From Phytohabitans houttuyneae (lineage in GTDB: Bacteria > Actinomycetota > Actinomycetes > Mycobacteriales > Micromonosporaceae), in NCBI RefSeq assembly GCF_011764425.1, contig NZ_BLPF01000001.1, positions 1,231,001 to 1,295,000 on the forward strand: a DNA stretch of 64,000 nt, read 5' to 3'. Positions 1 through 64,000 of the stretch are shown one piece after another. The position numbers were made by a program, and so were the translations under genes. Numbering within the stretch: the first letter of the stretch is position 1; the number at the start of each line of letters is the position of its first letter. Below the pieces are notes generated by a model. The model made no database searches and had not been told where the DNA came from. It was given only the letters and a program-made list of their open reading frames with translations.

Positions 1-1
1 C

Positions 2-1087
2 GTCGGCATGCCCACGTACGTGGACGGGCGGCTCGACAAGCTCGTCGACAACCTCGCCGTGGTCAAGCCCACGCTGATGTGCGGCGCGCCGCGCATCTTC
101 GAGAAGGTGTACAACCGCGCGGTGTCGTCGGCGCAGGACGCGGGCGGCGCCAAGGCCAAGATCTTCGCGTGGGCGGTGCGCACCGGCAAGCAGAAGGTGG
201 CGCTGGAGCAGGCCGGCAAGCCGGTGCCGCGAGGGCTCGAGATCAAGTACAGCCTCGCCAACCGCCTCGTCTTCAGCAAGCTCCAGGCCCGCCTCGGCGG
301 CCGCATCCGCAAGCTTGTCTCCGGCGCGGCGCCGCTGTCGGTGCCGATCGCGGAGTTCTTCGCGGCGGCGGGGCTGCCGATCGGCGAGGGGTACGGGCTG
401 ACCGAGACGAGCGCGGGCAACTTCGTCAACCGGCGTGACTGGGTGAAGATCGGCACGTGCGGCCCCGCCCTGGGCGACCTCGAATGCAAGATCGCCGAGG
501 ACGGCGAGGTGCTCCTGCGCGGCAAGCCGGTCATGCGCGGCTACCACAACCTGCCCGAGGAGACGGCCGCCGCGTTCACCGAGGACGGCTTCTTCCGCAC
601 CGGCGACATCGGCGAGCTCGACGCGGACGGCTTCCTGCGCATCACCGACCGCAAGAAGGACCTGGTCAAGACGTCCGGCGGCAAGTACATCGCGCCGTCG
701 CACATCGAGGGCATGTTCAAGGCGCTGTGCCCGTACACGTCGCAGGTGGTCGTGATCACCCAGGGCCGCAACTTCTGCACGATGCTCGTCACCCTCGACC
801 CCGACGCGATCGTGGGCTGGGCGGCGGGCGGGCCGCTGGCCGGCAAGCCGTACGGGGAGATCTCCGGCTCGCCCGAGGCGCAGGCGATGGTGGCCGGCTA
901 CGTCGAGGAGCTGAACACCAAGCTCAACCGGTGGGAGACGGTCAAGAAGTTTACGATCCTGCACCGCGACCTGACGATCGAGGACGGCGAGATGACCCCG
1001 TCCATGAAGATCAAGCGCCGCGTGGTGGAGGCCAACTTCGCCGGCGAGATCGAGAAGATGTACGAAGGCACGCTCGCCGAGATCTGA
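2..1087 (+). CDS. long-chain acyl-CoA synthetase (AMP-forming), 5' end outside window
   Basis: C-terminal ~361 residues of an ANL-superfamily acyl-CoA ligase, which activates fatty acids to acyl-CoA with ATP and CoA. The frame is open to the window edge, and a full FadD15-type protein is about 600 aa, so the N-terminal half lies upstream. Visible are the conserved GEGYGLTETSAG block, the RTGD adenylate-binding motif (FFRTGDIGELDADGF), the hinge ITDRKKDLVKTSGGKYIAP, and the C-terminal MTPSMKIKRR segment with the late lysines typical of this family. The ATG at 8 is internal, not a start. It converges on the regulator at 1241-2695 with a repeat and strong hairpin between them. The substrate chain length cannot be told from this fragment. 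Confidence 0.93.
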   Translation, partial: VGMPTYVDGRLDKLVDNLAVVKPTLMCGAPRIFEKVYNRAVSSAQDAGGAKAKIFAWAVRTGKQKVALEQAGKPVPRGLEIKYSLANRLVFSKLQARLGGRIRKLVSGAAPLSVPIAEFFAAAGLPIGEGYGLTETSAGNFVNRRDWVKIGTCGPALGDLECKIAEDGEVLLRGKPVMRGYHNLPEETAAAFTEDGFFRTGDIGELDADGFLRITDRKKDLVKTSGGKYIAPSHIEGMFKALCPYTSQVVVITQGRNFCTMLVTLDPDAIVGWAAGGPLAGKPYGEISGSPEAQAMVAGYVEELNTKLNRWETVKKFTILHRDLTIEDGEMTPSMKIKRRVVEANFAGEIEKMYEGTLAEI

Positions 1088-1110
1088 TCCGCCGGCGGGC
1101 TTGCACGGTG

Positions 1111-1207
1111 GAGCCGGCAGCGGAGGTCGGGGAAGTCGGCGAGCGCCAGCTCGCCGCCGACCTCCGCGTTGCCCGCGGGAGCATGCGGTCCGCAGGTGAC
1201 GCGTGCC
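1111..1207 (-). repeat. dispersed ~95-bp intergenic hairpin repeat, copy A
   Basis: The reverse complement of this stretch aligns base for base over about 95 bp with 50064-50160. Shared blocks include CACCTGCGGACCG, ATGCTCCCGCGGGCA and CCCGACCTCCGCTGCCGG. In copy A the interior forms a long hairpin (1121-1166). Both copies lie outside genes. Confidence 0.75.
1121..1166. terminator. strong hairpin between convergent genes
   Basis: Nested perfect inverted repeat: CGGAGGTCGG (1121-1130) pairs with CCGACCTCCG (1157-1166), and CGGCGAGC (1137-1144) pairs with GCTCGCCG (1149-1156) around a 4-nt loop, with a 6-nt bulge on one side. There is no T-run, as is common for actinobacterial terminators. It lies between the stops at 1087 and 1241 and may serve both genes. 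Confidence 0.55.
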
Positions 1208-1240
1208 GGGGCACATCTTCCTTGAGGATCTTTGTGGTCG

Positions 1241-2695
1241 TCAGGTGAGGATGGCCGGCTCGCGCCACTGCGGGCGGCGCGTGCGCTCCAGGTCGTAGCG
1301 GACGGCGGCAAGCCGCTTGACGGCGTCTTCGAGGTCGGACGCGGGCAGTGTGAAGGGCAGCCGCACGAAGCGCTCCAGCGTGCCGTCGACCCCGAAGCGC
1401 GGCCCCGGCGCGAGCCGCACGCCGACCTCCTCGGCCGCGCGGGACAGCGCGCTCGAGACCGGGCCGTCGAGCTCGGCCCAGAGCGTGACGCCGCCGTGCG
1501 GCACGCGGATCTGCCACTCGGGCAGCTCGCGCCGCAGCGCGGTGACCAGCGCGTCGCGCTGCTCGGTCAGCTGGCGGCGGCGCTCGGGCACGATCGTGCC
1601 GGCGCGGTCCAGCAGCTGCACGGCGACGAGCTGGTCGAGCACCGGGCTGGCCATGTCGACGCCGACCCGCAGCGCGGCCAGCCGCTGCACCAGCGGGGCC
1701 GAGGCGCGCACCCAGCCGATGCGCAGGCCACCCCAGTAGGGCTTGCTCATCCCGCCGATCGACACCACGCGCGAGTGGCGGTCGTAGCAGGCGACCGGCG
1801 GCGGCACCTCGACGCCGTCCAGCGGAAGCTCCACAAAGGACTCGTCGATGACCAGGTCGGTGCCGGCGGCGTGCGCGGCCGCCACGACGCGCTCGCGCAG
1901 CGGGGCCGGCATGAGGTGGCCGGTGGGGTTCTGGAACTCGGGGATCAGGTACGCCAGGCGCGGCCGCGTCTGCCGCAGCCCGTCCAGCAGCAGGTCGGCG
2001 TCCCAGCCCTCGTCGTTGTCCAGGCCGTGGGTGGCGATCCGCGCGCGCCGCGCGGCGAGCGCGGCCAACGCGTTGGGATAGGTGGGTGACTCCAGGAGTA
2101 CCGGCGCGCCCGGCGGCGCCATCAGCCGCAGCACCAGGTCGAGCGCGTGCTGCGTGCCGCTGGTCACCATGATCTGGTCGGGGCTGGTGGTGAGGCCCCG
2201 GTCGGTGTAACCCTGCGCGACCGCCTCGCGCAGCTCGATGATGCCGGTGGGGTGGTAGCCGGCGCCCGAGAGGTAACGGTGGAGGCCCTGCGCGGCGGCC
2301 GCGGCGGCCGGCATCAGCTCCGGCGGGGCGGAGAGCGCGGCGCAGCCGAGGTCGATCATGTCGAGGTCGTCCTGCGGGGTCCACAGGCCGGAACTGGCCA
2401 CCTTGTGGCCGCCGGGGAGGGTCGTCCAGCTGCCCGCGCCGCGCCGGCTGGTCAGATGGCCCGACTCGCGCAGCTCGCGGTAGGCGGCGGTCACGGTGGT
2501 GCGGCTCACCTTGAGCGCGTCGGCGAGCTCCCGCTCGGCCGGCAGCCGCACCCCCAGCGGCAGGCGGCCGTCGGAGAGCAGCCCGCGGATCGCGCCCGCC
2601 AGCGCGGCGTAGTCGGGGTTGCGGCGGCGGCCCGGCAGCGCGTGCCAATGGCCGAGCAGGCGAGCGAGCTGGCTACCCCTGACGGTGCTGGTCAT
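1241..2695 (-). CDS. MocR-type GntR/aminotransferase regulator (YczR-like)
   Basis: 484-aa fusion of an N-terminal winged-helix GntR domain (roughly residues 25-95, with RLPAERELADALKVSRTTV) and a fold-type I aminotransferase-like domain (about 110-470). The PLP-lysine region reads SIGGMSKPYWGGLRIGW. MocR proteins bind PLP and regulate neighbouring genes; the aminotransferase part usually acts as a sensor. It is divergent from a YczE-type membrane protein, the partner of the YczR subgroup, so it probably controls that gene and itself through the short shared spacer. The ATG at 2695 follows GGGAGGG. The effector is unknown. Confidence 0.9.
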   Translation of the reverse strand: MTSTVRGSQLARLLGHWHALPGRRRNPDYAALAGAIRGLLSDGRLPLGVRLPAERELADALKVSRTTVTAAYRELRESGHLTSRRGAGSWTTLPGGHKVASSGLWTPQDDLDMIDLGCAALSAPPELMPAAAAAAQGLHRYLSGAGYHPTGIIELREAVAQGYTDRGLTTSPDQIMVTSGTQHALDLVLRLMAPPGAPVLLESPTYPNALAALAARRARIATHGLDNDEGWDADLLLDGLRQTRPRLAYLIPEFQNPTGHLMPAPLRERVVAAAHAAGTDLVIDESFVELPLDGVEVPPPVACYDRHSRVVSIGGMSKPYWGGLRIGWVRASAPLVQRLAALRVGVDMASPVLDQLVAVQLLDRAGTIVPERRRQLTEQRDALVTALRRELPEWQIRVPHGGVTLWAELDGPVSSALSRAAEEVGVRLAPGPRFGVDGTLERFVRLPFTLPASDLEDAVKRLAAVRYDLERTRRPQWREPAILT

Positions 2696-2709
2696 GCCAC
2701 CCTCCCAAG

Positions 2710-2734
2710 ATTGGCCATTGGAGAGAATACCAAT
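2710..2734. promoter_or_regulatory. candidate operator between MocR-type regulator and YczE gene
   Basis: The 59-bp divergent spacer carries ATTGG at 2710-2714 and 2717-2721 and the inverted CCAAT at 2730-2734 (ATTGG-N8-CCAAT). Repeated short boxes in a divergent spacer are the usual MocR operator layout. The assignment rests on position and symmetry only. Confidence 0.45.
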
Positions 2735-2754
2735 CCGGCACGAGAGTGGACACC

Positions 2755-3630
2755 ATGTTCGTGATCGAAAGGGCCACTCGACGGCTGACGCAACTTTTCG
2801 CCGGCCTGGTGCTGTACGGCGCCAGCATGGCCCTGATGATCGAATCGCGACTCGGCCTCGACCCGTGGGACGTCTTCCATCAGGGGTTGTCCGAGGTCAC
2901 GGGGCTGCGCTTCGGGCTGGTCGTGATCCTCGTGGGCGCGGCCGTGCTGCTGCTGTGGATCCCGCTGCGCCAACGCCCCGGCATCGGCACGGTGGCCAAT
3001 GTGGTGGTGATCGGCCTCGCCGTGGACGCCGTACTCCTCGTGCTCCCCACCGCCGGCCCGCTCGCCGCGCGGATCGCGTACCTGGTCGGCGGCGTGGTAC
3101 TCAACGGCGTCGCCACCGGCCTCTACATCGGCGCCCGGCTGGGCCCGGGGCCGCGGGACGGGCTGATGACCGGCTTCGTCGCACGCCGGCAGCAGGGCTG
3201 GCGGGGTCCGGCAGGGCCTCCGTCATCGAACTCCCGGCCGCGCGGCTCGATCCGCGTGGTGCGTACGGTCATTGAAGTGACAGTGCTGGCGGTGGGGTGG
3301 CTGCTCGGCGGCACGGTCGGGATCGGCACGGTGCTCTATGCGGTGGCGATCGGGCCGCTCGCGCACGTGTTCATCCCGCTGTTCACCGTGCCGGAGCGCC
3401 CGGGCCCGGACAGTGCCCGCCTCTCCGCCCGCGAAGGGGCCGGCACCGCGAGGCGGCGCTCTCCGCCTGCGGAGCGGGCCAGCACCGCGAGGCAGGCGAG
3501 GCGGCGCGGCCCACGGCTATGCCGGTGCCCTTCGGCCGCGAAGCGGGCTAGCCGGCGCCCCTCCGCGTTGCGAAGCGGGCCAGGACCGCGAGGCGGCGCT
3601 CTCCACGTGCGGAGCGGGCCTGCGCCGTGA
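2755..3630 (+). CDS. YczE/YyaS family membrane protein with repeat-derived tail
   Basis: Integral membrane protein of the YczE family, of unknown function. The first ~220 residues contain several hydrophobic helices and the family features GLDPWDVFHQGL and GLYIGARLGPGPRDGLMTG. ATG 2755 is chosen; a GTG nine bases upstream (2746) is also possible. Two oddities are visible. About 15 extra residues rich in R, G, P and S (near residues 142-158) precede the conserved GSIRVVRT segment. After VFIPLFTVP, near base 3400, the frame runs into the tandem repeat field and adds ~75 arginine/alanine/proline-rich residues before a stop at 3630. Family members are usually about 200-220 aa. It is divergent from its presumed regulator. 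Confidence 0.8.
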   Translation: MFVIERATRRLTQLFAGLVLYGASMALMIESRLGLDPWDVFHQGLSEVTGLRFGLVVILVGAAVLLLWIPLRQRPGIGTVANVVVIGLAVDAVLLVLPTAGPLAARIAYLVGGVVLNGVATGLYIGARLGPGPRDGLMTGFVARRQQGWRGPAGPPSSNSRPRGSIRVVRTVIEVTVLAVGWLLGGTVGIGTVLYAVAIGPLAHVFIPLFTVPERPGPDSARLSAREGAGTARRRSPPAERASTARQARRRGPRLCRCPSAAKRASRRPSALRSGPGPRGGALHVRSGPAP

Positions 3631-4265
3631 AGCGGGCGGGGCGGCGAGGCCCACAGCTATGACGGTGCCCTTCGTCCGGGGGCGGGCTAGCCGGCGCCCT
3701 CCGCTTGCGAAGCGGGCCTACGCCGTGAAGCGGGCGAGGCCGCGCGGCCCGCGGCTGCCGGTGCACTCCGCCCGCGAAGCGGGCCAACTCCGCGAAGCAG
3801 GCGTGCCGGCGCGGTCCGCGCTCGAACCCACTAAGCGGGCAAGCCGGCACCCCCTCCGCCCGCGAAGCGGGCCAGCCCTGCGAGGCCGCGCTCTCCGCCC
3901 GCGAAGCGGGCCAGCCTCGCGAAACAGGCGTGCCGGCGCGGTCCGCGCTCGAACCCCCGCGGAGCGCGCCGGCCTCGCGAGGCGGTGCCCTTTGCCCGCG
4001 GAGCTGGCCAGCACTGCGAGGCGGCCCCCTTTCGCCCCACGAGAGGCGCCAGCACCGCGAAACGGACGAGCCGGGCACGGTCCGCGGCTACGCCGGCGCC
4101 CTCCGCCCGCGGAGCGGCCCAGCCCGCGGAGCAGGCGTGCCGGAGTCCGCGCCCGGAGCGGGCCAGCCCGCGGAGCAGGCGTGCCGGGGTCCGCGCCCGG
4201 AGCGGGCCGGCACCGCGAAGCAAGCGAGCCGGCGCGGCCCGCGAGCGAAACGCGCGAGCCGGTGT
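3405..4265. repeat. degenerate tandem hairpin-repeat field (~0.86 kb)
   Basis: This stretch holds no independent gene. It is built from imperfect repeats of a short hairpin, CCCGCGAAGCGGGCCAGC and variants (e.g. 3858, 3898), each a CCCGC/GCGGG stem with a 3-nt loop, interleaved with CACCGCGAGGCGGCGCTCTC-like segments. Longer duplications are visible: a 37-bp block at 3792 and 3920, a ~45-bp block at 4119 and 4163, and a ~140-bp period around 3505 and 3645. Reading frames stay open through it because of GC content. It begins inside the 3' end of the YczE gene and ends at the hexosaminidase stop. Confidence 0.8.
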
Positions 4266-4267
4266 CG

Positions 4268-5701
4268 TCAGAGCGGGCGGTACCGGACCCCGGCGCGGTC
4301 CAATCGGCCGAGGTGGCCTGCCAGCCGCTGCCGGAACTCGCCGAAGTCGCCACCCGGCCCGCTCCACCCCAGCTCGGCCAGCGCCGCCAGCCGCGGGAAG
4401 GCGCGCCATTCGACGAGGTCGGTCGTCGGCAGGTACTCGCTCCACAGCTGCCCCTGCACCCCGATCACGCCGTCGTCCGGGCGGTAGCCGTAGACCTTTT
4501 CCAGCGGCAGCGGGCCGTTGATGGCCAGCGGCTCGCCCGGGTCGTCGACCGTCTCGGCCCAGTCGAGGTACGTGTGGCTCTGGGGCGCGGCGACCACGGG
4601 GTGGCCGGCGTCGAGCGCCGCGCGTACCCGGTGCTCGGCCTGCCACGCGAAGACCGTGGCGCCCGCCGGCGCCGCGCGGTCGATCAGCTCGTCCCAGATT
4701 CCCACCTTGCGCCCCCGGGCGGCCAGGTGGTCGGCGAGCCGCCCGGCGAACCACCCCTGCAGCTCGCGCACGTCGCCCAGCCCGAGCGCGGCCGCCTTGG
4801 CCACCACCTCCGCGCTGGCCCGCCACTCCTCGGTGGGCACCTCGTCGCCGCCGATGTGCACGTACTCGAACGGGAACACGTCCACCACCTCGTCGAGCAC
4901 GTCCAGCACGAACGAGATCGTGGCGTCGGAGAGGTTGAGGATGTGGCTGGAGATGCCCCAGGTGGTACGCGTCTCGAGCTGCCGTGACGGGACGTTGCCG
5001 AGCTCGGGGTAGGCGGCGATCACGGACTGGGTGTGGCCGGGCAGGTCGATCTCCGGCATGACCCGCACGCCGCGGCGGGCGGCGTACGCGACGAGGTCGC
5101 TCAGCTCGCGCTGGGTGTAGAAACCCCCGTGGGGCGTGCCGTCGGAGCGTCCTTCCCGCGCGTGCCCGGCCGGCGACTCGCGGCGGAAGCCGCCGACCTC
5201 GGTGAGCCGCGGGTACTTGCGCACCTCGAAACGCCACCCCTGGTCGTCGGTCAGGTGCAGGTGGAGCGTGTTGAGCTTGTGCATGGCGAGCAGGTCGACG
5301 TACTTGTACAGGAACGGCATCGGATGGCACCACCGCGCCACGTCGAGGAGCGAGCCGCGCCAGGGGTACACGGGGCGGTCGGTGACCTCGACGCAGGGCA
5401 GGCGCCGGGGCGCGCCGTCCGGTACCAGCTGGAGGAGCGACTGCACCGCCCACCGCAACCCGTCCTCGGTCGCGGCGGTGGCGGTTACCCCGCTCGGGGT
5501 GACCGAAAGGTGGTATCCCTCGGCGCCGAGCGTCTGATCGGGCCTCGTCTGGAAGGTGAGAGTCGCACCGTCGGTGGTGGGCAGTGGCAGCAGCTCACGC
5601 ACCAGGTCGACGATCGCCGGAGGGCCGCTGAGTCCAGCCCCCTCGACCAGCTCGAAGTGTCCATTATGGACAGTAGCGTCCGCGGATCGAGGAAGCAGCA
5701 T
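4268..5701 (-). CDS. beta-N-acetylhexosaminidase (GH20)
   Basis: Glycoside hydrolase family 20 enzyme, which removes terminal GlcNAc/GalNAc by substrate-assisted catalysis. An N-terminal GH20b-like domain (to about residue 115) precedes the barrel, which opens with RGSLLDVARWCHPMPFLYKY and HLTDDQGWRFEVRKYP. The catalytic Asp-Glu pair is in YVHIGGDEVPTEEW. A tryptophan typical of the substrate pocket is in VFAWQAEH. No signal peptide is visible, so it is probably cytoplasmic, perhaps acting on recycled muropeptide or chitin sugars (inference). ATG 5701 gives 477 aa; a TTG at 5746 is the alternative, and neither has a good ribosome-binding site. Its stop abuts the repeat field. Confidence 0.88.
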   Translation of the reverse strand: MLLPRSADATVHNGHFELVEGAGLSGPPAIVDLVRELLPLPTTDGATLTFQTRPDQTLGAEGYHLSVTPSGVTATAATEDGLRWAVQSLLQLVPDGAPRRLPCVEVTDRPVYPWRGSLLDVARWCHPMPFLYKYVDLLAMHKLNTLHLHLTDDQGWRFEVRKYPRLTEVGGFRRESPAGHAREGRSDGTPHGGFYTQRELSDLVAYAARRGVRVMPEIDLPGHTQSVIAAYPELGNVPSRQLETRTTWGISSHILNLSDATISFVLDVLDEVVDVFPFEYVHIGGDEVPTEEWRASAEVVAKAAALGLGDVRELQGWFAGRLADHLAARGRKVGIWDELIDRAAPAGATVFAWQAEHRVRAALDAGHPVVAAPQSHTYLDWAETVDDPGEPLAINGPLPLEKVYGYRPDDGVIGVQGQLWSEYLPTTDLVEWRAFPRLAALAELGWSGPGGDFGEFRQRLAGHLGRLDRAGVRYRPL

Positions 5702-5760
5702 ACTGATCAGCAAATCACATGGACTTCCGGGAGGCGGGCCCGCCAAGGCAAGATGTCGCC

Positions 5761-6177
5761 ATGGCGGAGGCGGATTGGAATAGGAGCGACGCTTGGATCT
5801 TCGTCTCGGTGGTCATCGGCGGCGGCGCCGGTCGGCACCTGAGATCGCCGAACACCCGCCGGCCTGAAGGGGTTCCGCTGGCAGGTGTCCTCGCCACCGC
5901 CGAGCATTTGCAAGATGCAATCCCCGCCCGCGACGAGGTGGAGAGCGCGATCCAGCGGTTGTGCGGCACCGATCTGGTGATGGTGCAGGACGGGTTCTTC
6001 AGGCTGACGCAGTCCGGCGAGCGGCTGTGGCGCACACGCCCCCGCTCCGGCCTCTCCAGCACCGTGGACACCATGCACGGCATCCTGACCCGCAACCAGC
6101 CACCCGCCACAGATCCCACATGGACATTGACCGAGGCCGACTACGCCGCCGCGGTCCGCGCCGCCTTCGCTCCCTGA
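5761..6177 (+). CDS. conserved hypothetical protein, about 138 aa
   Basis: Small cytoplasmic protein divergent from the hexosaminidase gene. It begins MAEADWNRSDAWIFVSVVI and contains a region resembling a winged helix: AGVLATAEHLQDAIPARDEVESAIQRL followed by GTDLVMVQDGFFRLTQSGERL. This suggests a helix-turn-helix with a wing, possibly a small regulator, but I do not recognise a named family. ATG 5761 is chosen; an in-frame ATG at 5719 would add 14 residues. It converges on hisF, with 42 bp between the stops and no clear terminator. Confidence 0.65.
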   Translation: MAEADWNRSDAWIFVSVVIGGGAGRHLRSPNTRRPEGVPLAGVLATAEHLQDAIPARDEVESAIQRLCGTDLVMVQDGFFRLTQSGERLWRTRPRSGLSSTVDTMHGILTRNQPPATDPTWTLTEADYAAAVRAAFAP

Positions 6178-6219
6178 CCGGCGGATCAGCCTGACCGCTC
6201 AGTCAGCGTGGGAGCGTGC

Positions 6220-6981
6220 TCAGCGGACCGGGTTGCCCGCCTCGCGCAGCGTGTCCTTGACCTCGCCGATCGTCAGCTCTCCGAAGTGGAACACGCTCGC
6301 CGCGAGCACCGCGTCCGCGCCCGCCTCGACCGCCGGCGGAAAGTGCGCCAGAGCACCGGCGCCGCCACTGGCGATGACCGGGATCTCCACCACCTCGCGG
6401 ACCGCGCGGATCAGCGGGAGGTCAAAGCCATTCTTGGTACCGTCGGCGTCCATCGAGTTGAGCAGGATCTCGCCGGCGCCGAGCTCGGCACCGCGCCGCG
6501 CCCACTCCACCGCGTCGATGCCGGTGCCCTTGCGGCCGCCGTGGGTGGTGACCTCCCACCCGCTCGGCGCGTCCGGCGTGGCGCGCACGTCGAGCGAGAG
6601 CACCAGCACCTGGTTGCCGAACCGGTCGGCGATCTCGCTGATGAGCGACGGGCGCGCGATTGCCGCGGTGTTGACGCCCACCTTGTCGGCGCCGGCCCGC
6701 AGCAGCGTGTCCACGTTTTCCACCGAGCGGATGCCACCGCCCACCGTCAGCGGGATGAAGACCGTCTCCGCCGTGCGCCGCACCACGTCGAGCATCGTGC
6801 CGCGGTCGTCGGAGGACGCGGTCACGTCGAGGAACGTCAGCTCGTCGGCGCCGGCCCCGTCGTACGCGGCGGCCAGCTCCACCGGGTCGCCGGCGTCACG
6901 CAGGTCGACGAAGTTGACCCCCTTGACCACGCGACCGGCGTCGACGTCCAGGCAGGGAATGACCCGCACCGCCACGCTCAT
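6220..6981 (-). CDS. hisF: imidazole glycerol phosphate synthase cyclase subunit HisF
   Basis: 253-aa (beta-alpha)8 barrel that takes ammonia from HisH and converts PRFAR to imidazole glycerol phosphate and AICAR, step five of histidine synthesis. The first catalytic Asp is in [18 protein letters not shown] and the second in [10 protein letters not shown]. The phosphate-binding loops [10 protein letters not shown] and [12 protein letters not shown] are intact. It is the last gene of the minus-strand his operon. Its ATG (6981) overlaps the stop of a tiny upstream ORF (ATGA), and the Shine-Dalgarno GCGAGG lies in that repeat-like ORF. Length is normal. Confidence 0.97.
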
Positions 6982-7052
6982 GGCCGACCTCGCTTCGCCG
7001 CGGGCGGCCGCGAGGCTCCGTCCGCACCGTGCTCGATGGTCCGCTCGCTCAC
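6978..7052 (-). CDS. 24-codon linker ORF between priA and hisF
   Basis: GTG at 7052 overlaps the priA stop (GTGA) and its own TGA overlaps the hisF start (ATGA), so the ORF is coupled at both ends. The peptide starts VSERTIEHG and ends [13 protein letters not shown]. It matches the 27-codon ORF ahead of sepF (29697-29780) at both ends. The last bases, AAGCGAGGTCGG, supply a Shine-Dalgarno for hisF. Whether the peptide matters, or only the act of translation, cannot be told from sequence. Confidence 0.5.
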
Positions 7053-7768
7053 GACAGGACCGCCAGCGCCTCCGGCACCGTGAACGCGCCCGCGTACAGC
7101 GCCTTGCCCACGATCACGCCCTCGACGCCGTCACCCTCCAGGCCGGCCAGCGCACGCAGATCGTCCAGTGTGGACACGCCACCGCTCGCGATGACCGGGC
7201 GGTCGGTACGGGCGCACACCTCGCGCAGCAGGTCGAGGTTGGGGCCGGTGAGCGTACCGTCGCGGTGCACGTCGGTGACCACGTAGCGCTGGCAGCCGGC
7301 CTTCTCCAACCGTTCCAAAACCTCGAAGAGGTCGCCCCCGTCCTTGGTCCACCCACGCGCGGACAGCGTGTGGCCGCGGACGTCGAGCCCTATCGCCACG
7401 CGGTCGCCGAACTCGGCGACGACCCTGTCGCACCACTCAGGATTTTCCAGCGCGGCGGTGCCGATGTTGACCCGGGCCGCGCCGGTGTCCAGCGCGCGGC
7501 GCAGCGACTCGTCGTCGCGGATGCCGCCGGAGAGCTCCACGTGCACGTCGAGGCGGCGGACCACGTCGGCGAGCTGCTCCGCGTTCGACCCGCGGCCGAA
7601 CGCGGCGTCGAGGTCGACGAGGTGCACCCACGAGGCGCCGTCGCGCTGCCAGGCGAGGGCGGCGTCGAGCGGGTCGCCGTACACGGTCTCGCTGCCGGCG
7701 GCGCCCTGCACGAGTCGGACGGCCTGGCCGCTGGCGACGTCGACGGCGGGGAGAAGGACGAGGCTCAC
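7049..7768 (-). CDS. priA: phosphoribosyl isomerase A (HisA/PriA)
   Basis: 239-aa (beta-alpha)8 barrel isomerase converting ProFAR to PRFAR. In actinobacteria this protein (PriA) usually also performs the TrpF reaction on phosphoribosyl anthranilate; no trpF is present in the window, which fits but does not prove dual function. Key segments are [18 protein letters not shown] with the catalytic Asp near the N-terminus, [28 protein letters not shown] with the second Asp, and [12 protein letters not shown]. It lies 10 bp after a small membrane-protein gene and overlaps the linker ORF by GTGA. Confidence 0.95.
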
Positions 7769-7778
7769 GTTGGAACTC

Positions 7779-8096
7779 CTAGGTGCGGCGGCCGAGCGCG
7801 ATCACCACGACGGCCGGTAGGGCGAGCACGAGCAACGCGATCAGCAGCAGGCGCAGGCCCAGCGGATCGACGAGGAACCAGGCGGCGGCGACCAGCACCA
7901 GCGTGAGGGCGGCGATGCCGGCACGCTCGACCCGGGTGCGGCGGGCGAGCAGGGTACCGGTGCGGCGGCGGCGCGGCAGCGTGGGCTTGAGGCGGCGCAG
8001 CGCCTCGCGGCGGCCGCGGCGGCGGGCGGCTTTCGCCTTCTCCCGCGCGGCCAGCGCCTCCCGCTCCGCGCGGCGCCTGGCCCGCTCCTTAGACAA
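7779..8096 (-). CDS. small basic membrane protein within the his operon
   Basis: 105-aa protein not recognised as a named family. The N-terminal ~50 residues are strongly basic and helical ([20 protein letters not shown]). The C-terminal half holds two hydrophobic segments ([15 protein letters not shown] and [19 protein letters not shown]). I chose TTG at 8096, which overlaps the hisH stop by 8 nt and follows GGGTGGGG; the only upstream ATG would lie inside hisH. It is co-transcribed between hisH and priA. A role in histidine synthesis is not implied by the sequence. Confidence 0.6.
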
Positions 8097-8829
8097 GCGA
8101 CCCCACCCAGTTGCGCAGCAGCGCCGCACCCGCGTCGCCGGACTTTTCCGGGTGGAACTGCGTCGCCGACAGCGACCCCCGCTCCACCGCCGCCACGAAC
8201 GGCACGTCGTGGGTGCAGGTGGTCACACCGGGGCCGAACTGGCTGCGCTCGCTCCGCTCGCCGGAGGCTCCCGCAGTCCGGAGCGCTCCGGCCACGTCGC
8301 TTCGCGCCTCAGGCCGAAGCTTGCCGGCCTCGCCGCCGGACTGGCTGCGCCCGCTCCGCTCGCCGGAGGCGCCCAGAGCGGCGTACGAGTGGACGAAGTA
8401 GAACCGCGTGCCCTCCGGCAGCCCGGCGAAGAGCACGGAGCCTTCGGCCGGCACGACTGTGTTCCACCCCATGTGCGGCACGCGGGCGGCCGGCAGCCGG
8501 GTCACGCCGCCCGGGATCAGGCCGAGGCCCTGGGTGAGGGTGCCGTGCTCCTCCCCGAACTCGAAGAGGATCTGCGCGCCGACGCAGATGCCGAGCACCG
8601 GCCGCCCGGCGGCGACCCGCTCGGCGATGACCGGGCCCGCGCCCAGCTTGTCGACCCCGGCCATGCACGCCGCGAACGCGCCGACGCCCGGCACCACGAG
8701 CCCGTCGGCCGCCGCGGCCGCGTCGAGGTCGGGGGTGACCGTCACGTCGCCGCCCGCACGGGCGAGGGCCCGCTCGGCGGAACGCAGGTTGCCCGAGCCG
8801 TAGTCGAGGATCACCACGCTGGGAGCCAC
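8089..8829 (-). CDS. hisH: imidazole glycerol phosphate synthase glutaminase HisH with in-frame insertion
   Basis: Class I glutamine amidotransferase that feeds ammonia to HisF. The catalytic Cys is in GICVGAQILF and the His/Glu pair in ATQFHPEKSG. At 246 aa it is about 40 residues longer than usual. The excess is one block of ~49 residues between FYFVHSYAAL and VTTCTHDVPFVAAVERG. That block is repeat DNA (see 8238-8370) and contains GASGERSGRSQ and GASGERSERSQ. The insertion sits between the catalytic Cys and His, in a region likely to be a surface loop, and keeps the frame. GTG 8829 follows the stop of a small membrane-protein gene. Activity is probably retained (inference). Confidence 0.92.
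   Translation of the reverse strand: MAPSVVILDYGSGNLRSAERALARAGGDVTVTPDLDAAAAADGLVVPGVGAFAACMAGVDKLGAGPVIAERVAAGRPVLGICVGAQILFEFGEEHGTLTQGLGLIPGGVTRLPAARVPHMGWNTVVPAEGSVLFAGLPEGTRFYFVHSYAALGASGERSGRSQSGGEAGKLRPEARSDVAGALRTAGASGERSERSQFGPGVTTCTHDVPFVAAVERGSLSATQFHPEKSGDAGAALLRNWVGSLV
8238..8370. repeat. direct-repeat-bounded insertion inside hisH
   Basis: Two 31-bp direct repeats (8238-8268 and 8340-8370, one mismatch: ACTGGCTGCGC then T or C, then CGCTCCGCTCGCCGGAGGC) flank ~71 bp that include TTCGCGCCTCAGGCCGAAGC. Read on the hisH strand the unit contains GAGCGGAGCGAGCG and GGAGCC. Similar motifs occur in the linker ORFs at 6978-7052 and 29697-29780, suggesting one repeat superfamily. Confidence 0.7.
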
Positions 8830-8830
8830 G

Positions 8831-9001
8831 TCAGCCCTCCCCGGGGATCAACCACAGAACGCCGCCGCCGGCCGCGAGCGCGGCGAGCACGGCGACGAGG
8901 CCGATCGCGCCGCGCGCGGCACCTTGCTTGTGCAGCGACCACGCACCCCCGGCCAGCACGCCGGCGAGCGCGAACAGCGCTACCGGAAGGGCCGAGCTCA
9001 T
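8831..9001 (-). CDS. small two-helix membrane protein between hisB and hisH
   Basis: 56-aa protein starting [19 protein letters not shown], with a second hydrophobic stretch AIGLVAVLAALAAGGGVLWL. ATG 9001 overlaps the hisB stop (ATGA). The hisH GTG (8829) begins one base after its stop ends, so translation is tightly coupled on both sides. No family is recognised. Confidence 0.6.
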   Translation of the reverse strand: MSSALPVALFALAGVLAGGAWSLHKQGAARGAIGLVAVLAALAAGGGVLWLIPGEG

Positions 9002-9609
9002 AGCGTGCCCTTGGTGCTCGGCACCGCGCCGGCCGCGCGGGGGTCGATCGAGGTCGCCTCGCGCAGTGCCCGCGCGACCGCCTTGAACTGCCCCTCCACC
9101 ACGTGGTGCGCGTCCGGGTGGCCGCCGGGACGGGCGGCGCGCAGCACGGTCACGTGCAGCGTCACCCGCGCCGCCTGGCCGAACGACTCCCACACGTGGC
9201 GGGTCATGCTCGTCGGGTAGACCGGCCCGATGTACGGCGCGAGCGCGGGCTCGTCGTGCACCACGTACGGCCTGCCGGACAGGTCGACCGCGGCCTGCAC
9301 GAGCACCTCGTCCATCGGCACGACCGCCGAGCCGTACCGCCGGATGCCCGCCTTGTCGCCGAGCGCCTCCGCGAACGCCGCGCCCAGCGCGAGCGCGGTG
9401 TCCTCCATCGTGTGATGCGCGTCGATCTCCAGGTCGCCCACCGTGTTGACGGTCAGGTCGAAGCCGCCGTGGCGGGCGATCTGGTTGAGCATGTGGTCGT
9501 AGAAGCCGACCCCGGTGCTGATCTCGCCCTTGCCGGTGCCGTCGAGGTCGATCTCGACCAGCACCTTGGTCTCCTTGGTGACCCGCTCGATGCGGGCGGT
9601 GCGACTCAC
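8998..9609 (-). CDS. hisB: imidazoleglycerol-phosphate dehydratase HisB
   Basis: 203-aa Mn-dependent dehydratase of histidine synthesis, the monofunctional form without the phosphatase domain. The metal-binding histidine motifs are visible in [32 protein letters not shown] and the later [10 protein letters not shown] 9609 overlaps the hisC stop (GTGA), and its own stop overlaps the next small gene. Length is normal. Confidence 0.97.
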
Positions 9610-10658
9610 GAGAGAGCCTCCAGGAACGCGTCGGTTTCAGCAGCGGTACCGGCGGTGACGCGCAGCCAGCCCGGCAGGCCGACGTCGCGCACGAGCACAC
9701 CACGGTCGAGCAGGTCGCGCCATGCCTTTTTCTGGTCGCCGCCCGTCTCGTACAAGACGAAGTTGGCGTCGCTGTCGGCGACCCGGAACCCGCGCGACCG
9801 GAGGGTCGCGACGATGCGGTCGCGCTGCTCCTTGATCGCCTCGACCGTCGCCAGCAGCGCGCCGCGGTGGGCGAGCGCCGCGCGGGCGGCGGCCTGGGTG
9901 AGCGAGGAGAGGTGGTACGGCAGGCGCACGAGCTGCACCGCGTCGACCACCTCCGGGTCGGCCGCGAGGTAGCCCAGCCGCCCGCCGGCGAAGCCGAACG
10001 CCTTGCTCATCGTGCGGGTCACCACCAGCCGCGGGTGCCCCGGCAGGACGCCGAGCGCGCTCGGGGTGCCCTCCCGCGCGAACTCCGCGTACGCCTCGTC
10101 GACCACCACCATGCCGGGCGCCGCGTCCAGCACGGCGGCGATCACGGCGGGGTCGAGGGCGGTGCCGGTGGGGTTGTTGGGCGAGCAGAGGAAGACGACG
10201 TCGGGCCGGTGGCGCTCGACCTGCTCGACCGCGTGTGCCGCGCTCAGCCCGAAGTCCTCGGCCCGGTACCCGTCGACCCACGCGGTGCCGGTGCCCTTGG
10301 CCAGCAGCGGGTGCATCGAGTACGCCGGGGTGAAGCCCAGCGCCGTGCGCCCCGGCCCCGCGAACACCTGCAGCAGCTGCTGCTGGATCTCGTTGGACCC
10401 GTTGGCCGCCCACACCTGCTCGACGCTCAGCCCGTGCCCCAGGTAGGCCGCGAGGTCCGCACGCAGCGCGACCGCGTCCCGGTCCGGGTAGCGGTTGAGG
10501 TCGCGCAGCTCGGCCTGCACCGCCTTGCCGATCGCCTCGACCACGGAGTCGGGCACCGGGTATGAGTTTTCGTTCGTGTTCAGGCGCACGGGCACGTCGA
10601 GCTGCGGCGCGCCGTAGGGCGTGAGACCGCGCAGGTCGTCACGGATGGGCAGGCTCAC
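9606..10658 (-). CDS. hisC: histidinol-phosphate aminotransferase HisC
   Basis: 350-aa fold-type I PLP aminotransferase converting imidazole acetol phosphate to histidinol phosphate. The PLP lysine is in [17 protein letters not shown], the substrate/PLP Asn in [10 protein letters not shown], and [12 protein letters not shown] marks the N-terminus. GTG 10658 overlaps the hisD stop by GTGA, which decides the start; upstream in-frame codons would lie deep within hisD. Confidence 0.96.
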
Positions 10659-11950
10659 CGCGAGAACCTCGCCGTCACCGCTTGGCCGTGTGCCGGCAGG
10701 TCTTCCACCGTGGCGAGCGTGACCACGTGGCCGGCCACGTCGCGGAGGGCCTCCTCGCCGTACTCGATCACGTGGATGCCGCGCAGGAACGACTGCACCG
10801 ACAGCCCCGAGGAGTGGCGCGCGCACCCACCGGTGGGGAGCACGTGGTTGGAGCCGGCGAGGTAGTCACCCAGCGAGACGGGCGACCACGCGCCGACGAA
10901 GACCGCGCCGGCGTTGCGCACCCGCATGGCCCACTCGCGCGCGTCCTCGGTCTGGATCTCCAGGTGCTCCGCCGCGTACGCGTCGACCACCCGCAACCCC
11001 TGCTCGAGGTCGTCGACGAGCACGGCACCGGACTGGGGGCCGGTCAGCGCCTCGGTGATGCGGCCGGTGTGCTTGGTGGCGGCCACCTGGCGGGTCAGCT
11101 CCGCCTCGACCGCCTCGACCAGCGCCGTCGAGGGCGTGACAAGCACGCTCGCGGCCAGCGGGTCGTGCTCGGCCTGGCTGATCAGGTCGGCGGCGACGTG
11201 CACCGGGTCGGCCGTGTCGTCGGCGAGGATCGCGATCTCGGTCGGCCCCGCCTCGGCGTCGATGCCCACCACGCCCCGCAGCAGCCGCTTGGCCGCGGTG
11301 ACCCAGATGTTGCCCGGGCCCGTGATCATGTCGACGGGCTCGCACTCGCCGGGGACGCCGTAGGCGAGCATCGCGATGGCCTGCGCGCCTCCCACCGCGT
11401 ACACCTCGTCGACGCCGAGCAGCGCGCACGCCGCCAGCACCCGAGCGTCCGGCAGGCCACCGTTGTCGACCTGAGGCGGGCTCGTGATCACCAGGCCCTC
11501 GACGCCGGCGACCTGTGCGGGCACCACGTTCATGACCACGGTCGACGGGTACATGGCGAGGCCACCCGGCACGTACAGCCCGACGCGGGACACCGGCACC
11601 CACCGCTCGGTGACGGTGCCACCCGGCACCACCTGCGTGGTCACGTCGGTGCGCCGCTGGTCGGTGTGCACCTTGCGGGCCCGCGCGATCGCCTCGGTCA
11701 GCGCCGCCCGCACCTCGGGGTCGAGCGCCTCCACGGCCGCCGCAATCGCCTCGGTGGGCACCCGCAGCCGCTCCAGCCGCACCCCGTCGAAGCGCTCGGT
11801 CGCCTCCCGGACCGCGGCGAACCCATGCTCCCGCACCGCCTCCACGACCGGGCGGATGGCGTCGACCGCGGCGGCGACGTCGAGCTGGGCACGGGGCAGC
11901 AGGCCACGCGGGTCGGTGGCACTGCCGCGCAGGTCGATCCGGTTGAGCAC
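10655..11950 (-). CDS. hisD: histidinol dehydrogenase HisD
   Basis: 431-aa Zn-dependent dehydrogenase performing the last two NAD-linked oxidations to histidine. Signature segments are [53 protein letters not shown] with zinc/catalytic residues, and [11 protein letters not shown]. It is the first gene of the operon. An 87-bp spacer separates its ATG from the divergent LON-domain gene and must hold the his promoter. That spacer also has a 6-bp inverted repeat, TCCCAG (11980-11985) and CTGGGA (12011-12016). Confidence 0.97.
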
Positions 11951-12025
11951 GTACCGAGTCTATTCGGCCGCCGATGGTATCCCAGCGCGCCCGTCCGGCC
12001 GGTCCAGGCACTGGGAATCCTCCGT

Positions 12026-12031
12026 TAGTCT
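12026..12031 (+). promoter_or_regulatory. -10 element of a likely leaderless transcript
   Basis: TAGTCT ends 6 nt before the ATG at 12038, the spacing expected when transcription starts at the A of the start codon. No Shine-Dalgarno is visible. The same TAGTCT-N6-ATG arrangement precedes the serpin gene. Confidence 0.45.
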
Positions 12032-12037
12032 TCTTGG

Positions 12038-12763
12038 ATGAGCCCGCGGTTGCCGGTCTTTCCGTTGGGGACTGTGCTCTTCCCCGGCCTCGTGCTCCCC
12101 CTGCACATCTTCGAGGACCGCTACCGCCAGCTCGTCCGCCACCTGGTCGCGCTGCCCGACGGCACCCCTCGCGAGTTCGGCGTGGTCGCGATCCGCCGCG
12201 GGTGGGAGGCCCCGCTCTCGACCGCGCCCGGCGCGAGCGCACCCGTCGCCGACGTGAGCCTCCACGAGGTGGGCTGCACGGCCGAGCTGCGCCAGGTGAC
12301 CGAGCTGCCCGACGGGCGGTACGACATCGTCACCGTCGGCCGCCGCCGCTTCCGCCTCACGGACGTCGACGCCGACTCCCGGCCGTACCTGACCGGCGAG
12401 GTCGAGTGGCTCCCCGAGCCGGGCGGCCAGGAAGACCTCGCCGACCTGCTGGCCCCGCGCGTGCTGTCGGTGTTTCGCCGCTACCTGCGGCTGATGCGGG
12501 CCGAGGGTGACACCGACGACACGGCCGACCTCGCCGAGGTGACCGAGCAGCTGCCCGAGGACCCGACCGTGCTGTCCCACCTGGTCGCCGCCACGGCCGC
12601 CCTCACGGTCGAAGACCGCCAGCGCCTCCTGGCCGCCGACGACACCGCCGCCCGCCTGCGCGCCGAGCTCCGCCTCCTGCACCGCGAGGCCGCGCTGCTC
12701 GGCCGCGTGCGCGCCGTGCCGGTCCCGCTCGCCGAGCTCGCGGTCCCGATCAGCGCCAACTGA
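12038..12763 (+). CDS. LON substrate-binding-domain protein
   Basis: 241-aa stand-alone relative of the N-terminal (PUA-like) domain of Lon protease, without ATPase or protease parts. The family opening LPVFPLGTVLFPGLVLPLHIFE is at the N-terminus, followed by the beta-rich domain (GVVAIRRGWE, VGCTAELRQV, DIVTVGRRRFRL). The C-terminal ~100 residues are helical (QLPEDPTVLSHLVAATAALT, then QRLLAADDTAARLRAELRLL). Its cellular role is unknown. Divergent from hisD and probably expressed from a leaderless promoter. Confidence 0.87.
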   Translation: MSPRLPVFPLGTVLFPGLVLPLHIFEDRYRQLVRHLVALPDGTPREFGVVAIRRGWEAPLSTAPGASAPVADVSLHEVGCTAELRQVTELPDGRYDIVTVGRRRFRLTDVDADSRPYLTGEVEWLPEPGGQEDLADLLAPRVLSVFRRYLRLMRAEGDTDDTADLAEVTEQLPEDPTVLSHLVAATAALTVEDRQRLLAADDTAARLRAELRLLHREAALLGRVRAVPVPLAELAVPISAN

Positions 12764-12806
12764 CCCGGGACAGGCTCGGGCTACCGCGACCGCTCCGGTG
12801 GAGTGG

Positions 12807-13660
12807 TCAGGTCGGTGGCGCGGCGGGGCCGTGTGGCGGCGAGGCCCACGGGCCGGCACCGGGCATGGTCTCGTGGGTGGGGCCGCCGCCGTCGATGCCC
12901 ATGCCGCCCGCGGCCTGCGGGCGCCAGTCGGGCCGAGCGGCGGGCGGGCCAGCTCCGCCGGCGGGTGCCAGGGGCCGGAAAGGCCGCCGTCGGGCGCGGG
13001 GTGCGGGGCCGCCTCCAGCGCCAAGGGGGCCGCCGGCTCGGCGTCGGGAACCAGCGACGGGTAGCGGGACCAGCCGGCCAGCAGCGTGTACGTGACCACG
13101 GCGGCGAAGGCCGGCAGCAGAACGTCGCCCTGGAGCGTGGGGATGACGCCCCACAGCCACTCGAACCCGCCGGCGCGCAGCTCGGCCGGCTGGCTCAGCG
13201 GGGTGCCGACCGGCGCGCTGGCCAGCAGCTTGTCGAAGTCGCCCTGGCCCAGGAGCGTGCCGAGGCCCCAGGCGACAAGCGCGGCACCCACCGTGCCCAC
13301 CGCCACGCCCAGCAGCACGAACGGGCCCCGGTGGCGGCGCAACAGCACCCACACCAGGATCGCGGCGAGCAGGCCGAAGCCGAGCCCGAGCAGCGTGAAC
13401 CACCCGTCTGCCGCGACGAACTCCTCCGGCTGGGGCTCGGTCAGCCGCGCGCCACCCTCTGTCTTGATCAGGGGAACGGCGGGCGCCAGCACCGACCACA
13501 GCCACCCGAGCGGCGCACCGAGCCCCGCGAGCACGACCGCCACGGTGAGACCGACCAGCGGCGTGGGCCAACCCCTGCGCCGCGGCTCCGGCTCGCCAAC
13601 CGCGACGGCGAACTCCCGCTGCGGCGCCTCCGCCTCGCCGCCCTCCACCGCCGCGCTCAC
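12807..13660 (-). CDS. DUF2567-type membrane protein, apparent frameshift near the 3' end
   Basis: Membrane protein with about four hydrophobic helices (TPLVGLTVAVVLAGLGAPLG, LLGLGFGLLAAILVWVLLRR, FVLLGVAVGTVGAALVAWG, LLPAFAAVVTYTLLAGW) and a Pro/Gly-rich C-terminus. Function is unknown. The frame holds to about ELARPPLG; the plausible end, starting WRPQAAGGMGIDGGGPTHET, is in the next frame and stops at 12807. One missing base, perhaps in GGG 12930-12932, restores ~284 aa; left unrepaired, the frame runs on antisense through the LON-domain gene. GTG 13660 overlaps the stop of a 14-codon ORF (GTGA). This frameshift is less certain than the others because the run is short. Confidence 0.62.
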
Positions 13661-13701
13661 GCCGGCTCCGGGCCGCGCGGGGCGCTCGCATGCTCGCTCA
13701 C
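13657..13701 (-). CDS. 14-codon upstream ORF overlapping the DUF2567 gene
   Basis: GTGAGCGAGCATGCGAGCG opens a 14-codon frame (VSEHASAPRGPEPA) whose TGA overlaps the GTG of the downstream membrane-protein gene. The layout matches the linker ORFs before hisF and sepF, but similarity is limited to the GTGAGCGAGC start. It could instead be a longer N-terminus in another frame, or chance. Confidence 0.3.
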   Translation of the reverse strand: MSEHASAPRGPEPA

Positions 13702-13803
13702 GAACCGATCCTCTCAGGCCCCACCACCACCGGGCGAGACCGACCCGCAGCGGATACCACGTCACGACGGTATATGGCGAAACCGAGAGACGGCCGCCAG
13801 TCC

Positions 13804-15213
13804 ATGACTACGGTCAGCGGTATGGGCACCTCCGGCGCGGACGGCCCGGCGAGAACATCGCGGCAGGTGCTCCTCCCGCTGGCGCTCGCCCAGTTCATCT
13901 GCAGCTTCGCCGGCTCCAACATGAACGTGATGATCAATGACATCAGCCGCGACCTGGACACCACCGTCCAAGGCGTGCAGATCGCCATCACGATCTTCCT
14001 GCTGGTGATGGCGGCGCTGATGATCCCGGGCGGCAAGCTCACCGACCGGTACGGCCGCAAAAGGTGCTTCCGGGCCGGTCTGGCGCTTTACGGCGTCGGT
14101 GCGCTGCTCAGCGCCGCCGCGCCGGGCCTCGGGGTACTCATCCTCGGCAACTCCATCCTCGAAGGCATCGGTACCGCGCTGCTGATCCCACCCGTCTACA
14201 TCCTCACCACGCTGCTGTTCACCGGCGTCGCCGCACGGGCCCGTGCGTTCGGCGCGATCAGCGCGATGGGTGGCGTCGGCGCGGCGGCCGGCCCGTTGAT
14301 CGGCGGCCTGATCACGTCGGCGCTGAGCTGGCGGCTCGCGTTCGTCTTCCAGGCGCTCGTCATCGCCGCGATCCTGTGGCTCAGCCGCAAAGTGCCCGAC
14401 CCGCTGCCGCCCGACCCGTCGCGACGCTTCGACACCCGCGGCGCGATCCTCTCCGCCGCCGGCCTCATCCTCGTCGTCACCGGCATCATGGCGGCCGACG
14501 AGAGCCTCTGGCTGACGCTCGGCCTGATCGCGGCCGGCGGGCTCGTGCTGCTGCTGTTCTTCCGCTCGGTACAGGCACAGGAGCGAGCCGGCCGCGAACC
14601 GCTGCTGTCGATGGCGCTCTTCCGCGACCGCACCGCCAACCTCGGCCTCGTCACGCAGAACACGCAGTGGCTGCTGCTCCTCGGAGTGTCCTTTGTGGTC
14701 TCCGCGTTCCTGCAGGTGGTGCGCGGCTACGACGCCATCCGTACCGGCGTCATCTTCACCGCCGCCACCGTCGGCCTGCTCATCTCCTCGCTCGCGGCCG
14801 AGCGCCTGGCGAAGCGGCGCGCGCAGCGGACGCTCATCCTGGCCGGCTACGTGGTGACGATCGCGGGGATCGGCGCCCTGCTCGCGATGGTGATCGGCTC
14901 GCCGAGCGTGTGGGCGTTCACGCCGGGGCTGTTCCTCATCGGACTTGGCCTCGGGGCCATGCTGACCCCCTCGGTCAACGTGGTGCAGTCCAGCTTCGGC
15001 GACGACCTGCAGGGCGAGATCTCCGGCCTGTCGCGGAGCGTCTCCAACCTCGGCTCGTCGCTCGGCACCGCAATCGCCGGCACGGTCATCGTCGCCGGGA
15101 TCACCGCGACGCCGGAGCGCTCCTACGGGCTGGCGATGCTGGTGCTCGCGGTGGTCGGGCTGATCGGCCTCGGCGCCGCCGCGCTGCTCCCCCGCCGTCC
15201 GGCACCCGCCTGA
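13804..15213 (+). CDS. MFS drug-exporter family transporter (DHA2-like)
   Basis: Major facilitator with about 14 hydrophobic helices, as in EmrB/QacA-type proton antiporters. The motif-A loop is GGKLTDRYGRKRCF after TM2. TM5 carries the motif-C-like SAMGGVGAAAGPLIGGLI. NMNVMINDISRDLDTTVQGVQ in TM1 is typical of this group. ATG 13804 gives 469 aa; ATGs at 13774 and 13822 and further upstream are possible and none has a strong ribosome-binding site. It is divergent from the DUF2567 gene. No regulator gene is adjacent, so the substrate cannot be guessed. Confidence 0.82.
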   Translation: MTTVSGMGTSGADGPARTSRQVLLPLALAQFICSFAGSNMNVMINDISRDLDTTVQGVQIAITIFLLVMAALMIPGGKLTDRYGRKRCFRAGLALYGVGALLSAAAPGLGVLILGNSILEGIGTALLIPPVYILTTLLFTGVAARARAFGAISAMGGVGAAAGPLIGGLITSALSWRLAFVFQALVIAAILWLSRKVPDPLPPDPSRRFDTRGAILSAAGLILVVTGIMAADESLWLTLGLIAAGGLVLLLFFRSVQAQERAGREPLLSMALFRDRTANLGLVTQNTQWLLLLGVSFVVSAFLQVVRGYDAIRTGVIFTAATVGLLISSLAAERLAKRRAQRTLILAGYVVTIAGIGALLAMVIGSPSVWAFTPGLFLIGLGLGAMLTPSVNVVQSSFGDDLQGEISGLSRSVSNLGSSLGTAIAGTVIVAGITATPERSYGLAMLVLAVVGLIGLGAAALLPRRPAPA

Positions 15214-15259
15214 GCCCTCGGGACGCTCCCGCCCCGCCGGCCTTCGCCTCGGTGAGTGG

Positions 15260-18200
15260 TCAGCCGGCGACCGCGGCGGGACCGAGCAGGGCCTTGAGGT
15301 CGGCCATCAGCGCGGTGCTCGGCGCCACCCGCGTCGGGCCCAGCCGCAGCACCGTGGCCCGCGAGCCGTTGACGAGCTTGACGTGCACCTCGGCCGAACC
15401 CGGATGGCTGCTCAGCACCTCACGCAGCCGCTCCACCAGCGGCGGCGTGCACCGCGACGGGGGCAGCGCCAGCACCACCGGCTTGACCTCGTCGGCGGCC
15501 GTGATGTCCGGCAGCGACATGTCCATCGCCATCAGCCGCGGCTGGTCGTCGCGCCGGTCGACCCGCCCCTTGACCACCACGATCGCGTCCTCGGCGATGT
15601 ACTGGCCGACGATCTCGTACGTGTTCGGGAAGAACAGCACCTCGACCGCGCCGCCCAGGTCTTCCAGCGTCGCCGACGCCCAGGCCCGCCCCTGCTTGGT
15701 GATCCGCCGCTGCACCCCGGAGAGGATGCCGGCGAGCGTGATGACCGCGCCGTCGGCGACCGAGCCCTCCTCGGCGAGCGCCGAGATCGACATGTCGGCC
15801 GCGTCGCGCAGCACGTGCTCGACGCCGAAGAGCGGGTGGTCCGACACGTACAGGCCGAGCATCTCGCGCTCGAACGTGAGCAGGTCGCCCTTGTCCCACT
15901 CCCCGCCGGGATCTGCGGCGTGACCACCATGCCGGCGCCGGCCGCGTCGTCGCCACCGCCGAACGCGTCGCCGAACAGGTCGTACTGCCCGATCGCCTCG
16001 TTTTTCTTGATGTCGAGGAACGAGTCGATCGCGTCGGCGTGCACCGCGAGCAGGCCCTTGCGCGGGTGCCCCATCGAGTCGAACGCGCCCGCCTTGATCA
16101 GCGATTCAATCGTCTTCTTGTTGCAGGCCACCGCGTCGACCTTGCGCAGGAAGTCGTAGAAGTCGGTGTACGCGCCCTTCTCCTTGCGGCACCGCATGAT
16201 CGCCTCGACCACGTTGGTGCCGACGTTGCGCACCGCGGCCAGGCCGAAGCGGATGTCCTGGCCGACGGCCGCGAAGCGGGCCATCGACTCGTTGACGTCC
16301 GGCGGCAGCACCTTGATGCCCATGCGCCGGCACTCGGCGAGGTAGACGGCCGACTTGTCCTTGTCGTCGCCGACGGAGGTGAGCAGGCCGCTCATGTACT
16401 CGGCCGGGTAGTTGGCCTTGAGGTACGCCGTCCAGTACGACACCACGCCGTACGCCGCGGAGTGCGCCTTGTTGAAGGCGTAGTCGGAGAACGGAACGAG
16501 GATGTCCCACAGCGTCTTGATCGCCGCGTCCGTGTACCCGTTCGCCTTCATGCCGGCGGAGAACGGCTGGAACTCCTTGTCCAGGATCTCCTTCTTCTTC
16601 TTGCCCATCGCACGCCGCAGCAGGTCGGCGGCGCCGAGCGTGTAGCCGGCCACCTTCTGCGCGATCGCCATGACCTGCTCCTGGTACACGATCAGCCCGT
16701 AGGTGTCGCCCAGGATCTCCTTCAGCGGCTCGGCAAGCTCGGGATGGATCGGCACGACCGGCTTGCGCTTGTTCTTCCGGTCGGCGTAGTCGTTGTGCGC
16801 GTTGGCGCCCATCGGACCGGGGCGGTAGAGCGCGCCCACGGCGGAGATGTCCTCGAAGTTGTCGGGAATCATCGAGCGCAGCAGCGCCCGCATCGGACCG
16901 CCGTCGAACTGGAAGACGCCGAGCGTGTCGCCGCGGGCCAGCAGCTCGTACGTGGCCTTGTCGTCCAGCGGCAGATCCTCCAGCACGACGTCGATGCCGC
17001 GGTTGTCGCGGATCGCGTCGAGGCAGTCGTCGAGGATCGTGAGGTTGCGCAGGCCGAGGAAGTCCATCTTCAGCAGGCCGATGGACTCGCACGCGCCCAT
17101 GTCCCACTGCGTGATGATCGCGCCGTCCTGCTCGCGCTTGTGGATCGGCAGCACGTCGACGAGCGGGTCACGGGACAGGATCACGCCGGCCGCGTGCACG
17201 CCCCACTGCCGCTTCAGGCCCTCCAGGCCCTTGGCGGTGTCGACGATCTTCTGCACCTCGGCGTCGCTGTCGTACAGCTGGCGGAACTCGACCGCCTCCG
17301 GGTAGCGCGGGTGGCTCGAGTCAAAGATGCCGCCGAGCGGGATGTCCTTGCCCATCACGGCCGGTGGCATCGCCTTGGTGATCTTGTCGCCCATCGCGAA
17401 CGGGTACCCGAGCACCCGGGCCGCATCCTTGATCGCGGCCTTCGCCTTGATCGTGCCGTACGTGATGATCTGCGCGACCCGCTCCTCGCCGTACTTCTCC
17501 GTCGCGTACCGGATCATGTCGCCGCGCCGGCGCTCGTCGAAGTCCATGTCGATGTCGGGCATCGAGATGCGGTCGGGGTTGAGGAACCGCTCGAACAGCA
17601 GGCCGTGCTGCATCGGGTCGAGCTCGGTGATGCCCAGCGCGTACGCGATGAGCGCGCCCGCCGCCGAGCCACGCCCCGGCCCCACCCGGATGCCCTCCCG
17701 CTTCGCGTACGCCACAAGGTCGGCGGTCACCAGGAAGTAGCCCGGGAAGCCCATCTTGATGATGACGCTCAACTCGTACTCCGCCTGGGCGCGCCGGTCC
17801 TCGGGCACGCCGTTGGGGAAGCGCCGCTCCAGCCCGCGCAGGACCTCCTTGCGCAGGAACGACTCCTCGGTCTCCCCCGCCGGCACCGGGAACTGCGGCA
17901 TGAGGTTGCGCGCGGCGAAGAGCGAAGAGTAGTCACCGATCTTCTCGGCGATCTCCAGCGTGTTGTCGCAGGCGCCCGGCACCTCGGAGTCCCACAGCTT
18001 GCGCATCTCGGCGGGTGACTTGAGGTAGAAGTCGCGGGCGTCGAACTTGAACCGCTTGGGGTCGGCCATCGTCGAGCCGGACTGCACGCAGAGCAGCACC
18101 TCGTGCGCGTCGGCGTCGCGGTCGAACGTGTAGTGCAGGTCGTTTGTCGCGACCGGCTTCAGGTTGAGCCGCTTGCCGAGCCGGATCAGGTCTTCCCGGA

Positions 18201-18798
18201 TGCGGGTCTCGATGTCGAGCCCGTGGTCCATCAGCTCCAGGTAGAAGTTGTCCGGCCCGAAGATGTCGCGGAACTCGGCCGCCGACGCGCACGCCTTTTC
18301 GAAGTCGCCGATGCGCAGCCAGGTCTGGATCTCACCGGACGGGCAGCCGGTGGTGGCGATGATGCCCTTCGCGTACCGGTGGAGCAGCTCGCGGTCCGCG
18401 CGCGGCTTGTAGAAGTACCCCTCGATGCTCGCGAACGACCCGAGCCGGAAGAGGTTCTGCAGCCCTTCCCCGTCGGCGGCGAGCATCGTCATGTGCGTGT
18501 ACGCACCACCGCCGGAGACGTCGTTCTCCCCGCCGTCCGCCCACCGAACCCGCGTCCGATCCCGCCGGTCGCTGTTGGGCGTCAAGTACATCTCACACCC
18601 GATTATGGGTTTTACGCCGGCGCCGGTGGCCTGCTTGAAGAAGTCGTACGCCCCGAAGAGGTTGCCGTGGTCGGTCATCGCGAGAGCCGGCATCTCCAGC
18701 CGCTTCGCCTCGCTGAACAGATCCTTGAGCCGCGCGGCGCCGTCGAGCATCGAGTACTCCGTATGCACGTGAAGATGCACAAACGACGGCTCAGACAC
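15260..18798 (-). CDS. dnaE: DNA polymerase III alpha subunit, one-base frameshift in the sequence as given
   Basis: Catalytic subunit of the replicative polymerase (C-family). The PHP domain opens [17 protein letters not shown], the polymerase aspartates are in [19 protein letters not shown], and the helix-hairpin-helix and OB domains follow. The main frame holds to VTPQIPAG (about 15905). Conserved sequence then continues in another frame ([20 protein letters not shown] to the stop at 15260). One added C in CCCC at 15901-15904 joins them as [20 protein letters not shown] and gives 1179 aa, normal length. An essential gene is unlikely to be broken here, so a base-call error is the simplest reading. 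GTG 18798. Confidence 0.93.
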
Positions 18799-18924
18799 CC
18801 CCGCGCCCCCTCCCGCTCACAGTGCCAACTCGAAGCCCGAGCCTAGCCCCCGGGAGGCCGTCCCTCGATTGCCTCAGCGCGTGTCGGTGTGCCATCTGGA
18901 TCACGCCGCCGGGGACTTGCGGAG

Positions 18925-20549
18925 CTATCGGACGAACGGCTCCAGCATCACCGAAGCGGCCTTGAGCCAGGCGGCCCGGGTCTCCGGCTGGAGCTGGTTG
19001 TACTCGATCGAGGAGCCCGTCTCCAGCGCCTGGTCGTACGGCACGACGGCCACCGCGCGGGTGCGGGTGGAGAAGTGCCGGGCCAGGTCTTCCAGCAGCG
19101 GCGAGTGGCCGGGCGTGGGGCAGGACAGCAGCGTCACCGCGTTGGCGGCGAGCTCACCCATGCCCACCTCGTCGAGCAGGTCGAGCATCCAGTCGGCGGT
19201 GAACGCGGCGTCCTCGCGCGGCACGGTCGTGATCACGAGCTGGTCGGCGGCCTGCAGCACGGTCTGCCAGTTGGCGCTTTCCACGTTGTTGCCGGTGTCG
19301 ACGCAGATCACGTCGTGCGTGCGGCGCAGCAGCTCCAGGACCCGGCGCACCGTGTACTGGTCGAGCCGCTGGGCGAAGCGCGGGCTCTCCTCGCCGGCCA
19401 GCACGTCGTACGACCCGTCGGAGGCGTGCCGCAGGTAGTCGTCGAGCTCCTCCTTGAGCTCCAGGCCATGGCGGGCCTCGACGTCGGCGAGGTCGGCGAT
19501 CAGGTGGCGAATCGTGCGGGCGTGCCGCGCGCTGCCGGCGCGCAGGCCGAGGGTGCCGCGCAGCTCGTTGTCGTCCCAGGCGAGCACGCCGCGGCCGCGC
19601 ACGCTGCCGACGGTGGCGGCGGCCAGCACGGTGGCGGTGGTCTTGTGGACGCCGCCCTTGGGGTTGGCGAACGCGAGCACCTTCGGCATGCCCAGGTCGC
19701 GCCGGAGCACGCTGACCGCCCGCTCCACCTCCGCGTCGGGCCGGGTCTGCCGGAACTCAAGCTGTGGCATGTACCCGTTGTCCTGCTGCTGCGGCGGCGG
19801 CTGGACGGGGGGCGGGGGCGGTGCGGTGGGGCGCGGCGGCGCGGGTGGCTGCCACCCGCCCTCGAGCTCGGCCCACCGGCTGTATCCACCGGGTGAGGAG
19901 ACGGGCTGGTCGCGGCGGGCGGCCTCGCGCGATGCCTGCTCGCGGGGAGCCGGCTCGCGCACGACCGCGGGGCCGGGTCGGGCCGCCATGCGCGGGTCGG
20001 GCGCGGAGTAGCCGGGCTCGGCGGGGTAGCGCGGCGGCTCGGGGCGGCGCCCGTCGCCGTAACGCCCGTCGGGGTACCGCTGGTCCGGGTATCCCTGCTG
20101 GTCGGCGTAGCGGGCGTCCGGCGGGTAGCCGTCGTCGGGGTAGTCGACCGGACTGCCGTAGGCGACCGGGCTGCCGTAACCACCGGGGGCGCGTAGCCGC
20201 CGCCGGAGCGCGGGCGGCCGTTTGCGCCGTTGGCCGTGCCGTTCACGCCGCGCGGCCGTGGTGGCGGGCCGTCGAAGCCGCGTCCGCCGTCGTAGCCGCG
20301 GCCACCGCCGCCCCGTGGCTCTTCCCACCGGTCGTCGTAGCCGCCGTCGAGCGGGCGGGGCGGTGGCAGGTCAAAGGCGGGCCCGTCGTCGTCGCGGCCG
20401 TCCAGCGGGCTCGGCGCCCGCCGGCCGCGAGGATCAAAGTCAAGGTCTGGGTCATTGGTACGGCCGCCTCCACGGGCACGGTCGAGCAGCGCACGCCATC
20501 GCGGCGCTGGTTCCCCAGGCCGGCCCCAGCCGGTCTCGGTGCCCTCCAC
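18925..20549 (-). CDS. ParA/MinD-like ATPase with long proline-rich N-terminus, one-base frameshift
   Basis: The C-terminal ~260 residues form a deviant Walker A P-loop ATPase of the ParA/MinD/TadZ type. The P-loop is NPKGGVHKTTAT, with His where Gly is usual. DDVICVDTGNN-like residues (HDVICVDTGNNVE) mark the switch region. The N-terminal ~270 residues are disordered and rich in Gly, Pro, Tyr and Arg, with repeated PDxRY-type motifs. The N-terminus (MEGTETGWGRPGEP) is in one frame to YAPP; GGYGSPVAYGSP onward is in the next. One added G in GGGGG 20185-20189 restores ~541 aa. The gene for a one-helix membrane protein with a disordered tail lies upstream on the same strand. Confidence 0.78.
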
Positions 20550-20640
20550 GGCTCGCCCCTCCCAGCGCCATCGGTCCCGCCTGACAGGCTACGAACAAAT
20601 CCCTATTCAGACCACACCATGGATCCAACGAGCGAAGCAC

Positions 20641-20659
20641 ACACAGTGCGTCACTGTGT
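20641..20659. promoter_or_regulatory. perfect inverted repeat upstream of the ParA-like gene
   Basis: ACACAGTG-CGT-CACTGTGT, 8-bp arms with a 3-nt spacer, 92 bp before the ATG at 20549, within the 241-bp gap after the membrane-protein gene. It could be an operator or part of a terminator; the short spacer and AT-containing arms favour a protein-binding site. I see nothing else in the gap. Confidence 0.4.
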
Positions 20660-20790
20660 CTCCCTCCGGGCTCGCGCGGTGCCCCTATCTGGGCATCCGG
20701 TCAGGACACGAGCCTCACAGGCCAACGGTTCAACGTGCGGATTGTGATACGAGATGCTGCCGCGGGAAGTGACCGCGGCGGCACATGCGG

Positions 20791-21807
20791 TCACAGGCTT
20801 GCCGTCGGTGAGCCTACGGGCTCGCTCGGTGGTGGCGGTGAGGCGGGCGGGGAGGTCTCGCCGGGCGCCGGGGTGGTCGCCGGCGGGGAGGCCGGCGCCT
20901 CGCTGGTCGCGGCCGGCTCCGGCGGGACTGTGGTGGCGGCGGGAGCCGGCTCGGCGGGGACGGTGGCCGGCGCGGACGGGTCGGGCGACGGGAGGGACGT
21001 GTCGGCCGGCGGCCGCACGACGTCGGTCTGCTCGGGCAGGGGCGGCAGGAACACGGCGCGGTCGAGGCGGCGCACCTCGGGGGCCGGGTCGACCGCGCGC
21101 ACCTCGGAGCGGCCGGAGATCTGCTTCAGCGCGGTGGGTGTGGCGCGAATCACCGCCGCGTACACGCACGAGCACGAGGAGCGGTAGGCGGTCGCCTCGG
21201 CGGCGGCCACCGCGGCCCCGCTGTCGTACACCTGGCGCAGCTGCCGCTCCCGCTCGCTGTCGCCGGTCAGCGTGCCGCTCAGCGTGCGGTACTCGGCGGC
21301 CTCGGCCTCCTTGCGCTCGGCCACCTGCGCCATGCCGTCGACGACGTCGGTGGGGATGCGCGCCGCCGGGATGTGGACGATCTGGGTCTGGGTGTCGGCC
21401 AGCGGCACCCGCCCGAAGACCTGTGCGACGGCGACGTCCCGCAGCACCGGGGTCAGCCGCTCGGGCGCCAGGTAGTTCGTCAGGGTGACCAGCGCGTAGG
21501 TGTCTCCCGTGGACGGTGGGGTGGCGACGAGCTTGGCCAGCTCCTCGCGGCTCGACGCCACGTACCCCGGGATGGACTGGCCCTCGACCACGCCGACCCG
21601 CACGACCTCGCCGACCGTCGGGTCGCCGCCGGGCGCGCCCCGGTCGGCGGCCCACACCGCGGTGAGCAGGACGGCGGTGGAGGAGAGCAGCGCGACGCCG
21701 GTCAGCACCCGCATGCGGAGCCGTCCCTGAGCCAGCCGCGACATCGCTCGTGCCAGCGGCGGCAACAACCGGCTGTCCAACCGGCGCAGCAAGTCGCCAG
21801 TGCGCAC
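20791..21807 (-). CDS. membrane-anchored protein with P/S/T-rich C-terminus
   Basis: 338-aa protein of no recognised family. One transmembrane helix lies at about residues 32-52 (MRVLTGVALLSSTAVLLTAV), followed by an extracytoplasmic-looking domain (GEVVRVGVVEGQSIPGYVAS, VLRDVAVAQVFGRVPLADTQ) and, from about residue 255, a disordered proline/serine/threonine tail. Two cysteines lie close together in RSSCSCVYAAV. Position before a ParA/MinD-like ATPase recalls CpaB/CpaE pairs in Flp-pilus loci, but no SAF domain is evident and no secretin or pilin gene is nearby, so I do not assign that. Confidence 0.6.
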   Translation of the reverse strand: MRTGDLLRRLDSRLLPPLARAMSRLAQGRLRMRVLTGVALLSSTAVLLTAVWAADRGAPGGDPTVGEVVRVGVVEGQSIPGYVASSREELAKLVATPPSTGDTYALVTLTNYLAPERLTPVLRDVAVAQVFGRVPLADTQTQIVHIPAARIPTDVVDGMAQVAERKEAEAAEYRTLSGTLTGDSERERQLRQVYDSGAAVAAAEATAYRSSCSCVYAAVIRATPTALKQISGRSEVRAVDPAPEVRRLDRAVFLPPLPEQTDVVRPPADTSLPSPDPSAPATVPAEPAPAATTVPPEPAATSEAPASPPATTPAPGETSPPASPPPPSEPVGSPTASL

Positions 21808-21881
21808 GGCGTAGCTCTCCCTCGACTGTGTGAGGCCCCAGGGCCTGGACCTGGATGGTCAGGCGGCGTCACGGAGCGTGT

Positions 21882-22784
21882 TCAACGCGTGCGCCAGGTC
21901 ATCAGGGTAGTCGCTGTCGAACCGAACTTCTTCCCCCGTACGGGGTGCAGGAAGCTGAGCGCACGGGCGTGTAACCACTGCCTGGACAGCCCCAACCGGG
22001 CCGCGAGTGTCGGGTCCGCACCGTACGTCAGGTCACCCACGCATGGGTGCCGCATGGCCGAGAAGTGGACCCGGATCTGGTGCGTACGGCCGGTTTCCAG
22101 GCGCACGTCGGCGAGGCTTGCCGCCGGAAACGCCTCCAATGTGTCATAGTGCGTGACGCTCGGTTTACCGCCCGACATGACCGCCCACCTGTAGTCGTGG
22201 GTGGGGTGGCGGTCGATCGGCGCGTCGATCGTGCCGCGCAGCGGGTCGAGGTGCCCCTGCACCAAGGCGTGGTACCGCTTTTCGACCTCGCGCTCCTTGA
22301 AGGCGCGCTTCAACACCGTGTACGCGTGCTCGCTCTTGGCCACCACCATCACGCCGGTCGTACCGACGTCGAGGCGGTGCACGATGCCCTGCCGCTCGGC
22401 CGCGCCGCTCGTGGAGATGCGGTGGCCGATCGCGGCGAGACCGCCGATGACGGTCGGGCCGGTCCATCCTGGACTCGGGTGCGCGGCCACGCCGACCGGC
22501 TTGTCCACGACCACGATGTCGTCGTCCGCGTAGATCACCCGCAGGCCGGGCACCGCCTGGGGCACCACCTCAACGGCGACCGGCGGCGCGGGCAGGTGCA
22601 CCTCCAGCCACGAACCCGCGGTCACCTTGTCGGCCTTGGGCCGCGGCACGCCGTCGACCAGCGCGTCACCGGCCTCCACGAGGGCGGCGGCGGCACTGCG
22701 GGACAGTCCGAAAAGACGGGAAACGGCCTGGTCGAGGCGCAGGCCGTCGAGACCGTCCGGCACGGGGACGGATCGGGTGGTCAT
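21882..22784 (-). CDS. RluA-family pseudouridine synthase (RluD-like)
   Basis: 300-aa enzyme that isomerises uridine to pseudouridine in rRNA. An N-terminal S4 domain (residues ~12-60, [20 protein letters not shown]) precedes the catalytic domain, with the active-site Asp in [18 protein letters not shown] and the C-terminal [14 protein letters not shown] and [10 protein letters not shown] motifs. Which uridine is modified cannot be decided. The ATG overlaps the lspA stop (ATGA); lspA-rluD pairing is common in actinobacteria. Confidence 0.93.
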
Positions 22785-23368
22785 TCCTCTTCTGCCGCCT
22801 TTGGCTTTTTGGCCGCCTTGGCGCGCACCCGGCTCCCGTCGCGCTGGCGGCCGGTGAACTCCAGCCCGACCGCGAGCACCACGCCGCAGATCAGCGACAT
22901 GTCGGCCACGTTGAAGATCGGCCAGTACTCACCGTTGGGCCCGAACAGGCTGAACATGTCGACCACGTGCCCGCGCAGCGGCCCGGGGGCCCGGAAGATG
23001 CGGTCACTGGCGTTGCCGAGCGCGCCGCCGAGCACGAAGCCCAGCGCGACGCCCCAGGGCACCGACCGCAGCCGCAGCGCCATCCACACGATCCACGCGA
23101 TCACCCCGCAGGTGATCAGCGGGAACACGAATGTGTAGTCACTGCCGAGGCTGAACGCCGCGCCGCTGTTGCGGGTCAGGCTCAGATAGACGAGCCCGCC
23201 GAGCGCGCGCACCGACTCGTCGTCGTCGAGGTTGGCGAGCGCGAGGTGTTTGGTGACCTGATCGATGAGCACCGAGACGGCGGCGGTGGCGAGCAGCACC
23301 AGCACCGCCGCCCGTCGGACCGGCGGGGCCGGCCGCTCGCCTACCGTTTCTTCCGTCTCGGTGCTCAG
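22781..23368 (-). CDS. lspA: lipoprotein signal peptidase LspA, probable CTG start
   Basis: Membrane aspartyl peptidase that cleaves prolipoproteins before the lipid-modified Cys. Four hydrophobic helices are present, with the catalytic Asp residues in GNASDRIFR and FNVADMSLI and the conserved [10 protein letters not shown]. The C-terminus is basic ([14 protein letters not shown]). No ATG, GTG or TTG is suitably placed. CTG at 23368 lies 6 nt after GGAGGA and overlaps the upstream gene's stop (CTGA), giving 195 aa, so I place the start there; an upstream GTG inside the preceding gene is the alternative. Confidence 0.9.
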
Positions 23369-25020
23369 CGCCGCTCCTCCAACTGCTTGCACGTCACGCA
23401 CAGCGTCGCTGAGGGGAACGCGGCGAGCCGCTCCACGGGGATCGGGTTGCCGCACCGCTCGCACCAGCCGTAGTTGCCCGCGTCGAGCCGCTCCAGCGCA
23501 CGCTCCACCTGACTGATCCGGTCGAGAATGCCGTTGGCGAGGGAGATCTCCTGCTCCCGCTCGAACGTCTTCGTGCCCGTGTCGGCCTGGTCATCGCCGG
23601 CCGAGTCGGTGAGCCGCTCGCGCTGAAGCTCGGTGATCTCGCTCAGCGTCTGATCGTACTCGGCCTGCAACTCGTCCCGGCGCCCCGCCAGGGCGGCCCG
23701 GATCTTCTCGGTCTCCGCGGCACTGCGGGTCCCCTTCGCCGGCTTGCGGCTGGTGGCGGTCTTGGTGTCAGCTGGCTTCGCCATCGTCGCTCCCTTGGCC
23801 GCGGTGTCCGCGGCGATAGGCGGGGCCTGGGTGGCCGCGGTCGGTGTTGTGGTGTTCGCAGCGCTGCCGGCCTGGTGGGCCGGAGCCACGGCCTGCACCG
23901 GCGCCGGGTCGGACGCCGATGTCTGTGGTGGTGCGTCCGCGGCGGTCACCGAGGTCGGTCCGCTCGCGGTGTCGGGAGTGGCTTCCAAGGGTACGGCCGA
24001 CGCGGTGCTCTTACGCGCGGTCGCCTTCTTCCTGGTGGCGGTTTTCTTCGCCGCGCCTGTCGCGGTTTTCGTGCTCGTCGCGGCTTCGGTGCTCGTCGCG
24101 GTCTCGGTGCGCGTCGCGGCGTCCGTGCTCTTCGTGGCTCGCGTCGCCGGGGTGCGGGCGGCACCCTGCGCGCTCTTCGCGGCCTCCGTCGCCTTCGTGG
24201 CTTTCATGGTCTTCGTAGCTTCTGTGGCCTTCGTGCGGGTGGTGCTGCTTGTCTTTTTGGTCACGGCCTGCGCGCGCTTCGCCGCCGTCGTGGTGTCCGC
24301 GGTCGCGCTCTTCGCCAGCGACTTCCTCGCCGTGGCGGCTTTGCCCGCGGTGGCCTTCGGCGTCGTGGCCTTGGCTGGCACCTTCTTCGCCGGGGCGGCG
24401 GCCTTCGTCGCCGCCTTCGCGACTGGCACGGCCTTCGTCGCCTTTGCGGACTTAGTGGCCTTCGCCGCCGGTGCGGACTTGGTCGCCTTCGCGGTTGATG
24501 CGGCCTTGGTCGGGGCCTTCTTCGCCGGGGCAGCCGCGGTGGTCGCCTTCGCCGCCGCCGGGGTGGCTGCGGTGGTCGCCCTCTTAGCCGCGCTCCCAGC
24601 CTTCTTCGCCGCGGTCGCAGCCTTCTTCGCCGGCGGGGCAGCCACGGTGGTCGCCTTCTTCGCCGCCGGGGCAGCCGCGGTCGCAGCCCTCGCCGAGGCC
24701 GGAGCGGCCGTGGTCGTCACCTTCGCCGGCCCGGAAGCCTTCCCCGAAGCCGAAGCCGAAGCCGAGGCCGCAACCGAAGCCGCGGCGGCCTTCTTGCTCA
24801 TGGAGGTGGTGGCGCGGGCGCCCGTCGCCGTCGCGTTCGCGCTGGTCCGGGAGCTTTTTGCCGCGCCGCGTGCGGGACCCGCGGCCGCCTTCTTGGCAGC
24901 CGGTGCCTTGGGCGTGGACGCGCTCGCGGTACGCTGCGCCGCGGCCCGAGTGCCTCCGGTGCGGGTGCTCGCACCGCCCTTCGATGCCGCCTTGCGTGCG
25001 GCATTCGCCCGCTCGGCCAT
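23365..25020 (-). CDS. DksA/TraR-type zinc-finger protein with histone-H1-like tail
   Basis: 551-aa two-part protein. Residues 1 to about 410 are low complexity: mostly Ala, Lys, Thr and Ser in PAKKA/ATKA-style repeats like histone H1 tails, suggesting DNA or RNA binding. The last ~140 residues are a DksA/TraR family unit: a coiled coil (ETEKIRAALAGRRDELQAEY) then a C4 zinc finger, CERC-N17-CVTC. DksA-type proteins act on RNA polymerase through its secondary channel. ATG 25020 is the first good start. An internal ATG at 23784 has a close Shine-Dalgarno (AAGGGAG) and would give a 139-aa DksA-only form. The stop overlaps lspA. Confidence 0.82.
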   Translation of the reverse strand: MAERANAARKAASKGGASTRTGGTRAAAQRTASASTPKAPAAKKAAAGPARGAAKSSRTSANATATGARATTSMSKKAAAASVAASASASASGKASGPAKVTTTAAPASARAATAAAPAAKKATTVAAPPAKKAATAAKKAGSAAKRATTAATPAAAKATTAAAPAKKAPTKAASTAKATKSAPAAKATKSAKATKAVPVAKAATKAAAPAKKVPAKATTPKATAGKAATARKSLAKSATADTTTAAKRAQAVTKKTSSTTRTKATEATKTMKATKATEAAKSAQGAARTPATRATKSTDAATRTETATSTEAATSTKTATGAAKKTATRKKATARKSTASAVPLEATPDTASGPTSVTAADAPPQTSASDPAPVQAVAPAHQAGSAANTTTPTAATQAPPIAADTAAKGATMAKPADTKTATSRKPAKGTRSAAETEKIRAALAGRRDELQAEYDQTLSEITELQRERLTDSAGDDQADTGTKTFEREQEISLANGILDRISQVERALERLDAGNYGWCERCGNPIPVERLAAFPSATLCVTCKQLEERR

Positions 25021-25180
25021 CGCTGTCCCCCACTTGCAAAACGGGCGCGCGGCGGACGCCGCGCACTCCGGTGGCTGGCAAGAATACGGAACGTGAAGAC
25101 GTCCGACAACATGCCGCACCGCTCGTACCCAATTCAGAGGCCGCCAAACCCACAAACCGGGCAAAGGACACTCTAGTCGA

Positions 25181-26686
25181 TCAATCGTCGCGATCGTCGC
25201 CGTACTCGGAGAACCATCTCGCCAACCTGCCCCGGCGGCTCACCGCGCGCAGACGCCGCTCGGCGGCGTCGCGCACCTGGGCGGTGGCGACGATCAGCAG
25301 GCTGTCCCCCACCTTGAGGCGGGTGTCCGGGCCAGGCACGAAGCCGACCCCGTCGCGGAGCACGAGCGTGACCGAGGCGCCGACCGGCAGGCGCAGCTCG
25401 TCCAGGTGCACGCCGGCCAGGCGCGAGCCCGGCGGCACCTCCATCTGGAGCAGGTCGGCGCGCATGTGCTCCAGCGGCGCGCTGTCCACGTGTATCTCTG
25501 TGGCCTCGGCCGGCGCGGAGACCCGCAGCAGGCGGGCGACCGGGGCGAGCGTGCCGCCCTGTACCAGGGTGAAGATCACGACCAGCACGAACACCACGTC
25601 GAACAGCTGGGCCGCGCCTTCGACGCCGGCGGACAGCGGCACGGTCGCGAGGACGATCGGCACGGCGCCGCGCAGCCCGGCCCAGGACAGGAAGGTCTGG
25701 TCGCGCACGCCGATCCGGAACGGCGTCGCGGACAGCACCACCGACAGCGGCCTGGCCAGCAGCACGAGGGCGAGGCCGGTGACGATCGCCGGTACCAGCG
25801 CGTCGGCCAGCCGCGCCGGCGAGGCGAGCAGGCCGAGCAGGACGAACAGGCCGATCTGGGCGAGCCAGGCCAGCCCGTCGGCGAACCCGAGGATCGCCTG
25901 GCGGTGCGGCAGGCGGGCGTTGCCCAGCACCACGCCGGCCACGTACACGGCGAGGAAGCCGGAGGCGTGCGCGACCGCGCCGGCCGCGTACGCGAGGACG
26001 GTCAGGCCCACCGCCGCGATCGGGTAGAGCCCGGCCGACGGGAGCGCGGCCCGGCGCAGCGCCCACCGGCCGCCGAACCCGACCAGGTACCCGATGGCCG
26101 CGCCGGCCGCCAGCTCGTACACGACGACCAGCACCTCGTACCACCAGGGGTGGCCGCCGCCGACCGGGTCCATGGAGAGAAGGAGGACGAGGAGGACGGC
26201 CGGGGCGTCGTTCATGCCGGACTCGGCCTCGAGCGTGGCGACAAGCCGGGGTGGCAGCCGCAGCCTGCGCAGGGTGGCGAAAACGGCCGCCGCGTCCGTC
26301 GAGGAGAGCACCGCACCATAGAGGAGGGCGAGCCGCCAGTCGAGGTCGAGCACCAGGTGTACGGCCACGCCGACGACGACCGAGCTGGCCATCACGCCCA
26401 GCGTGGCGAGCGTGGCCGAGACGCCGAGCACCGGGCGCAGCTGTCCCCACCGCGCGGTCAGCCCGCCCTCCGCAATGATCACGATGAGCGCGCAGAAGCC
26501 GAGGGTCCGCGTGAGCTCGGCGTTTTCGAACTCGATGCCCAGCCCGGACTCGCCGAGCGCGACGCCGATCGCCAGGTAGACCAGGAGGCTCGGCAGGCCC
26601 AGTCGGGTGGAGAGGCGCACCGCGCCGACGGCCACGAGCAGGACGACCGCCCCCATGAGGAGGGCGACCTCCATCCGGTCCGTCAC
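25181..26686 (-). CDS. cation/proton antiporter with TrkA-C domain (CPA1/CvrA-like)
   Basis: 501-aa membrane antiporter. About 12 helices fill residues 1-390, with the ion-binding signature ESGMNDAPAVLLVLLL. A cytoplasmic C-terminal domain (about 400-490, GSRLAGVHLDELRLPVGASV and VGDSLLIVATAQV) matches TrkA-C/RCK-C, which senses nucleotides in potassium/proton antiporters. Potassium rather than sodium is therefore likely (inference). GTG 26686 overlaps the stop of the DUF167 gene. 160 bp separate it from the DksA-like gene. Confidence 0.88.
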   Translation of the reverse strand: MTDRMEVALLMGAVVLLVAVGAVRLSTRLGLPSLLVYLAIGVALGESGLGIEFENAELTRTLGFCALIVIIAEGGLTARWGQLRPVLGVSATLATLGVMASSVVVGVAVHLVLDLDWRLALLYGAVLSSTDAAAVFATLRRLRLPPRLVATLEAESGMNDAPAVLLVLLLSMDPVGGGHPWWYEVLVVVYELAAGAAIGYLVGFGGRWALRRAALPSAGLYPIAAVGLTVLAYAAGAVAHASGFLAVYVAGVVLGNARLPHRQAILGFADGLAWLAQIGLFVLLGLLASPARLADALVPAIVTGLALVLLARPLSVVLSATPFRIGVRDQTFLSWAGLRGAVPIVLATVPLSAGVEGAAQLFDVVFVLVVIFTLVQGGTLAPVARLLRVSAPAEATEIHVDSAPLEHMRADLLQMEVPPGSRLAGVHLDELRLPVGASVTLVLRDGVGFVPGPDTRLKVGDSLLIVATAQVRDAAERRLRAVSRRGRLARWFSEYGDDRDD

Positions 26687-26994
26687 CAGGAGGTCTCGCG
26701 GAGCGCGTCGAGGCGGCCGGCGAGATCGACCGAGCTGCCGGCGCCGCTCACCTCGAAGAGCTTGTCCCGGCTGGCGGCGCCGGAGCGGAGGGTGACCTGT
26801 GCGGGCCGCACGCCCAGCGCCTCGGCCAGTGCCCGTCGAGCCGCCTCGGTGGCCCGCCCGTCGACCGGCGGCGCGTGCACCGCGATCACCAGCGCCGGCC
26901 CGAACGGCCCGTCGTGCCGCCCACCCACCCGCGCGCGTGCGGCGCCGGGCTTGACCCGGACCGGCACGGCGAGAGCGTCAGGCGGCGTGACCAT
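26683..26994 (-). CDS. DUF167/YggU family protein
   Basis: 103-aa protein of the small YggU/DUF167 alpha/beta family, function unknown. The family pattern is clear: VRVKPGAARARVGG near the N-terminus, VIAVHAPPVDGRATEAARRALAEALGV in the middle, and the closing VTLRSGAASRDKLFEVSG. Its stop overlaps the antiporter start (GTGA), so the two are translated together. Confidence 0.85.
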   Translation of the reverse strand: MVTPPDALAVPVRVKPGAARARVGGRHDGPFGPALVIAVHAPPVDGRATEAARRALAEALGVRPAQVTLRSGAASRDKLFEVSGAGSSVDLAGRLDALRETSW

Positions 26995-27048
26995 GCCTCA
27001 TTTTGCCGGTAGGACGGTCGGCGCGGGATGGTATGCCGCTGGAGAAAA

Positions 27049-27738
27049 CTACACGCGGCGGGCGTCGGCGAGCAGCGCGCTGTCGGGCTCGCACCGGCCG
27101 CACGGGCTGAAGCCGAGCTCGACCGCCTCGCCCACGGGCAGCGGCTCGCTCTCCCGGCCGAGCAGGTGCACGCACCCGGCCAGGTGGTACCGCGGGCGGC
27201 CGTCGATCACCAGCACGTCGGCCGTCATCCGGGCGACCCGGGCGGCGTCGGCGGGCGACACGTACTGCGCGGCGGGCTCGTCCGGCGGGTCGTCCTCGTC
27301 GAGGATGTCCGCCGTGGTCTCCTCTGCCGCGACGTCGGCCGGCGGGTAGTCGAGCGTCTGGCGAGCCGGGTACTCGACCTCCGGCTCGGCCACCGCGACC
27401 GGCGACTCGAAGACCATGGTGCTGTCGGACTGCCGGGCTGGCGCGTAGACCGGACCGGACCGGCGAGCGAGCGGCTCGGTCGCGCGGGCCGCGGTCAGCG
27501 CCCTGCGCTCCCGCTCGCCCTCTCCGACCTCGTCGCCGGCACGCTCCCGCTCGTCGTCGTCGGCAAAGCCGGCGTCCGCACGGGCGGCGGCTGCCTGGCG
27601 GGCACCGACGACCAATGCGACGGCGGCCAGAAGGCTCGCCGCGATGGAGCTGATCAGCAGCGCGCTCGACCCGTTGGCCAGGCCGATCACGAGCAGCGTG
27701 ACGGCGACGAGGATGAGCAGCAGACTTCCGACGATCAC
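27049..27738 (-). CDS. two-helix membrane protein with C-terminal Cys/His motif
   Basis: 229-aa protein. Two N-terminal hydrophobic helices (MIVGSLLLILVAVTLLVIGL and LISSIAASLLAAVALVVGA) form a hairpin. A ~120-residue acidic, charged linker follows. The last ~60 residues contain HLAGCVHLLGRE and GFSPCGRC, an H-x3-C plus C-x2-C arrangement that could hold zinc and recalls the short metal-binding domain of Ada-type proteins. No catalytic function is evident. It lies just upstream, in transcription order, of DUF167 and downstream of wag31. Confidence 0.65.
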   Translation of the reverse strand: MIVGSLLLILVAVTLLVIGLANGSSALLISSIAASLLAAVALVVGARQAAAARADAGFADDDERERAGDEVGEGERERRALTAARATEPLARRSGPVYAPARQSDSTMVFESPVAVAEPEVEYPARQTLDYPPADVAAEETTADILDEDDPPDEPAAQYVSPADAARVARMTADVLVIDGRPRYHLAGCVHLLGRESEPLPVGEAVELGFSPCGRCEPDSALLADARRV

Positions 27739-27786
27739 GGCTCACCCCCGCCGCATGAAACGGCTTTTCTCGAATGTGTTGTGCGT

Positions 27787-28596
27787 TTAGCGGCCGGACT
27801 CGAGCGCGCCCGAACGGCCACCGCCGTACGAACCGGCCAGACCAGCGGTCGCCAGGCCACCGCTGCCACTCTGGACGCGGTTGCTGTCGGCGCGGGTCAT
27901 CTCCGCTTCGAGGCCCTGCCCCCGACCGTCGAGGTCCCGCAGCTGGCTCTCCAGGTACGCCTTGAGCCGGGTGCGGTACTCGCGCTCGAACTGCTTGAGC
28001 TCCTCGATGTGCTTCTGGAGAGCGGTGCGCTTGGCGTCGAGCCCGCCCATCGCCTCCTGGTGGCGCTGCCGGGCGTCCCGCTCCAGGGCGTCGGCCTTGG
28101 CCCGCGCCTCGCGGGTGACCTCCTCCGCCTTGGAACGCGCGTCGGACAGCAGCTTGTCGGCTTCCCGACGGGCGTCTGCCACGTGGTCGTCGGCGGTGCG
28201 CTGGGCCATCATCAGGACCCGCAGGGCCTGCTGCTCGCCGTCGCCACCGACAACCGGACCGCCCTGTGAGCGCACCTGCTCGAGCTCCGCCTGCATGGCC
28301 CGTGCCGCCTGCTCGGCGGCCGCCTTGTCCCGCTGGACGCGGTCAAGCTGGGCCTTCATGTCGTTGAGCTCGGCGGCCAGTCGCGGGTCGGCACCCGGGC
28401 CGGCTGGAGCGCCGCCACGACCGCCACCACCGCGCTCGACCTGAGCTCGGAGCTCGTTGTTCTCTTCGATCAGACGGGCGAGTTCGCGCTCAACCTCGTC
28501 AAGGAAGGCGTCGACCTCCTCCTCGTCGTACCCCCGCTTGCCGATCGGAGGCTTCTTGAAGGCGACGTTGTGAACGTCGGCCGGGGTGAGCGGCAT
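27787..28596 (-). CDS. wag31: polar growth/septum protein DivIVA (Wag31)
   Basis: 269-aa coiled-coil protein that marks curved membranes and recruits wall synthesis at actinobacterial poles. The membrane-binding N-terminus is [20 protein letters not shown], followed by [21 protein letters not shown] glycine-rich linker ([16 protein letters not shown]) splits it from the second coiled coil ([20 protein letters not shown] through [19 protein letters not shown]-like sequence), and the C-terminus is Gly/Ser-rich. It sits at the distal end of the division cluster, after yggT. Confidence 0.94.
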
Positions 28597-28646
28597 CGAA
28601 ACTCCTCGGGTCAGTTGAGGCCGCGTAGCGGCTGGTCACCAGCTGT

Positions 28647-28942
28647 TCAGCTAGTGATCAACCGCCCTACCACGTACATCAGCACGAACAGAATAACCAG
28701 CAACACAAGGGAGGCTAGGTCGAAGCTGACAGTACCAATTCGCAGTGGTGGGATCACACGCCTCAACGCCCGCAGGGGTGGATCGGTGACGGTCCACACG
28801 GACTCCAGTGCCGCCGCGGCCCCCGGCTGGGCTGCCAGCGACGGCCGTACTGGAGCACCGCACCTAGGACAAACCGGGCAAGAAGGGTCAAGAAGAAACC
28901 GTAAAGTACCAGGTAGATGACTTGTAGGGTGATCGACAGCAC
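28647..28942 (-). CDS. YggT family membrane protein, one-base frameshift
   Basis: 98-aa two-helix membrane protein of the YggT family, usually next to sepF and divIVA and linked to division or osmotic tolerance. The N-terminal part (LSITLQVIYLVLYGFFLTLL, then YGRRWQPSRG) is in one frame. The C-terminal part (ALESVWTVTDPPLRALRRVI, then LVLLVILFVLMYVVGRLITS) is in the next. One added C in CCCCC 28820-28824 joins them as SRGAAAALESVW. GTG 28942 follows GAGGGAACC. The frame break hides the gene from simple ORF calls. Confidence 0.82.
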
Positions 28943-28969
28943 GGCAGGCGGTTCCCTCGGTCGGGTTAG

Positions 28970-29700
28970 TCAGCTCAGGTTGAAAAACCCGCCCTCTGCG
29001 ATCTTGGCCTTGTCCTCCGCAGTGACCTGGACGTTGGCCGGAGAGAGCAGGAACACCCGGTTGGTCACGCGCTCGATCGTACCGCGCAGTCCGAAAGCCA
29101 AACCGGCGGCGAAATCGACCAGTCGGCGGGCGTCCGCCTCATCCATCTCGGTGAGATTAATAATCACTGGTACACCGTCGCGGAAGTGTTCGCCGATGGT
29201 CCGCGCTTCCCGATAGGTCGTCGGGTGGAGCGTCGTGATCTGGTACCGCTGGTCCTCGTCCGCCACGACCGCGCGCTCGCGGAGCTGCACCTGGGGCGCG
29301 AGGGCAAGGTTTTCCCGAGTCGGGTACGAGACGGGCTCCGGCGCACTCGGCCGGGTGATCGACCGGACGCTGGCCCGCTCACCGTCGCGGTCCAGGTCCC
29401 CCGACCCGACTCGCGCGACAGCTCGCTGCGGGACGGTGAACGCTCCAGCGGGACGCGCTCGCCCAGCCGCGACCGCGTCCGCGGCGGCGGCTGCTCGTCG
29501 AGCTCCTCGTCCTCGTCCGCGAACTCCTCCGCGTACCGGCTCGTCCGGCTCTCCCACCCGTCCCGCGAGTCGCGGTCCCGGTCGCGGTAGCCGCTCTCCC
29601 GGTACCGCCCCTTGCTCTCGTAGCCGTCGTCGTAGGAGCGGTCGTCGTCCTCTTCCTCGACGAGACCGAGCCAAACCCCCGCCTTGCGCAGTGCACTCAT
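28970..29700 (-). CDS. sepF: cell division protein SepF, one-base frameshift
   Basis: FtsZ membrane anchor, essential in actinobacteria lacking FtsA. The N-terminus ([18 protein letters not shown]) and an acidic/arginine-rich linker are in one frame to about 29400. The conserved SepF core ([60 protein letters not shown]) is in the next. One added C in CCCCC 29398-29402 restores 243 aa with linker [23 protein letters not shown] 29700 overlaps the stop of a 27-codon ORF (ATGA) and uses GAGGA inside that ORF as Shine-Dalgarno. Confidence 0.9.
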
Positions 29701-29780
29701 ACCCGTCCTCGCTTCGCTGCGGGCGGGCATGAGGCTCCCGATGCGCTGAGCCCAACGATTCGCTCGCTTCGCTCACTCAT
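29697..29780 (-). CDS. 27-codon linker ORF upstream of sepF
   Basis: ATG 29780 follows a strong Shine-Dalgarno (GGGAGGTGAG, ~5 nt). The peptide starts [15 protein letters not shown] and ends [13 protein letters not shown], and its TGA overlaps the sepF ATG. Start, [11 protein letters not shown] end and overlap layout match the ORF between priA and hisF (6978-7052). The 130-bp gap to yggS holds nothing else I can support. Confidence 0.55.
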
Positions 29781-29909
29781 GCCGCTCACCTCCCTCCGCC
29801 GGGTGACACACACCCCCTGGCGTGCCACGTCGCGTTCCCGCACACCGGCCTGAGGCCCCACTGAGGAACCACGAATAACAATGGTGTAGTTCGGTGCCCG
29901 GCCGCCAGG

Positions 29910-30629
29910 CTACCGCAGCTTGGGGCGGGTTCCGAGCACCGCGCTGCCGATCCTTACGTGTGTCGCGCCGGACGCGATCGCCGGTTCCAGATCGGCACTC
30001 ATGCCCGCCGAGACGGTGGTCGCCTCCGGATACGCCGCGCGCAGCCGCGCCGCCACCTCGGCCAACTTTTCGAAGGCCGCCTCCGCGGCCCAGTGCTGCG
30101 GCGCGACCGCCATGACGCCGGCGAGCCGCAGCGGACCCGCCTCGGCCACCGTCAGCGCCACCCGGTCGAAGTCGCGGTCGGGCTCCACGGTGGACCCGAC
30201 CACCGCGCCGCCCCGTGCCGGGTCGCCGTCGATGCTCACCTGTACGAGGACGTCCAGCGGACGCTCCCGGTGCCGCTCCGCCGCGCCGTGCAGCGCGCGG
30301 GCCAGCCGCACGCTGTCGACCGAGTGGACGACATCGGCGTACTCCACCACCGAGCGGCACTTGTTGCGCTGGAGCTGGCCGACGTAGTGCCACCGCACCT
30401 GCGCACCGGAGGCGGCGACCGCCTCGGCCTTGGGCGCGGCCTCCTGGTCGCGGTTTTCCCCCACGTCGGTGACGCCCAGCTTGGCGAGCACCTGCACGTC
30501 GGTCGCCGGGTAGGTCTTGGTGACCACCACCAGCGTCACCCCGGCCGGGTCCCGGCCGGCGGTCGCACAGGCAGCGCCTATGCGTTCACGTACGGCCGCG
30601 AGCCCGGCCGCTATCTCCTCTTCACGCAC
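29910..30629 (-). CDS. YggS family PLP-binding protein
   Basis: 239-aa single-domain alanine-racemase-like barrel of the YggS/PROSC (PLPBP) family, which binds PLP and influences PLP and amino-acid homeostasis. The PLP lysine is in LVVVTKTYPATDVQ, and VGENRDQEAAPKAE, HYVGQLQRNKCRSV, SAGMSADLEPAIASGATHVR and RIGSAVLG are family landmarks. GTG 30629 is 12 bp after the ftsZ stop. The polyphenol-oxidase-fold gene (pgeF/yfiH) commonly found between ftsZ and yggS in actinobacteria is absent. Confidence 0.92.
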   Translation of the reverse strand: MREEEIAAGLAAVRERIGAACATAGRDPAGVTLVVVTKTYPATDVQVLAKLGVTDVGENRDQEAAPKAEAVAASGAQVRWHYVGQLQRNKCRSVVEYADVVHSVDSVRLARALHGAAERHRERPLDVLVQVSIDGDPARGGAVVGSTVEPDRDFDRVALTVAEAGPLRLAGVMAVAPQHWAAEAAFEKLAEVAARLRAAYPEATTVSAGMSADLEPAIASGATHVRIGSAVLGTRPKLR

Positions 30630-30641
30630 CGTGAAAGTGAA

Positions 30642-31751
30642 TCAGGAGCCGTTCTTGAGGAAGTCGGGCACGTCCACGTCGTCGAAGAGCACCCGGCGGG
30701 CCGGCGGCGGCGCGGCCGGCGAGACCGGCGGTGCGCTGGTCGGCAGCGGGGTCTCCACCCGGGGCACCACCTTGCGGGGGGCCTCGGCCGGCTTGTACGC
30801 GGGCGCGCCACCGTCGAAGCCGGCGGCGATCACGGTCACCCGCACCTCGTCGCCGAGCGCGTCGTCGATGACCGCGCCGAAGATGATGTTGGCGTCCGGG
30901 TGGGCGGCGTCGGTGACCAGCTGGGCCGCGTCGTTGATCTCGAACAGGCCGAGGTCGGATCCGCCGGCGATGGACAGCAGCACGCCGCGCGCGCCGTCCA
31001 TGCTCTGCTCCAGCAGCGGGCTGGAGATCGCCTTCTCGGCCGCCTCCACCGCGCGGCTGTCGCCGCGGGCGCTGCCGATGCCCATGAGCGCGCTGCCCGC
31101 GCCGCTCATGACGCTCTTGACGTCGGCGAAGTCGAGGTTGATCAGGCCGGGCGTGGTGATCAGGTCGGTGATGCCCTGGACACCGGAGAGCAGCACCTGG
31201 TCGGCCTGCCGGAAGGCGTCCATCATGGAGATCCCGCGGTCGCCGAGCGCCAGCAGCCGGTCGTTCGGGATCACGATGAGCGTGTCGCACTGGTTGCGCA
31301 GCTCGTCGATGCCCGACTCGGCCTGCACCTGCCGCCGCTTGCCCTCGAAGGAGAACGGGCGGGTCACGACGCCGATGGTGAGCGCGCCGAGCTTGCGGGC
31401 GATCTGCGCCACGACCGGCGCGCCGCCGGTGCCGGTGCCGCCGCCCTCGCCGCAGGTCACGAAGACCATGTCGGCGCCCTTGAGCACCTCTTCGATCTCG
31501 TCGCGGTGGTCTTCGGCGGCGTTCTTGCCGACGTCGGGGTTGGCGCCCGCGCCGAGCCCCCGGGTCAGCTCGCGACCGACGTCGAGCTTTACGTCGGCGT
31601 CGCTCATCAGCAGCGCCTGGGCGTCGGTGTTGATCGCGATGAACTCGACGCCCTTCAGGCCCACCTCGATCATGCGGTTGACCGCGTTGACGCCGCCTCC
31701 GCCGATGCCGACGACCTTGATGACCGCGAGGTAGTTGTGCGGTGGTGTCAT
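30642..31751 (-). CDS. ftsZ: cell division GTPase FtsZ
   Basis: 369-aa tubulin homologue that polymerises into the division ring. It has the N-terminal [20 protein letters not shown], the GTP tubulin signature [15 protein letters not shown], and the T7 loop [11 protein letters not shown]. The C-terminal conserved peptide ends [13 protein letters not shown], which binds SepF and FtsW in actinobacteria. The first usable ATG (31751, [12 protein letters not shown]) is preferred over one 20 codons upstream, which would place the promoter region in the coding sequence. Confidence 0.97.
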
Positions 31752-31811
31752 CAGGTGGCCTTCCCTCCCAGGTTGGTGCCAGGGTCCGATGAGCGAAGGC
31801 GTAACCCTCAC

Positions 31812-31840
31812 CCTCTACTAGAGGCTTAGAGTTATGTCAA
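31812..31840 (-). promoter_or_regulatory. candidate ftsZ promoter with palindrome
   Basis: On the gene strand TTGACA (31835-31840) is followed, after 17 nt, by TAGAGG, which overlaps the palindrome CCTCTAGTAGAGG (31812-31824). It lies ~60-90 bp upstream of the ftsZ ATG in the 156-bp ftsQ-ftsZ gap. The -35 is perfect; the -10 is weak. Confidence 0.5.
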
Positions 31841-31907
31841 CTACTGATCCTCTCCGGCAACGTATGCGGAGGTACGGCGTGATCCAAGGACCGACACGCC
31901 GACTCGT

Positions 31908-32690
31908 TTACCGGATAGTGACGACTTCTGGCGCGCTGACGTCGATCCGGTCGCCTTTTTCCCGCAGCAGCGCGGTCGCGACCTGAGATTTCGTGTCGCT
32001 CTGGCTGGAGTCGCCCCACACGATCAGGCGCCCGCCGCGCAGCTCCAGCTCGATCTCCGCGGGGCCCTTCACGACAACGGCGGCGACCTGCTTGGCCAGC
32101 TGCGGGCTGAGCGAGGTGAGCACCTCCAGCGCGGACCGGGTGGCCGGGTCGTCCGGGCCCGGCTTGGCCACGCGGGCCACCGGCAGTCCCCCGGGCTTGG
32201 CGCTGACGGTGTGGAACGCGACGCCGTGCCGGTCGACGAGCACGTACCTGCGGCCCTGCGGCACCACCGCCACCGGCGTGCGCTCCACCACGTCGATCGC
32301 GATCGTGCCGGGCCAGTCGCGGGAGGCGATCACGTGGTCGACCGGCGCGAGGGTGGCCAGCCGCTCCTCGATGCCGCCGAGGTCGACGCGGGCCAGCGCG
32401 GTGCCGTCGCGCACGCCGGCCGCCTCCCGCACCTCCTCGGCGGAGAGGATCTCGGTGCCCGAGACGCGCACCTCGCGGACGCCGAAGACGCCCGTGCCGT
32501 ACACGATCCAGGTGACCAGACCGACCAGCGCGAGCACGGCGCCGACGGTGGCCCACGGCATCGCCGCCCGCAGCCGCCGCCTGCGCGCCCGCGCCATGAA
32601 GCGCCGCACCGAGGCCGGTACCGCGTCGCTGTGCGCCCGGACAAGCCGCCAGCGCCGGGCCCCACCGCGCCGACTCCCCGGCGCGGTCAC
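31908..32690 (-). CDS. ftsQ: cell division protein FtsQ
   Basis: 260-aa bitopic protein linking early and late divisome parts. A basic cytoplasmic N-terminus (VRRFMARARRRRLRAAM) leads to one TM helix (WATVGAVLALVGLVTWIVYG). The extracellular POTRA domain follows (VREVRVSGTEILSAEEVREA) and then the FtsQ domain (RTPVAVVPQGRRYVLVDRHG). Length is typical. It lies between murC and ftsZ; an unusual inverted repeat occupies the murC-ftsQ gap. Confidence 0.93.
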   Translation of the reverse strand: MTAPGSRRGGARRWRLVRAHSDAVPASVRRFMARARRRRLRAAMPWATVGAVLALVGLVTWIVYGTGVFGVREVRVSGTEILSAEEVREAAGVRDGTALARVDLGGIEERLATLAPVDHVIASRDWPGTIAIDVVERTPVAVVPQGRRYVLVDRHGVAFHTVSAKPGGLPVARVAKPGPDDPATRSALEVLTSLSPQLAKQVAAVVVKGPAEIELELRGGRLIVWGDSSQSDTKSQVATALLREKGDRIDVSAPEVVTIR

Positions 32691-32705
32691 GCCGCCCCCC
32701 GGCCG

Positions 32706-32769
32706 CGTTGATCAGGGACCTCGTGGCGGGGCGCGCCGCGCGACACGCCCACCAGCTCCCTGATCAACG
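32706..32769. repeat. 13-bp inverted repeat between murC and ftsQ
   Basis: CGTTGATCAGGGA (32706-32718) and TCCCTGATCAACG (32757-32769) are perfect inverted arms, 38 nt apart, and fill almost the whole gap. The loop itself contains the self-complementary GCGCGCCGCGC-like core. It could be a long hairpin attenuator or a small repeat element; TGATCA is also a palindrome. Confidence 0.55.
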
Positions 32770-32775
32770 GGTGAG

Positions 32776-34176
32776 TCACGCGGTGGGCTCCAGCGCGGCG
32801 AGCAGCTCGTCGCCCATGAGGGAGATGGGCGGGGCGCCCATCGTTACCACCACGTCGCCGGCCTTGGCGCGGCGGACCACCTCGGCCGGCACGTCCTCCC
32901 AGGACGGTGCGAACACCTTGGACTCGGCCGGCAGGTTCACTGCGGCGGTGAGGGCGGCGCCGCCCTCGCCGGGCTGGCGCACCTCGCCGGGGCCGAAGAC
33001 CTCCAGGATGATCACCTCGTCGGCGATCGCCAGTGCGGCGGCGAGCTCGTCCTGCAGGTCGCGGGTGCGGTACACCCGGTAGGGCTGGAATACCACCACC
33101 AGCCGGCCGCCGGCGGCCACCTCGCGGAGCGTGTGCAGCGCGGCGGTCATCGAGGTCGGGTGGTACGCGTACTCGTCGTAGACGGCCACGCCGGCCGCGA
33201 CGCCCTTGCGCTCGAAGCGCCGCCGCACGCCCGGAAACGCCTCGAGCGCGCGCACCGCCGCCTCCAGCGGCAGGTCCAGCCGGATCGCGGCGAGCACCGC
33301 GGCGGCGCTGTTGAGGCCGAGGTGGCGGCCGGGCACCGGCAGCGACACCGTGCCGAGCGGCTTACCGTCCAATGTGGCCTGGTACCGCACGCCGTCCACA
33401 GAGGACACCACGTCGGTCAGGCGCAGGTCCGCGTCCTCCGCCTCGCCGTACGTGTACACGGTGCGCCCTTCGCCGCGCAGCAGGTCGGCCAGCGCGCGGG
33501 TGCCCGGGTTGTCGGCGCAGGTGACCACGAACCCGCCAGGCTGCACGAGCCGCGCGAACTCGGCGAACGCGGCGGAGAGCCCAGCCAGGTCGCCGTACGT
33601 GTTGAGGTGGTCGGCGTCGATGTTCGTGATGATGGCGACGTACGGCCGGTACAGCAGGAACGAGCGGTCGCTCTCGTCGGCCTCCACCACGAAGTACGAA
33701 CCCGTGCCGTGGTGGCCGTTGGACCCCGCCTCGGAGATCTCGCCGCCGATCACGAACGACGGGTCCTCACCGGCCTGCTGCAGGATCAGCGTCGCCATCG
33801 AGGTCGTGGTGGTCTTGCCGTGCGTGCCGGCCACCGCGATCGCCCGCCGGCCGGTCATCGCCGCGGCGAGCGCCTCGGAGCGGTGCAGCACGCGCAGCCC
33901 GCGCCGCCGCGCCTCGACAAGCTCCAGGTGGTCCTGCGGGATCGCGGTGGAGAAGACGACGGTGTCCACACCGTCCAGGTTGGACGCTTCGTGTGTCATG
34001 TGGACGGTGCCGCCGAGCGCGCGCAGTCCGGCCAGCGACGGCCACTCGCGCAGCTCGCTGCCGGAGACCGGGATGCCGCGGGTGAGCAGGAGCCGGGCCA
34101 GGCCGCTCATGCCCACGCCGCCGATGCCGATCAGGTGCACGGAGCCCAGATCCTCGGCGGTGAGCTCTTCGCTCAT
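32776..34176 (-). CDS. murC: UDP-N-acetylmuramate--L-alanine ligase MurC
   Basis: 466-aa Mur ligase adding L-Ala to UDP-MurNAc. The N-terminal Rossmann motif is HLIGIGGVGMSGLARLLL, the ATP P-loop AVAGTHGKTTTTSM, the metal/ATP region YFVVEADESDRSFLL with NIDADHLNTYGD, and the C-terminal domain carries YDEYAYHPTSMTAAL. ATG 34176 overlaps the murG stop (ATGA), which settles the start. Confidence 0.96.
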   Translation of the reverse strand: MSEELTAEDLGSVHLIGIGGVGMSGLARLLLTRGIPVSGSELREWPSLAGLRALGGTVHMTHEASNLDGVDTVVFSTAIPQDHLELVEARRRGLRVLHRSEALAAAMTGRRAIAVAGTHGKTTTTSMATLILQQAGEDPSFVIGGEISEAGSNGHHGTGSYFVVEADESDRSFLLYRPYVAIITNIDADHLNTYGDLAGLSAAFAEFARLVQPGGFVVTCADNPGTRALADLLRGEGRTVYTYGEAEDADLRLTDVVSSVDGVRYQATLDGKPLGTVSLPVPGRHLGLNSAAAVLAAIRLDLPLEAAVRALEAFPGVRRRFERKGVAAGVAVYDEYAYHPTSMTAALHTLREVAAGGRLVVVFQPYRVYRTRDLQDELAAALAIADEVIILEVFGPGEVRQPGEGGAALTAAVNLPAESKVFAPSWEDVPAEVVRRAKAGDVVVTMGAPPISLMGDELLAALEPTA

Positions 34177-35282
34177 TGAGCCGCCACCGCCTCGTACACG
34201 AAGTCGAGCAGCGCCTCGTCGCCGTCGCGCCGGCCGTATGCGGCCGCGGCGGCGCCCATCGCCGCCAGCCGCTGCGGATCGCGTGCCAGCGGGACCACCG
34301 TCCTTTCGATCCAGTCCGGACTCAGCTCGGCGTCGTCGACGAGCAGCCCTCCGCCGGCCTCCACGACCGGCAACGCGTTGCGCTTCTGCTCCTGGTTGCT
34401 GTGCGGGTACGGCACGTACACCGCGGGCAGCCCGAGCGCGGCCACCTCGGCGCAGGTCATCGCACCGCCGCGGCACAGCATCAGGTCGGCCGCCGCGTAC
34501 CCGAGCTCCATCTCGGACAGGTACGGCAGCGTCACGTACGGAACCGGCAGGTCGCTCGGCGGCGACACCGCCTCGTTGCGGGCGCCGATCACGTGCAGCA
34601 CCTGCACGCCTGCGCGGGCCAGCTCCTTGGCGGCGCCGATGACCGCGAGGTTGATCGAGCGGGCGCCCTGCGAGCCGCCGGAGACGAACAGCACCGGCAG
34701 GTCGGGGCGGAGCCCGAAGTGCGCCCGGGCCGCGTCGCGGGCCGCCGAGCGGTCCAGCGCGGTGATCGAGCGGCGCAGCGGCACGCCCACGACCCGCGCG
34801 CCGCGCAGCGACTCGGACTGCACCGGCTGGTGCGGGAAGCCCACCGCGACGTGCTTGGTGAACTTCATGCCCATGCGGTTGGCCACGCCGGGCGGCACGT
34901 TCACCTCGTGGATCACGATCGGCAGCTCGCGGCGCCAGGCGGCGAGGTAGGCCGGCACCGACACGTACCCACCGAATCCGATGACCGCGTCGGCCCGCAC
35001 GTCCTCGAGCACCTTGCCCGCCGCGCGGGCCGAGCGCCACATGCGGTCCGGGGTGCGCAACAGGTTCATGTTGAGCGACCGCGGGAGCTGGTAGGCCGGG
35101 ATCTGCCGAAGGTCGTAACCGTGCGGCGGGATCAGCTCGTTTTCCAGGCCCTTCGGTGTGCCGACACAGGTGATCCGCACGTGCGGGTCGTGGCGCCGCA
35201 GGCAGTCCGCGAACGCCAGCAACGGGTAGATGTGGCCCCCGGTCCCGCCTCCCGCCAGGACAACCGACCGCAGCACACCCAT
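34173..35282 (-). CDS. murG: lipid II synthase MurG
   Basis: 369-aa GT-B glycosyltransferase that adds GlcNAc to lipid I at the inner membrane face. Visible motifs are VVLAGGGTGGHIYPLLAFAD at the N-terminus, GFGGYVSVPAYLAAW, VSGGSQGARSINL and LMLCRGGAMTCAEVAALGLP with PYPHSNQEQKRNA. ATG 35282 shares one base with the ftsW stop (TGATG). Length is normal. Confidence 0.96.
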   Translation of the reverse strand: MGVLRSVVLAGGGTGGHIYPLLAFADCLRRHDPHVRITCVGTPKGLENELIPPHGYDLRQIPAYQLPRSLNMNLLRTPDRMWRSARAAGKVLEDVRADAVIGFGGYVSVPAYLAAWRRELPIVIHEVNVPPGVANRMGMKFTKHVAVGFPHQPVQSESLRGARVVGVPLRRSITALDRSAARDAARAHFGLRPDLPVLFVSGGSQGARSINLAVIGAAKELARAGVQVLHVIGARNEAVSPPSDLPVPYVTLPYLSEMELGYAAADLMLCRGGAMTCAEVAALGLPAVYVPYPHSNQEQKRNALPVVEAGGGLLVDDAELSPDWIERTVVPLARDPQRLAAMGAAAAAYGRRDGDEALLDFVYEAVAAQ

Positions 35283-36670
35283 CACCGTCTCCTCTCGCTC
35301 TCCGCACCGGCCCGTGCCCCCGCCGCGGGCGCCTTGGTGGCCGCCGCGGGCTTCGCCGCCGGCTTGGCGGCCGGCGGCAACGGCGGCAACGGGGCCCAGA
35401 GTAGCCGTACCCATTTCGCGGGCGGACGGGCGTGCAGGGCTCGCGCCGCGTCGGGCTCGGCGCGGGCGAAAGAGGCGAGCATGCCTACCGCGGCGAGGGT
35501 GACCACGAGGGCGCTCCCGCCGTCGGAGATGAACGGCAGCGGCAGGCCGGTGATGGGCAGCAGCCCCACCACCCCGCCGATGTTGATGATGGCCTGGCTG
35601 ACCAGCCAGGTGGTCACGGCCGCGGCGGCCAGCCGGCGGAACGGGTCGTCGACGCGGCGGGCGATGCGCAGCCCGGTGTACGTCAGCACGGCGAACAGCG
35701 CCAGCACCACGACGCACCCGACGACGCCCAGCTCCTCGGCGAGCACCGCGAAGATGAAGTCGTTGTGCTCGGCCGGCAGCCAGCCCCACTTGAGGCTGCT
35801 CTTGCCGAGCCCGACGCCGAACCAGCCGCCGTGGTCGATCGCGTACCGCGCCTGCAGCGCCTGGTAGCAGGAGAGCTGCTCGCAGTCGGCGGGCGGGGCG
35901 AAGAAGGTGGTGAGCCGCTCGAGGCGGTAGTTGACGCTGCCCTCCTCGCCGGAGCCGCCGCCGACCGAGGCGGCCGCGATCAGCAGGCCGATGCCGGCCA
36001 GGCCGAGCGCGGAGAGCGTGGCGAAGACCCGCAGCCGCACGCCGACCGCCCACAGCAGACCGACCACGACCGCGAGCAGGCAGAGCATGGTGCCCAGGTC
36101 GTTGTAGCCGACGAGCACGAACAGCAGCCCCACGACGGGGAAGAGCGGCGTGGCCAGCTCGCGCCACCAGCCGAGCGCCTCACCCTTGCGGACCAGCAGG
36201 TCGGCGCCCCACATGACGAGGCCGAACTTGGCCAGCTCGGAGGGCTGCACCTGGATCGGGCCGAGCCACAGCCACAGCAGGTCGGCCTTGACCGGCCCGA
36301 GCGAGACGGTGCCTTCGACCTCGGCCATCCGCCCGTAGACCACGAGCATGTCGAGGACCACCAGCAGCACGATCGCCACGCCGAGCACGGGCTTGCCGAG
36401 CGCCCGGAACGTGCGGGCGGGCAGCCGCTGGCAGGCCCAGAACGCGACCAGCCCGATCGCCGCGAACACCGCCTGCTTGGTGATCATCGTGAACGCGTTG
36501 CCGTTTGTCGCGTACGCCTTCACGCTCGTCGCCGAGAAGACCATCGTGAGGCCGATGACCAGCAGCAGGGCGGCGCTGGAGATCAGCAGGTAGTACGACG
36601 CGAGGGGACGCTGGAGGAGCCCGCGGAGCACCGCGAGCGGGCCGGCCCCGGCCTTGTCGTCCTCCGCCAC
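35282..36670 (-). CDS. ftsW: peptidoglycan polymerase FtsW
   Basis: 462-aa SEDS-family glycosyltransferase with ~10 helices that works with FtsI at the septum. SEDS signatures include LGPIQVQPSELAKFGLVMW with the catalytic-region residues, YNDLGTMLCLL, and the late GLPLPFISDGGSALVVTL. The extracytoplasmic loop has a cysteine pair (CEQLSCYQAL). The C-terminal tail is Ala/Pro/Lys-rich (AKPAAKPAAATKAPAAG) and cytoplasmic. Only 71 bp separate it from mraY, with no murD between. Confidence 0.94.
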   Translation of the reverse strand: MAEDDKAGAGPLAVLRGLLQRPLASYYLLISSAALLLVIGLTMVFSATSVKAYATNGNAFTMITKQAVFAAIGLVAFWACQRLPARTFRALGKPVLGVAIVLLVVLDMLVVYGRMAEVEGTVSLGPVKADLLWLWLGPIQVQPSELAKFGLVMWGADLLVRKGEALGWWRELATPLFPVVGLLFVLVGYNDLGTMLCLLAVVVGLLWAVGVRLRVFATLSALGLAGIGLLIAAASVGGGSGEEGSVNYRLERLTTFFAPPADCEQLSCYQALQARYAIDHGGWFGVGLGKSSLKWGWLPAEHNDFIFAVLAEELGVVGCVVVLALFAVLTYTGLRIARRVDDPFRRLAAAAVTTWLVSQAIINIGGVVGLLPITGLPLPFISDGGSALVVTLAAVGMLASFARAEPDAARALHARPPAKWVRLLWAPLPPLPPAAKPAAKPAAATKAPAAGARAGAESERRR

Positions 36671-36741
36671 GCCCTTATCATCGGCGCTCCAACACGCACA
36701 GCCGCGCTAATGGCCGGGCGTGTCGCGTGCCGTTAGGTGGG

Positions 36742-37839
36742 CTATCCCACGGCGGTGAGGAACTCGGAGTAGAACAGGCCGAGCCCGATCGCCACACCGA
36801 TGCCCGCGATGATCCAGAAGCGGACCACGATATTGACTTCGCTCCACCCCGCCAGCTCGAAGTGGTGCTGCAGCGGCGACATCCGGAAGACCCGCCTGCC
36901 GGTGGTGCGGAACGAGATCACCTGGATCACGACCGACATCGTGATGATGACGAACAGGCCGCCGACGATGAGCAGCAGCAGCATCGTGCGGCTCGCCATC
37001 GCCAGGCCGCCGATCAGGCCACCCAGGCCCAGCGCGCCGGTGTCGCCCATGAAGATCCGCGCCGGCGACGTGTTCCACCACAGGAAGCCGACACACGCGC
37101 CGGCCGCGGCGCCGGCGATCAGCGCTATCTCCAGCGGATCCCGCACCGCGTAGCAGTAGTCCACGCTGTAGTTGGGGTCGGCGCACCAGTGCCGGTACTG
37201 CCAGAAGGCGATCAGGCCGTACGCGGCGAGCACCATCACCGACGCACCGGTGGCGAGGCCGTCCAGGCCGTCGGTGAGGTTGACGCCGTTGCTGGCCGCC
37301 ATCACCACGAAGATGAAGAGGATGACCGAGCCGACCTTGCCGACGTCGAGCCAGTCGACGTCGCGGATGAACGAGATGTTCGTGCTGCCGACCGTCTCGG
37401 TGTTGGTGCTCGGGAAGTAGAGGGCGATCACGCCGAAGACGCCGCCGACGATGGCCTGGCCGACCAGCTTGTACCGGCCGCTGAGCCCACCGCTGTTGCG
37501 CCGCCGCACCTTCAGGTAGTCGTCGATGAAGCCGACCGCGCCGCAGAAGACGAAGAGGCCGAGCAGCACCAGCGCGGTGATCGTCGGACCCACCTGCGCG
37601 ATCTGCTGCTCGGGCAGGGTGGTGAGGGCGGCGTGCCCGGCGACGTACGCGATGACGGTGGCGATGATGAACACCACGCCACCCATCGTCGGCGTGCCCT
37701 TCTTGCCCTGGTGGGTCGAGGGGCCGATGGAGCGGATGGGCTGGCCCGCCTTGAGCGCGGTGAAGACCTTGATGCCGATGGGGGTGCCGAACAGCGACAC
37801 CAGAAACGCGACCGCGGCCGCGACGATGACGGCTCTCAC
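36742..37839 (-). CDS. mraY: phospho-MurNAc-pentapeptide transferase MraY
   Basis: 365-aa polytopic enzyme that makes lipid I from UDP-MurNAc-pentapeptide and undecaprenyl phosphate. Motifs include [33 protein letters not shown] with catalytic aspartates, [18 protein letters not shown] and the nucleotide-binding [17 protein letters not shown] 37839 overlaps the murF stop (GTGA); longer reading frames upstream lie within murF. Confidence 0.96.
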
Positions 37840-39217
37840 GAAGTGGCTCCGTCGGCGCGGAGCGCGTCCACCACGTCCCACGTGCGGTAGCGCGAGCCCT
37901 TCACCAGCACGACGTCGCCGGGACGCAGCTCGTGCCGCAGCGTCGCGACCGCCGCACCCTGATCGGTTACCAGCACCGACTCTCCTCCCCACGTCGCCAC
38001 CGCCGCCGCACCCGCGTGGATGGGCGCGGCGGTATCGCCAACCACGATCAGCCGGTCGACGCCCAGCTCCGCGGCGAGGCGGCCGACCTCCTCGTGGCCT
38101 TCCCGCTCGTACTCGCCGAGCTCGGCCATGTAGCCGAGCACCGCCACCGTCCGGCGGCCCACGCCGGTGCCGACCAGCGCCCGCAGCGCGGCCGCCATCG
38201 AGGCGGGGTTGGCGTTGTACGAGTCGTCGATGACCGTGACACCGTCGGCACGGTCGAAGACGTCCATCCGGCGGGCGGAGACCACCCGCAGCTCCGAGAG
38301 GGCGGCGCCCAGCTCCTCCGCCGGGAAGCCGAGCGTGTGCGCGACCGCCGCGGCCAGCAGCGTGTTGCCCACCTGGTGGCGCCCGGCGATGCCGAGCCGC
38401 ACCGGCGCCCGCCCGTCCGGCGTGACCAACGTGTACGCGGCGCGCCCACCGGAAAGCGCCACGTCCTCCGCGCGCACCGCCGCGTCCGGAGCCTCGCCGG
38501 CCAGCACGACCCGGGCCCCGGTCCGGCCGGCCATCGCGCGCACCCGGGGGTCGTCGGCGTTGAGCACCGCGACACCGTCCGCCGGCAGCGCCTCGACAAG
38601 CTCGCCCTTGGCGGTGGCGATCGCGTCGACCGAGCCGAACTCGCCGATGTGCGCCACGCCCACGTTGATCACCACGCCGATCGTCGGCGGGGCGACCTGG
38701 CAGAGGTGCGTGATGTGTCCGGCGCCCCGCGCTCCCATCTCCAGCACCAGGAAGCGGGTCTTCTCGTCGGCGCGCAGCACCGTGTACGGATGGCCCAGCT
38801 CGTTGTTGAACGAGCCCGCCGGCGCCACCGTCGGGCCGAGGCGGGTGAGCAGCTGGGCGATGAGGTCCTTGGTGGTGGTCTTGCCGGACGAGCCGGTCAG
38901 GCCGACCACCACGAGCGACGGCAGGCGGTCGACCACGTGGCGGGCCAGGGCGGCCATCGCGGCGAGCTGGTCCTCGACGAGCACCGCGGGCACCGGCACG
39001 GGCCGGGACGCGAGCACCGCGACGGCGCCGGCCGCGACCGCGGACTCCGCGTAGTCGTGCCCGTCGACCTTCTCCCCGGGAACGCGACGAACAGCCCGCC
39101 CGGCGTCACCTTGCGGGAGTCGAACTCGACCGTGCCGGTCACCTGCGCCGACGGGTCAGCGCCCGCCAGCCGGCCACCGACGGCGTCCGCGATCTCGGCG
39201 AGCGTCAGCGTGATCAC
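37836..39217 (-). CDS. murF: UDP-MurNAc-tripeptide--D-Ala-D-Ala ligase MurF, one-base frameshift
   Basis: Mur ligase adding D-Ala-D-Ala. The N-terminal domain ([20 protein letters not shown] through GGLFVAFPG) is in one frame. Everything after, including the P-loop [19 protein letters not shown] and [17 protein letters not shown], is in the next. One added C in CCCC 39074-39077 gives [20 protein letters not shown] and a normal 460-aa protein. GTG 39217 (read as Met) is the likely start, 52 bp after murE. The stop overlaps mraY. Confidence 0.92.
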
Positions 39218-39269
39218 GCGGGGCCCCCGGGGAGACGTGGAGCGAAGCGGAACGTTTTTTTGGGGTGCT

Positions 39270-40775
39270 TCATCGGCCCACCTCCGCGAGCGCCTCGGCC
39301 AGCTCCACCCGGTCGTCGAACGGCAGCACCTCGCCACCGACCTCCTGCCCGCGTTCGTGTCCCTTGCCCAGCACCGCGACGATGTCGCCGGGCGCCGCCT
39401 TGCCGGCCGCGAAGTCGATCGCCGCGCGGCGGCCGGCGATCTCGAAGACCTCGGCACCGGCGGTGACGCCGTCCATGAGTCCGCGCCGGATCGCCGCCGG
39501 ATCCTCGGTACGCGGATTGTCGTCGGTGACCACCACGACGTCGGCGCCTTCCGCGGCGGCGCGCCCCATCAGCGGGCGCTTGGCCTTGTCGCGGTCGCCG
39601 CCGGCCCCGATCACGCAGAAGACCCGCCCGCCCCGGTCGGCGGCGAGCTCGCGCAGCGCGGTGAGCGCGGCGACGATCGCGTCCGGCTTGTGCGCGTAGT
39701 CGACGACGCCGAGCACCGGCCCGGGGGACGTGACGCGCTCCAGCCGCCCGGGCACGCCGGGGCAGTCCGCCACGCCGCGCGCGGCGGTGGCCGGATCGGC
39801 GCCGGTCGCGACCAGCGCCGCGATGGCCAGCAGCGCGTTGGCGATGTTGTGCCGTCCGGGCAGCGAGACGCCCGCCTCGACGGGCCCGTCAGGTCCGACG
39901 GCGGTGAAACGCTGCGAATAGGACGAACCAGCCACAGCGGACGCGTACCACGTCGCGGACGGCGCGCCCGCCGCCGAGTACGTCACGGTCGCGGGCTTGC
40001 GCAGCGGCGCGAGCGCCTCGTCGTCGAGGTTGAGGATCTCCACCCGGCAGCGGCCGTCGAAGAGCTTCGCCTTTGCCGCGAAGTAGTCCGCCGCGTCCGC
40101 GTGGAAGTCGAGGTGGTCGAGGCCGAAGTTCGTGTACCCGCCGACGTCGAAGCGCACCCCGCCGACCCGCCCCATCGCGAGGGCGTGGCTGGAGACCTCC
40201 ATGACCACGGCGGTCACGCCCCGCTCGCGGGCCACGGCGAGCAGCGCGTGCAGGTCGGTCGCCTCGGGCGTGGTGCGGACGCTGTCCACCACCAGGTCGC
40301 CCAGGCGCGTCTCCACGGTGCCGATCAGCCCCGTCACGTGGCCGGCGGCGCGCAGCCCGCTCTCCACCAGGTACGCGGTCGAGGTCTTGCCCGCGGTGCC
40401 GGTGATGCCGATGACCGTGAGGTGCTCGGTGGGGTCGCCGTAGACCGCGGCGGCGATCACGCCGAGCGCGTCGCGCGGGTCGGCCACCACGATCGCGGGA
40501 AGCCCCGCCGCGGCGGCGGCGTCAGCGCCCGCCGGGTCGGTCAGCACCGCCACGGCACCGGCCGCCGCGGCGGCGGGCACGAACTCGGCGCCGTGCCGCC
40601 GCGCGCCGGGCAGCGCCGCGTAGAGGTCGCCGGGGCGTACGTCGCCGCTCGCATGGGTCACCCCACTGACCAGCGGCTCAGCCGACGCGGGCCTTTGCGG
40701 GGCGGCACCGGCCAACGCCGCGAGGCCGTCCAGGGACCGCAGTGTCACCGTATGCGGACGGAGATTGCCAGGCAC
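39270..40775 (-). CDS. murE: UDP-MurNAc-dipeptide--2,6-diaminopimelate ligase MurE
   Basis: 501-aa Mur ligase that adds the third stem-peptide residue. P-loop GITGTAGKTSTAYLVESGL, the carbamylated-lysine region LFDGRCRVE with AKAKL, and DYAHKPDAIVAAL are present. The substrate motif is DNPRTEDP; DNPR indicates meso-diaminopimelate rather than lysine, as expected for an actinobacterium. ATG 40775, 54 bp downstream of ftsI. Confidence 0.96.
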   Translation of the reverse strand: MPGNLRPHTVTLRSLDGLAALAGAAPQRPASAEPLVSGVTHASGDVRPGDLYAALPGARRHGAEFVPAAAAAGAVAVLTDPAGADAAAAAGLPAIVVADPRDALGVIAAAVYGDPTEHLTVIGITGTAGKTSTAYLVESGLRAAGHVTGLIGTVETRLGDLVVDSVRTTPEATDLHALLAVARERGVTAVVMEVSSHALAMGRVGGVRFDVGGYTNFGLDHLDFHADAADYFAAKAKLFDGRCRVEILNLDDEALAPLRKPATVTYSAAGAPSATWYASAVAGSSYSQRFTAVGPDGPVEAGVSLPGRHNIANALLAIAALVATGADPATAARGVADCPGVPGRLERVTSPGPVLGVVDYAHKPDAIVAALTALRELAADRGGRVFCVIGAGGDRDKAKRPLMGRAAAEGADVVVVTDDNPRTEDPAAIRRGLMDGVTAGAEVFEIAGRRAAIDFAAGKAAPGDIVAVLGKGHERGQEVGGEVLPFDDRVELAEALAEVGR

Positions 40776-40829
40776 GGCGTCAGACCCTACCGGTTGGTGG
40801 CGCGCCGGCCGTACAGCACGTCCGGCGGT

Positions 40830-43178
40830 TCAGGGGTAGACGACAAACTTCGGCGGCTTCCCGCTGCTCAGCGGTACCCCGAAGTGGGTGAGCGCGTACC
40901 CCATCATGTCGTGGAACGCCGGCGCGGTGACCTCGCCGCCCCCGCCGCCCGGCGTGTGCGCGAAGACCGCGATGACGTAGCGGGGGTTGTCCGCCGGCGC
41001 CATGCCGACGAACGACGCGACCGCGCCGGAGACGTACTTGCCGTTGACCACCCGCGAGCCGGTGCCGGTCTTGCCGGCCACCCGGTACCCGTCGACGGCC
41101 GCGTGCACGCCGGTGGCGCCCTTGACGGTGGTGACCGCCTCCAGCATCAGGCGCAGCTCGCGGGCGTGCTCCGCGCTGATCACCTGCCGTGTGGTGGGCT
41201 GCGCGGACGGCGTGCGCTTGCCGTCCGGCGCGATCGTCTCCTTCACCAGGTGCGGCTGCACCCAGGTGCCGTCGTTGGCGATCGCCGCGTACGCCGCGGC
41301 CATCTGCAGCGGGGTCACCGCGACGCTGTGGCCGATCGGCACCGACCCGTACGCCGAGCCGCTCCAGTCGTCGGGCGGCAGCAGTGCTCCGGCCGCCTCG
41401 CCGGGCACGCCGACGCCGGTCGCGGTGCCGAGCCCGAACCTCTTCTGGTACTCGTACAGCTTCTCCTTGCCAAGCTTGTCGGCGATGGCGATCGTGCCCA
41501 CGTTGGACGAGTACGCGAGGATGCCCGGGATGCTCATCCGCCGGGGCGTCCAGTTGGTGTGCGAGTCCTTGAACCGCTGGTCGCCCTTTGTCACGTTCGG
41601 CCCCACCATGAACGTGTCCTCCGGCTTGACCGCGCCCTCCTGCAGCGCCGCGCCGATGGTGATCGCCTTGTGCACCGAGCCCGGGTCGACCACGAAGCTC
41701 GTGGCGGTGTCCTCGCGGCTCTCCGGCTTGCTCTTGAGCGGCTGCGCCGCGTTGTACGTCGGGTAGCTGGCCTGCGCGAGCACCTCGCCGGTGCGCACGT
41801 CGAGCACGACAGCCGCGCCCGTGTACGCCTTGGCCTGCTCCATCCGCGCGCCGAGCGTCTTCTGCACCATGTACTGCAGGTCGCGGTCGATGGTCAGGCG
41901 CAGCGAGGAGCCCGGCTGCGCCTTGGTCTCCCGGTTGTAGCCGCCCGGGATCTCCGCGTCGAGCGAGCCCTGCCCCACCTCGAAGACCCGCTTGCCGTCG
42001 ACGCCGCGCAGCAGCTCGTCGTAGCGCGCCTCCAGTCCTTCCAGGCCGTTGAGGTCCGGGCTGGTGAAGCCGATGATGCTGGCCGCGAGGTCCTGGCCGG
42101 GCACCTCGCGCCGCTCGTCGCGGTGCACGATGACGCCGGGCAGCTTGAGCGCCTCGACCCGCTGGCCGACCGCGATGTCGACACCGCGGGCCAGGTACTC
42201 GAAGCGGGACGCGCCGCCGCCGGGCTGCTTGCGCTTGGCCATCTTGGCGAGCAGCTCCGACTTGGGCACGGCGATCAGCGGCTCCAGCGCGGCGGCCGTC
42301 TTCGGCAGGTCGCTGACCAGCTCGGGGTCGACCGCCACGTAGCGCGCCTCGACGCTGTGGGCGAGCACCGCGCCGCCGCGGTCGTAGATGGCACCGCGCG
42401 GCGCGGGCAGGTCGACCCGGTCCAGCCGCGTCTCCAGGCCCCGCTCGGCGAACGCCGGCGACTCGGTGAACTGCATCGTCACGAGCCGGATGCCGATCGT
42501 GGCGAAGACCGTGAGGGCGAGCACCGTACCCAGGCGCAGCCGCCGCCGCTGGTCCACCAGCTTCGGCGGGCGCCGCGGCGCCCTCTTCCGCGGCGGGGGC
42601 GGGCCGCCGTGCCGGCGCGGGTCGTCGCGCCGCGTGCCCGCTCCGCGACGGGCGGTTCGCACAGGGCGGTCGGCCGCCGCGGCCGCCTTCGCCGCCGTCG
42701 TGCGCTTTCGCGGCGGGGGTACCGGCGGTGGGGTGCCCTTCCGCATGACCCTGGGCGGGGTTTCGGTGCGGTTCGCGCCGCGCGGCTGGCCGCCGCCGCT
42801 AGCGCGGCCCGCGGTGCCGCCCGGCTCCCGCTCGGGCTCGGCGGCGGCGGGTCGCCGGGCGCGCGGCTTGCCACCCTCGACCACCTGGAGCGCCGGCCGG
42901 AAGGGGTCGGCGGTGCGCCCGGTGCGCGGGGTGCGCTCGCGCATGGTGCGGCCGCGCGGCGTGTAGGCCCGCGCCTCCGAGATCCCGAAGCCGCGCTCCG
43001 CGGGCGGGTCCTCATCGGGCTTTCCACCACGGCGCGCGGCGTCGGCGCCACGGGTGGAGCCGCGCCGGGGCTCGTCGCTCCCCCGGCGCGGCGCCATCTC
43101 CTCTGGGCGCTGGTCCTCGCGTCGCGTGCCCGCTCCGCGAGGACCAGACCCGGAAGAACCCGTTGGCCGCTGCGGCAT
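40830..43178 (-). CDS. ftsI: septal transpeptidase FtsI (class B PBP) with long basic N-terminus
   Basis: 782-aa penicillin-binding protein that crosslinks septal wall with FtsW. The first ~210 residues are disordered, Arg/Pro/Gly-rich and cytoplasmic. One TM helix follows (LRLGTVLALTVFATIGIRLV). A dimerisation/pedestal domain (RGAIYDRGGAVLAHS) precedes the transpeptidase domain, with SxxK in VVDPGSVHKAITIG, SxN in AYSSNVGTIA and KTG in RVAGKTGTGSRV. The tail matches actinobacterial FtsI, though ~210 residues is long for FtsI generally. The gene is six bases from ftsL. Confidence 0.94.
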   Translation of the reverse strand: MPQRPTGSSGSGPRGAGTRREDQRPEEMAPRRGSDEPRRGSTRGADAARRGGKPDEDPPAERGFGISEARAYTPRGRTMRERTPRTGRTADPFRPALQVVEGGKPRARRPAAAEPEREPGGTAGRASGGGQPRGANRTETPPRVMRKGTPPPVPPPRKRTTAAKAAAAADRPVRTARRGAGTRRDDPRRHGGPPPPRKRAPRRPPKLVDQRRRLRLGTVLALTVFATIGIRLVTMQFTESPAFAERGLETRLDRVDLPAPRGAIYDRGGAVLAHSVEARYVAVDPELVSDLPKTAAALEPLIAVPKSELLAKMAKRKQPGGGASRFEYLARGVDIAVGQRVEALKLPGVIVHRDERREVPGQDLAASIIGFTSPDLNGLEGLEARYDELLRGVDGKRVFEVGQGSLDAEIPGGYNRETKAQPGSSLRLTIDRDLQYMVQKTLGARMEQAKAYTGAAVVLDVRTGEVLAQASYPTYNAAQPLKSKPESREDTATSFVVDPGSVHKAITIGAALQEGAVKPEDTFMVGPNVTKGDQRFKDSHTNWTPRRMSIPGILAYSSNVGTIAIADKLGKEKLYEYQKRFGLGTATGVGVPGEAAGALLPPDDWSGSAYGSVPIGHSVAVTPLQMAAAYAAIANDGTWVQPHLVKETIAPDGKRTPSAQPTTRQVISAEHARELRLMLEAVTTVKGATGVHAAVDGYRVAGKTGTGSRVVNGKYVSGAVASFVGMAPADNPRYVIAVFAHTPGGGGGEVTAPAFHDMMGYALTHFGVPLSSGKPPKFVVYP

Positions 43179-43184
43179 GCTGAC

Positions 43185-43914
43185 CTACTCCGTCGGCTGC
43201 TGGTCGGTACCGGTCTCCTGCTGTGTGCCGGCGGCCGGCTGCCCGGCCGTGCCCGTCCCGGTCTGCCCGGTCCCGGTCCCTGTCTGGCCCGTCCCGGTCT
43301 GCCCGGTGCCGGTACCCGTCTGGCCCGTCCCGTTCGGGCCGGTGCCGTTCTGAGCCGGGCCGTTCTGGCCGGTGCCCTGCTGGCTGGTGATCGACGGCTC
43401 CTCGGTCGCGGGCACCATCATCCCGGTCAGCCGCCCGTCGGGCAGCTGGATCTGCACCGGCCGGCCCTGCACGAGGCCCTGCTTACGGGCCGCCGCGGTC
43501 AGGTTGCCCGGGTCCTCGGCACGCGCGATCTCCTGCTTGAGCTGCTGCTCCTGCACGTCCAGCGACGCCTGCTGCTCGCGCAGCTCGCTGAGCCGGAACG
43601 CGTTCTCGTTGATCTTCGTGTTGACCACCAGGATCCCCAGGACGCCGCCGACCACGACGACAAGGATCAGTGCGATGAACGGTGCCCGCGGCACCACCAC
43701 CGGAAGCGGCGGCGCCACCCGCAGCCAAGGAACCCCCACCTTGCGCTCGCGCGTGGTGCCCCCGGCTCCGTCGCGAGCTGCTCCCCCTTGGCGGGCGTTG
43801 CCTTGATCGGCTGGCTCTCGGCAGGCTCTGCCTTGAGCGCCGTGTTTCCTGCCGTCTGGTGCTGCTCCGCGGCCCGGCCCCCGACCGCGGCGTGTAGCGC
43901 TTGCTGACGTTCAT
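43185..43914 (-). CDS. ftsL: FtsL-like septum protein, two one-base frameshifts
   Basis: Short bitopic divisome protein that forms a coiled coil with FtsQ/DivIC. Start [10 protein letters not shown] overlaps the rsmH stop (ATGA). The ~55 following residues are in a second frame ([20 protein letters not shown]) and the rest in a third. The TM helix ([20 protein letters not shown]) and leucine-rich coiled coil ([20 protein letters not shown]) are in that third frame. Adding one C in CCCCC 43878-43882 and one in CCCCC 43759-43763 joins all three into 243 aa. The C-terminal ~45 residues are a Gly/Thr/Gln low-complexity tail ([14 protein letters not shown]). Confidence 0.8.
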
Positions 43915-44960
43915 TTCCCCTCCCCCTCTTCGATCCGGGCCGCGGCCCGCAGCCGCACCGATGCGGCACGCGGGTTGGCCGCGACCTCCTCGTCGCTCGG
44001 GAGCTCGGCGCCACGGCTGAGCAGCCGCAGCGTCGGCCCGGTGCCGGGCAGCTCGACCGGCAGGTCGATCGGCCCGGTGCTCCGCGCCCGGGCGGCGAAC
44101 GCCCGCTTCGCGATCCGGTCCTCCAGCGAGTGGTAGGACAGGACCACCATGCGGCCGCCCGGCGCGAGGGCGTCGAGCGCGGCCGGCAGCGCTGATTCGA
44201 GCGCGGCCAGCTCGCCATTTACCTCGATGCGGAGTGCCTGAAAAGTCCTCTTGGCCGGGTGTCCACCCGTCCGTCTCGCCGGCGCGGGTATCGCGTCCCG
44301 CACCAGCTCCGCCAACCGTGCCGACGAGGTGATGGGCGCCTTCGCCCGCTCGCGCACGATCGTCGCGGCGATCCGTGCGGCGAACTTCTCCTCGCCGTAC
44401 ACCCGCAGCACCCGAGCCAGCTCGGGCACCTCGTACGTGTTCACGACCTCCGCGGCGGTGCGGCCGCGGGTCTGGTCCATGCGCATGTCCAGCGGCGCGT
44501 CCTGCGCGTAGGCGAACCCGCGGTCGGGCGCGTCGAGCTGCAGTGACGAGACGCCGAGGTCGAAGAGCACCCCGTCGACCCGCTCGTAACCGAGCTGGTC
44601 GAGCACCTCGGGCAGCTCGTCGTAGACCGCGTGCACCAGGTGGACGCGGTCACCGAACCGCTCCAGCCGTGCCCGCGCGTGCGCGAGTGCCTCCGTGTCC
44701 CGGTCGAGTCCGATGAGGACGGTCCGGGGGTGTGCCCGGAGCACCGCCTCCGCGTGCCCGCCGAGGCCCAGGGTCGCGTCCACGTGCAGGGTGGTGCGGT
44801 CGTCCCGGTCGAGCGCGGGCGCGAGCAGCGCGAGGCACCGCTCCAGCAGCACCGGCACGTGCGTGCCGCGCAGCTCCCCCATCTCGACCCCCAGTGACCC
44901 GCCCGTGTGCGCATGCGCCCGGTGCCCGAAGAACCGTGCGCCGTACTGCCAGATCCCCAT
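43911..44960 (-). CDS. rsmH: 16S rRNA m4C1402 methyltransferase RsmH (MraW)
   Basis: SAM-dependent enzyme that methylates N4 of C1402 in 16S rRNA. Landmarks are [20 protein letters not shown], the SAM motif [39 protein letters not shown], the [15 protein letters not shown] segment and [17 protein letters not shown]. The ATG at 44960 gives 349 aa; ATG 44882 ([13 protein letters not shown]) gives 323 aa, closer to the family's usual start. The stop overlaps ftsL by 4 nt. The 111-bp gap to mraZ has CCTGAC/GTCAGG arms near 45001-45027, a possible weak hairpin. Confidence 0.94.
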
Positions 44961-45071
44961 CCGCCCTTCCTGAGCCTCCTTCGCGGGGAGGCCGGGACGC
45001 GCCTGACATCGGGGAAGAGACGTCAGGTGCAGGAGCGGCTGGAGATCTCGCAGTACGGCGTCTGCCAGCCC

Positions 45072-45503
45072 TTACAGTCCTCCGGGCAGCACCCCCTCCT
45101 CGATGCCCGCGAAGTCGTCTTCGCTCTCGGAGAGATACGTGTCCCACGCTTGCTTGTCCCAGATCTCCACCCGGGTGCTCGCGCCGATCACGACGAGCTC
45201 GCGGCTCAGCCCGGCGTACTCCCGCAGGTGGCCCGGTATCGTCACCCGGCCCTGCTTGTCGGGCACCTCGTCGTGGGCGCTCGCGAAGAACACCCGGCTG
45301 TAGGCCCGAGCCGCCTTGTGCGTCATCGGCGTCTCGCGCAGCTGGCCGGCGATCCGCTGGAACTCCGGCGTCGGAAAGACGTAGAGGCAGCGCTCCTGCC
45401 CTTTAGTGATCACGACACCTCCCGCCAGCTCGTCCCGAAACTTCGCCGGAAGGATCAACCGGCCCTTTTCGTCCAGGCGCGGGGTGTGGGTGCCGAGAAA
45501 CAT
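45072..45503 (-). CDS. mraZ: transcriptional regulator MraZ
   Basis: 143-aa AbrB-like DNA-binding protein that heads the dcw cluster and in other bacteria represses it. Two SpoVT-like repeats are present, starting [20 protein letters not shown] and [22 protein letters not shown] 45503 follows GAGGGGGTG. Four GTGG-type boxes with 10-bp spacing lie ~80-115 bp upstream and are the likely self-operator. Confidence 0.95.
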
Positions 45504-45581
45504 CGGCCCACCCCCTCGCCTCTGGCGGCTTTCGCGGAGCCGCTGTCCCCGGGGCCGGCGGGTCCCTCCGGTGAGTAACCC

Positions 45582-45617
45582 TGCCACTGCGCCCCACTGT
45601 ACTCCACTTCCCTCCAC
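45582..45617 (-). promoter_or_regulatory. MraZ operator: four GTGG boxes, 10-bp period
   Basis: On the gene strand GTGGAG, GTGGAG, GTGGGG and GTGGCA occur at 45612, 45602, 45592 and 45582, exactly 10 bp apart. Direct TGG-containing repeats with 9-10 bp spacing upstream of mraZ are the known binding pattern of MraZ. Confidence 0.75.
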
Positions 45618-45679
45618 TCGCAACCGGAATCGCAGCGTTCCTCGGGTGACCCCCTTGACAAAACAGCACGTCAAATGCG

Positions 45680-45695
45680 GTGGAGGCCGGTGGAG
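45680..45695 (+). promoter_or_regulatory. second GTGGAG box pair, opposite orientation
   Basis: GTGGAG at 45680-45685 and 45690-45695 on the plus strand repeats the 10-bp phased box of the mraZ operator, facing the other way. It lies ~180 bp upstream of mraZ. TTGACA (45655) precedes it on the plus strand and TTGACG overlaps on the minus strand, so promoter activity in either direction is possible. Confidence 0.45.
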
Positions 45696-45738
45696 GGTCC
45701 GGATCGCGACAGGACTGATCCACTACCGGGACCCAGAG

Positions 45739-45778
45739 ACGATCCAGGGCAAACCCGGATGGGCTTGCCCTGGATCGT
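45739..45778. terminator. 14-bp perfect stem hairpin downstream of the NlpC/P60 gene
   Basis: ACGATCCAGGGCAA (45739-45752) pairs fully with TTGCCCTGGATCGT (45765-45778) around a 12-nt loop. It lies 46 bp beyond the stop at 45824 and upstream of the mraZ control region, so it probably insulates the two units. No T-run on the minus strand. Confidence 0.7.
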
Positions 45779-45823
45779 TGGGGGATGGGGGATGTAGAGG
45801 TACCGGGGAGGGAAGTGGAGAGG

Positions 45824-46645
45824 TTAGGCGGCGAGCCGCCGTACCACGTAGTTGCTCGACCAGATCTTGTGCTTGCCGACCCGCACGCCCGGGCGGGGCG
45901 CGTCGTACATGTAGCCGCCGCCGGCGTAGATGCCGACGTGCGTGCCGTACGAGCCGGAGCGGATCACGATCAGGTCGCCGGGCAGCACCTTGTTCTTGGC
46001 GACACCAATGCCGGCGCGCTGCTGGTCGTTCGCCTTGTGTGGCAGTACCCGCCCGGTCGCCACCCGGTACACGTACTTGGTGAAGCCCGAGCAGTCGAAG
46101 GACGAGGGCCCCACCGCGCCGTACACGTAGGGCTTGCCAAGGTGCTTGCGCGCCTCGGCCAGCACCTTCGCGCGGCCGGCGACGACCGTCACCTTGGCAC
46201 GGCCGGTGACCGTTCCCTTGTAGGCGCCTCGCCCGCTGTAGACCGCCCGGTAGAGGCGGGTCGTGGACGGCTTGATGGAGAGGGTCGCCTTGCCGCTGGA
46301 GTAGACGGGGCGGGTGCCGGTGCTGACCCACTTCCCCTTCCACACCTGAAACTGGACGGTGCCGCCCCAGATGCCCTTGCGGGTGTTGGGGTCGGCGACG
46401 GTGGCGGTGAGGGTGAGCGTCGAGCCCAGCGAGAGGTTCGTCGTGTTCGGCTTGATCGTGACGTAGGGCGTGATCGACGCGGTGGCCGGCGCGGTGGCGG
46501 CCGTGGCCGGCGCGGGAGCCGCGTCGGCGAGGGCCGGGCCGGCCATGAGCTGACCGGCGCAGACGCAGAGCCCGACGGCGAGCGCGAGCTTGCCGCCCCG
46601 CCGTTTCGCGGGCAGCCTGTGCCGGCCCGAACGGAGTTCGTGCAC
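45824..46645 (-). CDS. secreted NlpC/P60 peptidoglycan hydrolase
   Basis: 273-aa secreted endopeptidase. The Lys/Arg-rich N-terminus and hydrophobic core (KLALAVGLCVCAGQLMAGPA) form a signal peptide cleaved near ALADAAPA. An Ig-like/SH3-like domain follows (TLTLTATVADPNTRKGIWGG). The C-terminal NlpC/P60 domain begins VLAEARKHLGKPYVYGAVGP, with catalytic Cys in SSFDCSGFTKYVY and His in GSYGTHVGIYAGGG. GTG 46645, after GGAGG, starts just beyond a ydaO riboswitch, which ties its expression to cyclic di-AMP. It would cut stem peptides during wall growth (family knowledge). Confidence 0.9.
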   Translation of the reverse strand: MHELRSGRHRLPAKRRGGKLALAVGLCVCAGQLMAGPALADAAPAPATAATAPATASITPYVTIKPNTTNLSLGSTLTLTATVADPNTRKGIWGGTVQFQVWKGKWVSTGTRPVYSSGKATLSIKPSTTRLYRAVYSGRGAYKGTVTGRAKVTVVAGRAKVLAEARKHLGKPYVYGAVGPSSFDCSGFTKYVYRVATGRVLPHKANDQQRAGIGVAKNKVLPGDLIVIRSGSYGTHVGIYAGGGYMYDAPRPGVRVGKHKIWSSNYVVRRLAA

Positions 46646-46660
46646 GTAGTGTCCCTCCGG

Positions 46661-46861
46661 CACGCCTGCGAGGTGAGCTGTCGGGTTCGGGCGGGAAGGA
46701 TTGCCCGGCCGCGCAAGTGGCGGCTTCACCCCAAGGCCTCGGCCCTGCCGGGTCTCCCCGGCCGGGTTCGGGACCGCAGATCCTGGGTCCCCCGTCCCTG
46801 CCCGCTATGCCGTTGTGTGCCTCCAGGGTCCGCACCGGACGGGTGGGCAGGGCTCGGCGTG
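46661..46861 (-). ncRNA. ydaO/yuaA cyclic di-AMP riboswitch
   Basis: The ~200-nt leader matches the ydaO class. On the gene strand P1 arms CACGCC (46856-46861) and GGCGTG (46661-46666) enclose GACGGGGGACCC, TTGGGGTGAAGCC and AACCCGACAGCTCACC, then CGCAGG next to P1. The Shine-Dalgarno GGAGG and GTG start follow within 16 nt. In actinobacteria this class commonly turns off NlpC/P60 and Rpf wall-lytic genes when c-di-AMP is high. Confidence 0.88.
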
Positions 46862-47117
46862 TCCCGGCGGTGCGGCCGGGCTTGGACCCGGCCCAACGTT
46901 TCTAGCGGATGCCCCGATCCACACGGCGTGACGGTGATCTTGCGGAGCGAATTTGGCACGCCAGCAAATGAGCGGTCGTTAAGTACGCTGTCCAAAATGT
47001 CGCCACACTGCGTGAATCCACGCCTCACGGTGCGTCTACCGATCACCGTGAGTATCACCACACACTTCGCGCCGTGCCTGGCCGTGATCGACGGTTTTCC
47101 GACGCCCAGGTGGAGAT

Positions 47118-47137
47118 CCAACGGTCGTTGGTAACCT
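47118..47137 (+). promoter_or_regulatory. palindrome and -10 element before murT
   Basis: CCAACG-GT-CGTTGG (47118-47131) directly precedes TAACCT (47132-47137), which ends 7 nt before the GTG at 47145. This spacing suggests a leaderless mRNA with an operator overlapping the promoter. The 300-bp region back to the riboswitch holds no gene. Confidence 0.45.
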
Positions 47138-47144
47138 CGCCTCC

Positions 47145-48380
47145 GTGACGGACGGCAAGATGCCCCTGCGGGCGAAGGTCGCCAGCTCGGTCTCCCGCAC
47201 GGCGGCCGCCCTGTCGCGAGCGGCGGGGCGCGGCGACGGTTCGGTGATCGGCGGCTGGATCGGCCTCAAGATCGACCCTGACCTGCTCGCCCACCTGGCG
47301 TCGGGGCGCGCGATCGCCCTGATCTCGGGCACCAACGGCAAGACGACCACGACCCGCCTGGCCGCGGCCGCGGTGGGCGTGCTCGGGCCGGTGGCGACCA
47401 ACGGCTTCGGTGCCAACATGCCGACCGGCCACACCTCGGCGCTCGCCAAGGCCGGCCAGACGCCGTACGCGGTGCTGGAGGTCGACGAGCACTACCTGGC
47501 GAAGGTGCTGGTCGCGACCGAGCCACGGGTGGTGGCGCTGCTCAACCTCTCCCGCGACCAGCTCGACCGGGCCAAAGAGGTCGCGATGATGGCCCAGATG
47601 TGGCGCACCGCGCTCGCCAACCACCCGGGCGTGCACGTGGTGGCCAACGCGGACGACCCGATGGTCGTCTGGGCCGCGGCCGGATCGCCGGCCGTCACGT
47701 GGTTTAGCGCCGGCCAGCGGTGGCATGACGACTCGTGGGTTTGTCCCGAGTGCGGCTCGCCGATCGAGCGCCAGGCCGACCAGTGGTGGTGCACCGGCTG
47801 CTCGCTGCGCCGGCCGGTACCGCAGTGGGTGGTCGAGGACGAAGGCGTGGTCGACCCCCGCGGCGCGTGGCACAAGGTCTCCCTCCAGCTCCCCGGCCGG
47901 GTCAACCTCGGCAACGCGGCCACGGCGCTCGCGGTGGCGGCCCAGTTCGGCGTCCGCCCGACCGACGCGGTCTCCCGGCTGTCCACGGTGGCCTCGGTCG
48001 CCGGCCGGTACGCCCAGGTGGTCCGCGACGGCCGCAACATCCGGCTGCTGCTGGCGAAAAACCCGGCGAGCTGGCTGGAGGCCTTCGACATGGCTGACGA
48101 GGCGCCCACCCTGCTGTCCATCAACGCCCGCGACCCCGACGGCCTCGACACGTCGTGGCTGTTCGACGTCGACTTCAGCCCCCTGCGCGGCCGCCAGGTC
48201 CTCATCACCGGCGACCGGGCGTACGACCTGGCGGTGCGCCTCGAGGTGAACGAGGTGCCCTTCCAGCACGTACGTACCTTCGGCGAGGCGGTGAAGCTCG
48301 TGCCGCCCGGCCGGCTGGAAGTGATCGCCAACTACACCGCGTTCCAAGACATCCGAGCGGAGCTCGACCGTGTCCTCTGA
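47145..48380 (+). CDS. murT: lipid II isoglutaminyl synthase, MurT subunit
   Basis: 411-aa Mur-ligase-like subunit that, with GatD, amidates the alpha-carboxyl of D-Glu in lipid II. P-loop ISGTNGKTTTTRL, VLEVDEHYLAKVLVATEP and LNLSRDQLDRAKEV mark the central domain. A Cys4 zinc ribbon, CPEC...CTGC (SWVCPECGSPIERQ, QWWCTGCSLRRP), is inserted as in other MurT proteins. The DUF1727 C-terminal domain holds DTSWLFDVDFSPLRGR. It overlaps gatD by 11 nt. No murC/murF activity is expected. Confidence 0.95.
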   Translation: MTDGKMPLRAKVASSVSRTAAALSRAAGRGDGSVIGGWIGLKIDPDLLAHLASGRAIALISGTNGKTTTTRLAAAAVGVLGPVATNGFGANMPTGHTSALAKAGQTPYAVLEVDEHYLAKVLVATEPRVVALLNLSRDQLDRAKEVAMMAQMWRTALANHPGVHVVANADDPMVVWAAAGSPAVTWFSAGQRWHDDSWVCPECGSPIERQADQWWCTGCSLRRPVPQWVVEDEGVVDPRGAWHKVSLQLPGRVNLGNAATALAVAAQFGVRPTDAVSRLSTVASVAGRYAQVVRDGRNIRLLLAKNPASWLEAFDMADEAPTLLSINARDPDGLDTSWLFDVDFSPLRGRQVLITGDRAYDLAVRLEVNEVPFQHVRTFGEAVKLVPPGRLEVIANYTAFQDIRAELDRVL

Positions 48381-49086
48381 CAGCACGATCAGCATCGTCT
48401 GGATCTATCCGGACCTGCTGTCCACGTACGGCGACCGGGGCAACATGCTCATCCTCGCCCGGCGGGCCGCACTGCGCGGGCTGCCGGTGCGGACGATGGA
48501 GGTCCGCTCCGACCAGCCGATGCCCACCACCGCCGACATCTACCTGATCGGCGGCGGCGAGGACGGCCCACAGGCGCTCGCGGCCCAGCGGCTGATCGCG
48601 GACGGTGGCCTGCACCGCGCGGTGGCGCAGGGCTCGGTGGTGTTCGCGGTGTGCGCCGGGTACCAGCTGCTCGGCGGCTCCTTCTTCGCCAAGGGCGCCC
48701 AGTACGCCGGCCTCGACCTGCTCGACTTCCGCTCCGACCGCGGACCCACCCGCGCGGTCGGCGAGCTCGGCGGCCCGATCGACCCGCGGCTCGGCCTGCC
48801 CCCACTCACCGGCTTCGAAAACCACGGCGGCCGCACCCACCTGGGCCCCGGCGTCTCACCGCTGGCCCGCGTGACCACCGGTGTCGGCAACGACGGCTCG
48901 ACCGAGGGCGCGTGGCGGGGCAAGCTGCTCGGCACGTACTCGCACGGTCCCGCCCTCTCCCGCAACCCGGCCATCGCCGACCTGCTGCTGCGCTGGGCCA
49001 CCGGCTACGACTCGCTGCCCCCGCTCGACGACACCTGGTCCGACCGCCTGCGCGCGGAACGCATCGCCGCGACGGCCGCCTCGTGA
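48370..49086 (+). CDS. gatD: lipid II isoglutaminyl synthase, GatD glutaminase subunit
   Basis: 238-aa CobB/CobQ-like class I glutaminase that supplies ammonia to MurT. The catalytic Cys is in VFAVCAGYQLLGGSF and the His in LGTYSHGPALSRNP; GFENHGGRTHLGPG is typical. The GTG at 48370 lies inside the end of murT. The gene's TGA overlaps the start of the next gene (GTGA), forming a three-gene unit. Confidence 0.95.
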   Translation: MSSDSTISIVWIYPDLLSTYGDRGNMLILARRAALRGLPVRTMEVRSDQPMPTTADIYLIGGGEDGPQALAAQRLIADGGLHRAVAQGSVVFAVCAGYQLLGGSFFAKGAQYAGLDLLDFRSDRGPTRAVGELGGPIDPRLGLPPLTGFENHGGRTHLGPGVSPLARVTTGVGNDGSTEGAWRGKLLGTYSHGPALSRNPAIADLLLRWATGYDSLPPLDDTWSDRLRAERIAATAAS

Positions 49087-49778
49087 TCGCCCGCGTACGC
49101 CGCCTGGCACCCCTGCTCCGGCAGCGGTCGGTGGCCCGCTTCACGCTGCTGCTCGGCATCCTCGCGCTGTTCGGCCTCACCGTGCTCCTGCTCCCCCAGC
49201 CCGACCTGGCCGACGCGCCCCGCCTGGTCGACCGCCTGGGCCCGCTCGCACCCCCCGCCGCCATCCTGCTGGGCGCGCTGATGATGGTGGTCCTCGTCCC
49301 CCGCACGCTGGTCTCCTTCGCGTGGGGCGCGCTCTTCGGCACGGTGGGCGGCGCCAGCTACGCCCTCGGCGCCGCGCTGATCGCCGCCGCCCTCGGCTTC
49401 GCGGTCGGCCGCACGCTGGGCCGCGACTTCGTCGCCGAACGCGTCCGCGGCCGCCTGGCCCGCCTGGACGGCTGGTTCGCCCGGCAGAGCGTGCTCGGCG
49501 TGGTCACGGTCCGCCTGCTCCCGGTGGGCGGCTTCGGCCTGATCAGCTACGGCTACGGCACGACCGGCGCCCGCGTCCGCCCGTTCCTGGTCGGCAGCGT
49601 GCTCGCCTCGGTCCCCTCCGCCTTCGGCTACGCGGCGATGGGCGCCGCCGTGGCCTCCCCCGGCGACATCAACTGGTTCGCGATCGCCCCGGCCGGGCTG
49701 GGCCTGGTGGCCAGCACCATCATCGTCACCAAGTGGCGCCGCTCCCGCCGCGCCGCCCTCGCCGCCGCGTCCGCCTGA
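49083..49778 (+). CDS. TVP38/TMEM64 (VTT-domain) membrane protein
   Basis: 231-aa integral membrane protein of the TVP38/DedA-related VTT superfamily, whose members are proposed lipid scramblases or transporters. Helices include FTLLLGILALFGLTVLLLPQ and AILLGALMMVVLVPRTLVSF. The family core is SFAWGALFGTVGGASYALGA and VTVRLLPVGGFGLISYGYGT. Translation is coupled to gatD (GTGA), hinting at a role related to undecaprenyl lipid handling (inference). Confidence 0.85.
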   Translation: MIARVRRLAPLLRQRSVARFTLLLGILALFGLTVLLLPQPDLADAPRLVDRLGPLAPPAAILLGALMMVVLVPRTLVSFAWGALFGTVGGASYALGAALIAAALGFAVGRTLGRDFVAERVRGRLARLDGWFARQSVLGVVTVRLLPVGGFGLISYGYGTTGARVRPFLVGSVLASVPSAFGYAAMGAAVASPGDINWFAIAPAGLGLVASTIIVTKWRRSRRAALAAASA

Positions 49779-49779
49779 C

Positions 49780-50040
49780 CCGCTTCGTCACCGCCCGCTT
49801 CGTCGCTCACCGTCCGCTTCGGTGCGCACCGTCCACTTCGTCACTTACCGTTCGCTTTGGGGCGGGGCTCGCTTTCGGTCGCGTCTCAACTTGGGCGCGG
49901 CTCGCTTTGGGCGCGGCTCGGTTTCGGATGTGGCCCGCTTTGTGGCGCGGCTCCGTCGGGGGCACGGCTCGGTCGGGGGCACGGCCGCTTGGGCGCGGCC
50001 GCTTGGGCGCGGCCGCTTGGGGCGCGGCCGCAGTCACGCG
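49780..50040. repeat. short degenerate tandem repeats after the TVP38 gene
   Basis: No gene is supported. The first ~75 bp are 17-20-bp units of the form GTCCGCTTCGTCACTCACC. The rest consists of units near GGCGCGGCTCGCTTTGG and then GGCGCGGCCGCTTG, the last repeated three times around 49985-50030. Frames stay open by base composition only. Confidence 0.65.
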
Positions 50041-50063
50041 GCGATTTGGCTGGTATGCCCCCG

Positions 50064-50160
50064 TCCGCGCCACCTGCGGACCGTATGCTCCCGCGGGCAC
50101 CGCTCCGGTCGGCGGCTCGCCAGGGCTCGCCGAAACCCCCGACCTCCGCTGCCGGGCGCG
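50064..50160 (+). repeat. dispersed ~95-bp hairpin repeat, copy B
   Basis: Aligns with the reverse complement of 1111-1207. Identity is near complete over GCCACCTGCGGACCG, ATGCTCCCGCGGGCA and CCCCGACCTCCGCTGCCGG, with scattered changes in the middle that weaken the hairpin seen in copy A. Confidence 0.75.
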
Positions 50161-50379
50161 CGCGCCAAGGTCCAGCACGCTCTCGCCGATCGAGCGGACC
50201 GGTTCCAACACCCAGTCGCGTCGTGGCCGGAGCACTGCTCGGCCCCGCGAGCGCACCGCCGCCGGATGGGGTGGCACGGACCGTCGCCGTGGGCGGCCTC
50301 TCCCGTGATGCGCCGCCTGCGGTCCCCCGCGGACTCTGACGCCGTTACCGCAGGCCCCGGGGATGCAGCCGACTCCGAC

Positions 50380-50945
50380 ACCATCACCACCAACGGACCC
50401 AGCGGCGGGCGATGGCCCGGCGGGTACCCGGGCAGGTTAGGCGCATCGGTGCGCCCAGGTCGCGAGCCACACAGGCCGCGACACACCTCGCATCCCAGCA
50501 GCCAAACCGCCGACTCCGACATCGCCACCGTCCACCGACCCAGCGGCGGATGGCGGCCGGGCACCGGGATAGCCAGCCAACTGGGCACACCGGTGCACCA
50601 GATCGAAAGCACGCACAGGGCGACACCCGCCTCGCATCCCGTCAGCCAGACCGGCCACTCCAGCGCCATCACCGCCCGCCGGCCCAGCAGCGGGCGGTAG
50701 CCGGGCAGCGGGGTAGCCGGGGCAGTTGGGCGCACCGGTGCGCCCAGCTTGAGAGCGACGCACACCGCGACACCGCCTCGCACCCCATCAGCAAACCGGC
50801 GACCCCAGCGCCATCGCCGCCCGCCGGCCCAGCAGCGGGCGGTAGCCGGGCACCGGAGTAGCCGGGGCAGTTGGGCGCACCGGTGCGCCCAGGTCGAGAG
50901 CCCACGAACGCCGCGACACCTCCCATCAGCCAGGCCCTTGAGTAG
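50380..50945. repeat. 143-145-bp tandem repeat, four copies, each with a palindrome
   Basis: Four units start near 50400, 50541, 50685 and 50830 (CAGC then a GGCGGG core, AGCCGGGCACCGG, GCAGTTGGGCGC). Each centres on the palindrome TGGGCGCACCGGTGCGCCCA, exact at 50727-50746 and 50872-50891 and altered at 50438-50457 and 50582-50601. Units 3 and 4 are the most alike. No coding function is supported. From 50945 to 51232 I see no further gene or repeat. Confidence 0.8.
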
Positions 50946-51232
50946 GTCCAAGGGAGTTGACGTGCGATAACAGCCCTGCTCGGTCCGGCCCACGACCAGC
51001 CGCGCCGGCGTGCCGTGCGGGACATCGCGGTCGCCCGCATCAGTTCGGGGCATCAACGGCCCACCGGACATCCAACCCACATCCGCGCGGGCATATCCCG
51101 CTGGCGGGCGGCGTTGGACGGGGGCCGCGCCCCACCCGGGGCTCGCTCGTTTTACCTGCCGTGCGGGCCGTCAGCCCGCATCGCCGGGGCCCCCTGCGCC
51201 GGCCACGACCGCACGAACAACGGGAGTGGTAC

Positions 51233-51394
51233 GTGAGTGGGGGCACAAGGTTTCTCTGGGCCGTCGTCATCGGGTTCTTCGCGTTGGCCATCGCCGCGGC
51301 GATTTTGCCACCGTTTGTCGCCATCCTGGGCGCTGTGGTGGCGGTTGCCGGGTTTTGGCACGTGACAAAGAAGCCGGACGGGCCAGTCCAGTGA
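51233..51394 (+). CDS. small membrane protein, 53 aa
   Basis: GTG 51233 follows GGGAGTGG at suitable distance. The product begins MSGGTRFLWAVVIGFFALAI and has two hydrophobic segments (FLWAVVIGFFALAIAAAIL and FVAILGAVVAVAGFWHV) with a polar KKPDGPVQ end. No family recognised. It is the only plausible gene in the repeat-rich 49.8-51.9 kb region. Confidence 0.5.
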   Translation: MSGGTRFLWAVVIGFFALAIAAAILPPFVAILGAVVAVAGFWHVTKKPDGPVQ

Positions 51395-51874
51395 CCTGAC
51401 CGGCCCCACCGGGTCGGCCTGCCGGGCCGACCGCACCCCGGCCCCGAGGCCACGTCCACATGGCCCGCCAGGCTGGTGTGGGCGGCCCGGTGGGTTCGCA
51501 TGACGGGCCTGGCGGGCCAGGCACACCGGGTCGCGGGTCCCAGACCCGTGGGCCCGAACGACCCCCGCGTGACGGGCCGACCGGGTGCGCGCGCATGGGG
51601 CCTGCGGGCCATGCCGGCAAGTGGCCTGGGACACGTACGTAGCCTGGGAATGGATCGGGTTACCGGCCAGTTGAAATCCCCGGCACGCCGGACCCCACCG
51701 CGCGTGCCGCTGCGTATGCGGCTTGTACCAACAGATGCCGCAGCGCACCGCGGCCCTCAGCCAGAGCGGCCCGCGCGAGACATGAGCCGCGCCACAGACG
51801 GAAGCGTGTGCTCGCGAGTGGCCCCCGCCCCCGGGGTTGCCGCTCATCCCCAGCAAACGAAAGGGTTCCCCCTG
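51395..51874. other. repeat-like GC-rich stretch without genes
   Basis: The first ~230 bp carry scattered GGCCCGCCAGGC and TGACGGGCC-like motifs (for example around 51463 and 51499) in both orientations; the remainder up to the C39-like peptidase start shows no gene, repeat or clear promoter that I can support. Confidence 0.4.
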
Positions 51875-52698
51875 ATGAAGCACGTCCTCGATCGATGGAT
51901 CGCGTCCATCGACAGGAACCGGCTCCAGCGTCCGGCGATGTTCGCCGCTGGGTTGGCACTCGCCGTCGGCACCGTCGGCGGCCCGGCCGCCATTCAGGCC
52001 GCGAACACCCCGGCCAGCGCGGCGCCCCCGCCGCCGCTGCCACCGTCGCCGGCAACGGTGACGCGCCCGCGGGCAAGGCGGCGAGCGCCGCCAAGAAGCC
52101 CGTCGCCAAGAAGGCGGCGGACACCAAGAAGGCTGACGCCAAGAAGGCTGACGCCAAGAAGGCTGAAACCAAGAAGGTGGCTGCCAAGAAGGCGGCTCAG
52201 GTCCGCTTCGGCTACCAGGAGCAGAGCACGTACTACTTCTGCGCCCCGGCCGCGACCCGCATCGCGCTGACCGCGCGCGGGCACGTGGTGAGCCAGTACG
52301 ACCTGGCCAAGAGCCTGGGCACCACGGAAAACGGCACCAACTCGGCGCACGAGACCACGCGCGTGCTCAACAAGGTGAACGGTACGGACTTCTACCGCAC
52401 GCGGGAGATCCCCGGCCCGTCCGCCAAGCCCGCGGAGATGGACCGCCTCCAGGCGGACGCGGTGCGTGCCCTGGGCAGCGGCTACCCGATCGTCGCCAAC
52501 ATCAAGGGCACGGCGCTCGACGTGAACGGCAAGGCGCACTCGTACGAGGGTGGGCACTACCTGACCGTCGTGGCGTACCGCGACCAGGGCCGCACGGTCC
52601 AGATCGCGGACCCGTTCGACCCGTCGAACGGTGGCACCTACTGGATGAGCACCATCTCGCTCGCCAACTGGATCGCCGAGCGCGGCTACAGCGCCTGA
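51875..52698 (+). CDS. secreted C39-like (papain-fold) peptidase, one-base frameshift
   Basis: 274-aa secreted protein. A signal peptide (RPAMFAAGLALAVGTVGGPA) is followed by an Ala/Lys-rich linker with KKADAKKADAKKAETKK repeats. The C-terminal ~165 residues are a peptidase C39-like domain with catalytic Cys in TYYFCAPAATRIAL and His in EGGHYLTVVAYRDQ followed by Asp in QIADPFDPS. The signal part is in one frame and the rest in the next; one added C in CCCCC 52025-52029 joins them as ASAAPPAAAATVAGN. ATG 51875. A hairpin follows, then a serpin gene. Confidence 0.8.
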
Positions 52699-52724
52699 CG
52701 ATCCACAAGGGACAAGCAACAACT

Positions 52725-52755
52725 GGCCGCGGCCGGCGCGAAGCCGGCCGCGGCC
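52725..52755. terminator. 13-bp stem hairpin after the C39-like gene
   Basis: GGCCGCGGCCGGC (52725-52737) pairs perfectly with GCCGGCCGCGGCC (52743-52755) around the loop GCGAA. It lies between the peptidase stop and the serpin promoter. Confidence 0.75.
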
Positions 52756-52758
52756 GCA

Positions 52759-52764
52759 TAGTCT
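52759..52764 (+). promoter_or_regulatory. -10 element of a likely leaderless serpin transcript
   Basis: TAGTCT is separated by 6 nt from ATG 52771, and no Shine-Dalgarno is present. This favours ATG 52771 over the in-frame GTG at 52765. Confidence 0.45.
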
Positions 52765-52770
52765 GTGGGT

Positions 52771-53919
52771 ATGGCAGCCGTCCCGACCCTCACCGCGGAA
52801 GGCGTCGAGCGGGCCACGCCGCCCGACGGCGCGCCGGTCGCCGAGGTGGCCGCCGGCATCACCCGCGCGGGCCACGCGCTCGCCGAGCGGGCGACCACCA
52901 CAAACTGGGTGTGTTCGCCGCTCTCCCTCGCGTTCGCCTTCGCGATGGCGCGGGCCGGCGCGGGCGGCGAGACGGCCGCGGAGATCGACGGCGTGTTCGG
53001 CTTTCCGGAGCATGGCACGCACGAGGCGTTCAACTCGATCACGCGGCAGACGGCCACCGAGCACGTCCACCTGGCCAACGGCCTGTTCACGCAGTTCGAC
53101 CTGCCGGTCGGCGCCCCGTTCCTGCGTACGCTCGCCACCCACTACGGCACCGGCGTGCACCCGGTCGACTTCGCACGCGACGGCGCCGAGATCGTCAACG
53201 CGTGGGTGCACGAGGCCACCGCGGGCCGCATCCCCCGCCTCTTCGACGCCCTCTCGCCCGCCACCCGCCTGGTCATCGCCAACGCGATCCACCTCAAGGC
53301 CGAGTGGCGCCACCCGTTCGAGGAGGCGGCCACCACCCACGAGCACTTCGCCGCCGCCGGCGGTCCGGTGCGGGTGCCGATGATGCACCTCACCGCCGAC
53401 CTCGCCCACGCCGCGGGCGCCGGCTGGCAGGCGGTCGAGCTGCCCTACAAGGGCGCCGACCTCGCCATGCGGATCGTCGTGCCGGCGGACGACCAGGCGC
53501 CGGACGCGCTGCTCGCGCCCGACCTGCTGGCCGACGTCGCACGATCACTCGCGCCGGCCTACGTCCGCCTGGCCATGCCGCGGTTCGATTACGGTTCGCA
53601 CATTGATCTGGTACCGCCGATGAAGGCACTCGGTCTCCGGACGGTCTTCGAGGCCGGGGCCGACCTGACCGGCATCCACCCCGGGCTCCGCGTCGACGGC
53701 GCCGTGCAGCGAGCCACGATCACCGTGGACGAGTGGGGCACGGAGGCGGCCGCCGCCACGGGGCTGATGTCGCTCACCTCGATGCGCCAGCCGCCGACGA
53801 TCACGGTCAGCGCGGATCTCCCGTTCGCCTTCGTGATCGTGCACCCACCCACCGGCGTGCCCCTCTTCGCCGGCATCGTCGGCGACCCGAGCGACACGGC
53901 GGGCGGCCGCTCCGGCTGA
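52771..53919 (+). CDS. serpin-family protease inhibitor
   Basis: 382-aa serpin, a suicide inhibitor fold that is uncommon in bacteria. Core motifs are NWVCSPLSLAFAFAMARAGA (helix B), LVIANAIHLKAEWRHPFEEA, VPMMHLTADLAHA, and the C-terminal PFAFVIVHPPTGVPLFAGIV. The reactive-loop hinge is EWGTEAAAATG, the small-residue pattern of inhibitory serpins. Counting 17 residues from the hinge Glu places P1-P1' near Ser-Met in SLTSMRQPP. No signal peptide is visible, so an intracellular target is likely. It follows a secreted cysteine peptidase gene but has its own promoter. Confidence 0.92.
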   Translation: MAAVPTLTAEGVERATPPDGAPVAEVAAGITRAGHALAERATTTNWVCSPLSLAFAFAMARAGAGGETAAEIDGVFGFPEHGTHEAFNSITRQTATEHVHLANGLFTQFDLPVGAPFLRTLATHYGTGVHPVDFARDGAEIVNAWVHEATAGRIPRLFDALSPATRLVIANAIHLKAEWRHPFEEAATTHEHFAAAGGPVRVPMMHLTADLAHAAGAGWQAVELPYKGADLAMRIVVPADDQAPDALLAPDLLADVARSLAPAYVRLAMPRFDYGSHIDLVPPMKALGLRTVFEAGADLTGIHPGLRVDGAVQRATITVDEWGTEAAAATGLMSLTSMRQPPTITVSADLPFAFVIVHPPTGVPLFAGIVGDPSDTAGGRSG

Positions 53920-53921
53920 GG

Positions 53922-54373
53922 TCACCCCCAGCCGTAGCCGGTGCGCAGCTCCTGCGCCACCGCCTCGAAGCGCACGCGGTCGAGCACCGCGCCCTCGCGG
54001 CGGATGCCGTCCTCGTCGACGGTGAGCACCCGGTCGAGCCGCACCCAGCTGGGACGGTGCTCGCGGTCCCACGCCCCGGGGCCCAGCGCGTACCAGTGGC
54101 GCTGCCCGTCCCGGTCGGCGTTGCTGGAGAGCATCAGCCCCAGCAGCGTGCGCCCGTCCCGCCCCACCACCAGCACGGGGCGGTCCTTGCCCCGCCGCGG
54201 GTCGTCCTCGTACGCCACCCAGGTCCACACGATTTCCCCGGGTCGGCGTCACCGTCCAAGTTGGGGGCGTACACGAGCGTGCGGCCGGAAATGCTGACCG
54301 CCGCCGGGCGGCGCGGGCGCTTGCGGAGCTTGGCCGCGACGCTCTTGAGGAGGTTGCTCACGGCGAGCACCAT
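53922..54373 (-). CDS. PemK/MazF-like family protein, one-base frameshift
   Basis: About 150 aa. A basic helix (NLLKSVAAKLRKRPRRPAA) precedes a PemK/MazF-like beta domain: YAPNLDGDADPGEIVWTWV after repair, then RGKDRPVLVVGRDGRTLLGL and LGPGAWDREHRPSWVRLDR. The two parts are in different frames; one added C in CCCC 54236-54239 joins them. No antitoxin gene is adjacent, so it may be a stand-alone relative rather than a toxin. ATG 54373 (or GTG 54361). It is divergent from the DUF427 gene and its stop is 2 bp from the convergent serpin stop. Confidence 0.72.
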
Positions 54374-54413
54374 ATCCGGAATTCGATCTCGATCGGGTGA
54401 GTTGGTTGACAAC

Positions 54414-55169
54414 ATGACTACTTCTACGGCTTCCACCGCCGCCCGCGGCCGGGTACGCGTGGAGCAGGGCGCCAAGCGGGTCCGCGTGGTCTTCAACGGC
54501 CAGGTGATCGCCGACACGACCAAGCCGGCCTACGTGTGGGAGAGCCCCTACTACCCCACCTACTACCTGCCGCTGGCCGACGTGCGGGAGGGCGTGCTCG
54601 AGCCCACCGGCCGTACCAAACATTCCCCCAGCCGCGGTGACGGCCAGCTCTACACCGTGCGTGTCGGTGACCGCGAAGCCGTCGACGCCGCCGCGCGCCA
54701 CGAGGACTCGCCGATCGACGAGTTGCGCGGCATGGTCCGCTTCGACTGGGACGCGATGGACGAGTGGCTGGAGGAGGACGAGCCGGTCTACGTGCACGTG
54801 CGCAGCCCGTACACGCGCGTGGACATCCTGGCCAGCTCCCGCCACGTGCGCGTCGAGGTGGACGGCGTGACCGTGGCCGAGTCGACCCGGCCGCACGTGC
54901 TCTTCGAGACCGGGCTGCCGCCCCGCTACTACCTGCCGATGACCGACGTGCGCCTCGACCTGCTCCAGCCCAGCGACACCGAGTCGCACTGCCCGTACAA
55001 GGGCAAGGCGACGTACTGGTCCGTCCGCGCGGGCGACACGGTCCGCGACGACATCGTGTGGACCTACCGCACGCCGCTCCCCGAGAGCCAGAAGGTGGCC
55101 GGCCTGCTCTCCTTCTGGACCGGCAAGCCCGGCGTCACCGTCTACGTCGACGGCGAGCCCGTCAGCTAG
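54414..55169 (+). CDS. DUF427 protein with two tandem domains
   Basis: 251-aa protein with two copies of the DUF427 beta-fold, residues ~12-110 (RVRVEQGAKRVRVVFNGQVI, VWESPYYPTYYLPLADVREG) and ~125-245 (VHVRSPYTRVDILASSRHVR, FETGLPPRYYLPMTDVRLDL, HCPYKGKATYWSV). Function is unknown. ATG 54414 has no obvious Shine-Dalgarno. Its 3' end overlaps the convergent lipoprotein gene by 8 bp. Confidence 0.88.
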   Translation: MTTSTASTAARGRVRVEQGAKRVRVVFNGQVIADTTKPAYVWESPYYPTYYLPLADVREGVLEPTGRTKHSPSRGDGQLYTVRVGDREAVDAAARHEDSPIDELRGMVRFDWDAMDEWLEEDEPVYVHVRSPYTRVDILASSRHVRVEVDGVTVAESTRPHVLFETGLPPRYYLPMTDVRLDLLQPSDTESHCPYKGKATYWSVRAGDTVRDDIVWTYRTPLPESQKVAGLLSFWTGKPGVTVYVDGEPVS

Positions 55170-55755
55170 CCAGCACCACCACCGCTTCGCCTCGCCATCC
55201 GGCACTGTCGTGACTGAGCGGGACCACCACCGGCCCGTCCGTGGGCATGACCGTGGCGGGTGGCGAGCCGAAGCCGAAGACCATCGTCACCTCGTACCGC
55301 AGGTCGCGGTGGTCGATCCGCACGTGGATGTGCGCCGCCGGCGCGTTCGGCTCGGGGTACTGCGCCGGCCGGATCGTCTCCAGCCGAAACCGTCCACTGT
55401 GGTCCGACGTGCCGAGCGCCTCGTAGAAACAGCAGTCGTCCCCGCCCTTCGGCCCGTACAGCCCGCGCGCGTCGGTGTGCCAGATCCGCAGCGCCGCCCC
55501 CGCGGCCGGCGCGCACGCCTCGCCGAGCACTAGCGCGTCGACGACCAGCGCCTCACCTGCCGCGGTGGCTTTCGGCTTCCCCTCGGACGGCCCCGGCCTG
55601 AGCGTCGCCGCCGCGTCCGCCCGTCCCGCCGCGACCCGCGCACACCCCGCTGTGCTGGCGCTGGGACTCGGACTCGCGTCGGGCCTGGGCGCGCCCCCGT
55701 CACAGCCGGCCACCACCAGGCCCGCCGCCAGCACACCCACGGCCCACATCCGCAC
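55162..55755 (-). CDS. lipoprotein with intradiol-dioxygenase-like domain
   Basis: 197-aa protein. The lipobox is LVVAGC after a short hydrophobic segment, so it should be processed by Lgt and LspA. The rest resembles the intradiol ring-cleavage dioxygenase fold: ALVVDALVLGEACAPAAGAA, IWHTDARGLYGPKGGDDCCF, GRFRLETIRPAQYPEPNAPA and HIHVRIDHRDL. His-x-His and an upstream Tyr correspond to iron-ligand positions, but some secreted relatives are not shown to be catechol dioxygenases. GTG 55755 or ATG 55749. Confidence 0.8.
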   Translation of the reverse strand: MRMWAVGVLAAGLVVAGCDGGAPRPDASPSPSASTAGCARVAAGRADAAATLRPGPSEGKPKATAAGEALVVDALVLGEACAPAAGAALRIWHTDARGLYGPKGGDDCCFYEALGTSDHSGRFRLETIRPAQYPEPNAPAAHIHVRIDHRDLRYEVTMVFGFGSPPATVMPTDGPVVVPLSHDSAGWRGEAVVVLAS

Positions 55756-55831
55756 ACCCGTGACGAGCCCCGAGCCGGCCACGGCGTTCCCGGCGCCCGT
55801 ACACAGGCGCCACACCGGGCAGAATGGGGTG

Positions 55832-56833
55832 ATGACCTGGCGGGACACGCCGCTGGCGCGGCGGCTCGGGCTGCGGGTGCCGATCATCCAGGCGCCCATG
55901 GCCGGTGGCATATCCACGCCGCGCCTCGCGGCCGCCGTCGCCGGTGCGGGCGGGCTTGGCTCGATCGCCGGCGCCATGCTCGGACCCGACGCGATCCGCG
56001 CGGCCGTCGCCGAGGCGCGCGCGGGCGGTGGCGGGCCGCTCGCGGTCAACCTCTTCGCGCCGCTTCCCCGCCCCACCGCCGACCGGGTCGCGGAGTGGGC
56101 GGCCCTCACCGGCGTCGCCCCGCCGGCCCGCTTTCCCAGCCCGCCGGACTTCGCGGAGCAGCTCGCCGCCGTGGTGGGTACGGGCGTGCCGGTGTTCAGT
56201 TTCACGTTCGGCATCCCGCCGCTGGACGGCGTGGAGGCGTTCACGATCGGCACGGCGACCACCGTCGAGGAGGCGGTCGCGCTGGAGCGGGCCGGCGTGG
56301 ACGCCGTGGTGGCGCAGGGCTTCGAGGCGGGCGGGCACCGCGGCACGTTCCTGGCGCCGGTGGAGCGGTCGCTGGTCGGCACGCTCGCCCTCGTGCCGCA
56401 GGTGGTCGACGCCGTCTCAGTGCCGGTCATCGCGTCCGGCGGGATCATGGACGGCCGCGGAGTGGCGGCGGCGCTGCGGCTGGGCGCCCAGGCGGTACAG
56501 CTCGGCACCTGCTTCATCCGCTGCACCGAGTCCGGGGCGAGCGACGCGCACAAGCGGGCGCTGGCCGGGGCGGAGACGGCCGTCACGAAGGTGCTGACCG
56601 GGCGCCACGCGCGGGCCGTGCGCACCCCGCTGGTCGACCGGCTGGAGGCGTCCGGGCTGGAGCCGCCGGACTACCCGCTGCCCCGTTCGCTCAGCCCCGA
56701 GCCGCCGATGCTCGCCGGCCAGGGCGCGCGGTTCGCCCGGGAGCTGCCGGCCGCCGAGCTGATGGCCGCGCTGGAGGAAGAGACGTCCGCCGGCTTTTGG
56801 AAGGTGGCTGTGCCGGACCACCGCGGAGGGTGA
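55832..56833 (+). CDS. nitronate monooxygenase-type flavoprotein (NMO)
   Basis: 333-aa FMN-dependent TIM-barrel enzyme of the NMO/2-nitropropane dioxygenase family, which oxidises nitronates. Motifs are RVPIIQAPMAGGISTPRLAA at the N-terminus, FSFTFGIPP, VVAQGFEAGGHRGTF with the catalytic His, and VIASGGIMDGRGVAAALRLG for FMN phosphate binding. Possibly leaderless: CAGAAT ends 6 nt before ATG 55832. Some family members are enoyl reductases (FabK-like), which cannot be excluded. Confidence 0.87.
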   Translation: MTWRDTPLARRLGLRVPIIQAPMAGGISTPRLAAAVAGAGGLGSIAGAMLGPDAIRAAVAEARAGGGGPLAVNLFAPLPRPTADRVAEWAALTGVAPPARFPSPPDFAEQLAAVVGTGVPVFSFTFGIPPLDGVEAFTIGTATTVEEAVALERAGVDAVVAQGFEAGGHRGTFLAPVERSLVGTLALVPQVVDAVSVPVIASGGIMDGRGVAAALRLGAQAVQLGTCFIRCTESGASDAHKRALAGAETAVTKVLTGRHARAVRTPLVDRLEASGLEPPDYPLPRSLSPEPPMLAGQGARFARELPAAELMAALEEETSAGFWKVAVPDHRGG

Positions 56834-56850
56834 GGCCGCGGGAGCAACGG

Positions 56851-56883
56851 TCCGGACCACCGCGGACATCGCGGTAGCCCGGA
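56851..56883. terminator. hairpin between convergent NMO and FMN-reductase genes
   Basis: Outer stem TCCGG/CCGGA (56851-56855, 56879-56883) and inner stem ACCGCG/CGCGGT (56859-56864, 56870-56875) with a 5-nt loop and a 3x3 internal loop. It is followed by TCCGTCTTTG on the plus strand. Confidence 0.6.
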
Positions 56884-56900
56884 TCCGTCTTTGAATTGGT

Positions 56901-57503
56901 CTAGGTGGAGCCGCCGAGCAGCTCCGAAAACGGCGTCGGCTCGTCGAAGGGGTCGACCACGACGGGCGGCTCGCGCCGCTCGATCTCGACCGCAAGCTCC
57001 GCGGCCGCGCGCTCGATGCGGGCGGCGAGCGGGCCCTGCGCGGTGGCGCCGCCCCAGTCCTCCGGCGCGGCGAACACCGGCGTCGGCACCACCACCGCGC
57101 GCAGGTGGGCGAAGAGCGGACGCATCGCGTGCTCCAGCGCCAGCGAGTGGCGTGCGGTGCCGCCGGTCGCGGCGATCAGCACCGGCTTGTCCACCAGCGT
57201 CTCCTCGGGCAGGACGTCCACGAAGGACTTGAACAGGCCGCTGTACGACGCGTTGAAGATCGGTGTGACCGCGATCAGGCCGTCGGCGCGGGCGACCGCG
57301 TCGAGTACCCGCTCCAGCTCGGGCGCGGGAAAGCCGGTCAGCATGTGGTTGGTCAGGTCGTGCGCGTGGTCGCGGAGGTCGACCGGCACGGCGTCCGCGT
57401 CCAGCCGGCGGCGGGTGGCCGCCGCCAGCTGGTCGGCGAGCAGCCGCGTGGAGGACGGCTGGCTCAGGCCCGCGGAGATCACGACCAGGGAGCGCCGGCT
57501 CAT
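56901..57503 (-). CDS. NAD(P)H-dependent FMN reductase (CE1759-like)
   Basis: 200-aa flavodoxin-fold reductase. The FMN phosphate-binding loop is SAGLSQPSSTRLLADQL, and the flavin-binding middle is VTPIFNASYSGLFKSFVD with LIAATGGTARHSLALEHAM. Its ATG overlaps the stop of an LLM-class monooxygenase gene (ATGA), so it probably supplies reduced flavin to that enzyme. This two-gene arrangement is typical of two-component flavin systems. Confidence 0.88.
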   Translation of the reverse strand: MSRRSLVVISAGLSQPSSTRLLADQLAAATRRRLDADAVPVDLRDHAHDLTNHMLTGFPAPELERVLDAVARADGLIAVTPIFNASYSGLFKSFVDVLPEETLVDKPVLIAATGGTARHSLALEHAMRPLFAHLRAVVVPTPVFAAPEDWGGATAQGPLAARIERAAAELAVEIERREPPVVVDPFDEPTPFSELLGGST

Positions 57504-58588
57504 GCCTCCACCTTCGCGGCCTTGAGCGACTCGTGGGTCGGCGCGTCCGGCACGTGCGCGGGGCGGAGGGCGGCCATCTCCCGGCGCAGTACCGGCACGA
57601 CCTCCTCGCCCAGCATGTCCATCTGCTCCAGCACGGTCTTGAGCGGCAGTCCCGCGTGGTCCATCAGAAACAGCTGCCGCTGGTAGTCGCCGAAGTGCTC
57701 GCGGAACGTCATCGTCCGGTCGATCACCTGCTGCGGGCTGCCCACGGTCAGCGGCGTCTGCTCGGTGAACTCCTCCAGCGACGGGCCGTGCCCGTACACC
57801 GGGGCGTTGTCGAAGTAGGGCCGGAACTCGCGGACCGCGTCCTGCGAGTTGCGCCGCATGAACACCTGGCCGCCGAGGCCCACGATCGCCTGGTCGGCGG
57901 CGCCGTGGCCGTAGTGCTCGAAACGGCGGCGGTACAGCTCGATCATGCGCTTGGTGTGCTCGACCGGCCAGAAGATGTTGTTGTGGAAGAAGCCGTCACC
58001 GTAGTACGCGGCCTGCTCGGCGATCTGCGGGCTGCGGATCGAGCCGTGCCACACGAACGGGGGTACCCCGTCGAGGGGGCGGGGCGTCGCGGTGAAGGAC
58101 TGGAGCGGCGTGCGGTACTTGCCCTCCCAGTCGACGACGTCCTCGCGCCACAGGCGGTGCAGCAACGCGTAGTTTTCGACCGCGAGCGCGATGCCGTCGC
58201 GGATGTCCTTGCCAAACCACGGGTACACCGGGCCGGTGTTGCCGCGCCCCATCATCAGGTCGACGCGGCCGTCGGCGAGATGCTGGAGGTACGCGAAGTC
58301 CTCAGCGATCTTCACCGGGTCGTTCGTGGTGATGAGCGTGGTCGCCGTGGAGAGGATCAGGCGCTCGGTACGCGCCGCGATGTACCCGAGAAAGGTGGTC
58401 GGCGACGACGGGACGAAAGGCGGGTTGTGGTGCTCGCCGGTCGCGAAGACGTCCAGGCCCACCTCCTCGGCCTTGAGCGCGATCGTCACCATCGCCTTGA
58501 TCCGCTCGTGCTCCGTCGGAACGGTGCCGTCTGTCGGGTCGGGCGTGACGTCGCCGACGGAGAAGATCCCGAACTGCATGTCACCCAT
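57500..58588 (-). CDS. LLM-class flavin-dependent monooxygenase
   Basis: 362-aa luciferase-like TIM-barrel monooxygenase. Motifs are MQFGIFSVGDVTPDPTDG at the N-terminus, VFATGEHHNPPFVPSSPTTF, and LADGRVDLMMGRGNTGPVYP. It oxidises an unknown organic substrate with O2 and reduced FMN, likely from the co-transcribed reductase. ATG 58588 follows AGGCAGG; ATG 58579 is the alternative. A palindrome just upstream suggests repression by a dimeric regulator. Confidence 0.88.
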   Translation of the reverse strand: MGDMQFGIFSVGDVTPDPTDGTVPTEHERIKAMVTIALKAEEVGLDVFATGEHHNPPFVPSSPTTFLGYIAARTERLILSTATTLITTNDPVKIAEDFAYLQHLADGRVDLMMGRGNTGPVYPWFGKDIRDGIALAVENYALLHRLWREDVVDWEGKYRTPLQSFTATPRPLDGVPPFVWHGSIRSPQIAEQAAYYGDGFFHNNIFWPVEHTKRMIELYRRRFEHYGHGAADQAIVGLGGQVFMRRNSQDAVREFRPYFDNAPVYGHGPSLEEFTEQTPLTVGSPQQVIDRTMTFREHFGDYQRQLFLMDHAGLPLKTVLEQMDMLGEEVVPVLRREMAALRPAHVPDAPTHESLKAAKVEA

Positions 58589-58609
58589 CCTGCCTCTAGT
58601 CCTGCTTTC

Positions 58610-58623
58610 GTTCAACTTTGAAC
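58610..58623. promoter_or_regulatory. palindromic operator upstream of the LLM monooxygenase gene
   Basis: GTTCAA-CT-TTGAAC is a perfect 6-bp inverted repeat, 22 bp upstream of ATG 58588, flanked more widely by CTAGT/ACTAG. Position and symmetry fit a repressor site; the divergent Lrp-type gene 180 bp away is a candidate. Confidence 0.5.
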
Positions 58624-58792
58624 TAGATGCCGGGGGTCAGTATTCCTTCCCTCCGCGCCAGGGTTTCCCGCCGCGCGCGCCACTAACGCCGAGCCGGCCG
58701 TGGTGAGGCAGGTCACGCACACGCCGCCCGGCCCGCCGACCAGGAGGGCCGGGCGCGCGGTGCTTGATCGGCTTTGGCCGGCAAATGTCGAA

Positions 58793-58798
58793 TAGAAT
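58793..58798 (+). promoter_or_regulatory. -10 element of a likely leaderless lrp-like transcript
   Basis: TAGAAT ends 6 nt before GTG 58805 and no Shine-Dalgarno is seen. The surrounding GTCGAATAGAATTCGGC is partly symmetric and may also be an autoregulatory site. Confidence 0.45.
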
Positions 58799-58804
58799 TC
58801 GGCT

Positions 58805-59257
58805 GTGGACGAGGTTGATCGTGCGATCGTCAAGCACCTCCAGCAGGACGCCCGGCAGACCAACCGAGAGCTCGCCCGCAAGCTCGGCATAGCGCCGTCC
58901 ACCTGCCTGGAGCGGGTGCGGGCCCTGCGCGAGCGGGGAGTGATCACCGGCTACCACGCCGAGATCAGCCTCGCCGCGCTCAACCGCCACGTGCAGGCCC
59001 TGCTACACGTCCAGATCAGGCCGCTGAGCCGGGCGGTCATCCAGGACTTCAAGGCCTTCGTGGCGGAGCAGCCCGAGGTGATCTCGGTGTTCGTCGTCTC
59101 CGGCGGCGACGACCTGATCGTTCACGTGGCGGTGCCGAGCGTCGACGGGCTGCACGCCTTCCTGATGGACCGGCTCAGCAAGCGCCGCGAGATCGTCGGC
59201 TTCCGCAGCTCGGTGATCTTCCAGCACGCGCACAACCAGGTGATCGACCCGCTGTGA
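58805..59257 (+). CDS. Lrp/AsnC family transcriptional regulator
   Basis: 150-aa feast/famine regulator. An N-terminal winged helix (VDRAIVKHLQQDARQTNREL, IAPSTCLERVRALRERGVIT) joins an AsnC/RAM domain (LLHVQIRPLSRAVIQDFKAF, VVSGGDDLIVHVAVPSVDGL) that binds small effectors, usually amino acids. Divergent from the FMN-reductase/LLM pair, which it may control. Its stop is 1 bp from the convergent membrane-protein stop. Confidence 0.92.
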   Translation: MDEVDRAIVKHLQQDARQTNRELARKLGIAPSTCLERVRALRERGVITGYHAEISLAALNRHVQALLHVQIRPLSRAVIQDFKAFVAEQPEVISVFVVSGGDDLIVHVAVPSVDGLHAFLMDRLSKRREIVGFRSSVIFQHAHNQVIDPL

Positions 59258-59258
59258 A

Positions 59259-60309
59259 TCACGGGATGGCGCCGGCGGCCTCGGTGCGCCCGGAGTTGAG
59301 GTAGAGCACGTACGCCACGAGGGCGGGCGCGCGCGACGGCGAGGTGGCCGCGCCGACAAGCTCGACCCGCTCGTAGCTCAGCAGCCGTCCGGCGCCCGGG
59401 TCGAAGATGGCCACGTCGCGGGTGGCTCCGCCGTCGCTGTCGACGCTGACCGCGACGCCAGGGCGCCCGCTGCGGTCCACGACCGTCCCCCGGTAGTCGA
59501 CGCCGTCGGTGTCGGCGAGCACCTGGAGGGCGGCCGCGCGCTGGGCCGGGTCCAGGTGGTGGGTGCGGTAGAGGTCGGCCACCGCGCGCAGCATCCCGCG
59601 CGGGCCCTCGCTGAGCGGATGCCGGTCGGCGAGCTGGAACGCGAGGACTGGGGCCTGTACGGACGGCGCGTCAACCACGACGGACACCTTCCCTGGCTCG
59701 TAGGTGGTGGTAGTGATGTCCGAAGTGGACACTCCCGGCGCGGCGGGCACCGGGACGGGGGGCGGCTGCGGCAACGCGGTGGTGTCCCGCCGGCCGGACC
59801 GGTCGGCGGCCCACCAGAGCCGCTCGTCACGGGAGATCGGGTGGGCCCCCCGGCTCCGCCCGGCCGCCCATGTCTGCACGTGCACGTACATGTAGTCGCC
59901 CTCCCCGCCTCCTCCGGCGCGCCTGCCGCCGCCTTCGCGAGGGCCGCGAGGTGGGGGCGCGCCGCGGGCGGGTCCGCCGCCGTCGACAGGGCCAGAGGCG
60001 TGGGGGTACCGGCGGGAGCGCTCGCCGGTGCCGTCGCCGGCGCCTCCTCGGGGGCGCCACCGGAGGCCACCAGCCCGGCGCCGGCGGCTGCCAGCACGGC
60101 GACCGCCACGACCGTGCCGCCGGCCAGTGCGGGGAGGGCCCAGATGCGGGTCTTCGCGACCGGGCGGGCGACGTGGCGGGCCTCGACGCGGGCGCGCAGC
60201 TCGGCCGAGGTCGCGCGGGCGGCGGCACCGGGAGATCACGGACGGGGTTGGCACCCAGGACGACCTGGCGCACCACCTCGTCGACGTGCTCCTCCTCGAT
60301 GTGTCCCAT
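59259..60309 (-). CDS. CU044_5270-type membrane protein / candidate anti-sigma, two frameshifts
   Basis: Encoded one base after the sigma factor (TGATG overlap), so it is probably its partner. The cytoplasmic N-terminus (MGHIEEEHVDEVVRQVVLGA) is in one frame. The next part, including the TM helix GGTVVAVAVLAAAGAGLVAS, is in a second, and the extracellular domain (YMYVHVQTWAAGRSRGAHPI to LNSGRTEAAGAIP) in a third. One added base near GGG 60230-60232 and one in CCCC 59903-59906 join them into ~350 aa. The extracellular domain resembles CU044_5270 proteins; zinc-binding anti-sigma motifs are not visible. Confidence 0.72.
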
Positions 60310-60893
60310 CACTTTCCCTTCCGGGCGCCGGCGGGTGCCAGCGCTCCGGCCCTGCCCACCGGCAGGGCAGCACCCGCTGGAAGATCGCTGTCCATTTCCT
60401 CGATGACCTTGCGCAGGCGGCCGCGCGCCCGCTGCACGCGCTTGCGGGCCGCCGCCGGCTGGATGCTCAACACCGCCGCGATCTGCTCGTCGCTCATCTC
60501 GTGCAGGTAGCGCAGCTGCAGCAGCTCGCGGTCGTCGTCGCTGATCGCCCGCCACGCGGGCGCGAAGTCGTACCGGCGCTCCCAGGCGCGCAGGCCACCG
60601 TCGTGCGGCGGGCTCGGCTCCCCCAGCCTGACCAGCGCACGCAGCAGTCGCGCGCGGAGCCGCTGCCGGTTGTAGACGTGGTTGCGTGCGGTCACGTAAA
60701 GCCAGGGCCACGGGTCGTCACCCAGGGTCTCCCGCTTCTCCCACGCCGTCATGAACGTCTCCTGCGCAACCTCCTCCGCCTCGTCTCGCTGCTGATATCC
60801 AAAGAACGACGCCGCCACCTTCATCACCGGCTGCCGGTAACGCCGGTAGAGGTCGTCGTGCCACGCTTCGTCGTGCACCCTTTCGGTGCCCAC
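60309..60893 (-). CDS. ECF-like sigma-70 family sigma factor
   Basis: 194-aa alternative sigma factor. Region 2 is QRDEAEEVAQETFMTAWEKR with PWPWLYVTARNHVYNRQRLR, and region 4 is RELLQLRYLHEMSDEQIAAV with AAARKRVQRARGRLRKVIEE. GTG 60893 follows a perfect AAGGAG at 6 nt, favoured over an ATG 23 codons upstream. Short Pro/Ala tail. Directs RNA polymerase to unknown promoters, probably including its own operon. Confidence 0.9.
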   Translation of the reverse strand: MGTERVHDEAWHDDLYRRYRQPVMKVAASFFGYQQRDEAEEVAQETFMTAWEKRETLGDDPWPWLYVTARNHVYNRQRLRARLLRALVRLGEPSPPHDGGLRAWERRYDFAPAWRAISDDDRELLQLRYLHEMSDEQIAAVLSIQPAAARKRVQRARGRLRKVIEEMDSDLPAGAALPVGRAGALAPAGARKGK

Positions 60894-61087
60894 TGTGGAC
60901 TCCTTGATGGACAGCCTGCATAGCCCCCCGCTGCCGATCATCCACTTGGTACATGTCGCCAAGCGCCTTCGCGTGACCCACCATTTCGCAATTCCCCGGC
61001 GCGGGTGGCCCCGGAGCGCCTGTGCCTTTGCCCATTTGGCGACAACAGTCTGGCATTGACGGTAATCTCACGCTTACCTTGGGTGAC

Positions 61088-61606
61088 ATGTTGCTCTCTG
61101 CATTTGCACGAGCACGACTAGTAGCGGCACTGCTGACCGCTGCCACCACCACCGTGGCGATCGTCGCCACCGCCGCGCCCGCCCGCGCGGCCGACGTCCA
61201 AGCCAAGGTCGACGCCTACATGAAGGCCCATCCGGGCGGCGTCCAGGTCGGTGCGGCCGACATCGCGTACAGCGGCGGGACGTTCGTCGTCACCGTCGTG
61301 CGCACCAACGCCCTCACCGCCGCCACGCCCGACTGCCCCTCCGGCTGGTACTGCTTCTACGACGGCACCAACTACACGTACCCGCGCGGCAAGCTCAGCG
61401 ACTGCGGCGCTCAGGACCTGGGCACGTGGGGGTGGCGCAACCGCACGGCCTCGGTGCACTACCGCAGCGCGACCGGCTCGGTGACGTTCATCAACGAGAC
61501 CGGCGCCACGGACACGGCGCTGTTCACGGCGAGCACCACCCGCCGCACCATCCCGGACGTCGCGCCGTACCGCGACATGGCCGACTACGTCTACCGCACC
61601 TGCTGA
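61088..61606 (+). CDS. secreted peptidase inhibitor family I36-like protein
   Basis: 172-aa secreted protein. A signal peptide (LVAALLTAATTTVAIVATAA, cleavage near ARAADV) leads to a mature protein of ~140 aa. The second half has the I36/SMI-like pattern CPSGWYCFYDGTNYTYPRG and WGWRNRTASVHYRS, with three or four cysteines for disulfides. The inhibitor label comes from the Streptomyces SMI family; many members are uncharacterised. ATG 61088 is chosen because it starts the signal peptide. Divergent from the sigma factor gene. The 227-bp gap that follows has no recognisable element. Confidence 0.75.
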   Translation: MLLSAFARARLVAALLTAATTTVAIVATAAPARAADVQAKVDAYMKAHPGGVQVGAADIAYSGGTFVVTVVRTNALTAATPDCPSGWYCFYDGTNYTYPRGKLSDCGAQDLGTWGWRNRTASVHYRSATGSVTFINETGATDTALFTASTTRRTIPDVAPYRDMADYVYRTC

Positions 61607-61833
61607 CGCCGCCCTGTCGGGCCAGCAGGGTCGTCCGCAGCGCGTCCAGCGGTCGGTAGGGCGCCTGCGGGCGACCCCGTGTGCGAGCTTTCGGCGGTCA
61701 CGGCGCGCCCAGGGCGGGCGCGGCCCGGCCGAGACCATCCAGAGACCGCACCACTCTTTTAAGGGACAACTAATGGTGTTCACGCGGTGACCGCTCATAG
61801 GCTCCCCTCGAACGAATCTGGGGGGAGACGATC

Positions 61834-62382
61834 GTGCGAAGGTCCACAATGGGGCGTGCCCTCGGGTGCGCGGCCCTGCTCGCCACCGCGCTCATCGCGG
61901 GCTCCAGCTCCAGCGCCGCCGCCGTGCCCGCGCTCAAGCCGGCGCCACCGGCGCTCGCGCCGCCGGCCGGGCACGTGCTCACCGCGGTCTTCGCCGCGCG
62001 GGGCGTGCAGGTCTACCAGTGCGCGGCGGGTGCGTGGGCGTTCGTCGAGCCGGCGGCCACGTTGAGCGGGGTGTCGTGGCGGCCGCGCGGACACCATGAC
62101 GTGATCCACTTCCGGGGGCCGAGCTGGGAGTCCACGGAGGACGGTTCGCTGGTCGAGGCCCGCGCGGTGGCCAACTCACCGGTGCCGGGGGCGATCCCCG
62201 AGCTGCTGCTGCAGTCCACCCGCAACCGCGGCGACGGGGTCTTCGGGCGTACGGCGTACATCCAGCGCCTGGCCACACAGGGCGGCGTCGCACCGGCCGG
62301 CGCCTGCGTGGACGGCGCGACGACCGGCGTGCCCTACCGCGCGGAGTACCGCTTCTACTCGCCGGTGTCCTCGGGGTCGTAG
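61834..62382 (+). CDS. secreted DUF3455 family protein
   Basis: 182-aa protein with a signal peptide (LGCAALLATALIAGSSSSAA). The mature part fits DUF3455: GVQVYQCAAGAWAFVEPAAT, HHDVIHFRGPSWESTEDGSL, GVFGRTAYIQRLATQGGVAP and CVDGATTGVPYRAEYRFYSP. Function unknown. GTG 61834 follows GGGGGGAGA. The last 28 bp overlap the end of the convergent methyltransferase gene. Confidence 0.82.
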   Translation: MRRSTMGRALGCAALLATALIAGSSSSAAAVPALKPAPPALAPPAGHVLTAVFAARGVQVYQCAAGAWAFVEPAATLSGVSWRPRGHHDVIHFRGPSWESTEDGSLVEARAVANSPVPGAIPELLLQSTRNRGDGVFGRTAYIQRLATQGGVAPAGACVDGATTGVPYRAEYRFYSPVSSGS

Positions 62383-63188
62383 CCGCGCGCGGCGACGGCG
62401 AGCCAGGTCTGGAAGGGAAACGCGATCCCGTCGTCGTCCGTGTACGGCGCGAGCGTGCGCTCCAGCTCCGCCGTCATCTCCGCGTGCCGGGCCTCGTCGA
62501 TCCCGCTCACCGGCTCGGCCAGCGGCGTGCTCGCCACCTCGCGGCGCAGAAACTCGCGCGCCGACGGAAAGCGCACGTCGACGATGCCGATCCGCACCCG
62601 CACCGCGCGAAACCCGGCCGCGGTGAGCAGGCGGTGCAGGTCGGCGCGGTCCGGGCCGGCGAAGGGCTCGCGCAGGATCATGCCGGCGTCCGTGCCGACG
62701 TAGCGGTCGAGGACGTCGACCACCGCCACGAACGCGGGGTTGACCTCGATGCCTCGCCACACCGCGAGCGCCACGCGCCCCTCGGGCGCGAGCACCCGCC
62801 GCATCTCGTGCAGCGCCGCCGGGCGGTCGGTCACGAACTGCAGCCCCTGCTGGCAGGTGACCAGGTCGACGCTCCCGTCCGCCGCCGGGAGCGAGGTCGC
62901 GTCCGCCTGCCGCCACTCCACCGCCGCCGGGCCGGCCGCCGACGCCGCGGCGAGCATGCCCTCGTTCACATCGGTACCGGTGACCTTGCCCTCCGGTCCG
63001 ACCCGCTCGGCGGCCAGGCGGGCGACGATGCCGGTGCCGGTGGCGACGTCGAGCACCCGCTCGCCCGGCTTGACCGCGGCCAACTCCAGCAGCTGCTCAG
63101 CGCACCCGCTGAAGAACGCGGGCACCAGGTACTTCTCGTACGCGCTCGCCGGGCCTTCCCCGGCGACCTGCCATCGTGGACCGCCCAT
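62355..63188 (-). CDS. class I SAM-dependent methyltransferase (UbiE-like)
   Basis: 277-aa Rossmann methyltransferase. Motif I is ERVLDVATGTGIVARLAAER, the acidic loop GTDVNEGMLAAA, motif II region VDLVTCQQGLQFVTDRPAAL and the post-II segment LAPEGRVALAVWRG. The Met11-type fold resembles UbiE/demethylmenaquinone methyltransferases, but the substrate is not evident. ATG 63188. Transcribed in the same direction as, and just after, the MFS gene. Confidence 0.87.
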   Translation of the reverse strand: MGGPRWQVAGEGPASAYEKYLVPAFFSGCAEQLLELAAVKPGERVLDVATGTGIVARLAAERVGPEGKVTGTDVNEGMLAAASAAGPAAVEWRQADATSLPAADGSVDLVTCQQGLQFVTDRPAALHEMRRVLAPEGRVALAVWRGIEVNPAFVAVVDVLDRYVGTDAGMILREPFAGPDRADLHRLLTAAGFRAVRVRIGIVDVRFPSAREFLRREVASTPLAEPVSGIDEARHAEMTAELERTLAPYTDDDGIAFPFQTWLAVAARGYDPEDTGE

Positions 63189-64000
63189 GAAGCCGCACCC
63201 TACCCCTGGCCGGCGGTCGGTGGGCGGCCACAGGTACCGCCGCGGTGTCGATGACCGCGAGGCGGGCCGGGCGTACCACCGCGAGCAGCACGGCGGTCGC
63301 CGCCAGCATGCCGGCGAGCACCACCACCGCCATCGCCACCCGGCCGTTGCCGAGCACGCCGACCATCGGTGCGGCCACCGCGCCGACGCCGAACTGGATC
63401 GCGCCGAGCAGCGCGGCCGCCGTGCCCGCCGCCTCGCCGTGCCGGCTCATCGCCAGCGCGGGCGCGTTGGGCAGCGCGAGGCCGGCGGCCGCGAGCACGA
63501 GCCACAGCGACGCGAGGAGCGTGGCGAGCCCGCCGAAGCCGGTACTGGCGAACACGAGCAGCACCGCGCCGCCGGCCGTGCCGATGGCGAGCGCCGTGGT
63601 GAGGATCGCCTGCGGGGTGTAGCGGCGCAGCAGCCGCACGTTCAGCTGGCTGGCTCCGATCAGGCCGACCGCGCCGGCGCCGAACGCGAACGCGAACTCC
63701 TGCTCGCTCAGCCCGTACTCGTCCTGCATGACGAAGGACGTGCCGGCCACGTACGCGAACAGGGCCGCCATGCTCAGCCCCGCGACAAGGACCAGCCCCA
63801 CGAACGTGCGGTCCTTCGAGAGCTGGCCGTAGCCGCGCATCGTGGCGCGCACACCGGCCGGGCGGCGCCGCTCGGGCGGGAGCGTCTCCGGCAGCCGCAG
63901 CGCGGCCACGCCGAGCAGCACCAGGCCGACCGCGGCCAGCGCGACGAACACGCCCCGCCACTCGGTCCAGCGCAGCACCGCCCCGCCGAGTGTGGGCGCG
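63097..64000 (-). CDS. MFS multidrug transporter (Bcr/CflA-like), N-terminus outside window
   Basis: C-terminal ~300 residues of a 12-helix exporter; the start lies beyond the right edge. Helices include GVFVALAAVGLVLLGVAALR, FVGLVLVAGLSMAALFAYVA (followed by GTSFVMQDEYGLSEQEFAFA, typical of Bcr/CflA), and ATLLASLWLVLAAAGLALPN. As given, the frame runs 91 bp into the methyltransferase gene. Adding one C to CCCC 63203-63206 would end it at TAG 63200-63202 after HRPPARG, a more sensible end, so the true 3' boundary may be 63200. Confidence 0.8.
   Translation of the reverse strand, partial: APTLGGAVLRWTEWRGVFVALAAVGLVLLGVAALRLPETLPPERRRPAGVRATMRGYGQLSKDRTFVGLVLVAGLSMAALFAYVAGTSFVMQDEYGLSEQEFAFAFGAGAVGLIGASQLNVRLLRRYTPQAILTTALAIGTAGGAVLLVFASTGFGGLATLLASLWLVLAAAGLALPNAPALAMSRHGEAAGTAAALLGAIQFGVGAVAAPMVGVLGNGRVAMAVVVLAGMLAATAVLLAVVRPARLAVIDTAAVPVAAHRPPARGRVRLHGRSTMAGRRGRPGERVREVPGARVLQRVR

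Follow-up and report, generated by a model that had tools for sequence, protein, structure and literature searches.

MIRUs of mycobacteria serve in the typing of tuberculosis strains; they vary in tandem copy number and have been proposed to transpose into DTGA sites, and we know of no account of how units of this type move. The palindromic elements of Rickettsia are repeats compatible with coding sequence and lie inside ORFs. Elements of the IS200/IS605 group prefer the lagging-strand template. According to the accessible parts of the sources, MIRUs insert at start codons and carry a coupled small ORF (PMC12548453), which has the orientation of its neighbours and an NTGA overlap (PMC12548453, PMC4473831), and they are described there without dyad symmetries (PMC4473831). 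IS608 and ISDra2 of IS200/IS605, in the portion of their source at hand, insert 3′ of a tetranucleotide that is kept in the left flank and possess an internal guide that pairs with the target, as well as end hairpins; ISDra2 also pairs base +1 with +15 (PMC5934647). REPs, so far as the available section of their source describes them, are mainly intergenic, contain GTAG and are associated with TnpAREP (PMC8266576).

The two small ORFs studied here lie in the window, the whole 64-kb stretch of Phytohabitans houttuyneae DNA that was analysed (Table 1). An earlier note on this DNA had described a 24-codon ORF bridging priA and hisF by GTGA and ATGA overlaps, a 27-codon frame before sepF that ends in an ATGA overlap, and a motif shared by both at Shine-Dalgarno distance. 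Both frames are present in the sequence and in the ORF list, and the motif is GAGG, 6 nt before the downstream ATG in both copies. The GTGA that opens copy 1 contains the priA stop and the ATGA that closes it is the hisF start. The closing ATGA of copy 2 is likewise the start of sepF, identified by Pfam PF04472; this copy has GGAGG upstream of its own start and does not overlap the yggS-like gene before it, so that overlap with the preceding gene is present for the hisF copy and absent for the sepF copy. Among the model matches of the genome these are the only two in the window. The sepF gene itself (window 28970-29702, minus strand) is split over two frames; the break also occurs in P. flavus (L188) and is not present in three other congeners; either a genuine frameshift or a sequencing error in GC-rich DNA may be behind it.

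Table 1. Features of the two copies and of the genes around copy 1, in window coordinates.
Feature	Position	Strand	Length or basis
Copy 1, 75-nt form: small ORF GTG...TGA between priA and hisF	6978..7052	-	24 codons
Copy 1, left GTGA, presumed native hisF start	7052-7049	-	
Copy 1, right ATGA, presumed element-borne start	6981-6978	-	
Copy 1, left hairpin, start-codon G1 : C14 (= column 23 of the 84-nt form)	7039..7052	-	predicted; sequence and covariation
Copy 1, right hairpin TCGC...ATGA, C.A mismatch at start-codon position	6978..7013	-	
GAGG, Shine-Dalgarno-like, 6 nt before hisF ATG	6988..6991	-	putative function
Copy 2, 84-nt form: small ORF ATG...TGA before sepF	29697..29780	-	27 codons
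Copy 2, left hairpin ATGAGT GAGC-GAA-GCGA GCGAAT, GNA triloop	29758..29780	-	predicted from covariation
Copy 2, right hairpin TCATGCCCG...CGGGTATGA	29697..29732	-	
GAGG, Shine-Dalgarno-like, 6 nt before sepF ATG	29707..29710	-	putative function
hisF, downstream of copy 1	6220..6981	-	HisF TIGR00735 (NCBIfam)
priA (hisA/trpF), upstream of copy 1	7049..7768	-	HisA-TrpF TIGR01919 (NCBIfam)

Dispersed copies at gene starts

Copies are dispersed through the host genome (11.34 Mb, 5 contigs). Used as DNA queries, copies 1 and 2 found 37 and 38 places in it at E ≤ 1e-3, and a sequence-only model built from 27 of its copies gave 55 matches at E ≤ 0.01 and 42 at E ≤ 1e-5, the best at 1e-24. Over the six genus genomes the model counts were 48 (own), 2, 9, 20, 4 and 86. 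The two host flanks of 18 loci of the own genome were joined and searched against these six genomes; for 17 of the 18 the gene start aligned without interruption in one or more congeners, L014 being the sole locus with no empty site displayed in the genus. The interpretation as a small repeat element, for which the earlier note had set further genome copies and orthologous loci with and without the unit as tests, is backed by the 42 stronger matches and these 17 loci, and also by the conserved frame and the NTGA ends described below.

The frame runs open from the left start to an NTGA that overlaps the next gene. Among 130 matches collected in the genus, 116 are of regular length, either 84 nt (97 copies) or 75 nt (19 copies), and 14 irregular. 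None of the 116 regular copies contains an internal stop; 112 begin with RTGA and 114 end in NTGA (N = A, G or T). After the right start, 60 open codons follow in 102 of the 116, and 12 of the remaining 14 are followed by another copy, leaving two true exceptions (L018 and one L084 copy); put differently, 102 of the 104 copies not followed by another copy lead into at least 60 open codons. As a baseline, 60 open codons follow 51% of the 154 RTGAG sites in the window, which by crude gene calls lie near called gene starts (9), between genes (34) or inside genes (111). Ten of the 11 irregular copies scored by script (48 to 105 nt) are in frame, L100 being out of frame; read by eye, L108 stays in frame up to a closing ATGA that overlaps the next start, and L104 ends in TAG and has no right end. 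In L105 of the own genome a left end of a related subfamily (GAGCTTGCGAGCGAATC) continues directly into a long open frame, which may be an insertion turned into a protein N-terminus.

Tandem arrays are found as well. Their spacing is mostly the ORF length minus 4, and hence the units share RTGA. Array members can be identical to each other. Unlinked 84-nt copies within one genome are at least 3 bases apart, and with no identical pair among those compared within a genome, recent jumps were not seen. In the tandem copies of L038 (own genome) the internal junction is GCGA in place of NTGA and the first ORF reads through. Of twelve weak or partial loci chosen in the own genome, 11 were read (all but L106); most are copies with internal deletions that nevertheless end at a gene start, and no transposase indicating a longer autonomous element was seen by eye in the stretches shown, the flanks being unannotated. 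Ten loci compared with Rfam gave no family at the curated cut-off and one chance-level match (E 0.036) outside the element.

The probable native start codon can be picked out where the left and right purines differ, as in five of the 18 tested sites, for which 16 empty sites were displayed. The empty site carries the left purine in 12 of the 16 (L033 5/5, L028 2/2, L001 2/3, L015 2/4, L016 1/2) and the right purine in 4, one more partial match for L028 being left out of the count. Insertion therefore took place most likely 3′ of RTGA, with the new downstream start brought by the element; at L033, for instance, the element would have replaced an ATG start by GTG. On this sequence comparison, the left RTGA is most likely the host gene's own start, and the element would supply a stop and a new downstream start. 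The earlier proposal, of a small repeat that splices in without breaking expression through its own start, stop and ribosome-binding site, is supported at the level of sequence, with the refinement that the left start most likely belongs to the host.

The element extends beyond the genus. Exact matches to its right-end core occur in Phytohabitans maris, P. suffuscus, P. flavus, ‘Micromonospora sp. CPCC 205371’ and Actinopolymorpha alba. Actinopolymorpha alba belongs to another family; by the model it has four tandem copies (L239 814-1136), very similar to those of Phytohabitans and adjoining tmk-like and holB-like genes (named by eye), and horizontal spread is possible. A structured model at E ≤ 1e-5 matched at least 75 of 121 genomes of the family (27/44 genera) and at least 26 of 394 genomes of the class (14/138 genera), counts that are lower bounds with few candidates scored per genome. 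At E ≤ 1e-3 it matched all three genomes of genus g37. Forty family and class loci were fetched; 36 were readable with NTGA-type ends and 4 were not parsed. Thirty-five of the readable loci lead into a 100-codon open frame and one into another copy, and the frame is lost in a single case (L277, 83 nt).

Predicted end hairpins and the start-codon purine

Without presupposing a structure, mutual information was calculated for every pair of columns in 93 distinct 84-mers. Pairs 54-79, 52-81 and 1-23 came out on top, with 5-19 at rank 13, 59-74 at 14 and 6-18 at 20; column pairs outside the structure, e.g. 45-47 and 47-62, interleave in this ranking. The covariation fits a hairpin at each end. In the right one TCRY pairs with the final RTGA, and the hairpin includes the SD-like GAGG and the next start codon. 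The left end, RTGAGC GAGC-GNA-GCGA GCGAAY, comprises R1-Y23, T2-A22, G.A mismatches, G5-C19, C6-G18 and a GNA triloop. In other genera the outer mismatches become Watson-Crick pairs (GTGACC/GGTCAC, ATGACC/GGTCAT). For 20 hand-picked variants, the covariation score was reached by 0 of 500 shuffles and the pair-type count by 18 of 500, and slid versions score below the observed one, the G.A positions being counted as unpaired. GCGAAGC is an extraordinarily stable DNA hairpin, according to the part of the source available (PMC6582339). Standard folding parameters did not predict the left hairpin for the single strands tried, it was absent from the DNA folding program's prediction for copy 2 as a single copy, and single-copy DNA folding energies of most of six strands were no better than those of shuffles. 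The left hairpin is proposed on the grounds of covariation.

The first base of the left start codon is associated with an internal pyrimidine. Among 112 distinct genus copies, R1 and Y23 form 81 A-T, 21 G-C, 4 A-C, 2 G-T and 4 other combinations, i.e. Watson-Crick pairs in 102 (Fisher p 2e-16 on 108 copies). In the 19 copies with unlike left and right purines, R1-Y23 is Watson-Crick in all 19 and R81-Y52 in 14. The association recurs in three other genera (G446, G465, G445), where 113 listed matches in the fetched loci gave 101 parsed, 99 scored and 93 distinct copies, with 59 A-T, 24 G-C, 3 A-C, 6 G-T and 1 other (p 2e-13). A second subfamily (MTERSEG, C5-G19) occurs in these genera. A tree built from the remaining columns has about 18 changes of Y23, near the shuffled mean of 21, and on such a tree, weak at 80 bases, a single inherited lineage is therefore not the cause. 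The R1-Y23 pairing could have arisen after insertion. A model in which ATGA pairs with TCAT (columns 23-26) was also considered and dropped, since it leaves the covariation of A/G with T/C unexplained.

The base following the element was examined in 56 distinct copies without another copy behind them. It is C in 18 of 18 copies with G19; copies with C19 have G in 26, C in 7 and another base in 3, and two copies carry T19. Column 48, the right-hairpin partner, predicts base +1 about as well as column 19, and base +1 may therefore be element-borne. Its reading as a pure target base was set aside; the crossover lies somewhere inside RTGASC.

Proposed mechanism and rival explanations

We consider it probable that the unit, ~70-80 bp long, is a mobile repeat of MIRU-like type that is non-autonomous and enters gene starts immediately 3′ of RTGA. 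Translation of the small ORF would begin at the start codon native to the host gene, and the ribosome would terminate and then reinitiate at the element-borne NTGA, the host gene staying expressed. Insertion would proceed via single-stranded DNA and, in the manner of IS200/IS605, the target RTGAS would pair with a guide located ~15-19 nt in from the left end; the mobilising enzyme would presumably act in trans. Translation, coupling and transposition of the element are all deduced here from patterns in DNA. More tentatively, and as a possibility that we hold somewhat short of probable, these units may represent a widespread actinobacterial class of guide-directed elements targeting start codons. 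Its guide would pair with the start codon and the next base (ATG or GTG with a Ser/Thr second codon), and insertion would occur duplication-free, as folded single-stranded DNA, by an undiscovered non-Y1 transposase family.

Alternatively, the unit may be a control module acting on RNA, its mRNA hairpins hiding start codons and SD sequences such that translation of the downstream gene requires prior translation of the upstream ORF, and its pairs being kept by site-wise selection on expression. The position of the right hairpin over the SD-like GAGG and the next start codon, and the absence of internal stops from all 116 regular copies, fit such a module. By itself, however, it leaves the empty sites, the arrays and the choice of RTGA unexplained; the copies precede very different genes (hisF, sepF, guaA, purQ), and of the copies at the guaA site, the one in the own genome retains the left pair, whereas that of P. 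suffuscus (L171) no longer has it (A-C). We regard the RNA module as unlikely. Still less support is found for a conserved functional microprotein duplicated before several genes, which we judge most improbable. MSERSER-like starts do recur across families, but much of the linker (about 27-47) varies, and loop position 12, where an Arg codon has its third base, varies freely (28 C, 27 G, 23 A, 19 T); degenerate third positions in the hairpins, by contrast, are fixed (column 21 A in 95/97, column 57 G in 97/97). Conservation thus tracks nucleotides more than the peptide, and the peptides of both window copies have no Pfam or NCBIfam match. Chance similarity through GC-rich codon usage has next to no probability: the GC content is high and GCGAGC-like words are common, but the dozens of whole-unit matches, with E values down to 1e-24 (by a model built from 27 of them), the places found by plain DNA comparison, the empty sites and the covariation rule it out.

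Two further readings concern the family to which a mobile repeat would belong. Ordinary MIRUs of the same sequence family as the mycobacterial units would account for the size and the tandem copy-number variation, and for the small ORF oriented as its neighbours with an NTGA overlap, as given in the accessible parts of PMC12548453 and PMC4473831. Against this stand the two covarying hairpins, since the available part of the latter source describes MIRUs as lacking dyad symmetry, and the structured model, which matched none of the 14 genomes of g27, a genus taken to be Mycobacterium, at E ≤ 1e-3; we hold this identity to be quite unlikely. A REP-like element mobilised by a Y1 transposase resident in the host (RAYT/IS200) would explain the hairpin ends, the insertion 3′ of a tetranucleotide and the guide-like pairing, and a Y1 gene is detectable in 10 of 35 carriers. 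Y1_Tnp is absent, however, from all six genus genomes and from 25 of the 35 carriers, and the 10 Y1 loci examined had no adjoining element by the model of Phytohabitans copies only. Y1 as a required resident partner is accordingly rejected, and this reading, largely refuted as a resident system, is very unlikely; a plasmid- or phage-borne enzyme is possible. Among the matches listed, 75 of 130 loci are co-directional with replication, a raw count without gene baseline that places the origin at dnaA and assumes the terminus opposite; a clear excess on the strand that IS200/IS605 prefers is not evident.

A class of elements whose ends covary offers a definite rule of target choice that can be put to the test. 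Our analysis suggests that central genes (hisF, guaA, purQ, sepF) can have their start codon reset by short mobile DNA, which is tolerated through a minimal ORF that couples translation. By extension, where annotated actinobacterial genes begin with an MSERSER-like peptide or have one before them, some of these may be insertions, and the arrays could be of use in marking strains.

Comparison with known systems

The earlier note knew of no description of such a unit, which needs correction, since mycobacterial MIRUs have the same arrangement in the parts of PMC12548453 and PMC4473831 at hand. As far as those parts describe it, a short repeat at gene starts, a small ORF in the same direction and a -4 (NTGA) overlap are all found here, and the size and the tandem copy-number variation known of MIRUs are similar. 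The elements differ in their two covarying end hairpins, no dyad symmetry being described for MIRUs in the accessible part of the source, in their hosts and in the guide-like start-codon pairing; MIRUs enter this comparison by description, not by sequence. With IS200/IS605 the elements have predicted hairpins at both ends in common. They may also share insertion 3′ of a short target kept in the left flank without duplication, with which 12 of the 16 informative empty sites agree, and guide pairing, which the association of the flank purine with internal column 23 resembles. Unlike IS200/IS605, they have no transposase gene within the element and no Y1 enzyme in 25 of 35 carriers, the guide lies 3′ of the small hairpin, and the replication-strand bias is not clear. 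REPs and BIMEs, as partially described in their source, are likewise non-autonomous folded repeats, whereas the present elements lie at start codons and carry an ORF, and a conserved GTAG was absent from the element alignments. The Rickettsia palindromic elements are similarly coding-compatible repeats, in contrast to the separate ORF at a start codon seen here. The hairpins, the guide-like pairing and the occurrence outside mycobacteria were not found described in the literature searched, which included few subscription papers, and it is the covarying hairpins, the guide-like pairing and the spread outside mycobacteria that appear new relative to MIRUs. The likeness of the element to MIRUs is one of behaviour rather than of demonstrated descent, and its pairing follows a logic like that of IS200/IS605 without that family's enzyme.
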